Source: Thiosulfatimonas sediminis
GTDB taxonomy: Bacteria > Pseudomonadota > Gammaproteobacteria > Thiomicrospirales > Thiomicrospiraceae
Reading direction: 5' to 3'
NCBI RefSeq assembly: GCF_011398355.1
Contig: NZ_AP021889.1
Span: 558,001-622,000 of the forward strand
Length of the DNA stretch: 64,000 bases
Below are positions 1-64,000 of the stretch, one piece after another; position 1 is the first letter of the stretch; each line of letters begins with the position of its first letter. Both the position numbers and the translations under genes were made by a program. The notes beneath the pieces were generated by a model, which had not been told where the DNA came from, did no database searches, and saw only the letters and a program-made list of their open reading frames with translations.

Positions 1-1
1 T

Positions 2-1768
2 GATGTAATTGCGGCCGATTTTACCGTGGCAACTCCAACAATTGCTCTAAACAGCGATACTGGTTCATCAGCTTTTGACGGTATTACATCTGACAACGTT
101 GTCAATGTATCTGGTTTAGAAGCAGGCGCTACTTGGGAATACTCTCTTGATAATGGTGCTACCTTCACTGCTGGAACAGGTACTTCTTTCAACCTAACGA
201 ATGACACTGCTTATGCAATGGGTACAGTTCAGGTACGTCAAACAGACGTAGCAGGCAACACTAGCTTAGCTGGCTCAAACGCTATGGCTTGGACAGAAGA
301 TTCGACTAACCCAGCTGCACCAACAATTGCTCTAAACAGCGATACTGGTTCATCAGCTGCTGACGGTATTACATCTGACAACGTTGTTAATGTATCTGCT
401 TTAGAAGCAGGCGCTACTTGGGAATACTCTCTTGATGGTGGATCGAACTTCACTGCTGGGACGGGTACTTCTTTCAACCTAGCGGATGACACCACTTATA
501 ACATTGGTGACGTTCAGGTACGTCAAACAGACGTAGCGGGCAATACTAGCTTAGCTGGCTCAAACAACGCTATTGCTTGGACAGAAGATTCGACTAACCC
601 AGCTGCACCAACAATTGCTCTAAACAGCGATACTGGTTCATCAGCTGTTGACGGTATTACATCTGACAACGTTGTTAATGTAACTAGTCTAGAAGCAGGC
701 GCTACTTGGGAATACTCTCTTGATGGTGGATTGAACTTCACTGCTGGGACGGGTACTTCTTTCAACCTAGCGGATGACACCACTTATAACATTGGTGATA
801 TCCGAATTAAGCAAACGGATGTAGCGGGTAATACTGGTTTGGAAGGTCTAAACACTTCAGTGTTTGTTGAAGACTCTACCGACCCAGCTGCACCAACAAT
901 TGCTCTAAACAGCGATACTGGTTCATCAGCTGTTGACGGTATTACATCTGGCAACGTTGTTAATGTATCTGCTTTAGAAGCAGGCGCTACTTGGGAATAC
1001 TCTCTTGATGGTGGATCGAACTTCACTGCTGGGACGGGTACTTCTTTCAACCTAGCGGATGACACCACTTATAACATTGGTGACGTTCAGGTACGTCAAA
1101 CAGACGTAGCAGGCAACACTAGCTTAGCTGGCTCAAACGCTATGGCTTGGACAGAAGATTCGACTAACCCAGCTGCACCAACAATTGCTCTAAACAGCGA
1201 TACTGGTTCATCAGCTGCTGACGGTATTACATCTGACAACGTTGTTAATGTATCTGCTTTAGAAGCAGGCGCTACTTGGGAATACTCTCTTGATGGTGGA
1301 TCGAACTTCACTGCTGGGACGGGTACTTCTTTCAACCTAGCGGATGACACCACTTATAACATTGGTGACGTTCAGGTACGTCAAACAGACGTAGCGGGCA
1401 ATACTAGCTTAGCTGGCTCAAACAACGCTATGGCTTGGACAGAAGATTCAACTGCACCGCTTGCAACAAACACTAACGCAGCATCATCAGCAACAAATGA
1501 TAATGTTATTGTCGAATTCAATGACAACATTGGTAATATCGACACATCGTTAATCACCTTGTTTGCAAATGGTGTTCAAGTTACCGTTGCGGGAAGCACT
1601 GTAGTTATCAATGGTAATCAGTTGCAAATCGATACAACTTACGATATTCAAGTTGGTGATTCTATGGATGTAGCTTTTGCCGCTGGCGCTGTAGAAGATA
1701 TCGCTGGTAACGATATTGTGGCATTGGGTGTAGCAGATGATCCATACGCAGCTGTTGTTGCAGCTTAA
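2..1768 (+). CDS. C-terminal part of a giant tandem-repeat surface/secreted protein (partial)
   Basis: The frame is open from base 2, so the gene enters from the left; the GTG at 26 is internal, not a start. The visible 588 codons hold about five 95-residue units beginning with a PTIALNSDTGSS-type motif and ending with WTEDSTNPAA, the pattern of bacterial Ig-like repeats of large adhesins. Each unit has a DVAGNT motif. After base 1462 comes a non-repeat domain with an Ig-like look (NVIVEFND, DIAGNDIVALG) and an acidic then hydrophobic tail, DDPYAAVVAA. Type I secretion signals are usually C-terminal, and the exporter, adaptor and TolC-like genes lie 4-9 kb downstream, so export by that system is a reasonable inference. 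Whether it acts as adhesin or S-layer-like protein cannot be told from this end alone. Confidence 0.85.
   Translation, partial: DVIAADFTVATPTIALNSDTGSSAFDGITSDNVVNVSGLEAGATWEYSLDNGATFTAGTGTSFNLTNDTAYAMGTVQVRQTDVAGNTSLAGSNAMAWTEDSTNPAAPTIALNSDTGSSAADGITSDNVVNVSALEAGATWEYSLDGGSNFTAGTGTSFNLADDTTYNIGDVQVRQTDVAGNTSLAGSNNAIAWTEDSTNPAAPTIALNSDTGSSAVDGITSDNVVNVTSLEAGATWEYSLDGGLNFTAGTGTSFNLADDTTYNIGDIRIKQTDVAGNTGLEGLNTSVFVEDSTDPAAPTIALNSDTGSSAVDGITSGNVVNVSALEAGATWEYSLDGGSNFTAGTGTSFNLADDTTYNIGDVQVRQTDVAGNTSLAGSNAMAWTEDSTNPAAPTIALNSDTGSSAADGITSDNVVNVSALEAGATWEYSLDGGSNFTAGTGTSFNLADDTTYNIGDVQVRQTDVAGNTSLAGSNNAMAWTEDSTAPLATNTNAASSATNDNVIVEFNDNIGNIDTSLITLFANGVQVTVAGSTVVINGNQLQIDTTYDIQVGDSMDVAFAAGAVEDIAGNDIVALGVADDPYAAVVAA
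35..1462 (+). repeat. Five in-frame tandem repeats of 285-288 bp
   Basis: A shared block beginning ccaacaattgctc recurs at 35, 320, 608, 893 and 1178, giving periods of 285, 288, 285 and 285. The second and fifth units both carry one extra asparagine codon (SNNA rather than SNA) and are nearly identical over their whole length. The third unit has a different end (IRIKQTDVAGNTGLEGLNTSVFVED). The units probably continue upstream of the window. Confidence 0.95.
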
Positions 1769-1830
1769 TCCCTAACCTAGTTAGAGATGCCAAAAGTCAC
1801 CGTAAGGTGGCTTGCGGTTAACGCAAATAA

Positions 1831-1858
1831 ACCCTCAACCTCGGTTGGGGGTTTTTTC
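1831..1858 (+). terminator. Rho-independent terminator after the repeat protein
   Basis: CCCTCAACC (1832-1840) pairs with GGTTGGGGG (1843-1851) with one T-G wobble and is followed by six T residues. It lies 65 bases after the stop codon. Confidence 0.85.
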
Positions 1859-1981
1859 TACATAACGATTTGGTTTTTCTCTGCTCAAAGCCTTGAAAAG
1901 CCCGTATAAGTCCTTATTTAGAAAAGACCCTAATAGGTTTTAATAAGTAAATTAATCAAAAAAATAATCAAAGGAAAACTC

Positions 1982-2377
1982 ATGGCGAACATCACCATTG
2001 ATGGCAAAGAATACGACCTAGAATCACTCAGCGACAACGCACGTGCCCAACTTGGCTCCATGCGTGTGGCAGACCAAGAAATCGCCCAGCTGCAATCTAA
2101 AATGGCACTCGCACAAACCGCACGTAACGCCTACGCTCGTGGTCTTGCTCAAAACCTGCCAGAGAAAGAAGCTTCGGCGAACAAAAAGAAAGATGTGGTC
2201 ACGATTGACGGCAAAAAATACAATACAGAAGACTTCTCAGAAGACGCTAAAAAACAAATCGGCATGCTACGTCTAACCGACCAAAAACTCACCGCACTGC
2301 AAGCTGAACTAGCAATGGCGAACATGGCACGTGTGGCCTACGGTCAAGCCCTAAAAGCAGAGCTAAACGCAAAATAA
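1982..2377 (+). CDS. Small protein with two tandem copies of a DUF6447-like domain
   Basis: A 131-residue protein preceded by a purine-rich AAAGGAAAA stretch before the ATG. It is an internal duplication. Residues 1-60 start ITIDGKEYDLESLSDNARAQ and residues 72-131 start VTIDGKKYNTEDFSEDAKKQ; each half continues with a helix rich in Q, L and A ending near AYGxxL/AYARGL. A charged linker (EKEASANKKKD) joins them. I recall this short motif as DUF6447, of unknown function; the family name is from memory. There is no signal peptide or membrane segment. It stands alone between the repeat-protein terminator and the tRNA region. Function unknown. Confidence 0.8.
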   Translation: MANITIDGKEYDLESLSDNARAQLGSMRVADQEIAQLQSKMALAQTARNAYARGLAQNLPEKEASANKKKDVVTIDGKKYNTEDFSEDAKKQIGMLRLTDQKLTALQAELAMANMARVAYGQALKAELNAK

Positions 2378-2399
2378 TCTTGTATAATTTTGCCTCAAA

Positions 2400-2474
2400 G
2401 TCGACATAGTACAATGGGTCGTGACAACGGAATTTGTAATCCGTCGATTTCAAATTCAAGTCTTGATGTCGGCA
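2400..2474 (+). pseudogene. Decayed tRNA-Thr(UGU) copy
   Basis: The segment matches the intact tRNA-Thr at 3471 along most of its length. The acceptor arm is preserved (gtcgaca with tgtcggc, one G-T pair) and so is the T-loop ttcaagt. It is two bases longer: one extra base precedes the anticodon stem and the anticodon loop has eight bases (atttgtaa). The D stem has a G-A mismatch and the T stem an A-C mismatch, and the genome carries CCC in place of CCA. A TATAAT box (2383-2388) stands 11 bases upstream, the same spacing as in the intact copy. Most likely a degenerate duplicate. Confidence 0.65.
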
Positions 2475-2484
2475 CCCATTCAAA

Positions 2485-2509
2485 CCCTGGCTACTCATGC
2501 CGGGGTTTT
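2485..2509 (+). terminator. Terminator of the decayed tRNA-Thr unit
   Basis: CCCTGGC (2485-2491) pairs with GCCGGGG (2499-2505), followed by TTTT and a further T-rich stretch. The layout parallels the terminator after the intact tRNA-Thr at 3556. Confidence 0.65.
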
Positions 2510-2581
2510 GTGTTTTTGAGGATGTGATTGTCTTTATGTGCGACAATTTCCTTTGCGATATTTTGTAAACTTGGAGCTTTT

Positions 2582-3007
2582 ATGGAAGACATTCGCTGGT
2601 CACAACGGTTTAATCACTTCAAAAAAGCTTATGCTCAGTTAGTGGAAGCATTAGCCTTAATGGAAGAAAGGCCCTTGTCGAATATCGAAAAACAAGGGGC
2701 TATTCAAGCGTTTGAGTTTACTTACGAGTTGGCTTGGAATGTTTTGCGTGATTATTTGATTTGGCAGGGAGCTGAAACCATTTCTGGTTCAAGAGATGCG
2801 ATTCGAGAGGGCTTTAAACGAGAATTGATTTCCGATGGTCATGCATGGTTGGCCATGTTGCAAGATCGTAACCGCACCGTGCATACCTATAATGAAGAAA
2901 CCGCAATGCAAATTCTAGAGAACCTACAGAATCGTTATGCGGTTTTGTTTGCTGAGTTTTTTCAAACCTTCAAAACCAAACAGCAGCAAATACAAGATGA
3001 ATTCTAA
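2582..3007 (+). CDS. HepT-like HEPN toxin (HI0074 family, nucleotidyltransferase substrate-binding protein)
   Basis: The ATG at 2582 has GGAG five bases upstream and matches the usual start MEDIRWSQRF; upstream in-frame starts lack such a site. The 141-residue all-helical protein has R96, H101 and Y103 in the order R-x4-H-x-Y (RNRTVHTY), the HEPN RNase motif. In studied HepT/MntA pairs the tyrosine of this motif is AMPylated by the partner nucleotidyltransferase, which silences the RNase. The downstream gene overlaps by 11 bases and encodes that partner. The older annotation for this family is substrate-binding protein of a minimal nucleotidyltransferase. Toxicity here is inferred from the family. 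Confidence 0.85.
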   Translation: MEDIRWSQRFNHFKKAYAQLVEALALMEERPLSNIEKQGAIQAFEFTYELAWNVLRDYLIWQGAETISGSRDAIREGFKRELISDGHAWLAMLQDRNRTVHTYNEETAMQILENLQNRYAVLFAEFFQTFKTKQQQIQDEF

Positions 3008-3311
3008 ACCACAGACATTTGGTTTATCGGTAGAAGATCTTGCACAGTACCAAGCGGTGTTTGCAAACTACCCGCAAATCGAAAAAGTCATTCTTTATGG
3101 TTCCAGAGCAAAAGGTACTTATCGAGCGTCTTCAGACATTGATTTAACCATTGTCGGTGATTTGGACTGGTCAACCTTTACTCGGCTAGAGAGTGAGTTG
3201 GACGACTTACTGTTGCCTTATCAGGTGGATTTATCTTTGTACTCACAAATCGACAACCCTGATTTAATCGAGCATATTCAACGTGTCGGTAAGCCGTTTT
3301 TTAAGAGGTAA
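2997..3311 (+). CDS. MntA-like minimal nucleotidyltransferase (antitoxin)
   Basis: The start chosen is ATG 2997 (MNSKPQTFGL), inside the end of the preceding gene, giving 104 residues. An earlier in-frame ATG at 2937 would add 20 residues of out-of-family sequence. The polymerase-beta-type active site is exact: G35-S36, ten residues, then D47-I48-D49 (GSRAKGTYRASSDIDL), the GSx10DxD motif of MntA antitoxins. In the family this enzyme transfers AMP to the tyrosine of the cognate HepT. Translational coupling with the toxin gene is expected from the overlap. The pair lies between the decayed and intact tRNA-Thr copies. Confidence 0.87.
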   Translation: MNSKPQTFGLSVEDLAQYQAVFANYPQIEKVILYGSRAKGTYRASSDIDLTIVGDLDWSTFTRLESELDDLLLPYQVDLSLYSQIDNPDLIEHIQRVGKPFFKR

Positions 3312-3428
3312 TGCAGTCAGAAATAGTGAGGAAATCTACTTTTCTCTTGGTTTAAAAGTGCTGGAAGAAAATTGGCAAGATAATGGCTGATTTAGGTGGT
3401 TTTCTGAGTTCCGCTTATGCGTTTAAAT

Positions 3429-3459
3429 TTGCATTAAAGGTAAAAAAATACGTTATAAT
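3429..3459 (+). promoter_or_regulatory. Promoter of tRNA-Thr
   Basis: A consensus TATAAT at 3454-3459 lies 11 bases before the tRNA. TTGCAT at 3429-3434 is a possible -35 box but at a long 19-base spacing. The -10 region and downstream bases resemble those before the decayed copy at 2383. Confidence 0.55.
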
Positions 3460-3470
3460 TTGCGCCTGAA

Positions 3471-3546
3471 GCCGACATAGCACAACTGGTAGTGCAACTG
3501 ATTTGTAATCAGTAGGTTGGGGGTTCAAGTCCCTCTGTCGGCACCA
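3471..3546 (+). tRNA. tRNA-Thr (anticodon UGU)
   Basis: A complete 76-base cloverleaf including the encoded CCA. The acceptor stem gccgaca (3471-3477) pairs with tgtcggc (3536-3542). The D stem is gcac/gtgc, the anticodon stem actga/tcagt with loop tttgtaa, and the T arm is ggggg-ttcaagt-ccctc. The anticodon TGT reads ACA and related threonine codons. Confidence 0.97.
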
Positions 3547-3555
3547 TATCTCAAG

Positions 3556-3583
3556 CCCTAGCAGATTGACGCTGGGGTTTTTT
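3556..3583 (+). terminator. Terminator of tRNA-Thr
   Basis: CCCTAGC (3556-3562) pairs with GCTGGGG (3571-3577), followed directly by six T residues. Confidence 0.85.
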
Positions 3584-3623
3584 GTTTTAAGATACGTATT
3601 TTTTTGTGGCCATCATTGCCATT

Positions 3624-3645
3624 GATAATGCAAGGTTGCATTATC
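3624..3645. promoter_or_regulatory. Perfect 10-bp inverted repeat upstream of manC
   Basis: GATAATGCAA (3624-3633) and TTGCATTATC (3636-3645) are perfect inverted arms around GG. It lies about 180 bases before the manC start and is not followed by a T run, so it looks like a binding site for a dimeric regulator, not a terminator. The outer seven bases of each arm equal the outer halves of a Fur box, but they are eight bases apart, not five. Confidence 0.5.
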
Positions 3646-3825
3646 CCTTTGCTTCAAGTAAGTTTTTTATCTGCTAAGTTTTTTGTTCATTGGCGATGAG
3701 TATTTTTGTCTTTAGAAAGCGAGTTGGTAGCTATAATTACTTAATCTTAAAAGTGGTTTTGTGGTAAATTGTTTGCCTGATTTTACTTAGGTTTGACGCC
3801 TTTTCTGGCCGATTTATGTCGTTCT

Positions 3826-5217
3826 ATGATTAATATTCTTATGTGTGGTGGTGTCGGTTCACGCTTGTGGCCGTTAAGCCGTGCCCAGCTTCCAAAACAG
3901 TTTGTGCGTTTGTTTGATCAAAAGTCTTTGTTTCAAGAAACGGTTTTGCGCAACAGTTCGATTTGTTCCGATACGTTTATTGTTTCTGGTCAAGACCAGT
4001 ATTTTTTGGCACTCGACCAATTAGGGCAAATTAACGCCAGTTCCGCCTACTTTTTATTAGAACCGATGGGCAGAAATACCGCTCCTGCGATTGCGATGGC
4101 GTGTATGTTGTTGCCTAAAAATGAAACGGTTCTGGTGTCTTCTGCAGATCATGTAATTAAAGATTCTGCGGCATATCAAAAAGCGGTACTCAAGGCGGAA
4201 GCTTTGGCGGATGAAGGGGCTTTAGTGACTTTTGGCATTCAGCCAAGTTATCCAGAAACTGGGTTTGGTTATATTGAAGCCGACGGTAATGACGTACTTT
4301 CTTTTAAAGAAAAACCGTCATTGGCTGTTGCTGAGACGTTTTTGCAACAGGGCAATTATTACTGGAATTCCGGTATGTTCTGTTTTCAAGTTGGGACTTT
4401 TTTGGATGAGTTGAAAGCCTGTTCTCCAGAGCTATTTGCGGCGTGTCAACGCGCAGTGCAGAATATTGAACATGATGATATTCATTATCGAGTGGCACCC
4501 GAGTTAATGCAGGCGATTCCTGACATAAGCATTGATTACGCTGTGATGGAAAAATCTAATAAAGTTAAGGTTGTGCCTTGTGATATTGGTTGGTCGGATC
4601 TCGGCAGTTTTGATGCCTTGTATGATGAGGTTGCAGAGCGGGATGCCAGTAATAATGCAGTGTTAAATTATTCAGCGCATCAGCCAAAACTGATTAGCAT
4701 TGATTCCAAAAATAATTTGTTGGTTGGACATGGTCGTCAAGTTGCGTTTGTTGATATCGAAGACTTGCTTGTTGTTGATACCAGCGATGCTTTGTTGATT
4801 TCAAAAAAAGGCAGTTCGCAAAAAGTTAAGCAAGTCGCTCAACAGGTTAAAAGCTTGAAACCACAGTTGGTTGAGCATCACGATTTGGTGTATCGTCCTT
4901 GGGGTTCTTATGAGGTTTTGGCGTTTGGCGATAAATACAAAGTAAAGCGTCTTACGGTAAAACCGGGGTGTAAATTGTCATTGCAAAAGCATCTGCATCG
5001 TAGCGAACATTGGGTGGTGGTTTCCGGTACAGCATTGGTCACGATTGAGAATGAGAGTTTTCTCTTGAAACCGAACGAATCGACCTATATACAAATGGGT
5101 AACCTGCATCGATTGGAAAATCAAGGCAAAGTAAACTTGGTCATGGTAGAAGTGCAGGTAGGTGAATACACCGGTGAGGATGATATTATTCGTGTCGCGG
5201 ATGATTATGGTCGTTAG
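3826..5217 (+). CDS. manC: Mannose-1-phosphate guanylyltransferase / mannose-6-phosphate isomerase
   Basis: A bifunctional enzyme making GDP-mannose for surface polysaccharide. The ATG at 3826 begins MINILMCGGVGSRLWPLSR, which puts the nucleotide-binding loop (residues 8-19) at the family's usual place; a TTG at 3793 would add 11 odd residues. No strong ribosome-binding site is visible. The N-terminal transferase domain (about 1-340) includes FKEKPS. The C-terminal cupin (about 355-463) has PWGSYEVL, KPGCKLSLQKHLHRSEHW and HRLEN, the isomerase metal-binding face. Its length of 463 residues is close to the family's usual size. It heads the sapC and type I secretion gene run, so GDP-mannose supply is probably tied to surface assembly here. 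AlgA/XanB are equivalent names. Confidence 0.93.
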   Translation: MINILMCGGVGSRLWPLSRAQLPKQFVRLFDQKSLFQETVLRNSSICSDTFIVSGQDQYFLALDQLGQINASSAYFLLEPMGRNTAPAIAMACMLLPKNETVLVSSADHVIKDSAAYQKAVLKAEALADEGALVTFGIQPSYPETGFGYIEADGNDVLSFKEKPSLAVAETFLQQGNYYWNSGMFCFQVGTFLDELKACSPELFAACQRAVQNIEHDDIHYRVAPELMQAIPDISIDYAVMEKSNKVKVVPCDIGWSDLGSFDALYDEVAERDASNNAVLNYSAHQPKLISIDSKNNLLVGHGRQVAFVDIEDLLVVDTSDALLISKKGSSQKVKQVAQQVKSLKPQLVEHHDLVYRPWGSYEVLAFGDKYKVKRLTVKPGCKLSLQKHLHRSEHWVVVSGTALVTIENESFLLKPNESTYIQMGNLHRLENQGKVNLVMVEVQVGEYTGEDDIIRVADDYGR

Positions 5218-5256
5218 GTTTGTCTATGCGCTGTAAGCGTAACTAAGGAGAGTCTT

Positions 5257-6027
5257 TTGGGTTTTATTGCCGTTAGTTCGGAAAAACACCGTGAATTTGG
5301 TTACGCTGCAAAGCAACCTTTTAAATTTGCGGCGATGTTGGATTTTTTACCGTTAAGTTATGAAGAAATTACCAAGCTAAATGGTCTTTTCCCTATCTGT
5401 TTTAGACACGTATCAGGGCGTATTGAATTTGGTATCCCTACTCATTTTATAGCGGCGAATAATGCCTTGGTACACCCGGGTAATGGGAAGTTTTTATTGC
5501 CGTATGTTCCGGCGGTTTTGCGTCGTTATCCTTTTCAATTGGCGAAGCTTTCAGACGGTAAAATGTCTTTGGTGGTTGCAGAAGAAGCTGATTTTGCAAA
5601 ACACCATGGTGATGCGATTGTGGATGCGCAGGGTGCGTTAACCGCAAAAGGTAAACAACTTCAGGAATTTTTAGTTAAGTTAAACGCTCGGTTTGAACAG
5701 ATGCAAAAGGCTTTGCAACTTTTGGCGAAACTGCAGTTATTCAAACCGATTCGGTTTGAATTGCCTGAAACCGTTGATGTTCCAGCACGCGCTGATTTAT
5801 TGCAAATCGATGAGCAGAAGTTGAATGCCTTAAGCGCACAAGATTTACTTGAATTGCGTGATGCTGGGGCTTTGCCATTAATTTACAGTAATTTGCTGAA
5901 TGCGCATTTATTGCCGCGTTTGTCTCAGGCGGTTGAGGTGTTTGCTAAGCTAAACCAAGGTGTTAAAGCTGAGGTGGATTTGCAAAAAATGTTTGATGAC
6001 GATGATACTGATGTTTTGAAATTTTAA
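5257..6027 (+). CDS. sapC: SapC family protein
   Basis: Translation from TTG 5257 is supported by AAGGAG at 5245-5250, six bases upstream. The 256-residue protein has the SapC core: a beta-rich N-terminal part (HREFGYAAKQPFKFAA) and the LLPYVPAVLRRYPFQL block near residue 85. The C-terminal end is acidic (DDDDTDVLKF). SapC takes its name from the S-layer secretion locus of Campylobacter, but its biochemical role is not settled, and homologues lie beside type I exporters of large repeat proteins. There is no signal peptide, so it is probably cytoplasmic. The stop overlaps the ATG at 6027 as TAATG. Confidence 0.82.
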   Translation: MGFIAVSSEKHREFGYAAKQPFKFAAMLDFLPLSYEEITKLNGLFPICFRHVSGRIEFGIPTHFIAANNALVHPGNGKFLLPYVPAVLRRYPFQLAKLSDGKMSLVVAEEADFAKHHGDAIVDAQGALTAKGKQLQEFLVKLNARFEQMQKALQLLAKLQLFKPIRFELPETVDVPARADLLQIDEQKLNALSAQDLLELRDAGALPLIYSNLLNAHLLPRLSQAVEVFAKLNQGVKAEVDLQKMFDDDDTDVLKF

Positions 6028-6056
6028 TGCGACATCAGATAAAAAATAGGTTATTT

Positions 6057-7385
6057 ATGAAGATTCAGACTCTGTTTGCAGTTGGTTTTTTGACGTTTTC
6101 GGGATGGCATTCAGCGTATGCAGAGATTCCGTTACAGAATATAAGTTTACCGGAAACGGTTGATATTACTTTGTCGCAAAATGCTGAGCTTTTAGCGAAA
6201 TCGTACCGATTAGAAGCGGACAGCCAGCAAATCAATCAAGCCGAGGCAAAAAACCGTCCGAATATTCGTTTAAACGGCAACTATGGTCGTGGCGACTTTG
6301 ATATTAATGGGGTATCCGGTGTGATGGATACGTATAATCGTGCCACCGTCTCTTTAGTTCAGTCTCTTTATTCCAAGCGCAATGATCTTGGTGTGGAACG
6401 CGCCTATTTAGGGGTGGATGCAGCGGGGACGCAATTTGAATTGGACAAAGACGGCAAGATTTTGGAGCTGGTCGAAGTTTATTTGGATTACTTAAAATAT
6501 CTTAAGTTGTTTTCAATTTCGCAGTTGGAACTTGAAGACCATGTGATTAAGGTTGAGCGTTTACAGGCGCTGTTGAATCGTGGTTTGGCGACCAAAATGG
6601 ATATGTTAGAAGCAGAATCGAGTTATGACATTCTGCAATCTAAAGCGGCGCAGATTGAAAATGATATGCGGATACGCAAGGTGCGCTTACACCGTTTACT
6701 TGGGGCACCTGTAGAATCGGTACAAGCGATTGATGAGAATTTATGGCAGCGTTCTAAAGAGATTCTTGGACATCGTTATTGGTTAGAGACATCGTTTAAC
6801 AATCATCCTAGTTTGTTATTGGTTCAGCAGCAAGCGCGTTTGGCGAAAATGGATGTTGACGTTGCTAAGTCTGGCTATTATCCGGAAGTCGCTCTTCGCG
6901 CTGAGGTGACAAAAAGTGATAGTTTAGAGACCTCGATTGAAGGCAGTAAGCGTTTACAGATAGAGCTTAGTGTGCCGCTTTATGATGGCGGAGATACGGA
7001 TTCTCGGGTTACCCAGTCGCGCGCTTTATTGGAAAGTAGTCGTTACCAGTTGCAAGATCGTAAACAGTTTTTGCAAGTTAAGCTTGAAGAGACGATTGCA
7101 CGTATGGACGGTAATTTGAAGCGAATTAATGCGTTAAATGAGACCATTGATTCCAGTCGCGCTTATTTGGATGCCGCGCAAAAGGGATTGAGTTATGGAT
7201 TGCGTGGTGTCTTTGATGTACTTGAGGCGAAGTCACGGGTATACGATAGTCGTCGCCAATTAACGAATGAAATCTATGACAATCTGCTAGCGCAGTTTGA
7301 GTTTTTATATTTAATTGGTCGTCTCGATAGTGCCACCATTGCTGCGTATTTAGAAAAAGACTTTTCAGTGGTTTCTTTGCGCTAG
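6057..7385 (+). CDS. TolC-family outer-membrane efflux protein of type I secretion
   Basis: The start at 6057 gives a clean signal peptide (MKIQTLFAVGFLTF... ending HSAYA before E). An alternative ATG at 6027 overlaps the sapC stop and would add ten residues. The mature protein of about 420 residues has the two-fold helical repeat of outer-membrane factors: NAELLAKSYRLEADSQQINQ in the first half and NHPSLLLVQQQARLAKMDVDVAKSGYYPEVAL in the second, with VPLYDGGDTDSRVTQSRALLE before the last helices. It should form the outer-membrane tunnel for the ABC exporter and adaptor encoded next. Closest in layout to the LapE/AggA/PrtF group. Confidence 0.9.
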   Translation: MKIQTLFAVGFLTFSGWHSAYAEIPLQNISLPETVDITLSQNAELLAKSYRLEADSQQINQAEAKNRPNIRLNGNYGRGDFDINGVSGVMDTYNRATVSLVQSLYSKRNDLGVERAYLGVDAAGTQFELDKDGKILELVEVYLDYLKYLKLFSISQLELEDHVIKVERLQALLNRGLATKMDMLEAESSYDILQSKAAQIENDMRIRKVRLHRLLGAPVESVQAIDENLWQRSKEILGHRYWLETSFNNHPSLLLVQQQARLAKMDVDVAKSGYYPEVALRAEVTKSDSLETSIEGSKRLQIELSVPLYDGGDTDSRVTQSRALLESSRYQLQDRKQFLQVKLEETIARMDGNLKRINALNETIDSSRAYLDAAQKGLSYGLRGVFDVLEAKSRVYDSRRQLTNEIYDNLLAQFEFLYLIGRLDSATIAAYLEKDFSVVSLR

Positions 7386-7457
7386 TCTCGTCTTTCGGGG
7401 GAGTATTCCCTTATATTTTATGGTTCGTAAATTTAAAAAATAGTTATTGGATGCAGA

Positions 7458-9146
7458 ATGCAAGATCCTAAAAAAACGGAAATACAGAAAGCCCTAGGCA
7501 GTGCGCGTAGTGCGTTTATGTCGGCAGGGTTTTTTAGTTTGTTTATCAACCTATTGATGCTAGTACCGGCATTGTATATGTTGCAGCTGTATGACCGTGT
7601 TATAACCAGTCGCAGTGAAGATACGCTGTATATGCTGACCTTGATTGTGGTGATTTTGTTTATCACGATGGGAATTTTAGAGTTTATTCGTTCAAGAATT
7701 TTGATCCGTGTCGGTAATAAACTGGATACGTATTTGAATGAAAATCTGTTCTCGGCGATGTTTAAGCGTTCTGTTAATGAGCCTGGGCAAGCTACGGCGC
7801 AACCGATTTCTGATTTGACAAATGTGCGTCAGTTTTTAACTGGCAATGGTTTGTTTGCATTTTTTGATTCGCCCTGGGTGCCAATCTATATTGCGATTCT
7901 GTTTTTATTCCATCCTTATTTTGGTGTGTTTGCGATTTTTGCTGTAGTGGTGTTAATTTCGTTGGCATTAGCAAATGAGTATTCAACCAAAAAACTGTTG
8001 GCAGAAGCCAATATTGAGAGCATTCAATCGAGCAACTTTGCCGGAGCCTCACTTAAAAATGCTGAGGTGGTTGCGGCGATGGGGATGGAGCCTAGCTTGC
8101 GTGAGCGATGGTTTCAAAAGCATCTTAGCTTTTTGTCGAAGCAATCGGATGCCAGTGACCGCGCCAGTGTGTTGTCTAACATCTCTAAAAATTTACGTTT
8201 GCTATTCCAGTCTTTAATTTTGGGCTTGGGCGGCTGGCTTGCTATTCAAAATGAGGTAACGCCGGGAATGATGATTGCCGGTTCCATTCTGCTCGGGCGA
8301 GCTTTGGCTCCGATTGATTTAATGATTGGTTCTTGGCGAGGTTTTGGTGCGGCGCGCAGTGCTTACGGTCGGTTGAATGAGTTGTTTAGTAAGTATCCGG
8401 TTAAAGATAAGCCGATGGCTTTACCCGATCCTGAAGGCAATTTGGAGGCTCAGAATTTGGTAATCGTCCCGCCAGGCGGACAAGTTCCTGTGGTGCGTGG
8501 AGTCTCTTTTGAGTTGCTCAAAGGGGATATGGTGGCGATTGTTGGCCCAAGTGGTGCCGGTAAGTCTTCGCTTGCACGCGCGTTGTTGGGTGTTTGGCCT
8601 TTGATCGGCGGTAAAGTCAGGTTGGATGCAGCAGACATTCATGCGTGGGATAAAGACCAGTTAGGGCGCCATATTGGGTATTTGCCGCAGGATATTGAGT
8701 TATTTGATGGTACGGTGAGCGAAAACATTGCGCGTTTTGGCGAGTTGGATCCTCAAAAGGTGGTTGAAGCCGCTAAGATTGCCGGTGTTCATGAAATGGT
8801 GTTACGCCTGCCGCAAGGCTATGACACTCGGTTAATGGGCAATGCGGGTCTTTCCGGCGGACAGCGTCAGCGTATTGGTTTGGCCCGCGCTTTGTATAAT
8901 CGACCGAAGCTGGTGATTCTGGATGAGCCAAACTCGAATTTGGATGACCAAGGCGAACAAGCTTTAGCGAGTGCCTTACAAACTTTAAAAGCATTAGGAA
9001 CGACTACGGTGATCATTTCTCATCGTAAGCAGATTTTGAAACACGTTGATAAGATTTTGTTAATGGCTGAGGGCCAGTTAAGAGGATTTGGCCCTAGAGA
9101 TGAAGTCTTGACGGCGTTACAGTCAGGTCAAATTTCGTTGAAATGA
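7458..9146 (+). CDS. Type I secretion system permease/ATPase
   Basis: A half-transporter of 562 residues. The membrane domain (about 20-300) starts with FFSLFINLLMLVPALYMLQLYDRV, the hallmark of the PrtD/RsaD-type group. The nucleotide-binding domain has Walker A GPSGAGKSS (about 362-370), the signature LSGGQRQR (about 464) and Walker B LVILDEPNSNLD. There is no N-terminal C39 peptidase-like domain, so it fits the class that exports non-processed substrates with C-terminal signals. It should energise export of the repeat protein with the flanking TolC-like and HlyD-type proteins. Gap to the TolC-like gene is 72 bases. Confidence 0.93.
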   Translation: MQDPKKTEIQKALGSARSAFMSAGFFSLFINLLMLVPALYMLQLYDRVITSRSEDTLYMLTLIVVILFITMGILEFIRSRILIRVGNKLDTYLNENLFSAMFKRSVNEPGQATAQPISDLTNVRQFLTGNGLFAFFDSPWVPIYIAILFLFHPYFGVFAIFAVVVLISLALANEYSTKKLLAEANIESIQSSNFAGASLKNAEVVAAMGMEPSLRERWFQKHLSFLSKQSDASDRASVLSNISKNLRLLFQSLILGLGGWLAIQNEVTPGMMIAGSILLGRALAPIDLMIGSWRGFGAARSAYGRLNELFSKYPVKDKPMALPDPEGNLEAQNLVIVPPGGQVPVVRGVSFELLKGDMVAIVGPSGAGKSSLARALLGVWPLIGGKVRLDAADIHAWDKDQLGRHIGYLPQDIELFDGTVSENIARFGELDPQKVVEAAKIAGVHEMVLRLPQGYDTRLMGNAGLSGGQRQRIGLARALYNRPKLVILDEPNSNLDDQGEQALASALQTLKALGTTTVIISHRKQILKHVDKILLMAEGQLRGFGPRDEVLTALQSGQISLK

Positions 9147-9155
9147 ACCTGAATT

Positions 9156-9197
9156 GACGTTAATCGTATTGTGTGATGCGGTTGATTAACGTCTTTT
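9156..9197 (+). terminator. Terminator-like hairpin between the exporter ATPase and adaptor genes
   Basis: GACGTTAATC (9156-9165) and GATTAACGTC (9184-9193) are perfect 10-base arms around an 18-base loop, followed by TTTT. The arms are AT-rich and the T tract short, so it may act as a partial terminator or processing site. The remaining 180 bases before the adaptor gene show no clear feature. Confidence 0.5.
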
Positions 9198-9379
9198 GAG
9201 TGCGGTGCACTTTTTTAATCTAAAGAAGCACAGAATAGGCTTTAATTGATTTTAGTGAGGAATGTAGGACGTAAAGTCTAACAGTGAATTTGCCCTTATT
9301 GACATTGTCTATCGGGCTTTCCTTTAAATCAGCTGGGTTTATTCCGTGCTTCTCTAACTTAACCATTTGAAGGCTTCAG

Positions 9380-10807
9380 ATGTCAGAAAAACCGATTGAA
9401 GGTCAAGCACAGGCTTTGGTAGAAAAAAGCCAAACGAAAAGCGTGCAAGGTGAATTTATTCAGAAAGAGGAGATGACCTCTTTCAAAGCTGAAGAACGTA
9501 AGGATATTCCGCAAATTAAGACCGAACACCGTGGCTATACTCGTTTGGGTTTGTTGGTGCTGTTTGTTACGTTTGGTCTGTTTGGTGGTTGGGCGGCAAA
9601 GGCGCCTTTAGATAGTGCAGCTGTTGCTCCAGGCGAAGTGATTGTGACTTCCAATAACCGAGTGGTCCAGCATTATGAAGGCGGTATTGTTCAAGATGTT
9701 TTAGTTAAAGACGGTGACAATGTGGAGCAGGGACAAGTTTTGCTTCGTTTATCACCGACGCAGGCACAGGCTGAATTGGATGTTATCAATGGTCGCTTAA
9801 TTGAATTGATGGGCTCTGAAGCGCGTTTGCAAGCAGAACGAAAAGACAAATCTAGGATTGTTTTCCCAGATGCTTTGTCAAAAGCTAAGCAGAGCGAGCA
9901 GATTAAAGAAGTACTGCAAGGTCAAGAGGAGTTTTTTCAAGCGCGTAGAAAAGCGTTGAATAGTGAGTTGCGTATTTACCGACAACGCATTGATGCTTTG
10001 CGTGAGCAAATTAATGGTTTGGATTCTCAAAATAATACTTTAGAAGAGCGGATTGCGTCATATCAGGCGGAAGTAAAAGATTGGGAAGCACTTTTTAGAG
10101 AGCAGTTTGCCGATAAAATTCGCTTGCAAGAGATGCAGCGTGAACTGTCTCGTTTAAAAGGCGAAAAAGAAACCAATGGTTCTGAAATTGCACGTTTGAA
10201 AGTTCAAATTAGTGAAACTGAATCTGAAATGGTGCTACGTAAGCGCAAATTCTTAGAGGAGGTGGTTTCGCAGTTACGTGATGTGCAAGGTGAAAAAGCG
10301 GATCTTGAGTCCCGTAAAATTGCGTTGCTGGATCGTTTAGAGCGCGTTGAAATTACTTCGCCGATTGCAGGTACGGTGAATGGCTTGAGTATTTATACTG
10401 CAGGTGAGGTTATCTCTTCTGGACAGACGTTGATGGAAATTGTTCCGAGTACTCGCAATTATGCGGTGAAAGCAAAGGTAATGCCGACGGATATTGACAA
10501 GGTTTATGTTGGTTTAAGAGCCGATGTGCGTTTTTCTGCCTTTAATACGCAAGTAACTAAGGTTGTGGAAGGCGAGGTGGTTTATCTTTCAGCCGATAAG
10601 TTTGTCGATGAACGTTCTGATTTGGAGTACTTTGAAGCGCGAGTAGTGATTACGCCAGCTGGAGTTAAACAGATGGAAGACGATGGAATCTTTCTCTTGC
10701 CAGGTATGCCTGCGGAGACCATGATCAAAATCGGTGAACGAACGCTGCTTGCTTATTTCGTTAAGCCGTTTAAAGATATGTTTGCGAAGGCGTTTAACGA
10801 AGAATAA
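9380..10807 (+). CDS. HlyD family type I secretion periplasmic adaptor
   Basis: 475 residues with a cytoplasmic, charged N-terminus (1-53), one membrane segment (about 55-75, LGLLVLFVTFGLFGGWAA), a lipoyl-like half (GEVIVTSNNRVVQHYEGGIVQDVLVKDGDNVEQGQVLL) and a long coiled coil (about 145-310). The second lipoyl half follows (ITSPIAGTVNGLSIYTAGEVI), then the C-terminal beta domain (IVPSTRNYAVKAKV). This order is typical of PrtE/RsaE-type adaptors bridging the inner-membrane exporter and TolC. The unusually charged N-terminal 50 residues, rich in Q, E and K, are longer than in many members. Confidence 0.92.
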   Translation: MSEKPIEGQAQALVEKSQTKSVQGEFIQKEEMTSFKAEERKDIPQIKTEHRGYTRLGLLVLFVTFGLFGGWAAKAPLDSAAVAPGEVIVTSNNRVVQHYEGGIVQDVLVKDGDNVEQGQVLLRLSPTQAQAELDVINGRLIELMGSEARLQAERKDKSRIVFPDALSKAKQSEQIKEVLQGQEEFFQARRKALNSELRIYRQRIDALREQINGLDSQNNTLEERIASYQAEVKDWEALFREQFADKIRLQEMQRELSRLKGEKETNGSEIARLKVQISETESEMVLRKRKFLEEVVSQLRDVQGEKADLESRKIALLDRLERVEITSPIAGTVNGLSIYTAGEVISSGQTLMEIVPSTRNYAVKAKVMPTDIDKVYVGLRADVRFSAFNTQVTKVVEGEVVYLSADKFVDERSDLEYFEARVVITPAGVKQMEDDGIFLLPGMPAETMIKIGERTLLAYFVKPFKDMFAKAFNEE

Positions 10808-10864
10808 CGGCTTGCTAAGTGGGTTTTCAATAACCAAGATAAGGTATCTCTGTAGAGCGCTGGT

Positions 10865-12247
10865 ATGGTAAAAAAAGACATTGAGGTGTTTTACTGGTTG
10901 CAGAGATGCATGGATTTTGTACTGCCTGCGGCAAGTGTCTATTTTGCTTTTTTATGGTTTTATGCTGACGAAACAGTAAGCCAAGCGGCCATTGATTTGG
11001 CTTTAATGTTGGGTGCTTTATTTGTTTTGGTCTCGCAATTAACCGGGCTGTATCGTTCAACCGACCTTTGGTATCAAAAGGGGTTTGAAAAACTGGTGAT
11101 TAAGTCTTGGTTAATCACCGTTTTAATTCAGTTTTTTATTGTTGATCAAACCCAATTTAATAACGCTGTTTATTATTCGCTTCTACTGGCTATCCCCGTT
11201 TTATTGTGGTTTTACCGCTACCTTGTTTATCATTTTCTTCAAAAATTAAATCGGCGTGGTAATCAGCGACGCAGAGTCGCTATTTTAGGGGCTGGTAAGG
11301 TTGGTCGCTTAGTGGCGCAAAATATTCAACAGTCGCTTCTTTATGCGGTCAATTTGGTTGCTTTTTTTGATGATGATAAAGCGCTGATTAATCAGCATAT
11401 TGAGTCCTTACCGGTACTTTCTAACTTGGACGATATCGCTCTAAAGTTAGCTGAACTGGAATGTAATGAGGTTTTTATCTGTTTACCTGTTTCTTCGGAG
11501 CCACGTATTCGAGAAGTGCTAGATAGTTTGGCCAACAGTTCTGTTGTGGTTAAATTTGTTCCAAATTTGTTTTCTTTTGATCTGCTGAATGCAAGCTGGC
11601 ATGACTTTTTTGGTCTGCCAGTAATCAGTGTTTACGATACGCCCTTAAATTCGATGACGAATTTGTTTATTAAACGCATCGAAGATATTTTATTGTCCTT
11701 GTTTGCAATTATGGTTAGCGCTCCGGTGATGCTGTTTATTGCATTGTTAATTCGTTTAACATCCAATGGCCCTATTGTCTATCAACAGGTTCGATATGGA
11801 CTGAATGGTCGCCCAATTACTGTTTATAAATTTCGTACGATGTATGTCGACAGTGACCAATCGCTGATGGTGCAAGCCACTAAGAATGACCGTAGAGTGA
11901 CTCGTTTTGGAAAATGGCTGCGTCGCACTAGTTTGGATGAACTGCCGCAATTTTTTAATGTGCTGCGTGGGGAAATGTCGATAGTCGGTCCGCGACCTCA
12001 TGCCGCGGAACACAATGAGTTTTATCGTAATCTAGTGCCAAAATATATGCAGCGCCATATGGTGAAACCCGGTATTACCGGATTGGCACAGGTCAATGGT
12101 TTCCGTGGTCAGACCGAGCAACTAGAGAAGATGGAAAAGCGTGTCGAATTTGATTTACATTACATTCGTACATGGTCTCTTTGGTTGGATCTTAAAATTT
12201 TCTTGCTTACCTTTTTAAAAGGAATTATTCACGATAACGCTTATTGA
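10865..12247 (+). CDS. Undecaprenyl-phosphate sugar phosphotransferase (WcaJ/PglC-type)
   Basis: A 460-residue membrane enzyme that loads the first sugar-1-phosphate onto undecaprenyl phosphate in exopolysaccharide assembly. Four N-terminal membrane segments (about 10-125) are followed by a Rossmann-like domain (RRVAILGAGKVGRLVAQNIQ), a re-entrant membrane helix near 285 and the catalytic domain with YKFRTMYVDSD, SLDELPQFFNVLRGEMSIVGPRP and PGITGLAQVNG. The closest well-known scheme is undecaprenyl-phosphate glucose phosphotransferase, but the donor sugar cannot be read from sequence. It follows the HlyD gene by 57 bases and, with manC, suggests a polysaccharide made alongside the exported protein. 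Confidence 0.9.
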   Translation: MVKKDIEVFYWLQRCMDFVLPAASVYFAFLWFYADETVSQAAIDLALMLGALFVLVSQLTGLYRSTDLWYQKGFEKLVIKSWLITVLIQFFIVDQTQFNNAVYYSLLLAIPVLLWFYRYLVYHFLQKLNRRGNQRRRVAILGAGKVGRLVAQNIQQSLLYAVNLVAFFDDDKALINQHIESLPVLSNLDDIALKLAELECNEVFICLPVSSEPRIREVLDSLANSSVVVKFVPNLFSFDLLNASWHDFFGLPVISVYDTPLNSMTNLFIKRIEDILLSLFAIMVSAPVMLFIALLIRLTSNGPIVYQQVRYGLNGRPITVYKFRTMYVDSDQSLMVQATKNDRRVTRFGKWLRRTSLDELPQFFNVLRGEMSIVGPRPHAAEHNEFYRNLVPKYMQRHMVKPGITGLAQVNGFRGQTEQLEKMEKRVEFDLHYIRTWSLWLDLKIFLLTFLKGIIHDNAY

Positions 12248-12346
12248 GTTGGTGATAAAAAAATATGTTTGTCGCCATAGCCGCGAGTCATTTATAATTA
12301 ATTGAACAGTAATTCCCCAGTAATTATTTGATAATTAAGGTTTTTG

Positions 12347-13183
12347 GTGATTATGGCGATGACGATTGGTGCGTCTATTATGGCTTCGCAACCAACGGTG
12401 ATGGTACCGCGGGTTGCGGCTGCAGAGACGAATCGCATTTCTCAAGACTCGTCAAAAGAGCTCGGTGTCCAGCGTATTACGCCGCAAAACAGCGAAACTC
12501 TGAACGCCATTCCCAGTCGTACCATTCCATTGGCCAACACGGTCAACTCGTCAAGCAGTGCGTCATCGACCACATCCTCCACTGAGGCTTCACCGCCTTC
12601 GCAAGAAGAACTTTCGGCACAGCAGCAAGTTGAGCAGGTTATTAGTCAACTAAAAGCCCGTGACAGAGAAGTCCGCGTGCATGAACAGGCGCATTTATCC
12701 GCTGCCGGTCAGTATGCGACCAGTGGTGCCAGTTTTAGTTATCAAACAGGCCCTGACGGTAAGCGTTACGCTGTCGGTGGTGAAGTTGGCATTGATACCT
12801 CGCCGATTGCAAATGATCCGGAGGCAACGCTGCAAAAAGCGATGGTTGTGCAGAGCGCGGCATTAGCTCCGGCGCAACCTTCAACGCAAGATTTGCGCGT
12901 GGCCAGTGCGGCGGCGCAAATGATGACAGAAGCGCGTGCGCAAATTGCTGAGCAGCGAACCGAGCAGGCAGACGCACCTGAATCCAGAGCGGATGCGGAA
13001 AATCAAACGCAAGCGACAGATAATTCAAGTGATTCATATAATCGAATTTCACCTGCGAACAATCAATCGGTTAATCAGAATGATTTTGCAAGTGTTGTTC
13101 AGCAAGAGATGGGCATGCGCCAGTTAGCGGTTGAACGCACTCAATTTGAAACCCGTTTGAGCCTAAACTCTGTGCGAGCGTAA
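12347..13183 (+). CDS. SprA-related putative metalloprotease-like protein
   Basis: The start is uncertain: AAGG at 12337-12340 is best spaced for GTG 12347, while ATG 12353 is also possible. The 278-residue product has a low-complexity N-terminal part rich in S and T, then a conserved core with VHEQAH (about residues 111-116, an HExxH zinc-protease pattern), YATSGASFSYQTGPDGKRYAVGGEV and DTSPIANDPEATLQKAMVVQSAALAPAQPS. This core is that of the SprA-related family (also called putative metalloprotease CJM1_0395 family). Activity is not established in the family to my knowledge. The C-terminal third is rich in Q, N and A. No classical signal peptide. It follows the sugar transferase in the same direction. 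Confidence 0.78.
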   Translation: MIMAMTIGASIMASQPTVMVPRVAAAETNRISQDSSKELGVQRITPQNSETLNAIPSRTIPLANTVNSSSSASSTTSSTEASPPSQEELSAQQQVEQVISQLKARDREVRVHEQAHLSAAGQYATSGASFSYQTGPDGKRYAVGGEVGIDTSPIANDPEATLQKAMVVQSAALAPAQPSTQDLRVASAAAQMMTEARAQIAEQRTEQADAPESRADAENQTQATDNSSDSYNRISPANNQSVNQNDFASVVQQEMGMRQLAVERTQFETRLSLNSVRA

Positions 13184-13341
13184 TATTTATTTTTTATTAT
13201 TTTTGACCGCGGCAAGAAATTCACGTTTTTTAGCGAATAATTCGATGGGTTGCTTGAGCTAGGTTTACCAGAATGGGTATCGACGCTTTTGATTTGAGTG
13301 AAAATTGAACTAATTTTCTGCTTTTAACGCCAATAAAAATT

Positions 13342-13379
13342 ATGCCGAAATTGACGGTTTGTTAACGGAATTTCGGCAT
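13342..13379 (-). terminator. Terminator of the ArsR-type gene
   Basis: ATGCCGAAATT (13342-13352) and AATTTCGGCAT (13369-13379) are perfect 11-base arms. Read on the minus strand they are followed by ATTTTTATT. It separates the convergent genes at 13183 and 13399. Confidence 0.75.
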
Positions 13380-13398
13380 TAAGTGCGCACTGAATCAA

Positions 13399-13716
13399 TC
13401 AGTGTTTGGCAGGGCAGAAAGTGTGTTGCATGGTTTCCATTAAGGTAAGAATTTCGCGGTCACGAACCTTACAAAGGATTTTGCTGCCTTCCCTGCGAGA
13501 GGTAATAATCTCTTTTTCGCGTAAAATATCAATATGTTGTGAAATATTGCTTTGCGTGGTGCCCACCTGTTTAACAATTTCCATCACCGGTAATTCATTA
13601 TCCCCAATGACGCAAAGAATTTTTAATCTTAGTGGGTGGCCCATCGCTTTTAGCGCTTTTGAGGCTTTTTGTATGTTTTCTTCTTTCATTGCGAATGGAA
13701 TGTCATCTAAACTCAT
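13399..13716 (-). CDS. ArsR/SmtB-family repressor with BigR/YgaV-like cysteines
   Basis: ATG at 13716 (MSLDDIPFAMKEEN) gives 105 residues, the usual length; an upstream in-frame start would add 17 unrelated residues. The winged helix is clear: LKAMGHPLRLKILCVIG, then the recognition helix TTQSNISQHIDILREKEII. C35 in RLKILC and C101 in the terminal TFCPAKH occupy the two positions used for persulfide sensing in BigR, SqrR and YgaV (YgaV ends NVYCP). A third cysteine, C82, is extra. The metal motif ELCVCDL of arsenic sensors is absent. A sulfide/persulfide-responsive repressor is therefore likely but inferred. It is divergent from the CtpA-type protease gene, which it may control. Confidence 0.8.
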   Translation of the reverse strand: MSLDDIPFAMKEENIQKASKALKAMGHPLRLKILCVIGDNELPVMEIVKQVGTTQSNISQHIDILREKEIITSRREGSKILCKVRDREILTLMETMQHTFCPAKH

Positions 13717-13915
13717 TTTAACCACTTCTTCACTATATAACGATATTCTGTAAATTTTCCGTGTCAATTCTAAAGAAAACTTGGCTGGGTGTCACCTAAA
13801 GGAATTTTTATGAGATGTTAAAAAAATTTGGGCTAAAAAGTGAATCTAACTTGAATAGTCCTCACGAAAACCTTATAAAGGAAAGATTCACCGCAATTTT
13901 ATAAATGGAGAACCT

Positions 13916-15262
13916 GTGGCGATTTCAAAAGTAAAACAAGTCATGTGGGTAAGTTCTGGCGTTGTGCTCGGCGCGCTTATCGCTGTTGGCACGAATGTTT
14001 GGGCTGATAAAGAAACGCAATCGGCACCCGAGAACAAGACCATTCCGTTACAAGAGCTACGTGCCTTTGTTGAGGTCTATGAACGCATCTCTACCGATTA
14101 TGTTGACCAGGTGGATGATAAGCAGCTTTTGGAAGGTGCAATCAGTGGCATGCTCTCTAGCCTTGATCCACATTCAGCTTACCTGCCACCGGTGGATGCC
14201 AAATCGATGGAAGAACATACGCGTGGTGAGTTTGGCGGTTTAGGTATGGAAGTGGGGATGGAAGATGGCTTTGTTAAAGTCATTTCGCCGATTGATGATA
14301 CCCCAGCGCAAGAAGCTGGAATACAGGCTGGCGATTTGATTATAAAATTGGGCGCCGAGCCGGTTAAAGGTAAAACGCTGAGTGACGCGGTTAAAATCAT
14401 GCGTGGCAAACCGGGGACTAAGTTAGAGCTAACGGTGGTGCGTAAAGGTGAAGATGCGCCGCTAAAAATGGAATTAACTCGTGCCATTATTAAGGTGAAA
14501 AGTATTAAGCAGCGTATGCTTAAAGACGGCATTGGTTATGTGCGTATCAGTCAGTTCCAAGTGCGTACTGGCCAAGATTTACAGCTTGCGGTAAAAACCT
14601 TAGAGCAAGAAAACGGTAAACCGTTAAACGGTCTGGTTTTGGATTTGCGGAATAATCCGGGTGGTGTTTTAACGGCCGCAGTTGAGGTGTCTGATGCTTT
14701 CTTAAACGACGGTTTGATTGTCTATACCGAAGGGCGTATCCGCAATTCACAAATGCGCTTTTCGGCAGAAAGCGGCGATATCATTAATGGTAAACCGGTT
14801 GTGGTCTTGGTAAATGAAGGTTCTGCATCGGCTTCAGAAATTGTGGCCGGTGCGTTGCAAGACCAGAAGCGTGCGTTGATTGCCGGTCGAGATACGTTCG
14901 GTAAAGGTTCGGTGCAAACCTTAATGCAGCTGAATAATGGTGCGGCGATGAAAATGACGACGGCACGTTATTTTACGCCGTCAGGGCGTTCTATTCAGGC
15001 AGAAGGGATTGCGCCGGATGTTGAAATTGAACGAGTGAAAGTCGAAAAAGTTGATACTAAAATTGAGCGTGTTAAAGAGAAAGATCTTTCTGGTCACCTA
15101 GAAGGCGATGATGAAAAGAAACAGGCTAATGGAGTAGAGACGAAGCAAGACACCACGGATGGGATTACCAAAGAGACAGCCGAAATTTTGGAAAAAGATT
15201 TTGAAATAAACGAGGCAATGCGTTTGGTCAAAACCATGATTTTGGCGCAACAGCTGAAATAA
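13916..15262 (+). CDS. ctpA: S41 family carboxy-terminal processing protease
   Basis: Starts at GTG 13916 with GGAG seven bases upstream. An N-terminal membrane/signal segment (VMWVSSGVVLGALIAVGTNVWA) is followed by LDPHSAYLPP, a PDZ domain (about 95-175, LGMEVGMEDGFVKVISPIDDTPAQEAGIQAGD) and the S41 protease core. The catalytic serine lies in GSASASE (about 302-308) and the lysine is K330 in FGKGSVQ. The C-terminal tail (about 375-448) is charged and K/E-rich. The family trims C-termini of periplasmic proteins. Its 448 residues are typical of CtpA, shorter than Prc. A terminator lies just after it at 15289. Confidence 0.92.
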   Translation: MAISKVKQVMWVSSGVVLGALIAVGTNVWADKETQSAPENKTIPLQELRAFVEVYERISTDYVDQVDDKQLLEGAISGMLSSLDPHSAYLPPVDAKSMEEHTRGEFGGLGMEVGMEDGFVKVISPIDDTPAQEAGIQAGDLIIKLGAEPVKGKTLSDAVKIMRGKPGTKLELTVVRKGEDAPLKMELTRAIIKVKSIKQRMLKDGIGYVRISQFQVRTGQDLQLAVKTLEQENGKPLNGLVLDLRNNPGGVLTAAVEVSDAFLNDGLIVYTEGRIRNSQMRFSAESGDIINGKPVVVLVNEGSASASEIVAGALQDQKRALIAGRDTFGKGSVQTLMQLNNGAAMKMTTARYFTPSGRSIQAEGIAPDVEIERVKVEKVDTKIERVKEKDLSGHLEGDDEKKQANGVETKQDTTDGITKETAEILEKDFEINEAMRLVKTMILAQQLK

Positions 15263-15288
15263 TCTGCTCTTTATTTTCTGACGATAAG

Positions 15289-15322
15289 GCCACCGACTTT
15301 TCATGAAAGCGGTGGCTTTTTT
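15289..15322 (+). terminator. Terminator of the CtpA-type gene
   Basis: GCCACCG (15289-15295) pairs with CGGTGGC (15310-15316), with an inner CTTT/AAAG extension, followed by a T run. Confidence 0.85.
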
Positions 15323-15415
15323 ATTAAGAGGACGCTGAAGGGAATGGGAACTTGTGTGGCGTCTGCTTAATGGTCGGTAAACAAGAGAGCGATTTGTTTG
15401 ATATTGGAGGAACAG

Positions 15416-15970
15416 ATGAGCCGAGTATTGGTGCCTTTGGCACAAGGTTGTGAAGAACTTGAAGCGGTGACGATAACCGACATATTGGTGCGTGGCGGTA
15501 TTGCGGTGGTGACTGCCAGTTTGGATGATAATCGCATTATTACCGCCAGCCGAGGGATGCAGCTGATAGCACAGCAAACTCTGGATGAGGTGATTGGTCA
15601 GAAATTTGATTTAATTGTTTTACCGGGCGGTTTGCCGGGGGCGGATTATCTCCAAGCCGATTTACGTTTGCGCAGTATGCTGCAGACGATGATGGCTGAG
15701 GGCGGCTTGGTGGCGGCGATTTGCGCCGCACCAAAAGTATTGTTAAACGCAGGAATACTGGACGGCAAGCAAGCCACCAGTTACCCCGGTGTGATTGACC
15801 GCCATCCTGCGCCAGGGATGCAGTATTTAAAGGATGCGATTGTCCAAGACGGACAAGTGATTACTTCACGCGGTCCGGGAACCGCGATGGATTTTGCGCT
15901 CTACCTTGTTGAGCAGTTGCAGGGGAAAGCAAAACGTGAACAAGTAGAAGCCGCCTTAGTGCGCGCTTAA
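15416..15970 (+). CDS. DJ-1/YajL family protein
   Basis: ATG 15416 ([18 protein letters not shown]) has GGAGG at 15405-15409. The 184-residue Rossmann-like protein has the conserved acidic residue in GCEELEAV (about 14-15) and the nucleophilic-elbow cysteine C103 in [11 protein letters not shown], with [14 protein letters not shown] near the C-terminus. This is the YajL/ThiJ branch of the DJ-1 superfamily, linked to oxidative and carbonyl stress. Deglycase activity has been proposed for such proteins but is disputed. The stop overlaps by four bases the end of the convergent 5-oxoprolinase gene. Confidence 0.9.
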
Positions 15971-18900
15971 TTTTGCTCAGGTTCGTGTTCTAGAAGGCCG
16001 TAACCGCCACCGCCAGGGGTGTGCATCCAGAGTTCATCGCCGACTGAAAATTTTTGTGTAAAGGCGCTGTTGAGCCATTGCGGGCTGGGTGCACCACGGC
16101 GTTTTCGACCATGTTGTCCTAGCTTTCCTGCATGGCCGCCAAACAGTCCGTAGGGCGCGGTTTTGCGATGGTTACTCAGTACCGAAACCGTCATCGGCAC
16201 TAAAAATTCGATGTGCCGTTCGCAGCCGTTACCACCATGAAATTTGCCGCTTCCGCCGCTGTTTTGGCGAATCGCAAAGCGCTTTAAACGCACCGGATAA
16301 CGCGTTTCAAGCACTTCTGGATCGGTCAGTCTGGAGTTGGTCATGTGACTGTGTACCGCATCTTCGCCATGATAGCTGGCTCCGGCTCCGGTACCGCCAC
16401 ATAAGGTTTCGTAGTACTGCCAGGTGTCATTGCCAAAGGTTAGGTTATTCATTGTTCCTTGTGATGCGGCTTGAATTTGTAAAGCACCATAGAGCGTATC
16501 GGTAATCATCTGCGAGGTTTCCACATTACCCGCTACCACGGCCGCCGGATAGCTTGGGTTAAGCAGATTATTTGGCGGCACAATAATTTCGATGGGTCTG
16601 AGAAAGCCGTCATTCAGTGCAATCGGTTCTTGTACGAGCGTGCGAATCACATACAGCACGGCGGCGCGAGTAATGGCGAATGGGGCATTGAAGTTGTTGA
16701 GTTGTTGCGGGCTAGTGCCGCTAAAGTCGATGATTGCTTTTTGGCGTTGCGTATCAATGTTTATCTGGACACAAACTTGAGTGCCTTGGTCTGTGAGGTA
16801 GCAGAATTTGCCGCTTTGCAGTTTTGGTAGTAGCGCTTTCACCACTTTTTCGGAATGCGCTAGCACAAAATTCATATAACGTTTAACCGTTGTTGAGCCG
16901 ACATGTTCACAGAGTTGTTGCAATTGAGTCATGCCGGTTTGGTTCGCCGCGATTTGTGCCTGCAAGTCATATAAGTTCTGCGTCACATTACGCACTGGAA
17001 AACGCGTTTGTAGCAGAGTTTTTTGTAAATTGGCGTGTTGAAATTGGCCTTGCAGTAATACCGGTACGCAGTCTAATAGGACGCCTTCTTGTTCAATATG
17101 CGTGCTGTTGGCCGGCATCGAGCCGGGCGTTAGACCGCCGACATCTGCGTGATGCCCTCTGGATGCAACATAAAATTGGCAACGGCCATCGAAAAACACC
17201 GGAGAGATTACGGTGATGTCAGGCAGATGAGTACCTCCGGCATACGGATTGTTAAGTGCATAGGCATCGCCTTCTTGCAAGGACTCCCCATAGCGTTCAA
17301 TCAAGGTTTTAACCGACTCGCCCATTGAGCCGAGGTGCACCGGTACGTGTGGCGCGTTGGCAATCAGTTGGCCTTGGGCGTCGAATAGGGCACAACTAAA
17401 ATCCAAGCGTTCTTTGATGTTTACCGAATGTGCCGTTTTTGCCAAGACCGCACCCATCTGCTCGGCAATGGCCATAAAACGGTGATTGTATAAAGCTAAT
17501 TGCACTGGGTCGACTGGTTCATCATCTTGCGTTTTGGCTGCTGTCTGCCGAGTAGTCGCCTGCTGTAACAGCTCGAGTTGTCCATCATCGAGACACTGAG
17601 CTGACCAGTTAGGAGGTAGATAAATCGTGCCGGTGCTTTCTAAAATCAAGGCTGGGCCAGAAATCTGTTGCCCGACCGCTAAGGCTTCTCGTTGATACAG
17701 ATTGGTTGCTTGCCAAATCCCATTGCAAAAGGTTTGAATCTGCTTGAGCGGTGAACAAGGGGCTTGGATCAAGTGCTTCAATGGCTGCGCTTGATGGGCT
17801 TGTCCTAAGGCTTCCACGGTGAAACTTTGCACGATAATCGGTGCGTCTTGGATAAAGCCAAACTGGCGCTGGTGAGCCTTTTGGAATTGTTCGCGATATT
17901 TGGCAGGGCGGACAGTCGCTTGCCAGGCAATATCGAGTAGCGTATTGCTTCCTTGATAATGCAGTTGTAATGTGACTTGGTTCTGTTGCACTGTTTGGTT
18001 TTGCTGTTGCAGCTCTTCAGCAGCCAAGCGTTGGTGGGTGTTGATCTGTTGGGTTAATTCAGCGAGTTCTTCTAGCGGACATTGGCAACTGTGCGTGCGC
18101 AGTACCGAGGTTTGTGCCAAGCCGATGCCGTAGGCCGAAAGTACCCCTGCGTATGGGTGCAGCAATATTTTTTTAATGCCCAGTTTTTCGGCCACCGCAC
18201 AGGCGTGTTGACCACCGGCGCCACCAAAACTGATTAAGGTATAGTCTTGTAAGTCATAACCGCGTTGTGTTGAGATTTTTTGCACCGCTTCGGCCATGTG
18301 CTCAATCGCGATGGTAATTGCGCCTTCGGCTAACACTTCCGCTTGCATATTTAAACTTTGTGCCATCTCTAAGAAGGCCTTTTGTACGGCGCTTACGTCG
18401 AGGGGCTGATTGCCTTGTGGGCCAAACACGCTCGGAAAATAGTCACTTTGAATCCGCCCAAGCAGCAGATTGGCGTCTGTAATCGTCAAGGGGCCACCGC
18501 GACGATAAGCGCAAGGTCCGGGATTGGCACCGGCGGATTCTGGGCCAACACGAACTTCACCATGATGACCGGAGATAATCGAACCGCCACCAGCGGCAAC
18601 GGTATGAATATCAAGCATCGGCACGCGCATCGAGACACCCGCAATTTCAGTTTCATAGCTGCGTTGCAGTTCACCGGCATAATGCGAAACATCCGTTGAG
18701 GTGCCGCCCATATCAAAACCGATAATTTTTTCTTGGTGTGCAAGTTGTGCTGTTTTAATTGCGCCGATAACGCCTCCAGCGGGTCCGGAAAGTACCGCGT
18801 CTTTACCTTGAAAGTGCTCGGCTTGGCAGAGGCCGCCGTGCGACTGCATAAACTGTAAATCCACGCCAGGAAGGTGTTCGCGGAGGTCACGAATGTAGTT

Positions 18901-19563
18901 CTGTAAGACGGGATTTAAATAGGCGTCAACCACGGTCGTTCGGCCACGCGCAATGTAGTTAATCAACGAAGAGGTTTGCGAGGATGTCGAAATTTGAGCA
19001 AAGCCCATCTCTGTCGCCCATTTGGCAATTTGTTGTTCATGAGCGGGGTTTAGATAGCCGTGCAGCATGACGATTGCCAAGGCTTGATAACCTTGCTGTT
19101 GCAGAGTGCTTAAGGTCTGTTTGCATTCGATTTCATTGAGTGCAACAATCTCTTGGCCTTGCGCATCTAAACGGCCGCTGACTTCCACTGAGGTTTGATA
19201 AAGGGGCTTAGCAGTACGCACTTCCAGTGCGAAAATATCTGGACGGTGCTGATAACCGATTTGCAACGCATCGGCGAAGCCGCGATTGGTGATCAGAGCC
19301 ACTGGCTCGCCTTTTCGCTCCAAGAGCGCATTTGTGGCCACGGTGGTGCCCATCTTTACGCTTGCGATGCGCTCGGCTGGAAGATGTTGGTCGTCAGAAA
19401 TCTGCAAAAAATGGCGTATGCCAGCGATGACCGCGTCACGATATTGTTCAGGGTTTTGTGAGAGCAATTTGTGAGTGTGTATTTTACCGTTTGGGTTAAG
19501 GGCGATAATATCGGTAAAAGTGCCGCCGCGATCAATCCAGAAGTTCCATTTTTTTGCAGTCAT
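15967..19563 (-). CDS. 5-oxoprolinase (ATP-hydrolysing)
   Basis: A 1198-residue protein fusing the hydantoinase A half (about 1-670) to the hydantoinase B half (about 690-1198). The A half begins [17 protein letters not shown] and contains [17 protein letters not shown], the ATP-binding actin-like motifs. The B half has [31 protein letters not shown] and GGGGYG near the end. The length and the single-chain form match eukaryote-like and gammaproteobacterial 5-oxoprolinases, which open 5-oxoproline to glutamate with ATP hydrolysis. A hydantoinase of another specificity is the alternative. It is monocistronic, with an AT-rich 180-base divergent region upstream. Confidence 0.88.
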
Positions 19564-19742
19564 TTAAGATACTCTTAAGGGTTTTTAAATGTAATATTTG
19601 CACATATATTAGTTTTTTTGCCGAACTTTAGGCAAACACTTTTTATGCGGTGTTTATCATAGTGTCCATAATGGCTATAGAACGAATACAATAACAGCCC
19701 AATAATGTATAACAGGCCGCTGCGCAATTTCGTGTGAAATCT

Positions 19743-20615
19743 ATGAAACAACCCCACGACACAGAAAAATTCTCATTTTTAGCAAAAATTATACACTGGC
19801 GCTTTTGGTTGCGTTGTGCAGTGCGTTTTCAGCAACAGAAAGGCACTGATGCGGTCGCGATTTTGGCGTACACGTCTCTAGTGGGAATCGTGCCGATGCT
19901 TGGTTTTATGTTGGCGTTGTTTTCGGTGTCAAATTATTTTGAGCAGTTTGAAATTTTGGTTATGGACCAAGTGGTCGCGAATTTGATGCCCAGTTCTCAG
20001 CCGATTATTCAAGACTATTTGTTTGCTTTTTCAGAAAAAGCGACCAGCCTAAAATGGCCAGGGTTAACGGTGATGCTGATAACCACTTTGATGTTGTTAT
20101 GGAAAGTCGATCAAAAGTTGAACGAACTCTGGCCGGATGTTCGCAAGCGCCGCTGGTGGGTGAGTTTATTGCATTATTTGGGGATTAGTCTGTTTGGGCC
20201 GATTTTACTGGGCTTGAGTCTGGTGATCAGTTCGGCGATTTTGGCTCTGCCATTGATTAGTGACACTACGCCTTTTATCGAAAAACTGCTTTTTGGCCTG
20301 AAAATTATTCCGGTGATGCTCTCGTGGTTAGGCTTTACGTTATTGTTTAAATTTGTGCCAGCCTGTTATGTATCGACCCGTGCCGCAGCGATTGGTGGGT
20401 TTTTGGCGATGGCGCAAATCGAGGTGCTAAAAGTCGGCTTTGGTGCCTATGTCAAACTGTTCCCGACCTATGATTTGATTTACGGTGCTTTTGCCGCGGT
20501 GCCGTTGTTTCTGCTGTGGCTCTATCTAAGTTGGTTTATCGTGATTTGGAACGGCTCGGTGGTTGCGACCTTGAGCGAGCAGTATAAAAACTGGAAAACC
20601 GAGAAGCATGGTTAG
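19743..20615 (+). CDS. YihY/BrkB family inner-membrane protein
   Basis: ATG 19743 (MKQPHDTEKF) is preferred over GTG 19734. The 290-residue protein has about six hydrophobic segments and the family pattern AVRFQQQKGTDAVAILAYTSLVGIVPMLGFML near the N-terminus and DLIYGAFAAVPLFLLWLYLSWFIVIWNGS near the end. Older records call this family ribonuclease BN, but that was a misassignment; the function is unknown, with a transport role often suspected. Its end overlaps the next ABC permease gene by eight bases, so the two are likely co-transcribed. Confidence 0.87.
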   Translation: MKQPHDTEKFSFLAKIIHWRFWLRCAVRFQQQKGTDAVAILAYTSLVGIVPMLGFMLALFSVSNYFEQFEILVMDQVVANLMPSSQPIIQDYLFAFSEKATSLKWPGLTVMLITTLMLLWKVDQKLNELWPDVRKRRWWVSLLHYLGISLFGPILLGLSLVISSAILALPLISDTTPFIEKLLFGLKIIPVMLSWLGFTLLFKFVPACYVSTRAAAIGGFLAMAQIEVLKVGFGAYVKLFPTYDLIYGAFAAVPLFLLWLYLSWFIVIWNGSVVATLSEQYKNWKTEKHG

Positions 20616-21606
20616 AGCGTTTCCGCTGAAACCTGGTCTATTGTTGTTGGCATTGCTGATACCGGCGGTTTTTGCACATCTATTCGTCGGTTATAACGGG
20701 CTCAACTGGCAAAATCTTAGCCAAGGTTTGAGCCCGCAACAATGGTTTATTTTGCAAGAATTGCGTTTGCCGAGAGTGGTGATGGCGATGGTAGTAGGTG
20801 CCGGTCTGGCGGTTGCCGGAGTTGCTCTGCAAGCGTTGTTTCGAAACCCTTTGGCAGAACCAGGCTTAATTGGCGTCGCCAGTAGTTCGGCTTTCGGAGC
20901 GGTATTTATTATGGTTCTCGGCGGGGTGCTGTGGCAACAGGTCGCACTTTGGCAAGTCGGGATTTCTGCGTTTCTCGCCGGCTTATTGGCGACCTATCTG
21001 ATTTATCGTTTGGCGACGCGTAAAGGCCAGACCGATGTGGCCTTAATGCTTCTTGCTGGCGTGGCGGTCAATGCTTTGATGGGGGCGGGCACGCAGATGT
21101 TGCTAAGCGTTGCCGATTTGGTGGAACTGCGTTCAGTGACTTTCTGGTTGATGGGGTCTTTGGTTAATCTTCCATGGTCGTCGGTGCTATTGGTGTTGTT
21201 TATCGTACTGTTGTCGACGGTAATGTTGTGGCGCTTGGTGCGTGCTATGAACGCGTTTGTTCTCGGCGAGCAGAGCGCCATCTATATGGGATTCGCGAGC
21301 GATCGTTTAAAGTGGCAGGTGATTTTCTTTAGTGCCTTAATGGTCAGTGCGGCGGTGGCATTGGTAGGGGTGATTGGTTTTGTCGGCTTGGTCGTGCCGC
21401 ATATGATTCGATTATGGGTCGGTGCTGATCATCGCTTGGTATTGCCGCTTAGCGCTTTGGGCGGCGCACTTCTTCTGGTTTTGGCGGATTGGTTGGCGCG
21501 AATCCTGCTGTACCCGTTGGAATTGCCAATTGGCTTGTTAATGGCGTTGTTAGGTGCGCCGTTCTTTTTGATGATGCTGTTGAAACGCCGCCAAGGATGG
21601 CAGTAA
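20608..21606 (+). CDS. FecCD-family heme/iron ABC transporter permease
   Basis: A 332-residue permease with about ten membrane segments. LPRVVMAMVVGAGLAVAGVALQALFRNPLAEPGLIGVASSSAFGA is the family signature; GVIGFVGLVVPHMIRLWVGADHRLVLPLSALGGALLLVLADWLAR carries the coupling helix. It resembles HmuU/BtuC-type importers. The ATPase gene overlaps it (TAATG at 21604-21608). No substrate-binding protein or TonB-dependent receptor gene is present nearby, so specificity (heme, siderophore or cobalamin) is inferred mainly from the ATPase annotation style. Confidence 0.88.
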   Translation: MVRAFPLKPGLLLLALLIPAVFAHLFVGYNGLNWQNLSQGLSPQQWFILQELRLPRVVMAMVVGAGLAVAGVALQALFRNPLAEPGLIGVASSSAFGAVFIMVLGGVLWQQVALWQVGISAFLAGLLATYLIYRLATRKGQTDVALMLLAGVAVNALMGAGTQMLLSVADLVELRSVTFWLMGSLVNLPWSSVLLVLFIVLLSTVMLWRLVRAMNAFVLGEQSAIYMGFASDRLKWQVIFFSALMVSAAVALVGVIGFVGLVVPHMIRLWVGADHRLVLPLSALGGALLLVLADWLARILLYPLELPIGLLMALLGAPFFLMMLLKRRQGWQ

Positions 21607-22427
21607 TGAATCGGATTCAGTGCCGAAATCTCGGTTTCAATGTCGATAAAAAACAATTATTGCAGGATGTTACCGCTGATTTTGTCGGCGGGCAGGTAAA
21701 TGTAATTCTCGGACAGAATGGCGCAGGCAAATCGACGCTATTAAAGCTGTTGGCAAAGTCACTGCACAGTTCGTCTGGAAGCATTCAATGGCAGGGGCAA
21801 AGTTTGCAAGCCATTTCTCTACCGCAGTTAGCATTGCAACGTGCGGTGGTCGAGCAACAGCAGGCGATGCAGTTTGATTTCAGTGTGCGTCAGTTGGCCA
21901 GTCTTGGTTTGGAAATTCAGTTCGGCAGCGAACTGCTTGAAGCTTATCAACATTCTGCCGATTTTGATGGTTTACTGTATGAGATTTTGCGCGTTTGCGA
22001 TCTTACTGATTTTGCCGAACGCTCGGTATTGAGTTTATCCGGCGGCGAATTTAAAAGGGCGCATTTGGCACGCGCATTAGCGCAAATCTGGCCTGTCGAA
22101 CAAGTGCAACAAGAAAGTCCTGACTTTAGTGGTAAATGGCTGTTGCTCGATGAATGGAATGCGGCGTTAGATATGCGCCATCAGCAATGTTTTGCTTTAT
22201 TGTTACGCGAATGGTGTCGGCAAGGCTTGGGAGTGATTATGGTGCTGCATGATTTGCCTTTGGCGCAACAACTCGCCGACCGAGTGCTACTGCTTAAAGA
22301 CGGCGCGGTTTTCGCCGAGGGTGGGGCTCAAAACGTGCTGCAACAGCAGACCTTAGAGCAAGGGTTGCAGATGCAATTGCAGTCGGTTACCCAAAACGGC
22401 AAAGCCTATTTTTTACCGAAGTTTTAA
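21606..22427 (+). CDS. Heme/iron ABC transporter ATP-binding protein (HmuV-like)
   Basis: ATG 21606 overlaps the permease stop; the open frame continues upstream but only from this ATG does the sequence look like the family (MNRIQCRNLGF). The 273 residues contain Walker A GQNGAGKST (36-44), the signature LSGGEFKRAHLARALAQIW (about 144) and Walker B WLLLDEWNAALD (about 178-189). The usual proline after the catalytic DE is tryptophan here. The long insertion between Walker A and signature with VVEQQQAMQFDFSVRQLASLG is usual for HmuV. The switch histidine is in VLHDLPLAQQLADRV. Confidence 0.85.
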   Translation: MNRIQCRNLGFNVDKKQLLQDVTADFVGGQVNVILGQNGAGKSTLLKLLAKSLHSSSGSIQWQGQSLQAISLPQLALQRAVVEQQQAMQFDFSVRQLASLGLEIQFGSELLEAYQHSADFDGLLYEILRVCDLTDFAERSVLSLSGGEFKRAHLARALAQIWPVEQVQQESPDFSGKWLLLDEWNAALDMRHQQCFALLLREWCRQGLGVIMVLHDLPLAQQLADRVLLLKDGAVFAEGGAQNVLQQQTLEQGLQMQLQSVTQNGKAYFLPKF

Positions 22428-22454
22428 TAGCGTTTTGTTCTTTGGAATTGATGG

Positions 22455-22473
22455 TGGTACACTATTTGGTACA
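22455..22473 (+). promoter_or_regulatory. Direct repeat TGGTACA, possible antitoxin operator
   Basis: TGGTACA occurs at 22455-22461 and again at 22467-22473, a 12-base period, just before the ribosome-binding site of the antitoxin gene. YefM/Phd antitoxins bind repeated sites at their own promoter, so this is a candidate operator. Confidence 0.35.
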
Positions 22474-22498
22474 TAAGGTAGTGGGAGAGGTTAAAGTC

Positions 22499-22759
22499 AT
22501 GGCAATGATGACTGCAACAGAAGCAAGAAAGTCATTTTTTGAAATTATTAAACAAACCAATCAACAACATGAAATTATTCAGGTACAGCATAAATCTGGC
22601 AACGCGGTCATTATGTCTGCTGATGATTATGAAAGCTTGCAGGAAACGCTACACCTTTTGTCGCAACCAGATTTTAAACAGAAGTTTAATCAGTCCGTCT
22701 CTGAAGCTGATTCAGGTGAAGTAGCTAGTTTTGAAGAGGTATTTGGAGAGCCTTTGTGA
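22499..22759 (+). CDS. Phd/YefM-family antitoxin
   Basis: ATG 22499 (MAMMTATEARKSFFEII) follows GGGAGAGG by eight bases. The 86-residue protein has the N-terminal YefM/Phd DNA-binding fold (TATEARKSFFEIIKQTNQQHEIIQVQHKSGNAVIMSADDYESLQETLHLL) and an acidic C-terminal tail ending SFEEVFGEPL that would wrap the toxin. Its end overlaps the toxin GTG by four bases. Pairing with a RelE/YoeB toxin is the standard arrangement. Confidence 0.9.
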   Translation: MAMMTATEARKSFFEIIKQTNQQHEIIQVQHKSGNAVIMSADDYESLQETLHLLSQPDFKQKFNQSVSEADSGEVASFEEVFGEPL

Positions 22760-23019
22760 GCTGTAAGCGCTATCAAATAGAATTTACTAAGCAGGCACAA
22801 AAAGATGTCGCCAAACTCTCGCCAAAGTTGAAGAACAAGCTCAAAGACATCTTACGCAATAAAATTTCGGTTTTTCCGCAAACTGGTAAGCCAATCGTTG
22901 GAGATTTAAAGGGGTATTATTCTGTACGCCTAAGTTTCCAAGATCGCATAGTTTATCGAATAGAAAATAACAGATGTGTTGTATTGGTTGTTAGGGCGAA
23001 AACGCATTATGGTGAATAA
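22756..23019 (+). CDS. RelE/YoeB-family toxin
   Basis: Starts with GTG 22756 in a GTGA overlap with the antitoxin stop. The 87-residue basic protein has YQIEFTKQAQKDVAKLSPKLKNKLKDILRN, GDLKGYYSVRLSFQDRIVYRIE and the C-terminal RAKTHYGE, the pattern of RelE-superfamily mRNA interferases of the Txe/YoeB type. The C-terminal histidine and tyrosine are the expected catalytic region. Activity is inferred from the family. Confidence 0.88.
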   Translation: MSCKRYQIEFTKQAQKDVAKLSPKLKNKLKDILRNKISVFPQTGKPIVGDLKGYYSVRLSFQDRIVYRIENNRCVVLVVRAKTHYGE

Positions 23020-23066
23020 CATCGGTTTCTAATCACGGAATGCTAATAGTCAAAATCCAGCCAGTA

Positions 23067-23093
23067 TAGCCAAATTGAACTTTGGCTAGTTTT
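23067..23093 (+). terminator. Terminator of the toxin-antitoxin operon
   Basis: TAGCCAAA (23067-23074) and TTTGGCTA (23081-23088) are perfect arms around a six-base loop, followed by GTTTTC. Confidence 0.55.
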
Positions 23094-23127
23094 CTTCGAC
23101 TCCAACCTTAGAATTCATTTAGGCGTC

Positions 23128-24270
23128 TTAATCACCACTTTGTATTGTGTCGACGATGAGTTTTTTTGCGGCGTCAAAATCCACCTTGCCGTTTAACTCT
23201 AGTACCGGAATATCGCTAAGTCGTTGTTGGTAGCTTGCGGCATTGGGAATGATGCCGTTTTCTAGGAAGTGACCGCCTGCATCACAATAAAAAGGCCCGG
23301 GACTTTTCATTAATGCCGGAATCAAGTGCGGCGATTCTTGTAAGTTGGTCTGTTTCAGCGACGTTGCTTTATCGGTTTGCGCCTGCCAATTTAGAATCAC
23401 CAGATAATCCAATTTGGCTTCGCCTTGATAGCAGTTTGACCAGAAAAGTTGATCGACCGGCGCATCGTATTTCAGTTCTAAAGCGCGTAATTCTTCGCTT
23501 GGCATGGCCAAAAAGTTATGCCGTTCTTGCTCGCTCATCAGCGAGTGCAGACGTGGGTTATGAACAATTGTGCCGGGGTTAATGCGCGGTTGTTTTGGAA
23601 TGCCGCGCATCTGCATCTGGCCATCGACTTGATTGAACAGCAGTCGGTCGTTGCTGACAAAATGCTCGCCGTTTTCCAGTAAATGCAGCATCAGCGTCGA
23701 TTTTCCACCGCCGGAGAGTCCGGCTATCGCTAAGCCTTTGCCATTGATTTGTAAACCGGCAGCGTGACCGAGTAGCCAATCTTGACGCAAATGCTGATTC
23801 AGGTATTGGGTCAAAATGAAATTAATCATCTGGTTCGGATGCTGTTTCGCCGGACCGAAAGCCATTAGCGGATCGCCGATATTATTACTGCTCGGTTGCA
23901 CGAACAACATGCCGGTTTTCACTTTATGTAACAACCGTACGCTGCCATCGGTATTTTGCAATGAATACACCGCGTCTTTTCGTCCCGATTTACCGGCTTC
24001 GCGTAGCCAATCTACCCAAGGCGTTGCGGCGATTAATTGCGCCGCGTCAGGCGTGTGCCAAAGATAGATGTCGGTGCTTGCGATCGAGATTTCAGTCGGT
24101 TTTTCCCAAGAAGCCAATCCGACAAAATAATCCTTGAGAGTTCCGAGCAGACTGCGCGAGTTACTGAACAATCGATAGTTGGCTTGCGGCAGAGTGAGCC
24201 ATAGCGTTTGCTCAATGGCCGGCGGATGTTGGCTAATCAATTGTTGGTACAGCGCAGAGATGTGACTCAT
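23128..24270 (-). CDS. HprK-related kinase B (GAK system)
   Basis: A 380-residue protein related to HPr kinase/phosphorylase. The P-loop GLSGGGKSTLMLHLLENGEHFVSNDRLL lies at about residues 183-191, followed by NDR and GIPKQPRINPGTI, where HprK has its second signature. The N-terminal 170 residues are specific to this group, and there is no separate HPr gene here. I recognise it as the HprK-related kinase B family named from comparative genomics together with an ATP-grasp enzyme and amphi-Trp proteins. It is the last gene of the minus-strand cluster running down from 29871, separated from the ATP-grasp gene by a toxin-antitoxin pair. Its substrate is unknown. Confidence 0.85.
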   Translation of the reverse strand: MSHISALYQQLISQHPPAIEQTLWLTLPQANYRLFSNSRSLLGTLKDYFVGLASWEKPTEISIASTDIYLWHTPDAAQLIAATPWVDWLREAGKSGRKDAVYSLQNTDGSVRLLHKVKTGMLFVQPSSNNIGDPLMAFGPAKQHPNQMINFILTQYLNQHLRQDWLLGHAAGLQINGKGLAIAGLSGGGKSTLMLHLLENGEHFVSNDRLLFNQVDGQMQMRGIPKQPRINPGTIVHNPRLHSLMSEQERHNFLAMPSEELRALELKYDAPVDQLFWSNCYQGEAKLDYLVILNWQAQTDKATSLKQTNLQESPHLIPALMKSPGPFYCDAGGHFLENGIIPNAASYQQRLSDIPVLELNGKVDFDAAKKLIVDTIQSGD

Positions 24271-24341
24271 TAAATATACAACCTTTAAATCCTTTTTTTA
24301 TTAACGTATTGATTTTTAAATGAATTTTATTCGTAAGGTTT

Positions 24342-24632
24342 TTATGTTTTTATTCGGTATGTCGCATCTCGATAAGCCCGTTCTTTATCACGTTTACCAA
24401 TTGCAACAACAAACACCACTACACGGGCATCTTGTACTTGATAAATCAATCGATAGCCACTTTGACGTAATTTGATTTTGTAACAATTATCAAGCTCTCT
24501 AAGTTCATTCTTCTTAACTTTTGGGTTCTCAATAACCTTCTCAAGTTTCTTTTTTAATTGGCTACGAATACTCCCATCCAGTTGTTTCCATTCCTTGAGT
24601 GCGCGTTCATCAAATTCAAGGCTATAAGTCAT
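24342..24632 (-). CDS. RelE-family toxin
   Basis: 96 residues: MTYSLEFDERALKEWKQLD at the start, KLRQSGYRLIYQVQDARVVVFVVAIGKRDKERAYRDA near the end. These are the core strands and basic active-site region of RelE mRNA interferases (close to the RelE of the RelBE type). The start overlaps the end of the antitoxin gene by 11 bases. Cleavage of ribosome-bound mRNA is inferred from the family. Confidence 0.9.
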   Translation of the reverse strand: MTYSLEFDERALKEWKQLDGSIRSQLKKKLEKVIENPKVKKNELRELDNCYKIKLRQSGYRLIYQVQDARVVVFVVAIGKRDKERAYRDATYRIKT

Positions 24633-24861
24633 CCAAACTCACCGCAACAGGCTTAGGGTCATTTAAACGCTCACGAACGGTTTCCAATAAATCTAAATCT
24701 TCATCATTTAAAAGCACGGGTTTAAATGGAAGTTTATGGTTTTGAGCTACGTATTCTAAAGTTTGACGTAATAACTCTGACGGAGTGATGTTTAAGTCTT
24801 CTAAGGCTTGGTAGGCTTCGCTTTTAAGATTGTCGTCAACTCTAATTGTGATAGTTCCCAT
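24622..24861 (-). CDS. RelB/DinJ-family antitoxin
   Basis: ATG at 24861 (MGTITIRVDDNLKSEAYQAL) has a GAGG-type site just upstream; earlier in-frame starts are poorer. The 79-residue protein has the ribbon-helix-helix N-terminus of RelB/DinJ (TITIRVDDNLKSEAYQALEDLNITPSELLRQTLEYVA) and an acidic C-terminal part. It would bind the RelE toxin and repress its own promoter. The pair lies between the ATP-grasp and HprK-related genes, in the same direction. Confidence 0.9.
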   Translation of the reverse strand: MGTITIRVDDNLKSEAYQALEDLNITPSELLRQTLEYVAQNHKLPFKPVLLNDEDLDLLETVRERLNDPKPVAVSLDDL

Positions 24862-25012
24862 GATTTTTCCTCTGGATAAAGTAATTACATTTGTAATCAC
24901 AATAGCATAAATTTCCTGTAATGAGAATTGTGTTTGTCAATCGTTGCAACCAATTGAATTTAAAATTATTTCAATGTAAGAAAGCGAGAACTACATACCA
25001 TGAATAGTCTCT

Positions 25013-25921
25013 CTATTGTGCGTTTTGCAATTGCTTGATAACGTAATCGACGTAGGTTTGCGCCATATTCAAGCCAAGACCGTCTTTCGCGCCCTTAAAG
25101 CCGCCGAAGGCCGAGACTTCAAAGCAAACTGGTCCCTGTTCGGTTTCCGCAATATCAACGGTGGTGTAGGCTAAATCAAATTGCGCCTGCGCTTTGTGCG
25201 CCATTTCGATAATTTCTTCGCTCGGTTTAACTTCGGCATATTTACCGCCGGAGTGAATGGTCGTGTTCCAACTGTCGCCGTTGGCAACGCGGGCATAGGC
25301 CCCTTGATATTCGCCGCCGAGGAACACCAATCCCATGTCGTGACCGGGCAGTTTCAGCTTTTGTTGGATATAGAAGAATTTGTGGATGTCGTAAAATTCC
25401 TGTAATTCTTTCATCATCTTTTTGTCGCTCTGCTCGGCGCTGATCACCTGCATGCCGCGCGCTTTGGTCGAGAACAGCGGCTTAAGAATGACTTCGCCGA
25501 ACTCTTTGACCGCTTGCAAAGCGGCATCGATATCTTCAGTAATCACGGTTTTCGGCATCGGAATTTTGGCGCGAGCTAAGGAAATAGTGCAGCTCATACG
25601 ATCGACCAGGCGGATGATTTCACACGGTTTGGAATAGACTTTTACACCACAGGATTCGACAAACCGTAAAATTTCCAAACGATCCAAAACCATCGGACTA
25701 TAGGTTTGTGAGATTTTCTTAATGATGATCGCATCGAGTTCACATAGACATTGGCCGTTATAGGTGACGGTCGGGGTCGCTAGGTCAGCGACTACTTTTT
25801 CGATGTCTATCACGCAACGGAAGCCGGTTTTGGCTTCAATCTCATCGGCGAGCACTTCGGTCGACCATTTGCCGGGGATGCCGACGACACCGATTTTGAG
25901 TTGCGATACTGGCTTAATCAC
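25013..25921 (-). CDS. GAK system ATP-grasp enzyme (RimK-like)
   Basis: 302 residues. The N-terminal domain begins LKIGVVGIPGKWSTEVLADEIEAKTG; the ATP-grasp domain follows, with DRMSCTISLARAKIPMPKTVIT, the lysine strand GEVILKPLFSTKARGMQVI and the metal-binding end TTVDIAETEQGPVCFEVSAFGGFKGAKDGLG. The fold is that of RimK/glutathione-synthetase ligases joining a carboxylate to an amine or thiol. I recognise it as the ATP-grasp of the GAK group. Its start overlaps the upstream phosphotransferase end by eight bases, so the two are translationally linked. Substrate unknown. Confidence 0.85.
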   Translation of the reverse strand: MIKPVSQLKIGVVGIPGKWSTEVLADEIEAKTGFRCVIDIEKVVADLATPTVTYNGQCLCELDAIIIKKISQTYSPMVLDRLEILRFVESCGVKVYSKPCEIIRLVDRMSCTISLARAKIPMPKTVITEDIDAALQAVKEFGEVILKPLFSTKARGMQVISAEQSDKKMMKELQEFYDIHKFFYIQQKLKLPGHDMGLVFLGGEYQGAYARVANGDSWNTTIHSGGKYAEVKPSEEIIEMAHKAQAQFDLAYTTVDIAETEQGPVCFEVSAFGGFKGAKDGLGLNMAQTYVDYVIKQLQNAQ

Positions 25922-27542
25922 GGAATAGCTCCTTAGGTAACTGGTAGTTTTTATATTCTTGTTTACTCATTTGGCTAAGATGTTCCAGTATAAAACGCCC
26001 TTTATAGAGCATGGCTCGAGCGTGTTCTTTATCGAGCACAAAACGGGTTGAGCTGATAAAAGAGCGCGCCAGACCGAGAGCCATGCGCAGGGCAAAGTCA
26101 TTATCATTATGTTGTTCGGCGTAATCAGCGCCGAAATCGTAAATCGCCTGCATACTGAGACGAATGCGCTGGCGGATTTTTGGGCTGTATTGTTTTAAGC
26201 GGTAGAAAGAGACGATCAGCACCGAGAGATCTTGCGTGTAATCTTGATAGTCGGAACGATGCAGATCGATGAAGTTGATTTCGCATTTGTCGGCATCATA
26301 CAAGATATTGTCGACATTGAAGTCGCCATGAATATAGACCGCTTTCGCAGGCTGTAGTTTTTGTTCCAGCTTGATGGCGTGTTTAATTAAGGTTTCTAGC
26401 GACGGCTGTTTGGCATCACCGATTTGTAGTCCTTTTAAATTAAATTCCGGATGAACCGCATAGACGCTTTTAAGGCGTTTTTGCAGCTGCGGCATAAAAC
26501 TGGTGTTAATGCCTTGCGCTTGTTCGGTCGCCTGCCAAATCTCGGTCAAGGTCGCAAACAGACAGTTCAGTCCGTCTTGCAACACCGTGCGATTATCGAG
26601 CAGTAGCTTGTCGAATGTTTTACCGGTTAGGTATTCAAATAACAACGCTGCCTTGTCGCCTTGTTTTTGGTAGGAATAAACTTCCGGCGCTATGCCGGGG
26701 AATTTTTCGTGCCAGCTTTCGATGCCGATTTTCTCTTCCAGCAGTTTTTTCTTTTGCCCTTCTTTGAAAATCGCTAAGAGTTCATCCTGCGCTTCGCTTG
26801 CTGAGGCGACACCGGAAATGGTGCAGCCGGATTTGGTTTCGCCCATCGAATGAATGTGAATTTGATGCTCGGCAAGATCCAAATCCATTGCCGACAGGGT
26901 CGCTTCTAATTTTTGATAGCTGTCGATTTCGATAAACTGTCCGAGCTTGCCGGAAATGATTCCCTCGCCGACCTTGAGTAGGGTGCGCGCCATATATTGA
27001 ATGTCTTTGACCACAAAGCTACTCTGCATCAGCGCTTCGTCATAGCGTTCTTGCAATTTTTGTTGGTAGCGTTTCAGCTGTTGGCGACAGACCTTGTCCA
27101 TCCGCACTTGTAGTTGGCAGATATCAATCGACAGTGCAAGCTCTTCGCTTTCGATCGCCGGTTCGATCAATTCCAAGCCGTTATTCAGATCTTGCAAGGC
27201 ACTGAGGACGCGTTTTTTTTGCAGGCTGTGCAAGGCGTCGCTGCGTTGCAGTTGATAACTAATGGTTTCCAATTGGCGCGATAAGCTGATTAAGCTGTAG
27301 GAGACGTGTTCATAGCCTTGAATCACGGCACGATAATCTTGGTTGCTGTTTTGAATGGCTTGGTAGGCGCGGTTCAGCAAACTGAGGTGTGCGTTTTCAA
27401 TATAGGCGGTGCGGCTTAAACTACGGGCAAAACTTTCTGGGTCGGCTTCGTTCACGCCTTCAATCACAGCCAGAAGCTGTTTTTGCAGATCGATAAGCAG
27501 AAAGCGTAGGCTTTCATAGATTTCCGGAAATAATTTGTTCAT
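25914..27542 (-). CDS. APH-like phosphotransferase with helical N-terminal domain
   Basis: 542 residues. The N-terminal 200 residues are helical and PhoU-like in look (SLSRQLETISYQLQRSDALHSLQKKRVLSALQDLNNGLELIEPAIESEEL). The C-terminal half has the aminoglycoside-phosphotransferase/choline-kinase catalytic motif HGDFNVDNILYD (about 404-415) and the metal-binding FIDLHRSDYQDYTQDLSVLI. A lobe with YEYLTGK-like sequence (LLFEYLTGKTFDKLLL) would bind nucleotide. It lies between the amphi-Trp and ATP-grasp genes of the GAK cluster. The substrate may be a small molecule or a protein; nothing in the sequence decides this. Confidence 0.8.
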   Translation of the reverse strand: MNKLFPEIYESLRFLLIDLQKQLLAVIEGVNEADPESFARSLSRTAYIENAHLSLLNRAYQAIQNSNQDYRAVIQGYEHVSYSLISLSRQLETISYQLQRSDALHSLQKKRVLSALQDLNNGLELIEPAIESEELALSIDICQLQVRMDKVCRQQLKRYQQKLQERYDEALMQSSFVVKDIQYMARTLLKVGEGIISGKLGQFIEIDSYQKLEATLSAMDLDLAEHQIHIHSMGETKSGCTISGVASASEAQDELLAIFKEGQKKKLLEEKIGIESWHEKFPGIAPEVYSYQKQGDKAALLFEYLTGKTFDKLLLDNRTVLQDGLNCLFATLTEIWQATEQAQGINTSFMPQLQKRLKSVYAVHPEFNLKGLQIGDAKQPSLETLIKHAIKLEQKLQPAKAVYIHGDFNVDNILYDADKCEINFIDLHRSDYQDYTQDLSVLIVSFYRLKQYSPKIRQRIRLSMQAIYDFGADYAEQHNDNDFALRMALGLARSFISSTRFVLDKEHARAMLYKGRFILEHLSQMSKQEYKNYQLPKELFRD

Positions 27543-27587
27543 TGAGCAAACAGCCTTAACAGAGAAAAACGAGGAAGCAGGGATGGG

Positions 27588-27887
27588 TTAGGATTTTTTC
27601 GGTTTTTTTGCTTTCTTCGCCTTAATGAACAGCGGCTCGTTATCCGGCTCTTCATCGGTTTGCTTATTCCATGTTAGTTTGATGCGTAAGCTTTGGCTTT
27701 TCTTGGTGCTACTTGCTTTCAAGCTCATCAGGGTCAGGTCGCTCGGCTGCATAATCTGTTTCTCATCGCCGTCGGAGAGCAGGATTTCACCCGTTTTGAC
27801 CGCATTCGCTAAGGCGTGTAGATAGTTAACAACGGCATCGCGATCTTGCAGAGATTCATGCTCAAAATATTGGGTTTTTTTAGCCAT
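27588..27887 (-). CDS. Amphi-Trp domain protein
   Basis: ATG at 27887 with AAGGAGAG just upstream is the best start. The 99-residue protein begins MAKKTQYFEHESLQDRDAVVNYLHALANAVKTGEILLSDGDEKQIMQPSDLTLMSLKAS and has the amphipathic strand LRIKLTWNKQ ending in the tryptophan that names the amphi-Trp family, followed by a K-rich tail (AKKAKKPKKS). The family is a marker of the GAK assemblage. No enzymatic motif is visible; it may be a substrate or scaffold of the neighbouring kinase and ligase. Confidence 0.85.
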   Translation of the reverse strand: MAKKTQYFEHESLQDRDAVVNYLHALANAVKTGEILLSDGDEKQIMQPSDLTLMSLKASSTKKSQSLRIKLTWNKQTDEEPDNEPLFIKAKKAKKPKKS

Positions 27888-27929
27888 ATCGCTCTCCTTT
27901 TTAGATGACAAAATAAGCACAATTGTCGC

Positions 27930-29153
27930 TTAGACTAGCAAGCTTTCTTGCCATTGATCTTGACCCGGCGCAAAGTTTCGTTGTAACACGCCGAGTGAAA
28001 AACGATTGCTGCTCAATGCACTGACCGTACCACAGGTTTTAAACATTGTCACCGCAGAGGCTCCTGGAGCTAGCTGGCTTTTTGCACGGCAGTTGGCATT
28101 CAGCTCCGCATCACACTCGATGTGCAATAATTTATTGCGGAACACCAATTGCTGACCATTGATATGCGCACGGTGGCCATTGACCAAAGCGTGAATGCCT
28201 TGATTTTTTAATGCCTGAACACCAAGTTCGCTTAATGGATGGTCTTTGTCGCGATATTTAGTGCGCACGACATTGCCGAGTTCGTTGTAGTAGATTTCGA
28301 AAATCTTACCTTGTTGCAACTTTCGGTTGAATTCCTGATTCAGTCGCTCGAAGCCTTCGTCTTGCATGCGGTGGATAATGCGATCGTCAACACCGGCATG
28401 ACAAAATAGATAGCTGCCGTGGCGTTGCATCAATTCGAGGTTTTGGAAAAACCAATAGAATTCGCCGTCTGGTTCGATAAACAGTTGTTTGGTTTTCTCG
28501 ACCGCCAGCGCTAGATGCTGCCAGTCATAGCCGTATTCACGCCACGCTTTGATAAAGGAGAGGCGTTTTTTACGAATCTGCTTGATCTCTTTTTTAATCT
28601 GTTTGGCGGTCATGAAATTACGCGCATACTGTGGAAACAGTTCAAACCAATCTTCATCCGGCATCAGCGAGTTTTCAATCCAGCTTGCCGGTGTTTTCGG
28701 CAACGGCATCCCAGTGCAATATTGTTGGAACACTTCGGCAAACAGCGATGCCGCTTTACGGCCCATGCGCACGAAAAAATGCGCTTGGCGTAAATCGTCT
28801 TGGAAATCGGTCGCCAAGAGTCCTGCATAGACACGTAGATCATGATTGCCGGCAAGAATCTGTAAATCCATTCCGGATTGCTGTAGCTGTTTTAACAAAC
28901 GAAACAGGCTGAGATTACTCGGTCCTTTATCAAAGCAATCGCCTCCGATTATGACTGTCGCCGTGGCCGCACTGTCGGTTAAAACCGTTTGTTGTAGCGT
29001 TGAATCTTGCGTTACCAGTTTACCGAGTTTAAGCGAAGCCAGAAGGGCATCGGCATCGGCGTGTAGGTCGCAGATAAAATGAATCGGTTTACTCGGCGCT
29101 GCCCAATGATTCGGAGGCGCTGTTAAGGTATTTGCGTGAGCGATATTTAACAT
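27930..29153 (-). CDS. Calcineurin-like metallophosphoesterase
   Basis: ATG 29153 (MLNIAHANTL), ten bases after the upstream stop, gives 407 residues; an in-frame start at 29210 would overlap the previous gene. The dimetal motifs are complete and in order: D29-L-H31 (ICDLHADADA), GGDCFDKG (71-77), GNHD (102-105), a later CHAGVDDR and a HALVNGHRAHING near residue 335. This is the PPP-type order, as in Ser/Thr phosphatases. It may act as a protein or nucleotide phosphatase. It belongs to the minus-strand GAK cluster. Confidence 0.85.
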   Translation of the reverse strand: MLNIAHANTLTAPPNHWAAPSKPIHFICDLHADADALLASLKLGKLVTQDSTLQQTVLTDSAATATVIIGGDCFDKGPSNLSLFRLLKQLQQSGMDLQILAGNHDLRVYAGLLATDFQDDLRQAHFFVRMGRKAASLFAEVFQQYCTGMPLPKTPASWIENSLMPDEDWFELFPQYARNFMTAKQIKKEIKQIRKKRLSFIKAWREYGYDWQHLALAVEKTKQLFIEPDGEFYWFFQNLELMQRHGSYLFCHAGVDDRIIHRMQDEGFERLNQEFNRKLQQGKIFEIYYNELGNVVRTKYRDKDHPLSELGVQALKNQGIHALVNGHRAHINGQQLVFRNKLLHIECDAELNANCRAKSQLAPGASAVTMFKTCGTVSALSSNRFSLGVLQRNFAPGQDQWQESLLV

Positions 29154-29163
29154 TTTGAACCTT

Positions 29164-29871
29164 CTAATCGGGACGTTCGACTTCTTGGCGGACTTTCCAT
29201 TTGCCGGCAATCAAATCAATCGCCATGGCATGCTGTTCTTGGCGGCATTCAAAGACCATCGGTTGTGCATAATGCATCGAGTAGCGTCCGATTTCCGCTT
29301 TTTCCAAAATACCAAGTTGATAGGCGGCATGACGGAAAGACGCGCCGTGACCAATCATGATGATTAATTGTGGACGATCGCTTTGCGAGCTCTGCGCCAA
29401 TACTTGGTTTAGCGTCTGTTGGATAAATTGGCTAACGCGGGTACCGGATTGCATTAAAGATTCGGCACCGTCGACTGGCAGACAGAAATCGGAATTGCTT
29501 TTCCAGTGTGGCGGAAGCGGCGAAAAACGCGGGTCCTGTTCGATAACCCCTTCGATTTCGCTCAGGGTCAAGTTTGCTAAAGAACCGACCGAACGCTCGT
29601 TTAATTGCGCGGTACTGCTGATTTGGCACGGCCACGGCAGATGGTGTTCGATTTCATTAGCGGTCTGCCATGCACGTAAGAGATTGGCACTGTAAATATT
29701 GGGATAGAGCGTCCAATTTTGGTGCTCAATCAGTTTTTGTAAAGTCTCGGCGGCTTGCTGACACGCCTCAATTCCTTGTTCGGTCAGGCCATGCGGTTGG
29801 TGTGCGCTCGGTACTTGCTCAGCTTGGTAATAGTGAGCATGGCGCAAAAAAGCTAGATAACATCGTTTCAT
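29164..29871 (-). CDS. Histidine phosphatase family protein (SixA-like)
   Basis: 235 residues starting MKRCYLAFLRHAHYYQAEQ, with the catalytic R10-H11 in RHA (usual RHG or RHA), then NERSVGSLANLTLSEIEG and the second catalytic histidine in IIMIGHGASFRHAAYQL. Length and order match phosphoglycerate-mutase-like phosphatases; SixA-type members remove phosphate from histidine residues of proteins. It is the first gene of the GAK cluster, and an HprK-related kinase lies at the other end, so a phosphorylation and dephosphorylation cycle is plausible but not shown. Confidence 0.85.
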   Translation of the reverse strand: MKRCYLAFLRHAHYYQAEQVPSAHQPHGLTEQGIEACQQAAETLQKLIEHQNWTLYPNIYSANLLRAWQTANEIEHHLPWPCQISSTAQLNERSVGSLANLTLSEIEGVIEQDPRFSPLPPHWKSNSDFCLPVDGAESLMQSGTRVSQFIQQTLNQVLAQSSQSDRPQLIIMIGHGASFRHAAYQLGILEKAEIGRYSMHYAQPMVFECRQEQHAMAIDLIAGKWKVRQEVERPD

Positions 29872-29940
29872 GGCGTCAGTATAAAAATGCAGAATGACGC
29901 TCAGATAACACCTAGTTGAAAGATTTATGACAGACTGTAA

Positions 29941-29978
29941 AACAGAAAACGGCCCGATGAATGATCAAACGGGCCGTT
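29941..29978 (-). terminator. Terminator of nrdB
   Basis: ACGGCCCG (29949-29956) and CGGGCCGT (29970-29977) are perfect 8-base arms; on the minus strand they are followed by TTTCTGTTTT. It separates nrdB from the GAK cluster on the same strand. Confidence 0.85.
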
Positions 29979-30006
29979 ATTCAAGAGAAGAGGATAATTG
30001 ATTAAT

Positions 30007-31140
30007 CTATAGTGAACAGTCGCTAAAGTCAGAGGTGTCGACTTTGGAGTCCACTTGACCGACCAGATAAGAGCTGATTTCAGACTCCTGCGGCGCGACT
30101 TGAACATTGTCGGAAACTAACCAGTTGTTCATCCACGGTAGCGGGTTGCTGCGATTTTCGAAGATCGGTTCAAAATTCAACGCTTTCAGACGCACGTTAG
30201 TGATGTACTCAACATATTCTTTCAGAATGCTGGCATTCAAGCCAATCATCGAACCGTCTTTAAACAGGTATTCTGCCCACTCTTTTTCTTGCTGTGCGGC
30301 AGAACGGAAAATTTCAATTGCCGCTTCTTTTTGTTCTTTGGCAATCTCCGCCATTTCCGGGTCGTCTTTGCCGCTCGCCATCAGGCTTAGCATGTTTTGC
30401 GTACCGGAAAGGTGCAAGGCTTCATCACGCGCAATCAGTTTGATTACTTTGGCATTGCCTTCCATCAATGAGCGTTCAGCAAAGCTAAAACTGCAAGCAA
30501 AAGAGACGTAGAAACGAATTGCTTCCAGCACATTCACTGAAACTAACGTCAGATAGAGCTGAGTCTTAATCTGTTTGCGGAAGTCCGGTTCATTGGCCAA
30601 ATCAATTTGGTTGGCGTACATCTTATTTGTCAGCGCAATCAGTTCGTCATAGTGAGACGTCACCGCCAAAGCCCGTTTGGTGATTTCTTGGTTATCGACA
30701 ATATCATCGAACACTTCCGACGGATTGTTAAAAATATTGCGGATGATGTGCGTGTAAGAGCGGCTGTGAATGGTTTCGGAAAATGCCCAGGTTTCAATCC
30801 ACGTTTCTAACTCCGGCAAAGACACCAGTGGCAAAAGTGCCACATTGGGTGAGCGACCTTGTACCGAATCTAGGAGGGTTTGGTATTTTAGGTTGGAGAT
30901 AAAAACGTGTTGTTCGTTTTCCGGCAAACTTTGATATTGACCGCGATCGCTAGAGATGTCGACCTCTTCCGGACGCCAAAAAAACGAAAGTTGTTTTTCA
31001 ATCAGCTTTTCAAAAAAGGGATATTTTTGCTGGTCGTAACGCGCTACATTGACATTTTGACCAAAAAACATAGGCTCTTTCAGGGCATTGTTATGGCTCT
31101 GACAAAATGTTGAATAGGTGTTTTTTTCTTGGCAACTCAT
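30007..31140 (-). CDS. nrdB: Class Ia ribonucleotide reductase beta subunit
   Basis: ATG 31140 ([12 protein letters not shown]) follows AAGGAT and gives 377 residues, one more than E. coli NrdB; the open frame continues upstream without family similarity. Diiron-ligand motifs are visible: [16 protein letters not shown] and [13 protein letters not shown], and the C-terminal acidic-hydrophobic tail that binds NrdA ([10 protein letters not shown]). It holds the tyrosyl radical for deoxyribonucleotide synthesis. No nrdA or ferredoxin gene is next to it in the window, unlike the E. coli nrdAB layout. Confidence 0.94.
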
Positions 31141-31325
31141 ATCCGTTTTATCCTTTGGTTTTTTGTATCTCCTTAAAGGGAAGATGCGCATTTTTAGACA
31201 AAAATCGTAAAAAATCGTTGTTATTTCCAGACGGAAATTGACCGAACATTTTACAGCACAAAAGTTAATCATGGCATTTTAATTTAATGAGAAAGGGAAC
31301 AATGCCGATTCGGGTTTTGCAGGAT

Positions 31326-33125
31326 TTAATGCCGCTCTGTTGCTTTAGATATCGGCGCAGTTTCCGCGCGACTTTGAATGCTCAGCGAGGAGGAAATTTC
31401 CGCGGTTTGCTCGGTTGGATTCTGCTGGGCTAAGCGTTCATGAATGGCCAGCTGTGCTTCGTCAAGGCTGGCAAAGAGGCGGAAATGGTCACCAAATTTA
31501 TCAAGGCCATAGCGTGCCAAGGTTTTAAGCGGTTGGAACTGTAATTCACTTAAATACACCTCCACCCCATTGCGTTCCGCAAGTGCGATAAACCGGCGCA
31601 GCGCGGCTAAGCCCCCTGAGTCAAGAATCGTGACAGCGTCCATTTGCAACACTATGCCGTCTTTTTTCGACAAGGTTTCTACGAGTTCGCTAAAAATGCG
31701 GTCTGCGGCCGCAAAAAACAGCGGTCCTTGAATGCGATAGATATTCCATTCTTGCGGAATGGATTCGTTATGGTAACGCTTGACGTTACGAATATCCTGC
31801 AGACGGGTCATTTCGGCAATCTCTTTAACGAACAGTACAGAGGCTAAGACCATACCGGCGGTTACCGCAATCGAAACATCAAACAGTAGAATCATCACAA
31901 AACAGCTTAGATAAACCCAGGTGTCGCTGTCTGGTGTGCCGCGTAACAGAACCAAAGCGCGGGAGAAAGAGCTCATCTTCCACGCGACCAAAATCAGTAA
32001 TGCCGACATTGCGGGCATCGGCAAATGAACCAGCAATTTGGCTAAAAAGAAAATCGCAAACAGCACCACCAGTGCGTGCACCATTCCGGAAACCGGCGAG
32101 AGTGCGCCAGCTCGCAGATTGGTCATAGAGCGCGCCATGCCGCCGCTTGAGGCAAAGCCTCCAAACAGGGACGATAAGACATTGCCCAAGCCTTGTCCGA
32201 GCAGTTCACTATTTGGCGAATGACGCGTTCCGGCGGCATTGTCCAGCACTACCGCACAGAACATCGATTCCATGGCGCCTAAAACCGCTAAGGCAAAAGC
32301 CGCAGGTAACAGAAATTTGAACATCTCCCACATTTCGGTGGCATTCATTAGGGTGAGCATTTCCCACATCCAATCGCCTTTAAAATTGGGTAGAAAATGT
32401 GGTATTTCTGCAAAGAGTTCGCCAACCGTTTTGATTTCAGCGCCTTGCATATTCCAATAATAGGTCGCCACGCTGGCAAGGATAATGCCTGGTAAGTGGC
32501 CGGGTAGCCGGAATTTAAAACGTGCCCAGATAATCATAAACAGCATGGTGCCAATGCCGATTACCGCCGATTGCCAGTGCAGTTGCGGTAAATTTTGCAC
32601 CATCATCCACAGTCTCTCCATAAAGTCGGAGGGTAGGTTTTGCAGTGGCAGACCAAAGAAGTCCTTAATCTGGAGCAGAATAATTAGGGTCGCAATGCCG
32701 GTGGTAAAACCAAGGGTGATGGATTCGGGAATGTATTCGATCCAGCGGCCAAGCCGTAGATAGGCCATTAGCATTAAGAGTAGTCCGGCCAGAAATGAGA
32801 CCAGTACCACACCGAGCAGACCGTAACTTTCGGCAACCGGAATCAGTAGGATAACAAACGAAGCGGTAGGGCCGGCGATGCTAAAGCGAGAGCCGCCAAA
32901 AAGTGCGGTAAAAAAGCCGGCGACAATGGCGGTGTACAGTCCGTAAATCGGTGAAATCCCGATACCGGTGGCCAGAGCCATCGAAATTGGAATGGCTAAA
33001 ATCCCTACGGTAAAACCGGCGAGTAAATCCTTGCCGAAAGCGTGGCGATCGTAGCCTTCTTTTTTGAGAAAATCGCGTAAACCGTAACCGATTTTGAGAC
33101 TGGTGAAGTTGGTGGATTGGGCCAT
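31326..33125 (-). CDS. SulP family (SLC26) anion transporter, DauA-like
   Basis: 599 residues: about 12 membrane segments (30-440) including DLLAGFTVGILAIPISMALATGIGISPIYGLYTAIVAGF and FGGSRFSIAGPTASFVI, the SulP signature, then a C-terminal STAS domain (about 455-570, GIVLQMDAVTILDSGGLAALRRFI). The N-terminal region resembles E. coli DauA (YchM). In related sulfur bacteria some SulP proteins carry bicarbonate, so sulfate, bicarbonate or C4-dicarboxylate are all possible. No carbonic anhydrase gene is adjacent. The tail after the STAS domain is rich in Q, E and S. Confidence 0.88.
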   Translation of the reverse strand: MAQSTNFTSLKIGYGLRDFLKKEGYDRHAFGKDLLAGFTVGILAIPISMALATGIGISPIYGLYTAIVAGFFTALFGGSRFSIAGPTASFVILLIPVAESYGLLGVVLVSFLAGLLLMLMAYLRLGRWIEYIPESITLGFTTGIATLIILLQIKDFFGLPLQNLPSDFMERLWMMVQNLPQLHWQSAVIGIGTMLFMIIWARFKFRLPGHLPGIILASVATYYWNMQGAEIKTVGELFAEIPHFLPNFKGDWMWEMLTLMNATEMWEMFKFLLPAAFALAVLGAMESMFCAVVLDNAAGTRHSPNSELLGQGLGNVLSSLFGGFASSGGMARSMTNLRAGALSPVSGMVHALVVLFAIFFLAKLLVHLPMPAMSALLILVAWKMSSFSRALVLLRGTPDSDTWVYLSCFVMILLFDVSIAVTAGMVLASVLFVKEIAEMTRLQDIRNVKRYHNESIPQEWNIYRIQGPLFFAAADRIFSELVETLSKKDGIVLQMDAVTILDSGGLAALRRFIALAERNGVEVYLSELQFQPLKTLARYGLDKFGDHFRLFASLDEAQLAIHERLAQQNPTEQTAEISSSLSIQSRAETAPISKATERH

Positions 33126-33273
33126 ACGCTAGAGTGTCGTTAAAGATTGCTATCAGGGTTTTTCATTATGCAGCACTTAGCATCACTTGAAAATTCTTAA
33201 TTCGATTTCGAGTCGTCTTATCGCAATTTTGTGTATCACTAAGTTGATTGGAAAAGGTATGAATCGCGCAAAT

Positions 33274-33310
33274 AAAAAAACGATGTCGATCATAGCCGAC
33301 ATCGTTTTTT
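33274..33310 (-). terminator. Terminator of the ectoine/aspartokinase operon
   Basis: CGATGTCG (33281-33288) pairs with CGACATCG (33297-33304). Runs of A before and T after the stem make it potentially bidirectional. It lies just after the aspartokinase stop. Confidence 0.85.
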
Positions 33311-33336
33311 ATCGAGGCGTACTGAAAGGGTAAGCT

Positions 33337-34794
33337 TCAGTGTTTGGCGATGGCGTTTCCGTGGTTATGCACTTCGATTAAACGTTGATGGAGCGCTTTA
33401 ACGGCAATCGCATATTGGTCGGCATCGACGAAAATTTGCATTTCCACCTGACGGGTGTTTTGGTGCATCGCTTCAATATTGATACCTTGATCGGCTAAGC
33501 TTTGAATTGCCTGAGCCAATAATCCTTTAACGCGCATATTGGAACCCATTGCAGACACCATCGACAGTTTGCTGGTGGTAATCTGTGCCGAAGGGAACAG
33601 TTCTTCAAATTGCGCGGTGGCTTTGGAGATCTTTTTTAAAGAGCCATTAATGTACAGCGTAATGGTGTTGGCATTGAAGTCTTTGCTAACGACTTGGCAG
33701 ACATTACGCTTAGTGACTTTCAGGATTTGGGTTTCGTATTCCGATTGCAGGTTTACCATCTCTTGATCGAAAATTTCGACCGCAATTAAGCCTTCCATGC
33801 CGGCAATGATTTCTACTTTGGGTTCAACCGATTTGTAATCCGCAGTAATCAATGTGCCGTGGTGATCGGGTTCAAAGGTGTTCATAATACGCAATGGGAT
33901 TTCAGCTTGACGCAGTCCTTTTCCGGCGCGAGGGTGAATCGCTTCCATGCCCAAATTGGCTAACTGGTCGGCGATGTCATAGCTGGTTTTACCAATCGGC
34001 ACGGCATTGCTTTCGCCGACTAGGCGAGGATCTGCAGAGGAAAGATGGAACTCTTTATGAATCACCGCTTCGCTCGCTTTAAGCATCACCGCGATGCGAC
34101 TAAAGGTCATTTCTGAATAGCCACGATCAAAGGTGCTGATGAGGTTTTCTGAGCAGTGTGCATAACCGGTCACGATCGGTAGAGTGGTGCTGAAATCAAT
34201 GTCGGCGAAGGCGCTTAGAATGTGCTCATCCAACGGCATTTTTTCTTTGATGTCCCAACCGGATAGATCGACGAACTGTGAATTGACGCCGTGGTTTTGT
34301 AACAGAGACGCCAAGTTGTATGCAGAATGCGCTTCACCGATAGAGGCCAGTAATTCACGAACGGTTAACAAGTGCTCGCGCAGTTCAAAATGGCCGTGGC
34401 TACAGATTTCATGCAGGTTAATCAAGACTTCACGCGTGTCAGTAATGCGCTCGTCAATAAAGGCATTAGCGTGTTTAAGTTGTTCGCCATCGCTAAACAG
34501 CTCGGCGTTGATTTTCAGCAGTTCGGCACGCAAAGTCTCCAGCGACATCTGCCAAGCGTGCATATCATCGCCGCGTGCAAACAGGCCATAAACACCTGGT
34601 TCACCGGTTTTTTTATGCTCAAGTAGCAAGTTGGTTACGCCGGCGTAAGCCGAGACAACAAAGACGCGGTTATATAAAAACTCTGGGTACAAAATAATGT
34701 TGTCGCGCACCGCTTCATAAGCAGACATAGAGGTGCCGCCGATTTTCTCAACACTGAGTGGGCGTGAGGCAGACAAGTTTTGTTGGTTAGACAT
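33337..34794 (-). CDS. ask: Ectoine-type aspartate kinase
   Basis: 485 residues starting SVEKIGGTSMSAYEAV, where KIGGTSM is the aspartokinase N-terminal motif (usual KFGGTS). The kinase domain runs to about 310 (TFDRGYSEMTFSRIAVMLKASEAVIHKEFHLSSADPRLV) and two ACT-like domains follow (VKVEIIAGMEGLIAVEIFDQEMV, SMVSAMGSNMRVKGLLAQAIQSLADQGINIEAMHQNTRQVEMQIFVDADQY). Its association with ectABC marks the Ask_Ect type, which supplies aspartyl phosphate for ectoine synthesis. A chromate transporter gene lies between it and ectC. Confidence 0.9.
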   Translation of the reverse strand: MSNQQNLSASRPLSVEKIGGTSMSAYEAVRDNIILYPEFLYNRVFVVSAYAGVTNLLLEHKKTGEPGVYGLFARGDDMHAWQMSLETLRAELLKINAELFSDGEQLKHANAFIDERITDTREVLINLHEICSHGHFELREHLLTVRELLASIGEAHSAYNLASLLQNHGVNSQFVDLSGWDIKEKMPLDEHILSAFADIDFSTTLPIVTGYAHCSENLISTFDRGYSEMTFSRIAVMLKASEAVIHKEFHLSSADPRLVGESNAVPIGKTSYDIADQLANLGMEAIHPRAGKGLRQAEIPLRIMNTFEPDHHGTLITADYKSVEPKVEIIAGMEGLIAVEIFDQEMVNLQSEYETQILKVTKRNVCQVVSKDFNANTITLYINGSLKKISKATAQFEELFPSAQITTSKLSMVSAMGSNMRVKGLLAQAIQSLADQGINIEAMHQNTRQVEMQIFVDADQYAIAVKALHQRLIEVHNHGNAIAKH

Positions 34795-34921
34795 AGTATT
34801 TAACGTCTCTTAAGTCATTGTTTAAACAGGGGTTCTGCGCTATTTGCAGTTCCCGAAAAAATGGGCGCTATTTTACAGCCGTATTGCCGTTTTGTGAATG
34901 GAAAATTGCGCCCTAAGTCGC

Positions 34922-36115
34922 TTATTGCGTCATCCATAACATCAGCGGCCAGATAAGCGCATAAATAAGTAACAGCCAACCGATTTTGATACGCCAACGC
35001 TGCAGTGCAATAAAACCGATGATGGCCGCAAGCGCACTGGCGATATCAGTAATCGCACTAACCGCCACCGGATTGATTAAGGTGGCGATTAAAAGCCCGA
35101 CCACTGCGGCATTGACCATGCCGACGCCACCTTGCAGTTTCGGTTGGTGCGCCAGTTGTTGCCACCTTTCTAGCAGCGCTAACATCAATAGCAATCCCGG
35201 TAAAAACAGCCCGAGAGTGGCGATGATCGCGCCGACTATTGGTGTCTCCGGCAGCAATAAAGCGCCGAGATAGGCCGACAAAGTAAACATCGGGCCGGGT
35301 ACGGCTTGCGCCAGTGCATAGCCGCTTAAAAATTCTGCCGAACTGATCTGTTCGCCAATGGTACTTTGCAACAGTGGCAACACCACATGACCGCCGCCAA
35401 AAACCAGTGCGCCGGTTTGCGCAAATGCGGCAAATAGCTGCAATGCCGATTGTAGCTGCTCCGGCATAAACCAAAACCACGCAATGATTAAGCCGGTCAG
35501 ACCGAGTAGCAACCAACTGAGCGGATGAGTGTTCGTTTTGATTGTTGTTTTGCCGTTTGCTTTGATCTGAGCGGGTAAAAAAGACCAGCCGATGATAAAG
35601 GCCAGTAGCAAAACGGCCATTTGCATGGACGTACCGGCAAACAACAGTAGCAACAATGCGCTCAATAATGCGGTGAGTTGCGAACTACGCTGTCGGCAAA
35701 ACTGGCGAAACATTTTCAGTACCGCATCGGCGACCACGATGACCGCCAATAGTTTTAAACCGCTGATAACCAAAGCATAAATCGGTTGATCGCTCGGCGG
35801 TTGATACAGTGCCACCCACAACAGCAATAAAAATGATGGCAATGTAAAGCCGATAAAGGCCGCCCAGGCACCGAGAATACCAGCATGTCGGTAGCCGATG
35901 GCAAAGCCGACTTGGCTCGACCCCGGGCCCGGCAGAAACTGGCTCAGCGCAATCAATTGGCTATATTCGTTTTCATCAAGCCATTGCAGGCGTTCGACAA
36001 AATGTTGGCGAAAATAACCGAGGTGCGCGGCAGGGCCGCCAAAACTGATGCAACCTAGCCAGAAAAACTGCCAAAGAACTTGCAGGCTTTTACGAATATT
36101 GGAAACAGCGGGCAT
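34922..36115 (-). CDS. chrA: ChrA-family chromate efflux transporter
   Basis: 397 residues with two homologous halves, each starting with a family block: FFWLGCISFGGPAAHLGYFRQHFVERLQWLDENEYSQLIALSQFLPGPGSSQVGFAIGYRHAG at the N-terminus and AFAQTGALVFGGGHVVLPLLQSTIGEQI...GYALAQAVPGPMFTLSAYLG in the second half. These are the LGR-type bidomain ChrA proteins that export chromate by exchange or proton motive force. It lies on the same strand between ectC (90-base gap) and ask (127-base gap), an uncommon place. Whether it shares the ectoine transcript is not known. Confidence 0.9.
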   Translation of the reverse strand: MPAVSNIRKSLQVLWQFFWLGCISFGGPAAHLGYFRQHFVERLQWLDENEYSQLIALSQFLPGPGSSQVGFAIGYRHAGILGAWAAFIGFTLPSFLLLLWVALYQPPSDQPIYALVISGLKLLAVIVVADAVLKMFRQFCRQRSSQLTALLSALLLLLFAGTSMQMAVLLLAFIIGWSFLPAQIKANGKTTIKTNTHPLSWLLLGLTGLIIAWFWFMPEQLQSALQLFAAFAQTGALVFGGGHVVLPLLQSTIGEQISSAEFLSGYALAQAVPGPMFTLSAYLGALLLPETPIVGAIIATLGLFLPGLLLMLALLERWQQLAHQPKLQGGVGMVNAAVVGLLIATLINPVAVSAITDIASALAAIIGFIALQRWRIKIGWLLLIYALIWPLMLWMTQ

Positions 36116-36204
36116 GGGACAGACCTTTGCAGAGAATGGTTTTGCCCGATTTTACCTTGTGTCATGTGCTGATGGATGACCGCTTTTTTGCACATAGTCG
36201 GTTT

Positions 36205-36597
36205 TTATTCCGGCAGGTTGTAAGAACCGTCCTTATCATGGGTTTCGCGACCGGTTACCGGCGGATTAAAAACACAAACCATGCGCATCTGCACACCTTT
36301 ATTGGCACTTAGAATATGTTGGTCGTGTTCGTTTAGGGCGTAAATCGTTCCTTCGCGAATCGGGTGCGTGATACCGGTCGCTTTATCGTAGATTTCGCCT
36401 TCACCTTCAATGCAGTACACCGCTTCAAGGTGGTTTTTGTACCAAAGATGCAGGTCTTCGCCTTCTTTGATTAGGGTGTCATGCACGGAAAAGCCCATGC
36501 CGTCTTTGGCCAGTAATAAACGGCGGCTGTTCCATTGTTTAGAATCGACATCGGCATCGGTACCGATGACATCGTCGTAGAGGTTTTTAACGATCAC
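36205..36597 (-). CDS. ectC: Ectoine synthase
   Basis: 130 residues of the cupin family: [68 protein letters not shown] carries the metal ligands. It closes N-gamma-acetyl-diaminobutyrate to ectoine. It follows ectB by 17 bases and is the third gene of the ectABC order. Length is typical. Confidence 0.96.
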
Positions 36598-36614
36598 AGT
36601 GCTTCCTTGATTAT

Positions 36615-37892
36615 TTAAGATTTAGCGATTTGATGGTTCTGTTCGACGGCGGCAATCGCCGTTTTGAGAATTGTGAATCCTTCGTTGATTTGCGCTTCGC
36701 TAATCACTAAAGGACCGAGGAACTTAATGACATTGCCTTCTGATCCAGCGGTTTCAACAACTAAGCCATTTTCAAATGCGTTGGCACAAATCAGATTACA
36801 CAGTTGCGCATCATGAAATTCGATGCCCCAGATAAAACCGAGTCCACGTACTTCACGGGTTAGCTGAGGAAAATCTGTTGCCAAGGCGCGCATTTGTTGT
36901 TCAATCAAGATGGCTTTGCTTTTGATGCGTTCTTCAAAAGTAGGGTCTGCCCAGTAGTGGTCAAGTGCGGTGGTGGCGGCGACAAATGCGAGATTAAAGC
37001 CACGGAAAGTGCCGGAATGCTCACCCGGTGACCATTTGTCAAGTTCGGGTTTCATTAACACCAATGACATTGGATAGCCGCCGCCAATGGATTTGGATAG
37101 GGTGATTATGTCGGGTTGGATGCCTGCGCGCTCAAAGCTGAAAAACTCACCGGTGCGCCCGTTGCCGACTTGGATGTCGTCGACCACCATTAAAATGTCG
37201 AAGTCATCGCAAATTTGACGCAAATCTTTTAGCCACTGCGCGCCCGCGACATTAATACCTCCCTCGGCTTGAATGGTTTCCAGCACAATCGCGGCAGGTA
37301 ATTCGGTACCGGAGGAGTTGTCTTCCAAAATTTTACGCAGATAGGCGATGGTATCGACTTTATCGCCAAGGTAATTGTGGAAAGGCACCTGATAGGTGTA
37401 ACCCGGTACGCCATAGCTGTCGTCGTGGTAATACTGGTTACCGGTGATACTTAAAGAGCCCATCGACATACCGTGGAAGCCGTTGGTGAAACTCATTACC
37501 TGTTTGCGACCTTTAACCTTACGGGCGATTTTCAGTGCGGTCTCAATGGCATTGGTTCCTGTCGGGCCAACGAACTGTAGCTTATAGTCCAGCTTGCGCG
37601 GTTGCAGGATGTTTTTGACAAAACTGGCGATAAAATCGCGTTTGGCGACGGTTCCCATATCCAATGCATGGCCGATGCCGTTGTTTTCTAGGTAGTTAAT
37701 AACAGCACGATTAATATGCGGATTGTTGTGTCCATAGTTTAAAGCGCCGGCGCCGGCGAAAAAATCGATGTAACGCTTGCCGTCTTGATCCCAAATTTCC
37801 GCGCCTTGGGCTTTTTCGAAAATGGTCGGAAAAGAGCGAATATAGCCGCGGACTTCGGATTCGTAAGTGTTGAAAATAGCTAAATCTGACAT
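36615..37892 (-). CDS. ectB: Diaminobutyrate-2-oxoglutarate transaminase
   Basis: 425 residues of class III aminotransferase type. [17 protein letters not shown] at the N-terminus, the PLP-binding aspartate in [14 protein letters not shown] and the Schiff-base lysine in [15 protein letters not shown] are all present, with [15 protein letters not shown]. It converts aspartate semialdehyde to L-2,4-diaminobutyrate with glutamate as donor. It lies 18 bases after ectA. Confidence 0.96.
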
Positions 37893-37910
37893 GAAAGGGT
37901 CTCTCTTAAT

Positions 37911-38489
37911 TTAAATTTGTGATAACGGTGTGGTTTGCTTTAGCGGTGAAATAGCGCTTAACAGCGTTGTAAGTGGGTTGCCGTTGGCAAACGCGAGGCG
38001 ATATTCGTCTTCCGGGTCGTGGTCCTGTCCCGCAAAATGTGCCGTGCTTAAGAAGGGTTGTATGCCTATTGTTAGCCCGTAGGCTTGAGCAAAACGCTTA
38101 AAAACGCTTTGTGATGCGTGGTTGCCTGGACTGATGGTGGCACTTATGCTTTGCAACTTTGGTTGCTGCTTAAGGGCTTGCAAGAGTTGTTGTTGCAGCA
38201 GGCGTTTGGCTATTCCTTGGCCGCGCCCAGCTTCAACAACGGCCAATTGCCAGACAAACAGTTCAGTCGGTTTGTCGGGGCGCAGATAGCCGGACACAAA
38301 GCCGAGCAGTTGCCCGTCTTTTTCTGCGACAACGCAGGTCTGGGCAAAATGTGAACTCTGTAAAAAGTACAAGTAGCTTGAATTGAGATCGAGCGGCGGT
38401 GCCGCGGCAATCAGTTGGTAAATTTTGTCGCCATCGCTTAAGTGCGGAGGGCGGAAGTTAATCGCTAAGTTATCGGTACATGGCTCCAT
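37911..38489 (-). CDS. ectA: Diaminobutyrate acetyltransferase
   Basis: 192 residues of the GNAT fold: FRPPHLSDGDKIYQLIAAAPPLDLNSSYLYFLQSSHF at the N-terminus and the acetyl-CoA loop VVEAGRGQGIAKRLLQQ at about 85-101. It makes N-gamma-acetyl-diaminobutyrate, the first dedicated ectoine step. It is the first gene of the minus-strand operon. A GC-rich, hairpin-forming region lies between 38565 and 38720, just upstream. Confidence 0.95.
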   Translation of the reverse strand: MEPCTDNLAINFRPPHLSDGDKIYQLIAAAPPLDLNSSYLYFLQSSHFAQTCVVAEKDGQLLGFVSGYLRPDKPTELFVWQLAVVEAGRGQGIAKRLLQQQLLQALKQQPKLQSISATISPGNHASQSVFKRFAQAYGLTIGIQPFLSTAHFAGQDHDPEDEYRLAFANGNPLTTLLSAISPLKQTTPLSQI

Positions 38490-38564
38490 GATTAAGCTCT
38501 TCGGTTAAAGATGAATCTTTGACCAATCGCGTTGTAACAAAAGTAAATTTGAGAAACACAATAG

Positions 38565-38720
38565 ACGTGAAGGATTGATAGGGTCGGTAACCGCGTCGGG
38601 TTACTGTGCGAAGTCGACGAGTGCCTCGCTGCCTATGCCTTACGATTGATCCTGAGGGCAGAGTCCCTTGGAATAGACTTGACCGAATGCGACGGCCTAA
38701 GAAAGCGCGCCTAAACGCAA
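38565..38720 (-). ncRNA. Candidate structured leader RNA upstream of ectA
   Basis: The 406-base gap between ectA and the ArsR gene has an island with 69 G or C in the 120 bases 38581-38700, against 35 of 120 in 38721-38840. The transcript toward ectA can form several hairpins, including GUAACC/GGUUAC with a six-base loop and GGCCG/CGGUC with a seven-base loop. No U-tract terminator and no matching known riboswitch was recognised. The minus-strand frame 38730-38470 is open but looks noncoding. The AT-rich bases 38721-38895 should hold the promoter, though no clear one was found. Confidence 0.35.
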
Positions 38721-38895
38721 AAGACAGCAATGTAATTGCAGTAGTAAAAAAGATAATTTAAGTCTTGGGTTGCTTTAAATTGGTGCATACCTTAACAAAC
38801 CAGTATAAATTTTCAAGGGTATATTGATAAATGCAATGTTTGTTATGCTTGGTATACTGTTTTTTCTATGGATTTAAGGCTTTGCTTTTGCTGGT

Positions 38896-39255
38896 TTAAA
38901 GGTCGCATTGACGTGGCTTTTTTTCATATTCTTGTAAACGAGCCAAATCCGCCTGCACCACCGCAAGGTGGCTAAGTTGTTGCAAGCTGTCGTGCATAAT
39001 CGCGTTAAACGGATGCGACTCTTGCAGTGCATAGTGCACCCAGTTGCTTTCGCGCCAAGCGTTGACCAGCTGCTGGTTTTTTAAATAGGCAAGGTGGCGT
39101 GAAACGCTGCTTTGCGACTGTGCTAAAACCTTGACCAAATCACACACGCAGAGCGATTCGCGCTGTTGTAGTAGCGCTAAAATGCGTAAACGCAAAGGCT
39201 CTGCCAGTGCTTTGTGACATAACGCATGATGTTCAAGTGAGTCAAAATTTGTCAT
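38896..39255 (-). CDS. arsR: ArsR-family arsenite-responsive repressor
   Basis: ATG 39255 (MTNFDSLEHHALCHKALAEPLRLRILALLQQ) gives 119 residues; a longer frame upstream lacks family similarity. The metal-binding motif ESLCVCDL has C36 and C38, the arsenite-binding pattern of the ArsR family, next to the recognition helix SSVSRHLAYLKNQQLV. It is divergent from the GAPDH/ArsJ genes and probably represses them. Confidence 0.92.
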   Translation of the reverse strand: MTNFDSLEHHALCHKALAEPLRLRILALLQQRESLCVCDLVKVLAQSQSSVSRHLAYLKNQQLVNAWRESNWVHYALQESHPFNAIMHDSLQQLSHLAVVQADLARLQEYEKKPRQCDL

Positions 39256-39287
39256 AAAAGCTTCTATTATCAGATTGGATTTTCGAG

Positions 39288-39318
39288 TATATTCCGTGTA
39301 TCCGCATAGGCGAATATA
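39288..39318. promoter_or_regulatory. Candidate ArsR operator
   Basis: TATATTC (39288-39294) and GAATATA (39312-39318) are inverted arms with 17 bases between them, in the 95-base divergent region between arsR and the GAPDH gene. The spacing is longer than in classical ArsR sites, so this is tentative. Confidence 0.3.
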
Positions 39319-39350
39319 GAAATGGTAATTGGATTTAAAAGGGGTGGCAA

Positions 39351-40370
39351 GTGATTCGTGTGGCAATTAACGGTTTTGGTCGTATGGGGCGTTTAGGATT
39401 GCGTCAAGCATTTGATTGGCAAGACATTGAGTTTGTGCATATTAATGAGATAGCGACTGATGCACGTGGTTCCGCGCACTTGTTGAATTTTGATTCCGCG
39501 CATGGACGTTGGCAGCATCAAGCCGTTGCTGATGAGCACAGCATAGTGATTGGGGATCAAGTCATCGGCTACTCCTCGCATGAAAACCTCGAAGAGTTTG
39601 ATTGGGGCGCTTTGGATGTCGATATCGTTTTGGAATGCACCGGTGCGTTTCGAACGCGCGAGCAAGTGCAGCCGTATTTCGATCAGGGTGTTAAGCAAGT
39701 GATTGTCGCCGCGCCTTTTAAAGAGGGAATCAAAAATATCGTCATGGGGATTAACGACGATATTTTCATCGCCGGTGAAGATACGTTGATTACCGCCGCT
39801 TCTTGCACCACGAATTGTATTGCGCCGGTGATAAAAGTGTTGCACGAAAAAGTCGGTATTCAGCACGGTTCGATTACCACTATGCACAATCGTACCAATA
39901 CCCAAAAAGTGGTCGATCACGGCCATAAAGATTTGCGCCGTGCGCGCGCCAGTTTTGAATCCTTAATTCCGACATCGACCGGTTCTGCCAGCGCAATCGG
40001 CACAATTTTTCCTGAATTAAACGGGCGTTTGGACGGATTAGCGGTGCGCGTGCCGTTTATGAATGCCTCGCTGACCGATTTAGTCATGGAAATGCAGCGT
40101 CCGACGTCGGTGGAAGAAATTAACGGTTTATTTAAACAAGCTTCAGAAACGTATCTAAAAGGAATTTTAGGGTACGAAGAGTTGCCGTTAGTGTCGGCGG
40201 ATTATGAAGGTGAAACCTGTTCGTCGGTAATTGATGCGCTTTCCACTCGTGTGGTCAACGGTACTCATGTGAAGGTGCTGGCTTGGTACGACAATGAAAT
40301 CGGCTATATGCAGCGCATGATGGAACTGACGATGAAAGTCGGCAAGGCGAATCAAGCATTGCAGCAATGA
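39351..40370 (+). CDS. ArsJ-associated glyceraldehyde-3-phosphate dehydrogenase
   Basis: Starts with GTG 39351 ([20 protein letters not shown]). The 339-residue enzyme has the NAD-binding GFGRMGR, the catalytic cysteine in [10 protein letters not shown] (about 152) and the sulfate/phosphate site region [14 protein letters not shown]. It differs in detail from glycolytic GAPDHs (RTNTQ where the usual is TGDQR/TNDQ). With ArsJ it forms the known pathway in which GAPDH makes 1-arseno-3-phosphoglycerate from arsenate and glyceraldehyde 3-phosphate, and ArsJ exports it. It lies 10 bases before arsJ. Confidence 0.9.
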
Positions 40371-40380
40371 GGATGGGCAG

Positions 40381-41571
40381 ATGAACTCGACTCAGCAATA
40401 TGCGATCGTCACCGGCAACTACTGGGCGTTTACCTTGACCGACGGCGCTCTACGGATGTTGGTGTTACTGTATTTCTACCAACTCGGTTACAGCCCGCTG
40501 GAATTGGCGCTACTGTTTTTGTTCTATGAGTTTTTCGGCATAGTGACCAATCTGTTCGGCGGCTGGCTTGGCGCGCGCGCCGGTCTGAATGTCACCATGA
40601 ATATCGGCCTGTCGATACAGATACTGGCTCTGGTGATGCTGACCGTGCCGACCGAATGGCTTTCTGTGCTGTATGTGATGGTGGCGCAGGCCTTGTCGGG
40701 GATTGCCAAAGACCTCAATAAAATGAGTGCCAAGAGTTCGGTTAAGGCACTGGCCAGTGATGGCGACGGCAAACTGTATCGTTGGGTGGCGGCACTGACC
40801 GGCTCGAAGAATGCGTTGAAAGGCGTCGGTTTCTTTATGGGGGCGCTGTTGCTGGAGTTGTTTGGCTTTGCCAATGCGATGTGGATTATGGCGGGCATGT
40901 TGGCGATTGCGTTGGCGATTTCCTTGTTAAAACTCGATGGCTCGCTCGGCAAATCGAAAAACAAACCGAAATTCGCGCAGATGTTTTCTCATTCCGAAGC
41001 GATTAACTGGCTTTCTGCGGCGCGGCTGTTTCTGTTCGGCGCGCGTGATGTCTGGTTTGTGGTGGCGTTGCCGGTGTTCGCCGCGAGCGTTTTAGGCTGG
41101 TCGCATCTGCAAATCGGTACCTTTATGGCGTTATGGATTATCGGTTACGGCATTGTGCAGGCGGCTTCGCCGAAACTGGTCGGTAAAAAACAGAATCCGA
41201 CCGCGCGAAGCGCTTTCTGGTTGGCGCTCGCCTTAGGCGGGATTCCGCTCCTAATGGCGTATGCGCTGGAACTTGATCCCCAGACAGTGGTCATTGTCGG
41301 CTTAATGATTTTCGGCGTAGTGTTTGCCTTGAACTCGGCGGTGCATTCGTATCTGATTGTCGCTTATGCCGAAGAGGACGGTACGTCCAAACAGGTCGGT
41401 TTTTACTACATGGCGAACGCCGGCGGGCGTTTGGCGGGTACGATTCTGTCCGGTTATCTTTATCAAAATGCCGGTTTGGAAGCCTGTTTAATGGCCTCGG
41501 CAATGATGATTTTTATCGCTGGCGCTTTAACACGCCGTATTCCAACCTCTCGGGTGCCAAATTCGTTTTAG
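40381..41571 (+). CDS. arsJ: ArsJ organoarsenical (1-arseno-3-phosphoglycerate) efflux permease
   Basis: 396 residues of the major facilitator superfamily with about 12 membrane segments. NYWAFTLTDGALRMLVLLYFYQLGYSPLELALLFLFYEFFGIVTNLFGGWLGARAGL at the N-terminus is typical of ArsJ. The adjacent GAPDH gene and divergent arsR gene support the assignment. It exports the unstable arsenate ester so that arsenate is removed from the cell. No arsC or acr3 gene is visible nearby. Confidence 0.92.
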   Translation: MNSTQQYAIVTGNYWAFTLTDGALRMLVLLYFYQLGYSPLELALLFLFYEFFGIVTNLFGGWLGARAGLNVTMNIGLSIQILALVMLTVPTEWLSVLYVMVAQALSGIAKDLNKMSAKSSVKALASDGDGKLYRWVAALTGSKNALKGVGFFMGALLLELFGFANAMWIMAGMLAIALAISLLKLDGSLGKSKNKPKFAQMFSHSEAINWLSAARLFLFGARDVWFVVALPVFAASVLGWSHLQIGTFMALWIIGYGIVQAASPKLVGKKQNPTARSAFWLALALGGIPLLMAYALELDPQTVVIVGLMIFGVVFALNSAVHSYLIVAYAEEDGTSKQVGFYYMANAGGRLAGTILSGYLYQNAGLEACLMASAMMIFIAGALTRRIPTSRVPNSF

Positions 41572-41682
41572 CCATTAAATTTGTTTAGTCGGTGTAAGAA
41601 AAAACCAGTGAATCGAGTTGTTTCGGGGACGCTTAAAAGTGGTATTTTGTAGAAGATTTTTACAATAAACGCGTGAGGAAAA

Positions 41683-42159
41683 ATGATGCAGTTGCAAAAA
41701 ACAATGTTGCTCTTAGCTTGTTTAATGGGTTTTAGTGGCGTGGCTTCGGCCTTGGGTTTTAATGTGGATCCCATTCATTCGACCGTTAACTATAGTGCGC
41801 CAACCCCAACTGAGGCGGCGGTGTTAGACCCTTTGAGTGGACATATTTCTGCGCAGGGCGCAGTGCTTATCCAGATTCCGTTGCAAGCACAAGCCCAAAC
41901 CATGGCGGTGATTCAAACTCAAATTGATATGCCGTATTTAATGCAAATGCCCAGTCAGCAGCGGATTACGTTGCCGGCCACTTTAGAGCTTTTTGGGACC
42001 AGTAAACAGTTTGCTTTGGATGTAGTGGTGAGCAAAATCTACAATGGTGAATTGATGGTCACCTCAATGCGACCAGTGATGATTCATCCGCAGGATTTTG
42101 GCAGTTCGCAGGAGACGCCGATTGCGGTGAACTTTGTGGTGAGTTTTACACGTAGCTAG
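41683..42159 (+). CDS. Secreted YceI-like protein
   Basis: 158 residues with an N-terminal signal peptide (MMQLQKTMLLLACLMGFSGVASA before LGF). The mature part has VDPIHSTVNYSAPTPTEAAVLDPLSGHIS and ITLPATLELFGTSKQFALDVVVSKIYNGELMVTSMRPVMIHPQDFG, the beta-barrel pattern of YceI-type isoprenoid-binding proteins, though it is somewhat shorter than the usual 190. Periplasmic location is expected. The ATG at 41683 or 41686 may serve as start. Role unknown. Confidence 0.72.
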   Translation: MMQLQKTMLLLACLMGFSGVASALGFNVDPIHSTVNYSAPTPTEAAVLDPLSGHISAQGAVLIQIPLQAQAQTMAVIQTQIDMPYLMQMPSQQRITLPATLELFGTSKQFALDVVVSKIYNGELMVTSMRPVMIHPQDFGSSQETPIAVNFVVSFTRS

Positions 42160-42207
42160 TTGTTGTGTCTTGCCGGTGGCTGATTACCGCTTGGCTTGTC
42201 GTAATCC

Positions 42208-42246
42208 AAAAAGCCCCGCTAATCGCTTTGATTGGCGGGGCTTTTT
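42208..42246. terminator. Bidirectional terminator between convergent genes
   Basis: AAGCCCCGC (42211-42219) and GCGGGGCTT (42235-42243) pair perfectly, with A-run and T-run on either side and an AATC/GATT inner extension. Confidence 0.9.
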
Positions 42247-42272
42247 GTTGGTTTTGAAAAGCTTATGCTGGT

Positions 42273-44198
42273 TTAGTTAAGCAGCGCTTCGAGCTCTTCC
42301 CAACGCTCAAAAGCGTTTTCCAGTTCGTGCTCTTTGGCTTGTAACTCGGCAAGCTTCGCCTGCACTTTATCAGACTCTTGCGCGTAAAACCCAGGGTCGG
42401 CAATTGCCGCGTTAAGCTGTTCAATCTGTGCTTCAAGTTGCTCAAGTTGTTGTGGCAACGCATCGTACTCGCGCTGGTCTTTGTAACTGAGCTTTTTCTT
42501 TGGCGCAGGTGTTTCTACTTTAGGCGGTGGCGTGCTGTTGGTTTTGTTTTGCGCTTTATCGCTGGCTTCGTTTTTTGAGGCTTTATTGGCTTGTTGATAG
42601 TGTGCCGGTCTTTGACGCAGCCAGTCATCATAGCCACCGATATACTCGTTGACGTCACCCGGCGCATCGAATACCAAACTACTGGTGCAGACGTTGTTTA
42701 AGAAGGCACGGTCGTGGCTGACAATCAGCACGGTGCCTTGGTAATTCATCAGCAGTTCCTCCAGCAACTCTAAGGTTTCGACATCCAAATCGTTGGTGGG
42801 TTCATCCAGAATCAGCAGGTTGGATGGCTTGGCAAAAACGCGAGCCAGTAGCAGACGATTACGCTCGCCACCCGACAGCGCTTTGACCGGTTGGCGCGCA
42901 CGGTCGGGACTGAATAAGAAGTCGCCCAAATAGCCCATGACATGTTTACGCTGACCGTTGATTTCGACATGGTCACTCTCTTCTAACACGCTTTCAACCA
43001 CCGGTAGATTGTCATCAAGCTGTGCGCGGTGTTGGTCAAAATAGGCGATTTTTAGATTGGTGCCTAGCTTGATTGTGCCTTCTTGTGGAGCCAGTTTGTC
43101 GAGCAATAGATTCAGCAAAGTGGATTTACCACAACCGTTACCGCCGATAATGCCGACTTTATCGCCGCGCATAATGACGCAATTAAGGCCATTAACAATC
43201 GGTTTATTCGGGAAGTTAAAGGTTAGGTTGCTGATTTCGATAACCTGTTTGCCCGAATTGCTTGCGGTGTTTGCACTTAAGTTAGCCGTGCCTTGTTGCG
43301 AACGGCGCGCTTGGTGTTCATCACGTAACTGTTTAAGCGCACGCACACGGCCTTCATTACGGGTGCGACGTGCTTTGATTCCTTGGCGAATCCAAGCTTC
43401 TTCTTGTGCCAGTTTTTTATCAAACTCCGCATTTTGCTTGGCTTCCGCTTCGAGCCAATCTGCTTTGCGTTGCAGATAGGTGTGGTAATCGCACTCCCAG
43501 TTGCTTAATCGGCCGCGATCCAAATCGACGATACGGTTGGCAATCGCTTGCAGGAAAGAACGATCATGGGTAATAAAGACCAGTGCACAACGCATCCCTT
43601 TCAGGAAGTTTTCCATCCATTGAATCGATGGAATGTCCAGATGGTTGGTTGGTTCGTCGAGCAATAAAATATCCGGTTCTTGAACCAAGGCTTTAGCCAG
43701 TAGAACTCGGCGTTTCATCCCTCCCGAAAGGGTCGAAAACTCGACATCGGCGGGTAGACCCAGTTTGGAGATGACCTTATCCACGCGCTGGTTCAATTCC
43801 CAGCCGTTTTTGGCATCAATCTCTTGCTGCACTTCGGTGAAATGTTCAAGCACTTCTTCCGAATAGTCGTGCTGCATTTTTAGATTGATTTTATGGAATT
43901 TGTCGAGCAACGGGGCGATGTCGCCTAACCCTTGCGCGATAATGTGGAACACTGAACCATGGGTGTCGTGTGGGACTTCTTGTTGCAATTTGGCGATTTG
44001 CACGCCATCTTGTATCACACGGCTGCCTTCGTCCGGAAGAATTAAACCTTCGATGACTTTAAGAAGCGTGGATTTGCCTTCACCGTTGCGGCCAACGATA
44101 CAGAGACGGTCATTCGGTTCGATTTGCAAGTTCAGTTTGTTGAGCAGCGGGGCTGCACCAAAACTGAGTTGAATATCGCGTAAAAACAGCAGGGCCAT
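42273..44198 (-). CDS. uup: ABC-F family ATPase Uup
   Basis: ATG 44198 (MALLFLRDIQLSFG) follows AAGGAT and gives 641 residues. Two ABC domains are present: GRNGEGKST with LSGGMKRRVLLAKAL and LLLDEPTNHLD; GGNGCGKST with LSGGERNRLLLARVF and LILDEPTNDLD. The linker between them and a C-terminal coiled coil (about 560-641, LSYKDQREYDALPQQLEQLEAQIEQL) mark the Uup branch, linked to ribosome function and DNA stability. The C-terminal domain is K/E/Q-rich, as expected. No membrane segment. Confidence 0.93.
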   Translation of the reverse strand: MALLFLRDIQLSFGAAPLLNKLNLQIEPNDRLCIVGRNGEGKSTLLKVIEGLILPDEGSRVIQDGVQIAKLQQEVPHDTHGSVFHIIAQGLGDIAPLLDKFHKINLKMQHDYSEEVLEHFTEVQQEIDAKNGWELNQRVDKVISKLGLPADVEFSTLSGGMKRRVLLAKALVQEPDILLLDEPTNHLDIPSIQWMENFLKGMRCALVFITHDRSFLQAIANRIVDLDRGRLSNWECDYHTYLQRKADWLEAEAKQNAEFDKKLAQEEAWIRQGIKARRTRNEGRVRALKQLRDEHQARRSQQGTANLSANTASNSGKQVIEISNLTFNFPNKPIVNGLNCVIMRGDKVGIIGGNGCGKSTLLNLLLDKLAPQEGTIKLGTNLKIAYFDQHRAQLDDNLPVVESVLEESDHVEINGQRKHVMGYLGDFLFSPDRARQPVKALSGGERNRLLLARVFAKPSNLLILDEPTNDLDVETLELLEELLMNYQGTVLIVSHDRAFLNNVCTSSLVFDAPGDVNEYIGGYDDWLRQRPAHYQQANKASKNEASDKAQNKTNSTPPPKVETPAPKKKLSYKDQREYDALPQQLEQLEAQIEQLNAAIADPGFYAQESDKVQAKLAELQAKEHELENAFERWEELEALLN

Positions 44199-44281
44199 AA
44201 AAATCCTTAGCAAGAATAAGCTGGAAAAATCTTGCCGCGATTATAAACTGACTGCGCTGTTTTGGGACGGAAAGCTTTGAA

Positions 44282-46576
44282 TTATCCTTCGTCTTGCTCG
44301 CGCTCAGTTAAAACACGCTGAATTTCGCTAATCAGGTGCGGTAATTTGATTGGTTTACCGATAAAACCATTCATTCCGGCATTAAAGCAGTTTTCTTGGT
44401 CTTCTTGCATGACATTGGCGGTGAGCGCAATAATCGGAATTTTGATGTTTTTCGTACCAGCGTTACCAAGCCGAATTTCCATACTGGCGGTAAAACCGTC
44501 CATGACCGGCATTTGACAGTCCATGAGGACTAAATTGAAATCGAGATATTTAAGTTTTTGCAGTGCTTCTTTACCGTTCTCTGCGAGCTCGGTTTTGATG
44601 CCCAGTTTTTGCAGATAGGCCAACGCGACTTTTTGATTGACTAGGTTGTCTTCAACTAACAGCACCTTGAGTTTTGCAAAATTGAGATCGGTCGCATCGT
44701 AGCTGGGTACAATCGCCGGGCTTTTTTGCGGTGCTTCGCCTGCTTTGTAGGGCAGTTCAATCCAAAAATCTGAACCTTGATTCTCAATCGAATGTACCCC
44801 CAATTTGCCGTGCATTAGCTCAGCGAGTTTACGGCTGATGGTCAACCCCAATCCCGTACCGCCGTAGCGTCGGGTCGTTGATGCGTCGAGTTGCTGAAAC
44901 GCTTGAAACAGTTTATTGAGTTTGCTGGATGGAATCCCACAGCCGCTATCGCGCACCCAAATTTGGTAATGGTCGGCTTTTTGCAGAACTTCGATGATGA
45001 CCTGGCCCTGTTCGGTGAATTTGATCGCGTTACCAAGTAGGTTAATCAAAATCTGTTTGATTTTTTGTGAGTCGCCGAAAACCCAGTTGATGTCCGCTGT
45101 CATTTTGGTTTGCAGTTGCAGATTCTTAGCGCCAGCCGGTGCTTGCATTAAGCCAAGCACTTCTTGAATAAGCGTTTGCAGCGAAAAGTTGTGTTCGTCG
45201 AGTTCAACTTTGCCGGCTTCAATTTTCGAGAAATCTAAAATATCGTTGAGAATATTCAACAAGAGTTCGCCGCTTTCATGGACCATTTTCAGTTGTTGGC
45301 GTTGTTCGTTGCGCAAATCGCTGTCGATGAGCTGTTCTACAAGACCAAGGATGCCATTTAAGGGCGTGCGGATTTCATGGCTCATATTGGCGAGGAATTT
45401 ACTTTTTGCTCGGTTAGCGCTTTCTGCTTGGCGCTTAGCTTCTTGCAGATGCTGTTCGGTCTCTTTACGTTGATTGATTTCGGCAAAAGAGCCGACCATA
45501 CGTATCGGTTCACCTTTCTCATTGTGTTCAACGACCTTGCCGCGGTCGAGTACCCAAGTGATGCTGCCATCGGTTTTGAGCATTCGGTGTTCCGAGTAGT
45601 AGTACTCTTCTTCACCTTGCAGGCACGCTTTGACCCGTTGCATTACTTGGTCGCGGTCCTCAGGATGAATGTGTTCGATAAAGGTTTGCAGTGTGGTTTG
45701 CTGGTGAGGGTCGTGGCGGCCAAGAATACTGAACCAACGATCATTATGGCGCAGAGAACCGCTTTCGATATTCCAGTCCCAGATGCCTTCTAAGGTGGCG
45801 TCCATCACATAAGAGAAGCGTTTCTCGCTTTCTTCGATGCTTTTTCGAGCACGCACTAAATCGGTGATGTCATGCGCGATGACTAAAATCTGTTTCTCAC
45901 CCTGTTGGTTGAGCAGTGGTTTTTTGATGGATTGAAAATGGCGGATTTCGCTGGTTTTGGCATCGGTGGATTGTTCGTAGACCACTTCGGTCTGCATGTT
46001 GCGCATAATCTGCTGGACGTTTTCGCGAAAAAAACGGTTCTGCTCTTGGTTTCCGGTGAAATAGCCGTCGTCATGGCCGATCATCTGCTGCGGCGTGCTT
46101 TTATACAAGTTGGCAACGGTTTGGTTGCAAAGTATAAAGTTACCGTCCCAGTCTTTCATAATAATGACATCGGGGCTTTCATCAATCACCGTGCGTAACA
46201 ATATCTGTTGCGCTTTTAAGGCGCTGTCCGCTTTAATTTGTTCGCTTAAATCTCGAATGGTGTAGACCACATAGTCTTGCTGTGCATCGCGAAAGAGTTT
46301 GTAAATAAGCTCGACTTGCAGCGCATCAGATTGCTCTAAACAAGATAAACATGTTTCTTGCGATTGGGGTGAATCGGTCGGAGCAGGAAGCGATTGTGTT
46401 AGGTCAATATCAACCAGTGTTTGCCAGTTTTGTTGCAATAAGTCTGCGGCGCTCATTTTGCATAAGCTTTGGATTGCGGAGTTGGCTGCCAAAATACGAT
46501 GAGACCTGTCGGTAATTAAGCAAGGTTCTGGGAAAATTTCAATATTGGGCAGCGGCATACAATGACCTAAACACAT
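44282..46576 (-). CDS. Hybrid sensor histidine kinase with PAS domains
   Basis: 764 residues (or 758 from an in-frame ATG at 46558). Three PAS-like regions (about 10-120, 130-250 and 255-375) include DWDGNFILCNQTVANLYKSTPQQMIG and WNIESGSLRHNDRWFSILG. The kinase core follows: the phospho-accepting histidine in NMSHEIRTPLNGILG (about 398), N and G boxes in INLLGNAIKFTEQGQVII, VRDSGCGIPSSKLNKLFQAF and GGTGLGLTISRKLAELM. A receiver domain at the C-terminus has LVLMDCQMPVMDG (aspartate about 685). No transmembrane segment or Hpt domain, so a soluble sensor with an unknown partner is likely. Confidence 0.9.
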   Translation of the reverse strand: MCLGHCMPLPNIEIFPEPCLITDRSHRILAANSAIQSLCKMSAADLLQQNWQTLVDIDLTQSLPAPTDSPQSQETCLSCLEQSDALQVELIYKLFRDAQQDYVVYTIRDLSEQIKADSALKAQQILLRTVIDESPDVIIMKDWDGNFILCNQTVANLYKSTPQQMIGHDDGYFTGNQEQNRFFRENVQQIMRNMQTEVVYEQSTDAKTSEIRHFQSIKKPLLNQQGEKQILVIAHDITDLVRARKSIEESEKRFSYVMDATLEGIWDWNIESGSLRHNDRWFSILGRHDPHQQTTLQTFIEHIHPEDRDQVMQRVKACLQGEEEYYYSEHRMLKTDGSITWVLDRGKVVEHNEKGEPIRMVGSFAEINQRKETEQHLQEAKRQAESANRAKSKFLANMSHEIRTPLNGILGLVEQLIDSDLRNEQRQQLKMVHESGELLLNILNDILDFSKIEAGKVELDEHNFSLQTLIQEVLGLMQAPAGAKNLQLQTKMTADINWVFGDSQKIKQILINLLGNAIKFTEQGQVIIEVLQKADHYQIWVRDSGCGIPSSKLNKLFQAFQQLDASTTRRYGGTGLGLTISRKLAELMHGKLGVHSIENQGSDFWIELPYKAGEAPQKSPAIVPSYDATDLNFAKLKVLLVEDNLVNQKVALAYLQKLGIKTELAENGKEALQKLKYLDFNLVLMDCQMPVMDGFTASMEIRLGNAGTKNIKIPIIALTANVMQEDQENCFNAGMNGFIGKPIKLPHLISEIQRVLTEREQDEG

Positions 46577-46755
46577 TTTTAAATAAGAGTTAGAGAGACT
46601 CGGGATACGTCTCCATTGACGTGAGCAAGGTGTTGCAAGGCGACAATTCTAGGGTTAACCATAAAGTGACTCCTCAGGCAAATCAGCATAGCCGAATATG
46701 TCTGCCGCTTATTTGCGTAATCGCAACTTTTCGAGTGTTTTGCAGAGATTTGGAC

Positions 46756-46863
46756 AAAAAAAAGCGCCACGAGAAACAGTTGAATCGGTGGCGCTAAAAT
46801 ACAATCATTGGTTTTGAACAATGGATGCTCAAGGTACGATGCTTGAGCGGAGAGTAAACTCTC
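46756..46863 (-). ncRNA. Candidate small RNA with four hairpins and an intrinsic terminator
   Basis: On the minus strand the terminator arms AGCGCCAC and GTGGCGCT (46788-46795 and 46763-46770) are perfect and followed by seven T residues. Upstream of them on the same strand lie CATTG/CAATG (46806-46823), GCTCAAG/CTTGAGC (46827-46848) and GAGAG/CTCTC (46850-46863), all perfect. No minus-strand gene ends here; the next gene to the right runs the other way. A promoter was not identified with confidence. The rest of the 436-base gap (46577-46755, 46864-47012) shows no further feature; it must also hold promoters of the hybrid kinase and the response regulator. Confidence 0.5.
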
Positions 46864-47012
46864 AGTGCAAAGAATAAGTATCTGTGAGTGAAGAAAGTGT
46901 GAAGAGCTTAGGTATGGCGCAATGACTTCACGATTTCTTCAGATTGTGCTGTCGGCCAAAACGGAATCGGGTTTATGATTATGGTCATTTGTGAAAACGG
47001 AATAAAAGCATA

Positions 47013-47717
47013 ATGGCTGCGATACAAATTTTAATTGTGGATGACAATCGACAAGTGATGGAAACCATGTTGGATTACCTTGAACTGAGCCAGTTTGAGG
47101 TGGATTGCGCTTATAACGGAGAGGCTGCCATTGAGCTGTGTCGGCGTAATCGTTACGATGTGATTGTGATGGATATTATGATGCCCAAACTGGATGGATT
47201 GCAGGCGGTTAAAGTCTTGCGCCAAGAGTTAAAGTTGGCGACGCCGGTATTGTTTTTAACCGCCAAAGACAGTTTGGAAGATAAGAAAATGGCGTTTCAC
47301 AGCGGCGGCGATGATTATCTGATTAAGCCGTTTTCGCTAGAGGAGTTGGCGCTGCGTTTGGTCGCCTTGAGTAAGCGTGGCGGCCGGCAAGATTTGACGT
47401 TTCTTAAAGTTGGCCAGCTCTGTTTTAATCAACAAACTGCGCAAGTTACTTGGGGGGATACGCCGATAAAACTCGCGCCGAAACAGAAAGCGATTTTGTT
47501 AACGCTGATGCAAAAGCATCCAAATTTGGTGACCCGTCAGATGTTGATTGATGAAGTGTGGGGGCTGGATGAGCCAAAGAGTGATGCCCTGCGTAGTCAT
47601 TTATACGCGTTGCGCCAAGCGTTGCATAATGGCGAATCTTCAATGTTGCAAACCTTGCATGCACAGGGTTATCGACTTTTGGCGGAGATCAGCGCACCGA
47701 CCAATGGAGCGTCGTAA
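47013..47717 (+). CDS. OmpR-type response regulator
   Basis: 234 residues: receiver domain 1-120 with phospho-acceptor D54 (YDVIVMDIMMPKLDG), acidic pair D10-D11 and the lysine in DDYLIKPFSLEEL, then a winged-helix domain (about 135-225, TPIKLAPKQKAILLTLMQKHPNLVTRQMLIDEVWG). The stop overlaps the start of the kinase gene as TAATG, so the two are a cognate pair. Targets unknown. Confidence 0.93.
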   Translation: MAAIQILIVDDNRQVMETMLDYLELSQFEVDCAYNGEAAIELCRRNRYDVIVMDIMMPKLDGLQAVKVLRQELKLATPVLFLTAKDSLEDKKMAFHSGGDDYLIKPFSLEELALRLVALSKRGGRQDLTFLKVGQLCFNQQTAQVTWGDTPIKLAPKQKAILLTLMQKHPNLVTRQMLIDEVWGLDEPKSDALRSHLYALRQALHNGESSMLQTLHAQGYRLLAEISAPTNGAS

Positions 47718-49003
47718 TGGCGCAAAAGTCCTCTAAATTATTGACTCAGCTGTTTTTGATAAACGGCAGTTTAATGGCACTGTTTATCATCCTATTTATT
47801 GTTTTAGTGGCTTTTGCTGAGCAAGAGTTGGAGCAAATTAGCTTGCAGCATTGGATTCAAGCCGAGGCCCAACAGTATGAGCAAGATTATCTGAATTATG
47901 GGATTGCTGACTCTTATCCGAATCGTTATCAATTTGATATTTACTGGCAGGGTTTAGCCAATCGTCCGCAGGCTCCGCAATGGTTGCAAGCGTTTACTGT
48001 ACCGGGCTTTTACGAAGTTTATGTGGGAACAGAGGATAAGCATTTGCTGGTACGCCCCGACCCTTCTGGACAGGGGGTGTACTACTTAGTTTATAAAGAG
48101 GGCGCGGATGATTACTTAGATACCTTTGAATACAAATTGCATCTGTTTGTCGCGCTTTTAGGTGTGGTCGTGTTGCTGATGATGTTGTTGTACGTTCATT
48201 TAACCTTGAGCAAAGTGGCGCGCCCATTGAAAGCGGTGCTCCAGAAAATTAAACAGATGGCGCCGGATGCGCCGGATTTTAATGTCGATGCACAATATCA
48301 AGAGTTACGCCAAATTGAAGACGCCTTATTGAATAGTAAAAGGCAGATTGCGGATTTTTTTCGCCGCGAACGCGATTTTAGCCGTTTCAGCGCGCATGAA
48401 ATTCGCACCCCTTTGATGGTCTTGAAGGGGTCCGCACAGATTTTAGAGCGCTTAGGACAAAATGATCAGCGGAGTTTGAATGCACAAAGACGAATTGAAA
48501 AAAGTTGTGACGAAATTGCGCTGTTAACCGAAACTTTTTTGCTACTGGGTAAGCAGAGCATTGAAGCCGAAGCCTTTAGCGATTGTCATGTGAACCCGAT
48601 AGTGCAGACGCAGATACAAGTGATACGCGAGCTCTTTCCCGGTGAAATCTTAGCGTATGATTTGCAAGAAAAGGAATCTTTGAGGGTGGCTGCACCAGAA
48701 AGTTTCTTTTTGGTTTTGGTACGTAATCTTTTAAAAAATGCCTTCAGTTATAGCAGTGGAACTGTGCGGATTCGCATTGATCAACAGGGGATTTGTGTCG
48801 TCAATCCTTGTCAAGCTGACAGCGCTAAGTTATTGCGTGAGAACCGCAGCTATGGCTACGGATTGGAGATTGTTGAGCGGATTTGCCAAAGCTTGGATTG
48901 GCAGTTCTTTTATCAGCAGCGGCCGGATGAGTTTTATGCCGAAGTGGTTTTTCAGCCGTTAAAAATCGAGGCTGACAATCAAATTGCTGGTGGAACGCAT
49001 TAA
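47717..49003 (+). CDS. Sensor histidine kinase partner of the OmpR-type regulator
   Basis: 428 residues: membrane segment 1 (about 9-33), a periplasmic sensor of about 110 residues with WLQAFTVPGFYEVYVGTEDKHLLVRPDPSGQGVYYLVYKEG, membrane segment 2 (about 142-163), a HAMP-like linker, and the kinase core with H227 in FSAHEIRTPLMVLKGS and the N box VRNLLKNAFSYSSG. The terminal G box is degenerate (NRSYGYGLEIVERIC). The periplasmic part resembles the DUF-type sensor of QseC-like kinases but no ligand can be assigned. Its last 45 bases overlap the convergent gene at 48959. Confidence 0.92.
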   Translation: MAQKSSKLLTQLFLINGSLMALFIILFIVLVAFAEQELEQISLQHWIQAEAQQYEQDYLNYGIADSYPNRYQFDIYWQGLANRPQAPQWLQAFTVPGFYEVYVGTEDKHLLVRPDPSGQGVYYLVYKEGADDYLDTFEYKLHLFVALLGVVVLLMMLLYVHLTLSKVARPLKAVLQKIKQMAPDAPDFNVDAQYQELRQIEDALLNSKRQIADFFRRERDFSRFSAHEIRTPLMVLKGSAQILERLGQNDQRSLNAQRRIEKSCDEIALLTETFLLLGKQSIEAEAFSDCHVNPIVQTQIQVIRELFPGEILAYDLQEKESLRVAAPESFFLVLVRNLLKNAFSYSSGTVRIRIDQQGICVVNPCQADSAKLLRENRSYGYGLEIVERICQSLDWQFFYQQRPDEFYAEVVFQPLKIEADNQIAGGTH

Positions 49004-49672
49004 GCTGTTTTGGCGTTTCCTTACCCGTTCTTGAAGGTCTTCGATAATATTAAGAATAATTCCAGTTTCTTCCGTTGGCTCTTTTTGACGGTTTTCCGCC
49101 ATGCGATTCCACAGGTTATAAATTATCCTGCCATCTGCTTTAACGCATTGTTGGAGGTCGTTATGAAAAGCAAATTCACAAAGTTCACTAGGAATACCGT
49201 GCGCATCGAACAAGTCAACAATAATGCAGTCAAAATTATGAATCTGATTTTCTAAGTCGGCCAGTTCGGCGATGTATTCAATCGCATCGGACTGTACGCT
49301 TTCAATTTCTGGCACATCCGGTAGATGAAAAAACCGATAAGCCACATCAATCACAATTTGGCGCAGTTCGACAATCGTCAATTGCACATTTGGTAAAGTG
49401 TGGTAAAGGTTGTGCGCCATGGTGCCGCCGCCCATGCCGAGCATTAAAATGCGATACCCTTGTGGTTGGTTACGTTGTTGAAAATGCTCACTGACCAGCG
49501 CGACAATTTTTTGCTGATATTCAAAGTTCAGCGTCATTGGCGCATCGCGAAAGATACAGCTCTGCTCGACCGGCGAATCAAAATGCAGTTTGCGCAAAGT
49601 ACGGTTTTCAATCACTTCGATAAGGCCGTATTGATCGCGTGCTTTATGGATAATGGTGCCGCCAAATTTCAT
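48959..49672 (-). CDS. Spermidine-synthase-fold protein (methyltransferase-like)
   Basis: 237 residues with the Rossmann core of the spermidine synthase family: ILMLGMGGGTMAHNLYHTLPNVQLTIVELRQIVIDVAYRFFHLPDVPEIESVQSDAIEYIAELADLENQIHNFDCIIVDLFDAHGIPSEL. The N-terminal part (MTLNFEYQQ) is shortened and the usual two-domain synthase length of about 280-300 is not reached, so it is probably a SpeE-like methyltransferase and not a true spermidine synthase. The start ATG overlaps the upstream thioredoxin-like gene stop by four bases. Antisense overlap with the kinase gene end. Confidence 0.8.
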   Translation of the reverse strand: MKFGGTIIHKARDQYGLIEVIENRTLRKLHFDSPVEQSCIFRDAPMTLNFEYQQKIVALVSEHFQQRNQPQGYRILMLGMGGGTMAHNLYHTLPNVQLTIVELRQIVIDVAYRFFHLPDVPEIESVQSDAIEYIAELADLENQIHNFDCIIVDLFDAHGIPSELCEFAFHNDLQQCVKADGRIIYNLWNRMAENRQKEPTEETGIILNIIEDLQERVRKRQNSLMRSTSNLIVSLDF

Positions 49673-50220
49673 GGTGCGTCCCCTGCATTAAGACCGCTCC
49701 ACCAAAGGCGTAAGCGTAATCCGATAGCGCTGGTAACACCGACTTCGACAAATTCGATATTGCCGTTGGGTGCGATGACGAAGTCCGCCGGTACACCCTT
49801 TGCCCCAAACAGTTTTGCAATTTGCCCGTCTAAATCATTGACGATAATTGAGGTGTCCATTTGGTGTGTTTTGGCGTATTCCAGAAGCTGTTCGTCATCG
49901 CCGGACTGCGTGGCGATACTGATGACTTTATGATCGGCGGCGATGTTTTCAATGCCGTCACGACTGAAGGTACAAACCGGGCACCAAGTCGCCCAAATAT
50001 GAATCAATACCGGTTCGCCTTGCGCATTTAAGGCTTGTAAATCCAGCGGCGTTCCGTCAAGTGTGGTTAATTTTAGGGTAGGGGCTTGTCCTTCGATTAC
50101 ATCGCCTTGCATAAACGGGCGCAGTGCTAAAAACACCGCGATGAACAAAATCACCGTGATGAGATTCTTGCCCCAGTGAGTTTGCCAGAATTTTGTTTTA
50201 GTCTGTGTTTCTGAACGCAT
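49669..50220 (-). CDS. Membrane-anchored thioredoxin-like protein (TlpA/ScsD type)
   Basis: ATG 50220 (MRSETQTKTKFW) gives 183 residues. One membrane segment (about 17-36, GKNLITVILFIAVFLALRPFM) anchors a periplasmic thioredoxin-like domain with C80-P-V-C83 in IHIWATWCPVC and a cis-proline in KGVPADFVIAPNG. This is the pattern of protein disulfide oxidoreductases such as ScsD or TlpA. An earlier in-frame ATG at 50268 is less likely. It is overlapped by the spermidine-synthase-like gene. Confidence 0.88.
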   Translation of the reverse strand: MRSETQTKTKFWQTHWGKNLITVILFIAVFLALRPFMQGDVIEGQAPTLKLTTLDGTPLDLQALNAQGEPVLIHIWATWCPVCTFSRDGIENIAADHKVISIATQSGDDEQLLEYAKTHQMDTSIIVNDLDGQIAKLFGAKGVPADFVIAPNGNIEFVEVGVTSAIGLRLRLWWSGLNAGDAP

Positions 50221-50305
50221 GGCGTATCCTTTAGAATAGACGAAAATTTGCGCGCCATTATAAACCAAACCGGCGCGTAGAAAATTAAGCGATAAGGAGA
50301 ATGGA

Positions 50306-50935
50306 GTGCAAGCAGCGTTTTGGCATGAGATGTGGGCTGGTGGCGTGGTCGGCTTTCATCAACAAGAGATTAACCGTTTTTTGCGTGATTTTTGGCCGCA
50401 ATTAGAACTTGATGGGCAAGGGCAGGTATTGGTGCCTTTATGTGGCAAATCGTTGGATATGTTGTGGTTGCGTGAGCTGGGGCACGACGTGCTTGGCGTA
50501 GAATTATCGCAAAAAGCGTTGCACGAGTTTTTAGCGGAGAATGCACTCAATGCCGAGCCGGTTCAGCATGAGAATTATTGTGGTTATCAGTTGCCGCAGA
50601 TGACGTTACTTTGCGGTGACTTTTTTCAGTTGACGCCGCAAGATTGCGCGCAAGTCAAAGCGGTCTACGACCGGGCTTCAATTATCGCCTTGCCGCCGGA
50701 AATGCGCCGTGATTACGCACAGCATCTGCAGAAAATTTTGCCGCTAGGTACGCCGTTTTTAATGGTGATTATGGAATATGATCAGAGCGCGATGGACGGC
50801 CCTCCGTTTTCGGTGAAGGAGTCGGAAGTGCGCGAACTGTTTGCCGAGTTTACTTCGATTGACGTGGTTGACGAGGAAAAGTTTGAGCGTAAAGGCAATG
50901 CGGTGACTGAAAAGGTGCTGCTGTTACGCCCTTAG
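50306..50935 (+). CDS. tpm: Thiopurine S-methyltransferase
   Basis: GTG 50306 is supported by AAGGAG at 50293-50298, seven bases upstream. The 209-residue protein starts MQAAFWHEMWAGGVVGFHQQEINRFL and carries the SAM-binding VLVPLCGKSLDMLWLRELGHDVLGVELSQKAL and CGDFFQL. This is the bacterial Tpm family, which methylates thiopurines and, in some species, selenium and tellurium oxyanions. Size typical. Confidence 0.93.
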   Translation: MQAAFWHEMWAGGVVGFHQQEINRFLRDFWPQLELDGQGQVLVPLCGKSLDMLWLRELGHDVLGVELSQKALHEFLAENALNAEPVQHENYCGYQLPQMTLLCGDFFQLTPQDCAQVKAVYDRASIIALPPEMRRDYAQHLQKILPLGTPFLMVIMEYDQSAMDGPPFSVKESEVRELFAEFTSIDVVDEEKFERKGNAVTEKVLLLRP

Positions 50936-50946
50936 ATTGGTGTTAC

Positions 50947-51606
50947 TTAGCGTGGCATGATTTCCGAATAGCTTTCAAAGTACGGAAAGCCTTGCGGGTC
51001 GATTTTGTTCAGTTTCGGGCTGACGTAAGTGGCGCAAAGTGGTAGCGCAATGCCGTATTGTTGGGCGGTTGCAAGCGCTTTAAGATTGTCGTCAATCAGC
51101 ATGGTTCGGCTTGGATTGTAAGGTTCGATATGTTGAATTTCTGACCAGATGCGGATGTCCTCTTTCGGGATGCCTAGATCGTGTGCCGAAATCATGGTGT
51201 GGAAATAGCGGCCGATTTCGGTCATTTCCAGTTTGAGTGCCAAGCTGTCGCGGTGCGCGTTAGTGACCATGACCACTTTTTTGCCGTGGGCGCGCAAGGC
51301 AGCTAAAAATTCTAAAACTTCGGGATGCACGGCAATTTCGTCTTTAAAACCGCGTTTGAGTTCGGCGATATTCAGTCCCAGTTTTTCGCTCCAAAAATCC
51401 AAACAGTACCAATTTAAGGTGCCAGCGTGCTGGTTAATTTCTTTGTGTATTTTTGCTTTCGCTGAGCGAATCGAAATATGCTTTTTATAGGCGTAAGCTT
51501 CCGGTACGGCGTGCATCCAAAAATGGTGGTCAAAATGCAAGTCCAGCAAAGTGCCGTCCATATCCAGTAGCACGGTATCGATTTGGTTCCAGTCAAGCGT
51601 TTGCAA
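50947..51606 (-). CDS. yrfG: GMP/IMP nucleotidase (HAD family)
   Basis: 219 residues of the HAD fold: motif I LLDMDGTLLDL with D15 and D17, motif II VVMVTNAHRDS, the lysine in LGIPKEDIRIW and motif IV RTMLIDDNLKAL. The length and HFWMHAVPEAYAYKKH in the cap match YrfG of enterobacteria, a purine-nucleotide 5'-nucleotidase. It is divergent from nudE, a common gammaproteobacterial neighbour. Confidence 0.92.
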   Translation of the reverse strand: MQTLDWNQIDTVLLDMDGTLLDLHFDHHFWMHAVPEAYAYKKHISIRSAKAKIHKEINQHAGTLNWYCLDFWSEKLGLNIAELKRGFKDEIAVHPEVLEFLAALRAHGKKVVMVTNAHRDSLALKLEMTEIGRYFHTMISAHDLGIPKEDIRIWSEIQHIEPYNPSRTMLIDDNLKALATAQQYGIALPLCATYVSPKLNKIDPQGFPYFESYSEIMPR

Positions 51607-51664
51607 GTGTTTTTCCTTAGCGTATGATGTTTGAAATCGATATAACGAGCCAAACGAGATTCTT

Positions 51665-52213
51665 ATGAGTCAAAAATTGCCCACTATTTTAGCGGAAAAA
51701 ATTGCGGCTAAGTCGCGGATTTTTACTGTTCAATATCAGCATTTACAGTTTACAAACGGCGTGGAAGTTCATTATGAACGGCTGCTTGGCAGTCAAGGCG
51801 GTGCCGTCCTAATTGTGCCGCTTTTGGCGGATGGTACTTTGCTGCTGATTCGTGAATATGGCGCTGGTGTCGGGCGTTATGAACTGGGTTTTCCAAAGGG
51901 TAAAGTTGACCCGGGTGAAACATGGTTGGAAGCGACTTTGCGAGAAAGTAAAGAGGAGATAGCACACCGTCCGCAAACGGTGGAGTTATTGGACAGTGTT
52001 TCGCTTGCCGCGGGTTATATGACTCATCAAACGCACATTGTATTGGCAACCGGTTTAGAGCCTGCAATCGCCGAGGGTGATGAACCGGAACCCTTGGAGA
52101 TTGTGCCTTGGCACATTGACGATTGGGCGAAATTATTGGCTCATCCCGATTTTAGTGAAGGGCGTGCTTATGCGGCCTTGTTTCTTGTTTTAAAGCACTT
52201 AGGAAAGATTTAA
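51665..52213 (+). CDS. nudE: ADP compounds hydrolase NudE
   Basis: 182 residues with a Nudix box at about 78-98: GKVDPGETWLEATLRESKEEI, where the family pattern is kept except the last glycine (alanine here). The N-terminal YQHLQFTNGVEVHYERLLG and RGREYALF-type C-terminus fit NudE, which hydrolyses ADP-ribose, NADH and Ap3A. Its stop overlaps the cysQ ATG as TAATG, so the pair is co-translated. Confidence 0.92.
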   Translation: MSQKLPTILAEKIAAKSRIFTVQYQHLQFTNGVEVHYERLLGSQGGAVLIVPLLADGTLLLIREYGAGVGRYELGFPKGKVDPGETWLEATLRESKEEIAHRPQTVELLDSVSLAAGYMTHQTHIVLATGLEPAIAEGDEPEPLEIVPWHIDDWAKLLAHPDFSEGRAYAALFLVLKHLGKI

Positions 52214-53094
52214 TGGAGCAGTGTACTCAAGCGCATTGGCAGCAGTGGTTACCGCAGGTCTGCCAGATAGCCTTGCAAACTGGGCGCGGTATTTCGCAGA
52301 TGTATCGCGCAAATCAGGCGCAGCGTTTTGTTGACGTTGAGCAAAAAAAGGATGGCACGCCGGTGACCGAAGCGGATCATTACGCAGACGCGTTAATCTA
52401 TACGTCTTTGCAAGCGATGACGCCGGATATTCCTTTAGTCACCGAGGAAAGTGTGGCCAAATTTGCGTTTGCAGAGCGCCAGCATTGGTCAACTTACTGG
52501 TTGGTCGACCCTTTAGATGGCACCAAAGAGTTTATTGAAGGCACCGGTGAGTTTAGTGTCAATATTGCGCTAATTCATAATCATCGGCCAGTATTGGGTG
52601 TGGTGTTTGGCCCTGAAGTGAATCACCTTTATTATGCTGTGCAAGGCGGTGCCGCTTTTAAAGTAGCGGTTGATGTGCAGTCGTTGGATGTCGAGCGGCT
52701 GGATATGTCTCAGTTAATGTCGCAAGCGCAGCCTATTCAAACCGCGCGCTTGCAACCGGATGAAATGGCCAATGTGGCGATTAGCCGTCGGCATGGCGGG
52801 CGAACGCAATCTTTTATGGCCGCCTTGGGTGAGCATCAAACGGTCAAAATGGGCTCGGCACTAAAAAGTTGTTTGGTGGCAGAAGGCGCGGCGCACGTCT
52901 ATCCGCGCTTTGGGCCAACGTCGCTATGGGACACCGCGGCTTCGCAAGTGATCGTCGAAGTTGCCGGTGGTGCTGTGCTGAATGCCGCGGGTCATCCACT
53001 GGAATATGTGCAAACGCCAACTTTACTTAATCCATTTTTCTTAGTTGTTTGTCAATGTGACTACCCTTGGCCACCGATTCCGGAAGTCATGTAG
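52213..53094 (+). CDS. cysQ: 3'(2'),5'-bisphosphate nucleotidase
   Basis: 293 residues of the inositol-monophosphatase superfamily. KKDGTPVTEADHYAD (about 45-59), PLVTEES, WLVDPLDGTKEFIEG (about 97-111) and WDTAASQVIVEVAGGAVLNAAG near 240-262 are the metal-binding motifs. CysQ removes phosphoadenosine phosphate produced by sulfur assimilation. It follows nudE directly and ends before a strong terminator. Confidence 0.95.
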   Translation: MEQCTQAHWQQWLPQVCQIALQTGRGISQMYRANQAQRFVDVEQKKDGTPVTEADHYADALIYTSLQAMTPDIPLVTEESVAKFAFAERQHWSTYWLVDPLDGTKEFIEGTGEFSVNIALIHNHRPVLGVVFGPEVNHLYYAVQGGAAFKVAVDVQSLDVERLDMSQLMSQAQPIQTARLQPDEMANVAISRRHGGRTQSFMAALGEHQTVKMGSALKSCLVAEGAAHVYPRFGPTSLWDTAASQVIVEVAGGAVLNAAGHPLEYVQTPTLLNPFFLVVCQCDYPWPPIPEVM

Positions 53095-53117
53095 TATTTT
53101 TATTCTGTTATTGTTTA

Positions 53118-53146
53118 AACGCCCATTTTGAATGGGCGTTTTTTTT
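53118..53146 (+). terminator. Terminator of the nudE-cysQ operon
   Basis: AACGCCCATT (53118-53127) and AATGGGCGTT (53131-53140) pair perfectly around a three-base loop, followed by a run of T. Confidence 0.92.
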
Positions 53147-53373
53147 GGCGGTATCTAAGTGATGGTCGTTTTTATCTGCACCATTTTATGGTTTTTACCG
53201 TTCTTTTTTGGTGCGAGTGTTTTTATTGGAAATCAAGGTGAGTGGTTTGTTTTTTATTAAGTTATTGAAAAATAAGTTTAAATAAGTTTTTGGCATCTCT
53301 TGGGCTATATGGAGAACAAAGTTAAATGCTTTCAAAATTTAAAAACAACTCAATCAGTCTTGGAGATTAGATA

Positions 53374-54036
53374 ATGAAAAAATCACTACAACTTAAGCCT
53401 CTACTACTTTCACTTGCTGTTGCCGGTTCTTCAATGGCTGCAATTGCACCAGCAGCGGTTCAAGCTGAAGTTTCATATAACGCTGCAGTGAGTAACTTTT
53501 ATCTATGGCGTGGTACGGATCTAAGCAATGGTCAAGGTATGGTGTCTGGTGGTGCTGATTACGCACATGATTCTGGTTTGTATGCCGGTGTTTGGGGTGC
53601 TTCGGAAGATGATGGGACCGAGTTTGACTTATATGCTGGTTACGGTATGACAAGTGGTGACTTTGGTCTTAACGTTGCTTACTGGGCTTACTTCTACCCA
53701 TCAGACGGTACAAAATCTAACTTCTCTCGCGCAGATGGAACTTTACTTTCAGAGTATGAAGTTACCGGTTCTTACCTAGATTTCTCGCTGACTGCGATGA
53801 TTGAAACGCAAGATCGTGAAGATATTTACTATGTAGCGAATTACAGTATTGGTCCAGTCGGTTTGTCAGCTGGTTATTATGACTTTGATGCGGACAATGC
53901 TGATTACAGCCACTACAACATCAGCTATGCTGCAACGGATAATTTATCGTTCACAATTTCAAAGGCGCAAGGCAGTGGTCTTGCTGATGAAGATAAGAAG
54001 CCTTTGTTAAATGTTGCTTACAGCTTCACATTCTAA
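53374..54036 (+). CDS. TorF-family putative porin
   Basis: 220 residues with a signal peptide of about 31 residues (LLLSLAVAGSSMAAIAPAAVQA before EVSYNAAVSNFYLWRG). The mature part is a beta-barrel with alternating aromatic strands: YLWRGTDLSNGQGMVSGGADYAHDSGLYAGVWGA, VAYWAYFYPSDG and a C-terminal aromatic VAYSFTF. It is the TorF/Gcw_chp outer-membrane family, of unknown substrate. Placed 72 bases before ureD and separated from it only by a terminator, it may admit urea, which is inference. The 227 bases upstream (53147-53373) are AT-rich and without another gene. Confidence 0.83.
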   Translation: MKKSLQLKPLLLSLAVAGSSMAAIAPAAVQAEVSYNAAVSNFYLWRGTDLSNGQGMVSGGADYAHDSGLYAGVWGASEDDGTEFDLYAGYGMTSGDFGLNVAYWAYFYPSDGTKSNFSRADGTLLSEYEVTGSYLDFSLTAMIETQDREDIYYVANYSIGPVGLSAGYYDFDADNADYSHYNISYAATDNLSFTISKAQGSGLADEDKKPLLNVAYSFTF

Positions 54037-54062
54037 GTTTTAGGCATTTAGCGTAAAAATCT

Positions 54063-54086
54063 AAGGGGGCGATGGCCCCTTTTTTA
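54063..54086 (+). terminator. Terminator after the TorF porin
   Basis: AAGGGG (54063-54068) pairs with CCCCTT (54076-54081), followed by more T residues. It would separate the porin gene from the urease operon. Confidence 0.75.
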
Positions 54087-54107
54087 TTGTTTTAGAGAAG
54101 TTGTTAT

Positions 54108-54941
54108 ATGAAAGCATTGCAGACCTCATGGAAAGGCTATTTATCTTTTACCTTGGAAAACCGATTTGGCAAAACCGTGGTAAAAGATAAACAGCATTTT
54201 GGTCCTTTGGTTCTTCAGCGAGCTTATTATCAAGAAGAAGAACGTCCTACTATCTTGGTAATCCATCCGCCCGGCGGTATTGTTGCCGGTGATGAGTTGA
54301 CCACTCAAGTGCTACTCAAACCGAATGCCAAGGTCTTTATTAGTACGCCGGCGGCGACTAAGTTTTATCGCAGTACGGGCGCGTGTGCTGTGCAATTGCA
54401 GCAACTTACTTTGTATGAAAATACCCAGTTAGAGTGGTTACCACAAGAGGCTTTGTTTTTTAATCAGTGCAAAGTGCGTAATCATCTGCAATTTAACTTG
54501 ATGACCGAGCAAGCTGCCTTGATTGCTTGGGATGTGGTTGGCTTTGGTCGTCCTGCTATGAATGAGGTATTTAGCGAAGGGGAGTTGCACCAAAAAATTG
54601 AAATTCGATTGGCTGATAAACCAATTTTTATTGATCAGTTTGTGTTTAGGAATATACCAGAATTGATGCACAATGCCTTTGCGTTGAATGGTCAAACCTT
54701 GATGGCGACCATGTTGTTTTATCAATCGGATGCTCAGTTGTTGTCGCAGTTAAAAGAGCAATTTTTACAACAAGACTGGGCGCCGCAATGTGGTATTACT
54801 TTGGTTGATAAGGTGTTGGTATTACGCACCTTGGACAGTGATTTGGATGATTTAAAAGCCCGTCTGATCGCCGCTTGGCAATTGGCTCGGCCATTGATTA
54901 TCGGTGCGCCGCCCTTGATGCCGCGGATTTGGAAAACTTAA
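54108..54941 (+). CDS. ureD: Urease accessory protein UreD
   Basis: 277 residues matching UreD/Ure[65 protein letters not shown] is the conserved core. It forms the UreD-UreF-UreG maturation complex on apo-urease. It is more AT-rich than the genes that follow (18 G+C in 60 at 54601-54660 against 43 of 60 at 56041-56100 in ureC). It heads the ureDABCEFG order. Confidence 0.95.
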
Positions 54942-54960
54942 GTTTATTGGAGATATCTCG

Positions 54961-55263
54961 ATGGAACTCTTGCCGAGAGAAAAAGACAAATTGTTGCTAT
55001 TTACCGCCGGTTTAGTGGCGGAACGCCGCTTGGCGCGCGGGCTAAAGCTGAACTATCCTGAAGCGGTCGCCTTAATCAGTTGTGCGATTTTGGAAGGCGC
55101 GCGTGACGGCCGCACCGTGGCGGAGATGATGGATTACGGCACCACGATTTTAAGCCGTGAACAGGTAATGGACGGCGTGGCGGAGATGATTGCCGAGGTA
55201 CAAGTCGAGGCGACCTTCCCCGATGGCACCAAACTGGTGACCGTGCATCAACCGATTGTTTAG
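54961..55263 (+). CDS. ureA: Urease subunit gamma
   Basis: 100 residues: [50 protein letters not shown] is the standard UreA start. Separate ureA and ureB genes place the enzyme in the three-subunit bacterial class. It is followed by ureB after nine bases. Confidence 0.98.
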
Positions 55264-55272
55264 GAGAACGAG

Positions 55273-55590
55273 ATGATTCCAGGTGAAATTCAAACCCAGC
55301 CCGGCACGATTGCGCTGAATGTCGGCAGCAAAGTGATCTGTCTTAAGGTCGCCAACAGCGGCGACCGCCCAATCCAAGTCGGCTCGCATTACCATTTTGC
55401 CGAGGTGAATCCGGCGTTGCAGTTTGACCGCGTTGCCGCCAAAGGCTTTCGCTTGAATATCCCGGCCGGCACGGCGGTGCGCTTCGAGCCGGGGCAGGTG
55501 CGCCGGGTTGAACTGGTCGCCCTCGGCGGTCTGCGTCGCGTGTTCGGCTTTCAACAAGCGGTGATGGGTGACTTGGAGGAGCAAGCATGA
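55273..55590 (+). CDS. ureB: Urease subunit beta
   Basis: 105 residues: [16 protein letters not shown] at the start and [19 protein letters not shown] mark UreB. Its stop overlaps the ureC ATG by four bases (55587-55590). Confidence 0.97.
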
Positions 55591-57296
55591 GCTATCAATT
55601 AGAGCGCAAAGCCTACGCCGAAATGTACGGCCCGACCATCGGCGACAAGGTGCGTTTGGGCGATACCGCTTTGTGGATTGCGGTAGAGAAAGACTTCACC
55701 CTCTATGGTGAGGAGGTGAAGTTCGGCGGCGGTAAGGTGATTCGCGACGGCATGGGGCAGGGTCAAGCCTGTGCTGCCGACATTATGGATACGGTGATTA
55801 CCAATGCGTTGATTCTGGATACTTGGGGGATTGTCAAAGCCGACATCGGTATTAAAAACGGTTTGATTGCTGCCATCGGCAAGGCAGGAAATTCCGATAT
55901 CCAATCCGGCGTGACCATGCAAATCGGTGCCGGTACCGAAATCATCGCCGGTGAAGGGCAGATTATTACCGCCGGCGGCATTGATGCGCATATCCATTTT
56001 ATCTGTCCGCAACAGATTGAAGAGGCGTTGATGTCCGGTGTCACCACCATGATCGGCGGCGGTACCGGGCCGGCGGCCGGCACCAATGCGACCACCTGCA
56101 CGCCCGGACCTTGGTATCTGCACAAAATGCTCAAAGCCGCCGAAGCCTATCCGATGAATCTGGGGTTTTTAGGTAAGGGCAATGTGTCTGTGCCGCAGCC
56201 GATTGTCGAACAGATTGAGGCCGGCGCGATTGGTTTGAAACTGCATGAAGACTGGGGGAGCACGCCGGCGGCGATTGATAACTGCTTGAGTGTGGCCGAG
56301 CAATACGATGTGCAGGTAGCGATTCATACCGACACGCTAAACGAATCCGGCTTTGTCGAAGAGACGCTCGGCGCTTTAAAAGGGCGGGTGATTCATACCT
56401 ACCATACCGAAGGCGCGGGCGGCGGCCATGCACCGGATATTATCGTCGCTTGCAAAATGCCGAATGTGCTGCCGTCATCGACCAATCCGACGCGTCCGTT
56501 TACCGTCAATACCATTGACGAGCATTTGGATATGTTGATGGTCTGCCACCACTTGGATCCGAACATTGTCGAAGATGTCGCTTTTGCCGAATCGCGGATT
56601 CGTCGCGAGACCATTGCGGCGGAGGATATTTTGCACGATGTCGGTGCTTTCTCGATGATTTCATCGGATTCGCAAGCGATGGGGCGGGTCGGCGAAGTGA
56701 TTACCCGCACTTGGCAGACGGCGCACAAAATGAAAGTACAGCGCGGTTTTCTGCCCGAAGACGAAGCCGGCGGTGCGGATAATTTCCGTGCTAAACGCTA
56801 CATCGCGAAATACACCATCAATCCGGCGATTACCCATGGCGTTGCCGACTATGTTGGGTCGGTTGAAGTCGGGAAGTTTGCCGATTTGATTTTGTGGAAA
56901 CCGGCGTTTTTCGGCGCGAAACCGTCGATGATTCTTAAAGGCGGAATGATTGCCGCCGCGCCGATGGGCGATGCCAACGCCTCAATTCCGACACCGCAGC
57001 CGGTGCATTACCGTCCGATGTTCGCCAGTGCCGGTTCGGCAGTCAGCGAAACGTCGATTACTTTTTTGTCGCAAGCCGCTTACAACAGCGGTTTGGCGGC
57101 GCAACTCGGCTTGCAAAAGGTGGTCAAGCCGGTCAGAGGGACGCGCACCATTGGTAAAGCCGATATGGTGCTCAACGATTTGATGCCGAATATTACCGTG
57201 GATGCGGAAACCTATGAGGTGAAAGTCGATGGCGAGGTGATTATCTGCGAGCCCTTCGACGAGCTGCCGTTGGCGCAACGCTATTTCTTATTTTAG
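55587..57296 (+). CDS. ureC: Urease subunit alpha
   Basis: 569 residues. The nickel ligands are present: HIHFICPQQ (about 134-142), the carbamylated lysine in GLKLHEDWG (about 217), [28 protein letters not shown] and the flap [22 protein letters not shown] with the catalytic histidine. This subunit hydrolyses urea to ammonia and carbamate. Base composition is high for this window. Confidence 0.98.
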
Positions 57297-57304
57297 GAGG
57301 TTCT

Positions 57305-57799
57305 GTGAAAGCGTTTTATCAGGTCAATCAAACACCAGAAAATGCCGAAGATTTGGGTTTTGTCACCCTGACATTTGCTCAGCGTGAGCGCAGTCGGTTG
57401 CATGTGGAATTGGATATCGGTGAGGAAGCAGGGCTGTTTTTGCCGCGCGGTACCGTGCTCAAAGAGGGTGATGTTTTAAGTAACGAAGCGGGCTATAAAG
57501 TCACCGTTAAAGCCGCTGCCGAAAGGGTTTCCACCATCACCGCAGCGGATACGCATTTGCTCTTGCGCATCGCTTATCATTTGGGTAATCGCCATGTGCC
57601 ACTGCAAGTGGAGCCAACTTGGTTGCGCTATGGTCACGACCATGTTTTGGACGATATGGTGCGCCAGTTGGGCGGTACGGTCATCGCCGAACAAGCGTCG
57701 TTTCAGCCGGAAACCGGCGCTTACGGCGGCGGGCATCACCACCACGATAATCGCTTAGCGCCGCTGCACAATCTCCGATTTGCAGACGAATCTGCTTAG
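57305..57799 (+). CDS. ureE: Urease accessory protein UreE
   Basis: 164 residues with RERSRLHVELDIGEEAGLFLPRGTVLKEGD, the metal-binding AYHLGNRHVPLQVEPTWLRYGHDHVLDDMVRQLG and a C-terminal GGGHHHHDN nickel-binding tail. UreE delivers nickel to the UreG complex. It ends one base before the ureF ATG. Confidence 0.95.
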   Translation: MKAFYQVNQTPENAEDLGFVTLTFAQRERSRLHVELDIGEEAGLFLPRGTVLKEGDVLSNEAGYKVTVKAAAERVSTITAADTHLLLRIAYHLGNRHVPLQVEPTWLRYGHDHVLDDMVRQLGGTVIAEQASFQPETGAYGGGHHHHDNRLAPLHNLRFADESA

Positions 57800-57800
57800 T

Positions 57801-58481
57801 ATGTCGTCGGCCTTTGCACAGCAACAGAAATTGTTGCGACTCTTGCAGTTGAATAGCCCGAGTCTGCCGATCGGCACCTATGCCTATTCGCAGGGCTTGG
57901 AAGCGGCGGTGGCGCAAGGTTTGGTGGCCGATGCGCAGCAAGCGCAACACTGGCTGCAAACCCTGTTGCGGCATACGCTGGTGCCCAACGATTTGGCCTT
58001 GCTGGTGCGCGCCTATCACGCTTGGCAAACCGAGGATTTTGCGGCGATTACAGACCTAATCGCCCACAGCCGTGCGCTGCGCGAAACCGCAGAACTTCTG
58101 CAAGAAGACACGCATTTAGCGCAGGCGTTAATTCGCCTTGCCGCGCCGCTCGAAATTCCTTTACCGGATAACTTTGCGCGTAAAAACTCCCTACCGATCG
58201 TTTATGCGCGTTTTGCCCAGCACTGGCAAATTTCGCTAGAAGATAGCCTTACCGCTTTTGCGTGGGGGTGGATGGAAAATCAGATTGCTGCGCTCTTGAA
58301 GCTTTGCTCGCTCGGGCAGACGCAAGCGCAGCAGTTGATGTTGCGGATGGATCAGCCGATTTTGGACGCGGTGCAACGGGCGATCGACTTGCCGGATGAT
58401 CTGGTTGGCATGAGCCTGCCGAATTTTGCGATTTTAAGCGCGCAACATGAACAGCAATATTCGCGGCTGTTCCGTTCATAA
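57801..58481 (+). CDS. ureF: Urease accessory protein UreF
   Basis: ATG 57801 immediately follows the ureE TAG (57797-57799), so translation is coupled; an upstream in-frame ATG at 57780 lies inside ureE. The 226 residues contain LQLNSPSLPIGTYAYSQGLEAAV and AFAWGWMENQIAALLKLCSLGQTQAQQLMLRM, typical of UreF, the helical GTPase regulator of the maturation complex. Confidence 0.94.
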   Translation: MSSAFAQQQKLLRLLQLNSPSLPIGTYAYSQGLEAAVAQGLVADAQQAQHWLQTLLRHTLVPNDLALLVRAYHAWQTEDFAAITDLIAHSRALRETAELLQEDTHLAQALIRLAAPLEIPLPDNFARKNSLPIVYARFAQHWQISLEDSLTAFAWGWMENQIAALLKLCSLGQTQAQQLMLRMDQPILDAVQRAIDLPDDLVGMSLPNFAILSAQHEQQYSRLFRS

Positions 58482-58502
58482 AAATAACAAAGGAAGAGAC
58501 AA

Positions 58503-59105
58503 ATGAAACAAGCATTACGTTTAGGGATTGGCGGTCCGGTCGGTTCCGGCAAAACCGCTTTGGCGGAAATGATTTGCAAGGCGATGCGCGACCGATACAG
58601 CATCGCGGTGGTGACCAATGACATTTACACCAAAGAAGACCAACAGATTTTGATTCGCGCCGGTGCCTTGGAGGAGGCGCGCATAATCGGCGTGGAAACC
58701 GGCGGTTGCCCGCATACCGCCATCCGCGAGGACGCGTCGATGAACCTCACCGCGATTGAAGAGTTGCAGGAGACATTCCGCGATTTGGACATGGTGATTA
58801 TCGAATCCGGCGGCGACAATTTGAGTGCCACTTTTAGCCCGGAATTATCGGATTTGACGCTGTATGTGATTGATGTTGCCGCCGGCGACAAGCTGCCGCG
58901 CAAAGGCGGGCCGGGGATTACCCATTCCGATCTGCTGATTATCAATAAGACCGATTTAGCGCCTTATGTCGGGGCGGATTTGAGTGTGATGGACCGCGAT
59001 ACCAAGCTTCAACGCGGCGATAAGCCCTATGTATTCACTAATCTGAAAACACAAGAGGGGATGGAGCAAGTCGTCGAGTTTATCGTTAAAAAAGGGATGC
59101 TGTGA
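58503..59105 (+). CDS. ureG: Urease accessory GTPase UreG
   Basis: 200 residues with the P-loop [10 protein letters not shown] (11-20), [13 protein letters not shown], the metal-binding CPH in [17 protein letters not shown] and NKTDLAP. It is the SIMIBI-class GTPase that drives nickel insertion into urease. It overlaps the UreH-type gene by one base. Confidence 0.97.
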
Positions 59106-59767
59106 TGTTGGAAGCCGGATTCGTCATCGTCTTTTTTTATGGCATGTTGCACGCCTTCGGGCCGGATCACCTCACCGCAATTGCCGATTTCTCGATTGGC
59201 CGTGAACGCGCTCGTGTGTTTAAGGTGGCGCTCGGTTTTGCCATCGGGCATGGCGTGAGTTTGTATCTGTTTGCGCTCTTATTGCAGCAATTCAATCTCT
59301 CTGAGGCGCTACTGGCTTGGGGCGATATCGCTGCTGTTTCTCTTTTGATAGTGATGGGTGCTTATCTGTTGTATTTGGTTGCGGCGGATCGTATTCATGT
59401 TGGTCAGCACGCGCATAATGGGCATGAACATATTCATGTTTGGTACGGAAAGTCTCACGAGCACGCTCGTCAATCGGGAGCGACAACCAAAAAAGGTTGG
59501 ATCGCAGCGGCTACTTTGGGTGTGTTAATGGGGATCGGTGGTGCGCGCGGCATGCTGGTCTCGCTGGCGGCGCTTTCCGAGCAAGCGGTCACGCCAATGA
59601 TGATTGTCAGTTTTACTTTAGGTGTGGCGATTATTTTTGTGGTCTTCGGTTTTGCTTTAATGCTAGTCAATAAACGGCTGATGCAATCGCAAAAATTGCT
59701 TAGAGGCGGCTATGCCGTTATGGGGGCAACTTCGATGGGCGTGGGCAGCTTCTTGTTACTTTCTTAA
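59105..59767 (+). CDS. ureH: UreH/NiCoT-type nickel transporter
   Basis: The ATG at 59105 overlaps the ureG stop as TGATG. The 220-residue protein has six hydrophobic segments and the NiCoT-like signature H16-x4-D21-H22 (HAFGPDHLTAIADFSIGRERAR). A His-rich loop (about 99-122, HVGQHAHNGHEHIHVWYGKSHEHARQ) lies between segments three and four. It should import nickel for urease assembly. The symbol follows the usual name for this family; it is not the UreD-type ureH. Confidence 0.86.
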   Translation: MLEAGFVIVFFYGMLHAFGPDHLTAIADFSIGRERARVFKVALGFAIGHGVSLYLFALLLQQFNLSEALLAWGDIAAVSLLIVMGAYLLYLVAADRIHVGQHAHNGHEHIHVWYGKSHEHARQSGATTKKGWIAAATLGVLMGIGGARGMLVSLAALSEQAVTPMMIVSFTLGVAIIFVVFGFALMLVNKRLMQSQKLLRGGYAVMGATSMGVGSFLLLS

Positions 59768-59927
59768 GTTGCCATTGATAATCGAATATTCAATGCTGTT
59801 AAAAATTCAGTCGTTCCTTACTTGTTCATTTAGTCCACTCTGGGCGATGGCGACAATGCCTCCGCCCTGAAAAATCACCCTGTAAAAAATAGTAACGCAG
59901 ATAAATTTGCATTCAAGCAGTTTATTT

Positions 59928-59956
59928 TTGCATCGGTCGGCGCATTTTTATGCTAT
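59928..59956 (+). promoter_or_regulatory. Possible promoter upstream of the 257-residue gene
   Basis: TTGCAT (59928-59933) and TGCTAT (59951-59956) are 17 bases apart. The region 59768-60060 is AT-rich (about 290 bases) and otherwise shows nothing clear. Confidence 0.3.
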
Positions 59957-60060
59957 AAAAACACTAATATAGAATTTGCTAATCAAGCAGATCACACAAA
60001 TATAATTTATATAGATTTATACGAATATACGAAGTCACTACTACAATGAGGAGAGGGTTT

Positions 60061-60834
60061 ATGGAAGAACCGTCACTACCCTGCGAAGACGACTATGCAC
60101 TCCTAGAGCCGTCAGCAATCGTTTGGTGCGCTTATCGCAGCGCCTTAATCAGCACGCTTTTAATGGCCGGCGATACCGACCGCTATCCCATGCCATTGCA
60201 TCAGCGTTTTGCTTGGTTCGGGGCGCTTTGTCTGAGCGGGACTAACCCCCAGCAGAATTTCAACGGCATTCCGAATTTGCGAACCGCTTCACGCTGCGCT
60301 GAGTTTGCCGCGCGCACAGTTCAATCCACTGTCTTAGCCCAAGCGGTGACGGCCGTTGCAAACACCGTCGAACGTGCGGCCTCGGAAAGAGCGGCGATGC
60401 GCGCCTTTTCCCGCGCCGATGTTCGCGCCCACGCCCAAGCCGCGGTTTATGCGCTGCATGCACTGGTCGATGCCGGTGAGACGGCCTGTCCGCAATTGAA
60501 TAAATCCTTGCGCCAGCAACTCGCCAATGATTTTGTTCTGGCGCAGCAATACGGCGCTTTGGTTTGGGAAAAAGCATCGGCGGTTTGCGAATGGGATATG
60601 CTTGGCGAGGTACTTTCCGAGCAGGCGCAGCAGCTGGCTTTGCAACTGCAAGCGCAAGGACTGGATTTCTTGGCAGTGGATATTTTCCGTTTAGTCAACG
60701 GGGTGGCTTTAAGCAAGGCTCGTTTGGAAAACTACGCCTCGGTCTTTAAGCTGAAAGTAGGGTTGCGCAATGATGCACAAATGCTTAGAGAGCGTTTCGG
60801 TATTGAAGGCAAAGGGGTGTTGCGCATCGCCTAA
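60061..60834 (+). CDS. Protein of unknown function between urease and urea-transporter genes
   Basis: I do not recognise this protein. ATG 60061 (MEEPSLPCEDDYALLEPSAIVW) follows GGAGAGG; an ATG at 60046 overlaps that site. The 257 residues are alanine-rich and mostly helical, with no signal peptide and no clear membrane segment. Notable stretches are HQRFAWFGALCLSGTNPQQNFNGIPNL, RAASERAAMRAFSRADVRAHAQAAVYALHALVDAG and LRNDAQMLRERFGIEG near the end. Six cysteines are spread along the chain without a metal motif. It is the last plus-strand gene before the convergent urtE. Its position suggests a link to urea use, which is only inference. Confidence 0.72.
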   Translation: MEEPSLPCEDDYALLEPSAIVWCAYRSALISTLLMAGDTDRYPMPLHQRFAWFGALCLSGTNPQQNFNGIPNLRTASRCAEFAARTVQSTVLAQAVTAVANTVERAASERAAMRAFSRADVRAHAQAAVYALHALVDAGETACPQLNKSLRQQLANDFVLAQQYGALVWEKASAVCEWDMLGEVLSEQAQQLALQLQAQGLDFLAVDIFRLVNGVALSKARLENYASVFKLKVGLRNDAQMLRERFGIEGKGVLRIA

Positions 60835-60842
60835 GTGAAAAC

Positions 60843-60866
60843 GGCGGCCTCTAAATGCCGCCTCGA
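60843..60866 (-). terminator. Weak terminator after urtE
   Basis: GGCGGC (60843-60848) pairs with GCCGCC (60857-60862); on the minus strand the stem is followed by GTTTT. It also serves the end of the convergent gene. Confidence 0.45.
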
Positions 60867-60877
60867 TTTGAAAGGCA

Positions 60878-61570
60878 CTAAACCGATAGATATTGTTCGA
60901 CCACTTCGTCGGTGAGTTGGTCGATGGTATTTTCGGCGACCACGCGACCGCGCTCCATAATCACAAATTGGTCGGCGAATTTGCGCGAGAAGGGCAGCTT
61001 TTGCTCGACCAATAAAATGGTGAAGTTTTCTTCCTTGGCGAGTTTTTGAATCACTTCGCCGATCATCTGCACGATGTTCGGTTGAATGCCTTCGCCGGGT
61101 TCGTCAAGAATCAGCATCGACGGGTTGGTACACAGCGCGCGGCCAATGGCCAGTTGCTGTTGCTGTCCACCGGATAAATCTCCGCCTTTGCGATGCAACA
61201 TCTCTTTGAGTACCGGAAACAGTTCATAGATGCGTTGCGGAACTTCTTTAACCTTGTCTTTGCGCGCCAGTAGGCCGATTTTCAGGTTTTCCTCGACCGT
61301 CAGTTGCGAAAAGATTTCGCGTCCTTGCGGCACATAGCCGATACCGATTTCGGCGCGCTTTTCCGGGGCAATACCAATCAGTTCTTTGCCTTGATATTTG
61401 ATCGAGCCGGAAGACGGCAGCAGGCCCATAATGCTTTTCATCAGCGTGGTTTTGCCCACGCCGTTGCGCCCCATGACACAGGTGATTTTGCCGGGTTCAG
61501 CGTTTAGGTTCATGTCCCAAAGCGTATGGCTTTCGCCGTAAAATTGGTTCAGGTTGGCAATTTCAATCAT
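60878..61570 (-). CDS. urtE: Urea ABC transporter ATP-binding protein UrtE
   Basis: 230 residues: Walker A GRNGVGKTT, signature LSGGQQQQLAIGRAL, Walker B MLILDEPGEGIQPNIVQMIGEVI. EGIQPNIV is characteristic of UrtE among branched-chain-type ATPases. It is the last gene of the minus-strand operon. Confidence 0.95.
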   Translation of the reverse strand: MIEIANLNQFYGESHTLWDMNLNAEPGKITCVMGRNGVGKTTLMKSIMGLLPSSGSIKYQGKELIGIAPEKRAEIGIGYVPQGREIFSQLTVEENLKIGLLARKDKVKEVPQRIYELFPVLKEMLHRKGGDLSGGQQQQLAIGRALCTNPSMLILDEPGEGIQPNIVQMIGEVIQKLAKEENFTILLVEQKLPFSRKFADQFVIMERGRVVAENTIDQLTDEVVEQYLSV

Positions 61571-61573
61571 CAG

Positions 61574-62365
61574 TTATTCTCCAAGATACACGCGGCGGAC
61601 ATCTTCGTTGGCTTGAATCGCGTCCATATTGTTTTCCGCCAGCACAGAGCCTTCGTGCAGCACCGTGACTTTACGCGCAATCGAGCGCACAAACTCCATA
61701 TCGTGTTCCACCACTACTACCGAGTGATGATGCTCGTCGGCGAGCGAGTTGAGCAGTGCGGCGGTTTTGTCAATTTCTTGCGGCGTCATGCCGGCAACCG
61801 GCTCATCGACCAGCAGCAGTTTCGGGTTTTGCATCAGCAGCATGCCGATTTCCAGCCACTGTTTCTGACCGTGCGACAAGGCGCCGGCAGGGTAATTCGG
61901 TTGTTCTTTCAAGCCGATTAGTTCGATGGTTTGCTCTAATTTGTCTTTTTGTGCGCCACTCATTTTGGCGAACAGGGTGGCGAAAACGCCTTTGTCCGCT
62001 TCCATTGCCAGTTCCAGGTTTTCCCAAACCGTGTGGTTCGGAAAGACCGTCGGCTTTTGGAATTTGCGCCCGATGCCGATTTTGGCAATGGCCGGTTCGT
62101 CCATTTTTAACAGGTCGATATCGTTGCCGAAAATGACCGTGCCTTCATCAGGTTTGGTTTTGCCGGTAATCACATCCATCATGGTCGATTTACCGGCACC
62201 ATTGGCACCGATAATGCAGCGCAGTTCGCCGGCGTTCACCGTTAAGCTGAGGTTGTTGAGTGCTTTAAAACCGTCAAAGCTTTTGCTGATGTTGTTCACA
62301 TAGAGCAAAGTGTCGCCCAGTTTGACGTTTTCTAGGCCATGTTGCGGTTCGCGTCTAAGCTGCAT
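61574..62365 (-). CDS. urtD: Urea ABC transporter ATP-binding protein UrtD
   Basis: ATG 62365 (MQLRREPQHGLENVKLG) gives 263 residues; a longer frame upstream lies inside urtC. Walker A GANGAGKST, ALSHGQKQWLEIGMLLMQNPKLLLVDEPVAGMT (signature SHGQ and Walker B) are standard for UrtD. Its start overlaps the urtC stop by 11 bases. Confidence 0.95.
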   Translation of the reverse strand: MQLRREPQHGLENVKLGDTLLYVNNISKSFDGFKALNNLSLTVNAGELRCIIGANGAGKSTMMDVITGKTKPDEGTVIFGNDIDLLKMDEPAIAKIGIGRKFQKPTVFPNHTVWENLELAMEADKGVFATLFAKMSGAQKDKLEQTIELIGLKEQPNYPAGALSHGQKQWLEIGMLLMQNPKLLLVDEPVAGMTPQEIDKTAALLNSLADEHHHSVVVVEHDMEFVRSIARKVTVLHEGSVLAENNMDAIQANEDVRRVYLGE

Positions 62366-63518
62366 TGACCTTCTCCTTCGTGAATTTTTTAACCCATTTT
62401 TGCGTCTTGAGTTGTTGTTGTATGCCGGAAATCCCCTTTGGCAGGAAGAGGGTGACCAGCACAAACAGCGCACCGAGCGCATAAAGCCAAGCTTCCGGGA
62501 AAGCGCCAGTGAAATAGGTTTTACTGAAACTGACCAACACCGCGCCGAGAATTGCGCCATACAGAGTACCGCGCCCGCCGATAGCAACCCAGATAATCAA
62601 CTCGATGGAGAACAGTGGCGAAAACACCGCCGGGTTGATAATCCCGACTTGCGGCACATATAAAGCTCCGGCAACGCCGGCCATCATCGCGGCCACCACA
62701 AACACAAACAGTTTGAAGTGTTCGACTCGATAGCCGATGAAACGCACGCGCGATTCTGCATCGCGAACCGCCATGACCACGCGGCCGAGTTTGGAGGTGA
62801 TGATCGCGCGTGAAATCAAATAGCCGACAATCAGTGCGAAGACCGTGATTAAAAACAGGCCGACGCGGGTGCTGTCGGACTGTAAATCAAAGCCGAGCAC
62901 GTCTTTGAAGTCGGTCAGGCCGTTGTTGCCGCCAAAGCCCATGTCGTTGCGGAAAAATGCCAGCATTAAGGCAAAGGTGAGGGCTTGGGTGATAATCGAC
63001 AGATACACTCCGGTGACCCGAGAGCGGAAAGTCAGCCAGCCGAACACAAACGCCAAGAGCCCGGGAATGAACATCACCATTAGCATGGCGAAGAAGAAGT
63101 TATCGAAGCCGTACCAGAACCATGGCAGTTCTTGATAGTTTAGAAACACCATGAAATCGGGCAGAACCGGATCGCCGTAAACACCGCGATCGCCGATTTC
63201 GCGCATCAGATGCATGCCCATCGCATAGCCGCCGAGGGCAAAGAAAGCCCCGTGGCCGAGGCTGAGAATGCCGAGATAGCCCCAGACTAAATCCAACGAC
63301 AGCGCCAGCAGTGCGAAGGCGAAGTATTTGCCGAGCAAAGTGACACCGTAAGCGGAGATGTGAAACAACGATTCCGGCGGAATCACTAAGTTGGCGATGC
63401 TGACCCAAATAGCGGTCAGAATCAGTAAGCTGATGGTTATTTTGCCACCGCGGTCATGTTCCAGCAGTTTGACCAGTACTGGGGTACGTTTTTGTGTTGC
63501 AGTCATTGTCGCACTCAT
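62355..63518 (-). CDS. urtC: Urea ABC transporter permease UrtC
   Basis: 387 residues of the LivM-like permease family with about ten membrane segments. SLDLVWGYLGILSLGHGAFFALGGYAMGMHLMREIG, the family loop VRDAESRVRFIGYRVEHFKLFVFVVAAMMAGVAGALY and GRGTLYGAILGAVLV are clear; the length is longer than LivM, as in UrtC. It lies three bases after urtB. Confidence 0.95.
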   Translation of the reverse strand: MSATMTATQKRTPVLVKLLEHDRGGKITISLLILTAIWVSIANLVIPPESLFHISAYGVTLLGKYFAFALLALSLDLVWGYLGILSLGHGAFFALGGYAMGMHLMREIGDRGVYGDPVLPDFMVFLNYQELPWFWYGFDNFFFAMLMVMFIPGLLAFVFGWLTFRSRVTGVYLSIITQALTFALMLAFFRNDMGFGGNNGLTDFKDVLGFDLQSDSTRVGLFLITVFALIVGYLISRAIITSKLGRVVMAVRDAESRVRFIGYRVEHFKLFVFVVAAMMAGVAGALYVPQVGIINPAVFSPLFSIELIIWVAIGGRGTLYGAILGAVLVSFSKTYFTGAFPEAWLYALGALFVLVTLFLPKGISGIQQQLKTQKWVKKFTKEKVNAA

Positions 63519-63521
63519 CCA

Positions 63522-64000
63522 TTAATCCTCCGCATCTCGGCCTTTTTTCGGAAAGAGGCCGCGTGGTTTTTTCTGAATAAACAGAATAATCAGTACCAAG
63601 ATAATCACCTTGGCGAGAACCGCACCTTGCCACGGCTCGATGAATTTATTCAGCTCGCCCAGTGCGAAAGCGGCGATGAAGGTGCCCCAAAGGTTGCCGA
63701 CGCCGCCGAAAACCACCACCATGAAGGAGTCGATAATATAGGCTTGCCCAAGGTTCGGGCCGACGTTGGTCAGTTGCGACAGCGCGACACCGGCGATGCC
63801 TGCCAGTCCTGAACCGAGGCCGAAGGTAATCATGTCGATGCGGTCGGTGTTAATGCCCATGGCTTTGGCCATTTGGCGGTTTTGCGTGACCGCGCGCACC
63901 TGTAAACCCAGCGAGGTGTATTTCATGATGTATAGCACGGCCAAGAAAATAATTACCGAGAAAATGACGATATACAGACGGCTGTAGGTGATGGAAAGCG
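63522..64000 (-). CDS. urtB: Urea ABC transporter permease UrtB (partial)
   Basis: The reading frame stays open to the right edge of the window, so only the C-terminal 158 residues are visible; the apparent TTG start at 63944 is internal. MKYTSLGLQVRAVTQNRQMAKAMGINTDRIDMITFGLGSGLAGIAGVALSQLTNVGPNLGQAYIIDSFMVVVFGGVGNLWGTF is typical of UrtB. urtA and the rest of urtB should lie to the right. Confidence 0.93.
   Translation of the reverse strand, partial: LSITYSRLYIVIFSVIIFLAVLYIMKYTSLGLQVRAVTQNRQMAKAMGINTDRIDMITFGLGSGLAGIAGVALSQLTNVGPNLGQAYIIDSFMVVVFGGVGNLWGTFIAAFALGELNKFIEPWQGAVLAKVIILVLIILFIQKKPRGLFPKKGRDAED

Follow-up and report, generated by a model that had tools for sequence, protein, structure and literature searches.

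Six neighbouring genes of Thiosulfatimonas sediminis constitute one functional cassette, a real unit with an operon-like layout, which, as judged from profile scores, belongs to the GAK system of NCBIfam (TIGR04354-04358). Tentatively, we read this cassette as a phosphate-linked modification module with the amphi-Trp protein as its regular partner, acting through the steps proposed below. A PhoU domain fused to one of the kinases, a GAK-specific tag on the amphi-Trp protein and, in some other genomes, CHAD/ParA-like and Na/Pi cotransporter neighbours now allow a testable claim in place of 'function unknown', namely that phosphate or polyphosphate status is sensed or adjusted by the module by way of the amphi-Trp protein. 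Should this hold, the module would count as a new bacterial system for phosphate signalling or protein modification. A search of 5.39 million open-licence papers brought up no description of the GAK cassette, which agrees with an earlier sequence-only reading of this DNA in which the pathway was considered undescribed; as far as found, the GAK name exists only as family models.

Organization of the locus

Coordinates are positions in the window, the whole 64,000-nt stretch of T. sediminis NZ_AP021889.1 (558,001-622,000) that was analysed. The cassette interval, 23128..29871, comprises eight genes, the six cassette genes and a RelB/RelE pair:

29164..29871, minus strand: histidine phosphatase (branch 1), the first cassette gene here (Pfam His_Phos_1 4.3e-15; alignment)
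27930..29153, minus strand: calcineurin/PPP-type metallophosphoesterase (Pfam Metallophos 3.6e-5; alignment)
27588..27887, minus strand: amphi-Trp protein (TIGR04354, 53 bits, cut-off 31)
25914..27542, minus strand: kinase with an N-terminal PhoU domain, as assigned from its family (~residues 1-210), and a C-terminal APH-like domain (Pfam APH 2e-10)
25013..25921, minus strand: GAK ATP-grasp ligase, RimK/MptN-like (TIGR04356, 463.2 bits, cut-off 300)
24622..24900, minus strand: RelB/DinJ antitoxin, insertion outside the cassette proper (NF008412, 117 bits, cut-off 96)
24342..24632, minus strand: RelE/ParE-type toxin, same insertion as RelB (TIGR02385, 36 bits, cut-off 27.9)
23128..24270, minus strand: HprK-related kinase B, HprK/PEPCK-type (TIGR04355, 287.4 bits, cut-off 200)

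The ORF positions and the NCBIfam and Pfam families confirm the place and order that the sequence-only reading had given for the six minus-strand genes (histidine phosphatase, phosphoesterase, amphi-Trp protein, APH-like kinase, ATP-grasp ligase and kinase B), and the motifs it had called intact, i.e. the kinase P-loop, HGDFNVDN, the ATP-grasp motifs and both phosphatase active sites, were found in the window proteins. All six genes are present as described, but the RelBE pair within the interval had been overlooked. The best start of the phosphoesterase is the ATG at 29153, preferred over a TTG at 29210, and that of the amphi-Trp protein is the ATG at 27887. The ATP-grasp and kinase genes share 8 bases, and an ORF overlap of this length also occurs in 38 of 78 relatives.

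The RelB/RelE pair sits between the ATP-grasp and kinase B genes and parts kinase B from the other cassette genes. Its G+C content is 0.367, compared with 0.45-0.50 for the cassette genes, and in the two nearest relatives (L035 and L038) the space between ATP-grasp and kinase B is too small for such a pair. The pair is an insertion and no part of the cassette, a unit that in this genome is interrupted ahead of kinase B.

GAK membership and co-occurrence

The ATP-grasp, kinase B and amphi-Trp proteins of the window exceed the cut-offs of three curated GAK models (TIGR04356, TIGR04355 and, for the adjacent amphi-Trp protein, TIGR04354), so that the label of a GAK-type cluster holds. The PhoU-kinase, phosphoesterase and histidine phosphatase of the window had no match among the GAK-specific NCBIfam models, nor did the single Nudix and the single SixA-Nudix protein searched. 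Fourteen of 398 Pseudomonadota genomes carry a GAK ATP-grasp protein, 13 over the cut-off and one (G033) at 273.7 bits. Kinase B (E <=1e-20) is present in all 14, with 198.9 bits against the cut-off of 200 in G033, and also near a contig start in two of the 398 genomes beyond these 14 (G140 and G184). Amphi-Trp proteins occur in 13 of the 16 kinase-B genomes versus 8 of the 382 others. In a set of 44 long loci (over 18 kb, found through ATP-grasp), the amphi-Trp protein and the APH-like kinase are each present in 44/44, kinase B in 42 and each phosphatase in 39; all six genes run in the same direction in 37, and the amphi-Trp protein is the sole non-enzyme present in every locus. The co-occurrence in other genomes that the sequence-only reading had proposed to check is therefore tight in both the 398 genomes and the 44 long loci.

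That reading had further envisaged a cycle of modification and reversal. The enzymes for it do co-occur, but reversal looks optional, because no phosphatase lies within the fetched 20.9 kb in L040, L050, L075 or L103, the last of which shows only amphi-Trp, kinase and ATP-grasp genes. L049 similarly has the amphi-Trp gene and no kinase B within its fetched 20.9 kb. A CofD-like member (TIGR04357), not seen at the locus before, gave no match at E <=0.001 in the whole genome either, in a search whose weaker matches came from 7 of 14 control genomes and all stayed under the cut-off; the search for XXXCH (TIGR04358) gave no match, and no positive control gave a signal. The window genome thus differs from the NCBIfam system by having no CofD-like gene, a frequent, not universal, partner (27 of 80 loci).

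The PhoU-fused kinase and its phosphate-related neighbours

The window kinase has the motifs HGDFNVDN and FIDLHRS. PhoU (PF01895) is matched at the N-terminus of 21 of 22 aligned family members (best 1.6e-16); the window kinase is the one member with no Pfam PhoU match (E up to 1), yet it aligns full length. A PDB search with the family profile retrieved PhoU 4q25 (5.8e-11). On these profile matches, the N-terminal part of the kinase family, earlier described only as helical, is a PhoU domain, which is a new finding; the description as an APH-like phosphotransferase was sound, but the identity of its helical part had been missed. The domain is shared with the PhoU phosphate-uptake regulator, whereas the GAK version is fused to an APH-type kinase. 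The window kinase stays far under the equivalog cut-offs for resistance-type aminoglycoside phosphotransferases (400 and 205), scoring 38 bits against both of the top APH models. The kinase also shows weak TCAD9 similarity in the Pfam search.

Among 123 neighbouring proteins from 56 loci (Pfam), the commonest families are Na_Pi_cotrans, CHAD and CBS, tied first with 7 each; about 0.04 Na_Pi_cotrans and 0.03 CHAD would be expected from gene densities in 74 genomes, which are unmatched by lineage. The ranking was not blind, Na_Pi_cotrans and CHAD having been seen beforehand. On the ATP-grasp tree, CHAD linkage changes 7 times and Na/Pi linkage only 3. Outside the 56 loci, a Na/Pi cotransporter lies 3 kb from ATP-grasp in G014. 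In 8 loci, CHAD and a ParA-like gene overlap or lie next to each other; the same holds for L141 and L142, where the pair lines up with the GAK genes. In the T. sediminis genome no phosphate gene adjoins the cassette, CHAD being ~80 kb and the Na/Pi transporter ~500 kb away, and presence alone gives no link, either for CHAD (7/14 GAK genomes versus 36/60 others) or for the Na/Pi cotransporter (6/14 versus 33/60). Published reports describe CHAD domains as polyphosphate-binding (PMC6537752) and a Streptomyces ppk-CHAD-Nudix operon as being under PhoR/PhoP control (PMC8003754). Like such CHAD polyphosphate clusters (Streptomyces ppk-pptA-nudix), some GAK operons carry CHAD together with SixA-Nudix or Nudix; in contrast, the window copy has no adjoining CHAD, and PPK does not appear in the list of the 25 most frequent neighbour families.

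The amphi-Trp protein and its tag

The window amphi-Trp protein carries the tag FEHESLQD at residues 8-15 and a K-rich tail. Its predicted structure consists of a helix and four strands (AlphaFold2 pLDDT 84), and no PDB structure matches this model at E <=0.001. The N-terminal F-x-H-x-S-L-Q tag is specific to GAK-linked amphi-Trp proteins, also a new finding: F is kept in 74/74, H in 72/74 and S in 71/74, with Ser replaced by Ala in 2 and by Val in 1 and His by Tyr in 2, and 0/9 non-GAK amphi-Trp matches carry it. A GAK-specific tag fits a shared partner of the cassette enzymes. The sequence-only reading had suggested the amphi-Trp protein as a possible substrate of the cycle; it is indeed a regular, GAK-tagged partner in 44/44 long loci, but a His or Ser acceptor is not universal. 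L139 lacks both tag residues, yet its two kinases, its ligase and its PPP phosphatase are all present. The C-terminus is unconserved, which counts against RimK-style addition at the end of the amphi-Trp protein.

Proposed mechanism

The PhoU domain, the phosphate and CHAD links and the RelBE insertion, all overlooked in the sequence-only reading, change the likely role of the cassette. In the phosphate-linked module that we favour, the PhoU domain would read phosphate or metal-phosphate status and gate the kinase that bears it. The PhoU-kinase, the RimK-type ligase and kinase B may then phosphorylate and extend, in that presumed order, a substrate carried by, or identical with, the amphi-Trp protein, on which the three enzymes would dock through the F-x-H-x-S-L-Q tag. 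The PPP-type phosphoesterase and the histidine phosphatase, elsewhere also the SixA-Nudix fusion and the Nudix enzyme, would trim or reverse the product, and the output would act on phosphate or polyphosphate handling. A bolder version is doubtful: GAK would be a complete, hitherto undescribed write-and-erase system for phosphate status, in which the PhoU-gated kinase, the RimK-type ligase and the PEPCK-like kinase put a phosphorylated mark on the amphi-Trp protein, or build a phosphorylated compound with it, via the tag, up to four phosphohydrolases remove it, and in several lineages the system is coupled to polyphosphate granules by CHAD and a ParA-type positioning ATPase of the same operon.

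The ATP-grasp ligase and a possible small-molecule pathway

The window ATP-grasp protein contains the motifs KPLFSTKARGM and FEVSAFGG, matches the RimK domain PF08443 (60.2 bits, cut-off 21) and retrieves RimK 4iwx from the PDB at 5.3e-20; the ten PDB sequences at E <=1e-5 are RimK/LysX-type by name, with one (3vpb) labelled otherwise. Among NCBIfam models other than its GAK model, it scores highest with the MptN methanopterin:glutamate ligase (169 bits, under the cut-off of 350), and it also matches the LysX and CofF models. The GAK protein aligns full length with these RimK, MptN and LysX ligases and has the RimK domain, but EVSAFGG stands in 84/84 proteins where aligned RimK has EVN-x-x-PG (RimK pattern 0/84). 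The Asn of that RimK motif is a metal ligand. The loop STKARGM is found in 80/84, and an Arg of the GAK protein aligns with the Lys of the DK motif of RimK.

The MptN, LysX and CofF matches and the RimK/LysX-type PDB matches speak for a small-molecule pathway like late F420/methanopterin synthesis, in which the kinases make a phosphorylated carboxylate, the ATP-grasp enzyme adds an amino acid, any CofD-like protein present deals with a nucleotide-linked donor, intermediates are cleared by Nudix enzymes and phosphatases and the amphi-Trp protein carries or binds the product; the CofD-like gene in 27/80 loci and the Nudix gene in 37/80 suit it as well. We consider this pathway unlikely, since the CofD-like gene is absent from the whole window genome, CofD-like proteins (two searched) match only YvcK in NCBIfam besides their own GAK model, with the broad Pfam CofD also matching, and the PhoU, CHAD and Na/Pi linkage is left unexplained.

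Kinase B and a possible phosphorylation switch

Kinase B has the P-loop GLSGGGKST and the motif SNDR. With its AlphaFold2 model (pLDDT 89), Foldseek finds HprK (6.1e-7) and PEPCK (3.8e-6) as the best matches, and the fold of the model is that of HPr kinase/phosphatase. The best match, HprK 3tqf, has a probability of 1.00 and a TM score of 0.61 by target length and 0.29 by query length; by query length, PEPCK (0.38-0.49) covers more of the model than HprK (0.22-0.29) among the matches shown, all values being <0.5. GRG-x-GV is the HPr kinase/phosphatase signature. Kinase B differs from these enzymes in its larger N-terminal part and in having no such signature (0/73 proteins, in a pattern search without a positive control), and it falls below the Pfam Hpr_kinase_C cut-off (24.7 versus 33.3 bits).

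An HprK-Crh/HPr-like protein switch, close to the idea of the sequence-only reading, would have kinase B phosphorylate the tag Ser, or the tag His phosphorylated, with the PPP and histidine phosphatases reversing the mark. It draws on HprK as the best Foldseek match, on the conservation of the tag His and Ser, on the SixA-like half of an accessory fusion (63.9 bits against a SixA cut-off of 74.5) and on a Nudix/histidine-phosphatase protein whose Nudix domain is reported to dephosphorylate phospho-NDK (PMC11784022). The switch is nevertheless improbable. The PEPCK coverage and the missing signature count against it, as do L103 and L049, whose fetched 20.9 kb encode the amphi-Trp protein but no kinase B. 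A simple phospho-Ser/phospho-His switch on the tag is also weakened because some cassettes are without one or both residues, Ala-for-Ser or Tyr-for-His tags occurring in the kinase-B-bearing cassettes L139, L140 and L108. The L108 tag has Tyr yet the histidine phosphatase is kept, so the tag His and this enzyme are not lost in step.

Phosphatases, accessory genes and a possible pyrophosphorylated messenger

The window histidine phosphatase, with the motifs RH, LRAWQT and GHGA, has intact catalytic residues by alignment (R10, H11, R66, E92 and H175) and reads RHA where 63/70 family members have RHG. In the phosphoesterase (DLHAD, GGDCFDKGP, GNHD) the metal-site residues D29, H31, D72, N103, H104, H252 and H327 are intact by alignment, and ApaH structures are matched weakly by sequence (E 0.0014). 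Accessory genes in 80 loci are the SixA-Nudix fusion (42), Nudix (37, in two cases at a distance of 6-8 kb) and the CofD-like gene. The Nudix half of one SixA-Nudix protein is over the Pfam cut-off; strict Nudix-box patterns fit 0/39 of these proteins, so their Nudix activity is unsure. Mycobacterial MutT1 (Nudix and RHG phosphatase) has the same two kinds of domain, in the reverse order (PMC11784022). The window locus has no Nudix or SixA-Nudix gene, and one SixA-Nudix fusion, used as query against this genome, retrieved nothing but a relative of the SixA half.

The eukaryotic inositol-pyrophosphate system combines an ATP-grasp kinase, a histidine phosphatase and Nudix enzymes with PhoU/CHAD-type readers. 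A bacterial counterpart, with a pyrophosphorylated messenger produced and broken down by the cassette, would share this mix of enzyme folds, the PhoU domain fused to a kinase and, in some genomes, nearby CHAD and Na/Pi transporters; yeast Nudix enzymes, reported to act on inositol pyrophosphates and polyphosphate (PMC8064635 and PMC11323792), also fit. We regard it as highly improbable, because a PDB search with the ATP-grasp profile, taken to E 10, returns RimK and LysX structures but no ATP-grasp kinase of the inositol-phosphate type, the window locus has neither a Nudix nor a SixA-Nudix gene and the strict Nudix box is not seen in the fusion.

Distribution

The cassette is found across many Gammaproteobacteria and Alphaproteobacteria and also in one or more planctomycetes, in at least 492 matching stretches, among which one locus may count more than once, and copies occur on plasmids in Rhodobacterales. 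An anti-phage or mobile conflict system, to which the patchy spread, these plasmid copies, the toxin-antitoxin insertion and the TCAD9 similarity might point, is disfavoured as extremely improbable, given 0 PADLOC families for nine proteins (six from the window), no relative in viral contigs and the same ribonucleotide-reductase-like neighbour often kept among the kin of the window. This neighbouring gene, named by eye, belongs to a cluster seen in 14 sources.

Organization of the cassette

The locus is a member of the GAK cassette already named in NCBIfam, and the genome that carries it is a single contig of 2.72 Mb. Read down the minus strand from 29871, it encodes a histidine phosphatase, a PPP/calcineurin-type phosphoesterase, an amphi-Trp protein, an APH-like kinase, an ATP-grasp enzyme, RelB, RelE and kinase B. 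The six genes listed in the sequence-only reading are present in the order it gave, with RelB and RelE additionally placed between the ATP-grasp and kinase B genes, and its claim of intact catalytic motifs is borne out by motif patterns and phosphatase alignments. The kinase and ATP-grasp reading frames overlap by 8 bases, as they do in 38 of 78 relatives. The ATP-grasp is 88% identical to its Thiomicrorhabdus marina homologue, with which it groups in a tree, and on this basis the host would most probably be a Thiomicrorhabdus. The interrupting pair is as follows.

24342–24900, RelBE toxin–antitoxin pair, A+T-rich, between ATP-grasp and kinase B

The pair is regarded as an insertion because of its low G+C fraction (0.367 versus 0.45–0.50) and because the two nearest relatives, T. 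marina (L035) and L038, have no gene space at this position. A second toxin–antitoxin-like pair is present at 22442–23019 (plus strand, G+C 0.382; family assigned by eye); approximately 110 bases separate its end from that of the kinase B gene. The histidine phosphatase (29164–29871) reads RHA, the family norm being RHG (63 of 70 members). Ahead of the cassette is a gene resembling, by eye, a ribonucleotide reductase small subunit (30007–31272), and between the two a hairpin-like GGGCCGTT repeat, also seen by eye, occupies 29940–29990 and is absent from the terminator-scan list. The promoter and terminator scans are uninformative, since their matches were no more numerous than in shuffled sequences.

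Co-occurrence and gene order

Among 398 Pseudomonadota genomes, the GAK ATP-grasp scored over the cut-off in 13 and below it (273.7 bits) in one more, G033; weaker RimK-type matches are present in many of the others. Kinase B was found in 16 genomes, namely all 14 of these plus G140 and G184, where the matches sit near a contig start. The amphi-Trp protein occurs in 21 genomes, comprising 13 of the 16 with kinase B and eight with no GAK matches, two of which are 71% and 80% complete.

Scanning the genomes of named species yielded at least 492 confirmed stretches. The best 80 (L035–L114) were chosen by likeness to the window's ATP-grasp and therefore do not form a random sample. These 80 loci, many truncated by contig ends, contain ATP-grasp in 80, the kinase in 78, kinase B in 74, the histidine phosphatase in 67, the phosphoesterase in 62 and amphi-Trp in 61. 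In the 44 loci longer than 18 kb, where ATP-grasp is present by construction, the counts are amphi-Trp 44, kinase 44, kinase B 42, histidine phosphatase 39 and phosphoesterase 39, and all six genes are co-directional in 37. Three gene orders account for 34 of the 44.

Kinase, ATP-grasp, kinase B, SixA-Nudix, histidine phosphatase, phosphoesterase, amphi-Trp: 20 of 44
Histidine phosphatase, phosphoesterase, amphi-Trp, kinase, ATP-grasp, kinase B (the window's type): 8 of 44
Kinase, ATP-grasp, kinase B, histidine phosphatase, phosphoesterase, amphi-Trp (without SixA-Nudix): 6 of 44

The window's type is a cyclic permutation. The smallest set is that of Sulfurivirga (L103), where the 20.9 kb examined contain amphi-Trp, the kinase and ATP-grasp. 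ATP-grasp also matched five Rhodobacterales plasmid records at E ≤ 1e-40, and the whole set was found in all three that were inspected. The GAK genes are thus one unit: the co-occurrence check suggested by the sequence-only reading was run, the genes co-occur across the 398 genomes and the 80 loci, and a chance neighbourhood is thereby ruled out.

The planctomycete Rhodopirellula rubra (L113) carries a full GAK cluster together with SixA-Nudix and Nudix genes. Its ATP-grasp is placed inside the proteobacterial ones in a quick tree, and horizontal transfer of the cluster is therefore possible.

The kinase, ATP-grasp and kinase B proteins

The kinase has a PhoU domain as its helical N-terminal part. 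Of the 22 members aligned, 21 matched the Pfam PhoU model, the strongest at 1.6e-16, and the window's copy alone had no match; the family profile aligned to PhoU in the PDB (4q25, 5.8e-11) over positions 17–220. The ATP-grasp resembles RimK across its whole length; however, it carries EVSAFGG (84 of 84) where aligned RimK has EVN-x-x-PG, and STKARGM (80 of 84) replaces the RimK loop. Its identity as an inositol-phosphate ATP-grasp kinase was rejected, since the profile search returned no such match. The predicted model of kinase B (pLDDT 89) has an HprK/PEPCK-like fold according to Foldseek; PEPCK covers more of its length, with TM-scores below 0.5 by query length. Searched by sequence against the PDB, kinase B gave mostly short P-loop matches to ABC transporters, with other weak ones, and none to HprK.

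The amphi-Trp protein and the possible function of the cassette

The amphi-Trp protein is predicted to consist of one helix and four strands (pLDDT 84, pTM 0.60), and searches of PDB and viral structures with this model gave nothing at E ≤ 0.001. GAK members carry the tag F-x-H-x-S-L-Q at residues 8–14; counting all sequences, 74 of 74 retain the F, 72 the H and 71 the S. The tag is missing from nine amphi-Trp matches of non-GAK genomes, one of which, L137, scores under the family cut-off and keeps F and H but lacks S-L-Q.

Our preferred reading, a tentative one, is that GAK is a modification module partnered with amphi-Trp, a role suggested by the presence of this protein in every long locus and by its GAK-specific tag. 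The PhoU domain would provide a phosphate input and the phosphohydrolases would act as erasers of the modification. A simpler cycle of Ser or His phosphorylation and its reversal, close to the idea of the sequence-only reading, is weakened by Ala and Tyr tag variants in which kinase B persists and by loci whose fetched stretch lacks the phosphatases or kinase B. As substituted variants exist, neither the Ser nor the His of the tag is supported as a single obligatory phospho-site. Loci were compared to see whether the tag His and the histidine phosphatase disappear together, and no such link was found: both are missing in L139, only the His in L108, and only the phosphatase, within the fetched stretch, in L040, L048, L050, L075 and L103. 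A LysW- or S6-like C-terminal acceptor role for amphi-Trp is likewise unsupported, its terminal residues being variable.

A cofactor route, rather unlikely in our estimate, is kept tenable by MptN, which ranks next to the enzyme's own GAK model among the NCBIfam matches of the ATP-grasp. A defence system is ruled against, as PADLOC matched none of nine proteins tested; no relatives were found in viral contigs. The earlier statement that the pathway is undescribed agrees with open-licence PMC full texts, among which no publication describing the GAK cassette was found.

Accessory genes in relatives

Across the 80 loci, SixA-Nudix fusions number 42, Nudix genes 37 (two of them 6–8 kb off) and CofD-like genes 27. 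Pfam assigned His_Phos_1 and NUDIX to one fusion, NUDIX to one separate Nudix gene and CofD to two CofD-like proteins; apart from matching their own GAK model, the latter two show likeness to YvcK in NCBIfam. Strict Nudix-box patterns matched none of 39 fusions. The sequence-only reading had seen no CofD-like gene at the locus, and this holds for the whole genome. Elsewhere in it, at 2442571–2443056 of the host contig, is a stand-alone SixA relative that shares 45% identity with the fusion's SixA half.

Further genes were observed inside individual clusters. L088 (12949–14823) and L057 (4671–6554) each hold a member of the endonuclease/exonuclease/phosphatase family together with a divergent Nudix-like gene of approximately 190 residues, the families having been checked on L088 alone, with the Nudix match under the cut-off. 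In L141 (11105–12796) two genes lie between the phosphoesterase and CHAD genes, one ATPase-like and the other small, which by eye resemble an AAA ATPase/RloB-type pair.

Phosphate- and polyphosphate-related neighbours

We sampled neighbouring proteins of 180–750 residues lying up to about 2.2 kb from the cluster. The 123 obtained came from 44 of the 56 loci that remained after leaving out 16 Thiomicrorhabdus-group loci (L035–L050), L075, L103 and six near-duplicates. Among the 25 of 155 Pfam families listed, the commonest were Na_Pi_cotrans, CHAD and CBS (7 each), followed by CNNM and CorC (6 each); the ranking is not blind, because Na_Pi_cotrans and CHAD had already been noticed. Gene density in 74 genomes predicts roughly 0.04 genes of the Na/Pi family and 0.03 of CHAD, with background lineages unmatched to the loci and the loci partly non-independent. 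Profile searches of L032–L114 found CHAD in nine loci and the Na/Pi cotransporter in 11, some matches being weak (L113, 47 bits; L086, 85 bits); CHAD was found in a further two of six loci, and in G014 a Na/Pi cotransporter lies 3 kb from ATP-grasp. On a quick ATP-grasp tree, the CHAD label requires seven changes and the Na/Pi label three when positives and loci of at least 14 kb are counted.

Other results argue against a phosphate link. Genome-wide, neither gene is enriched (CHAD, 7 of 14 GAK genomes versus 36 of 60 others; Na/Pi, 6 of 14 versus 33 of 60), so that both were rejected as genome-wide correlates of GAK, and in the window's genome neither stands beside the cassette.

CHAD domains are described as binding polyphosphate and as occurring in polyphosphate gene clusters (PMC6537752), a ppk-CHAD-Nudix operon under phosphate control is reported in Streptomyces (PMC8003754), and polyphosphate granules are stated to include CHAD proteins (PMC9239181). 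The CHAD gene abuts or overlaps a ParA-like gene in all eight loci checked, with Pfam support for ParA in L061.

CHAD and ParA-like pair: L141:12790–15137; L142:1094–3324
CHAD and ParA-like pair, further loci: L061, L064, L105, L107, L108, L109, L082, L088

In L141 and L142, where the adjacency was read from sequence, the pair is in line with the GAK genes, and it is possible that the pair serves to position polyphosphate granules. Overall, the pairs sit beside, in line with or a few kilobases from the GAK genes. CNNM/CorC-type (magnesium transporter-like) genes were seen in L082, L088, L092, L097, L099, L102, L107 and L110, often paired and mainly at the CofD-like side of the cluster.
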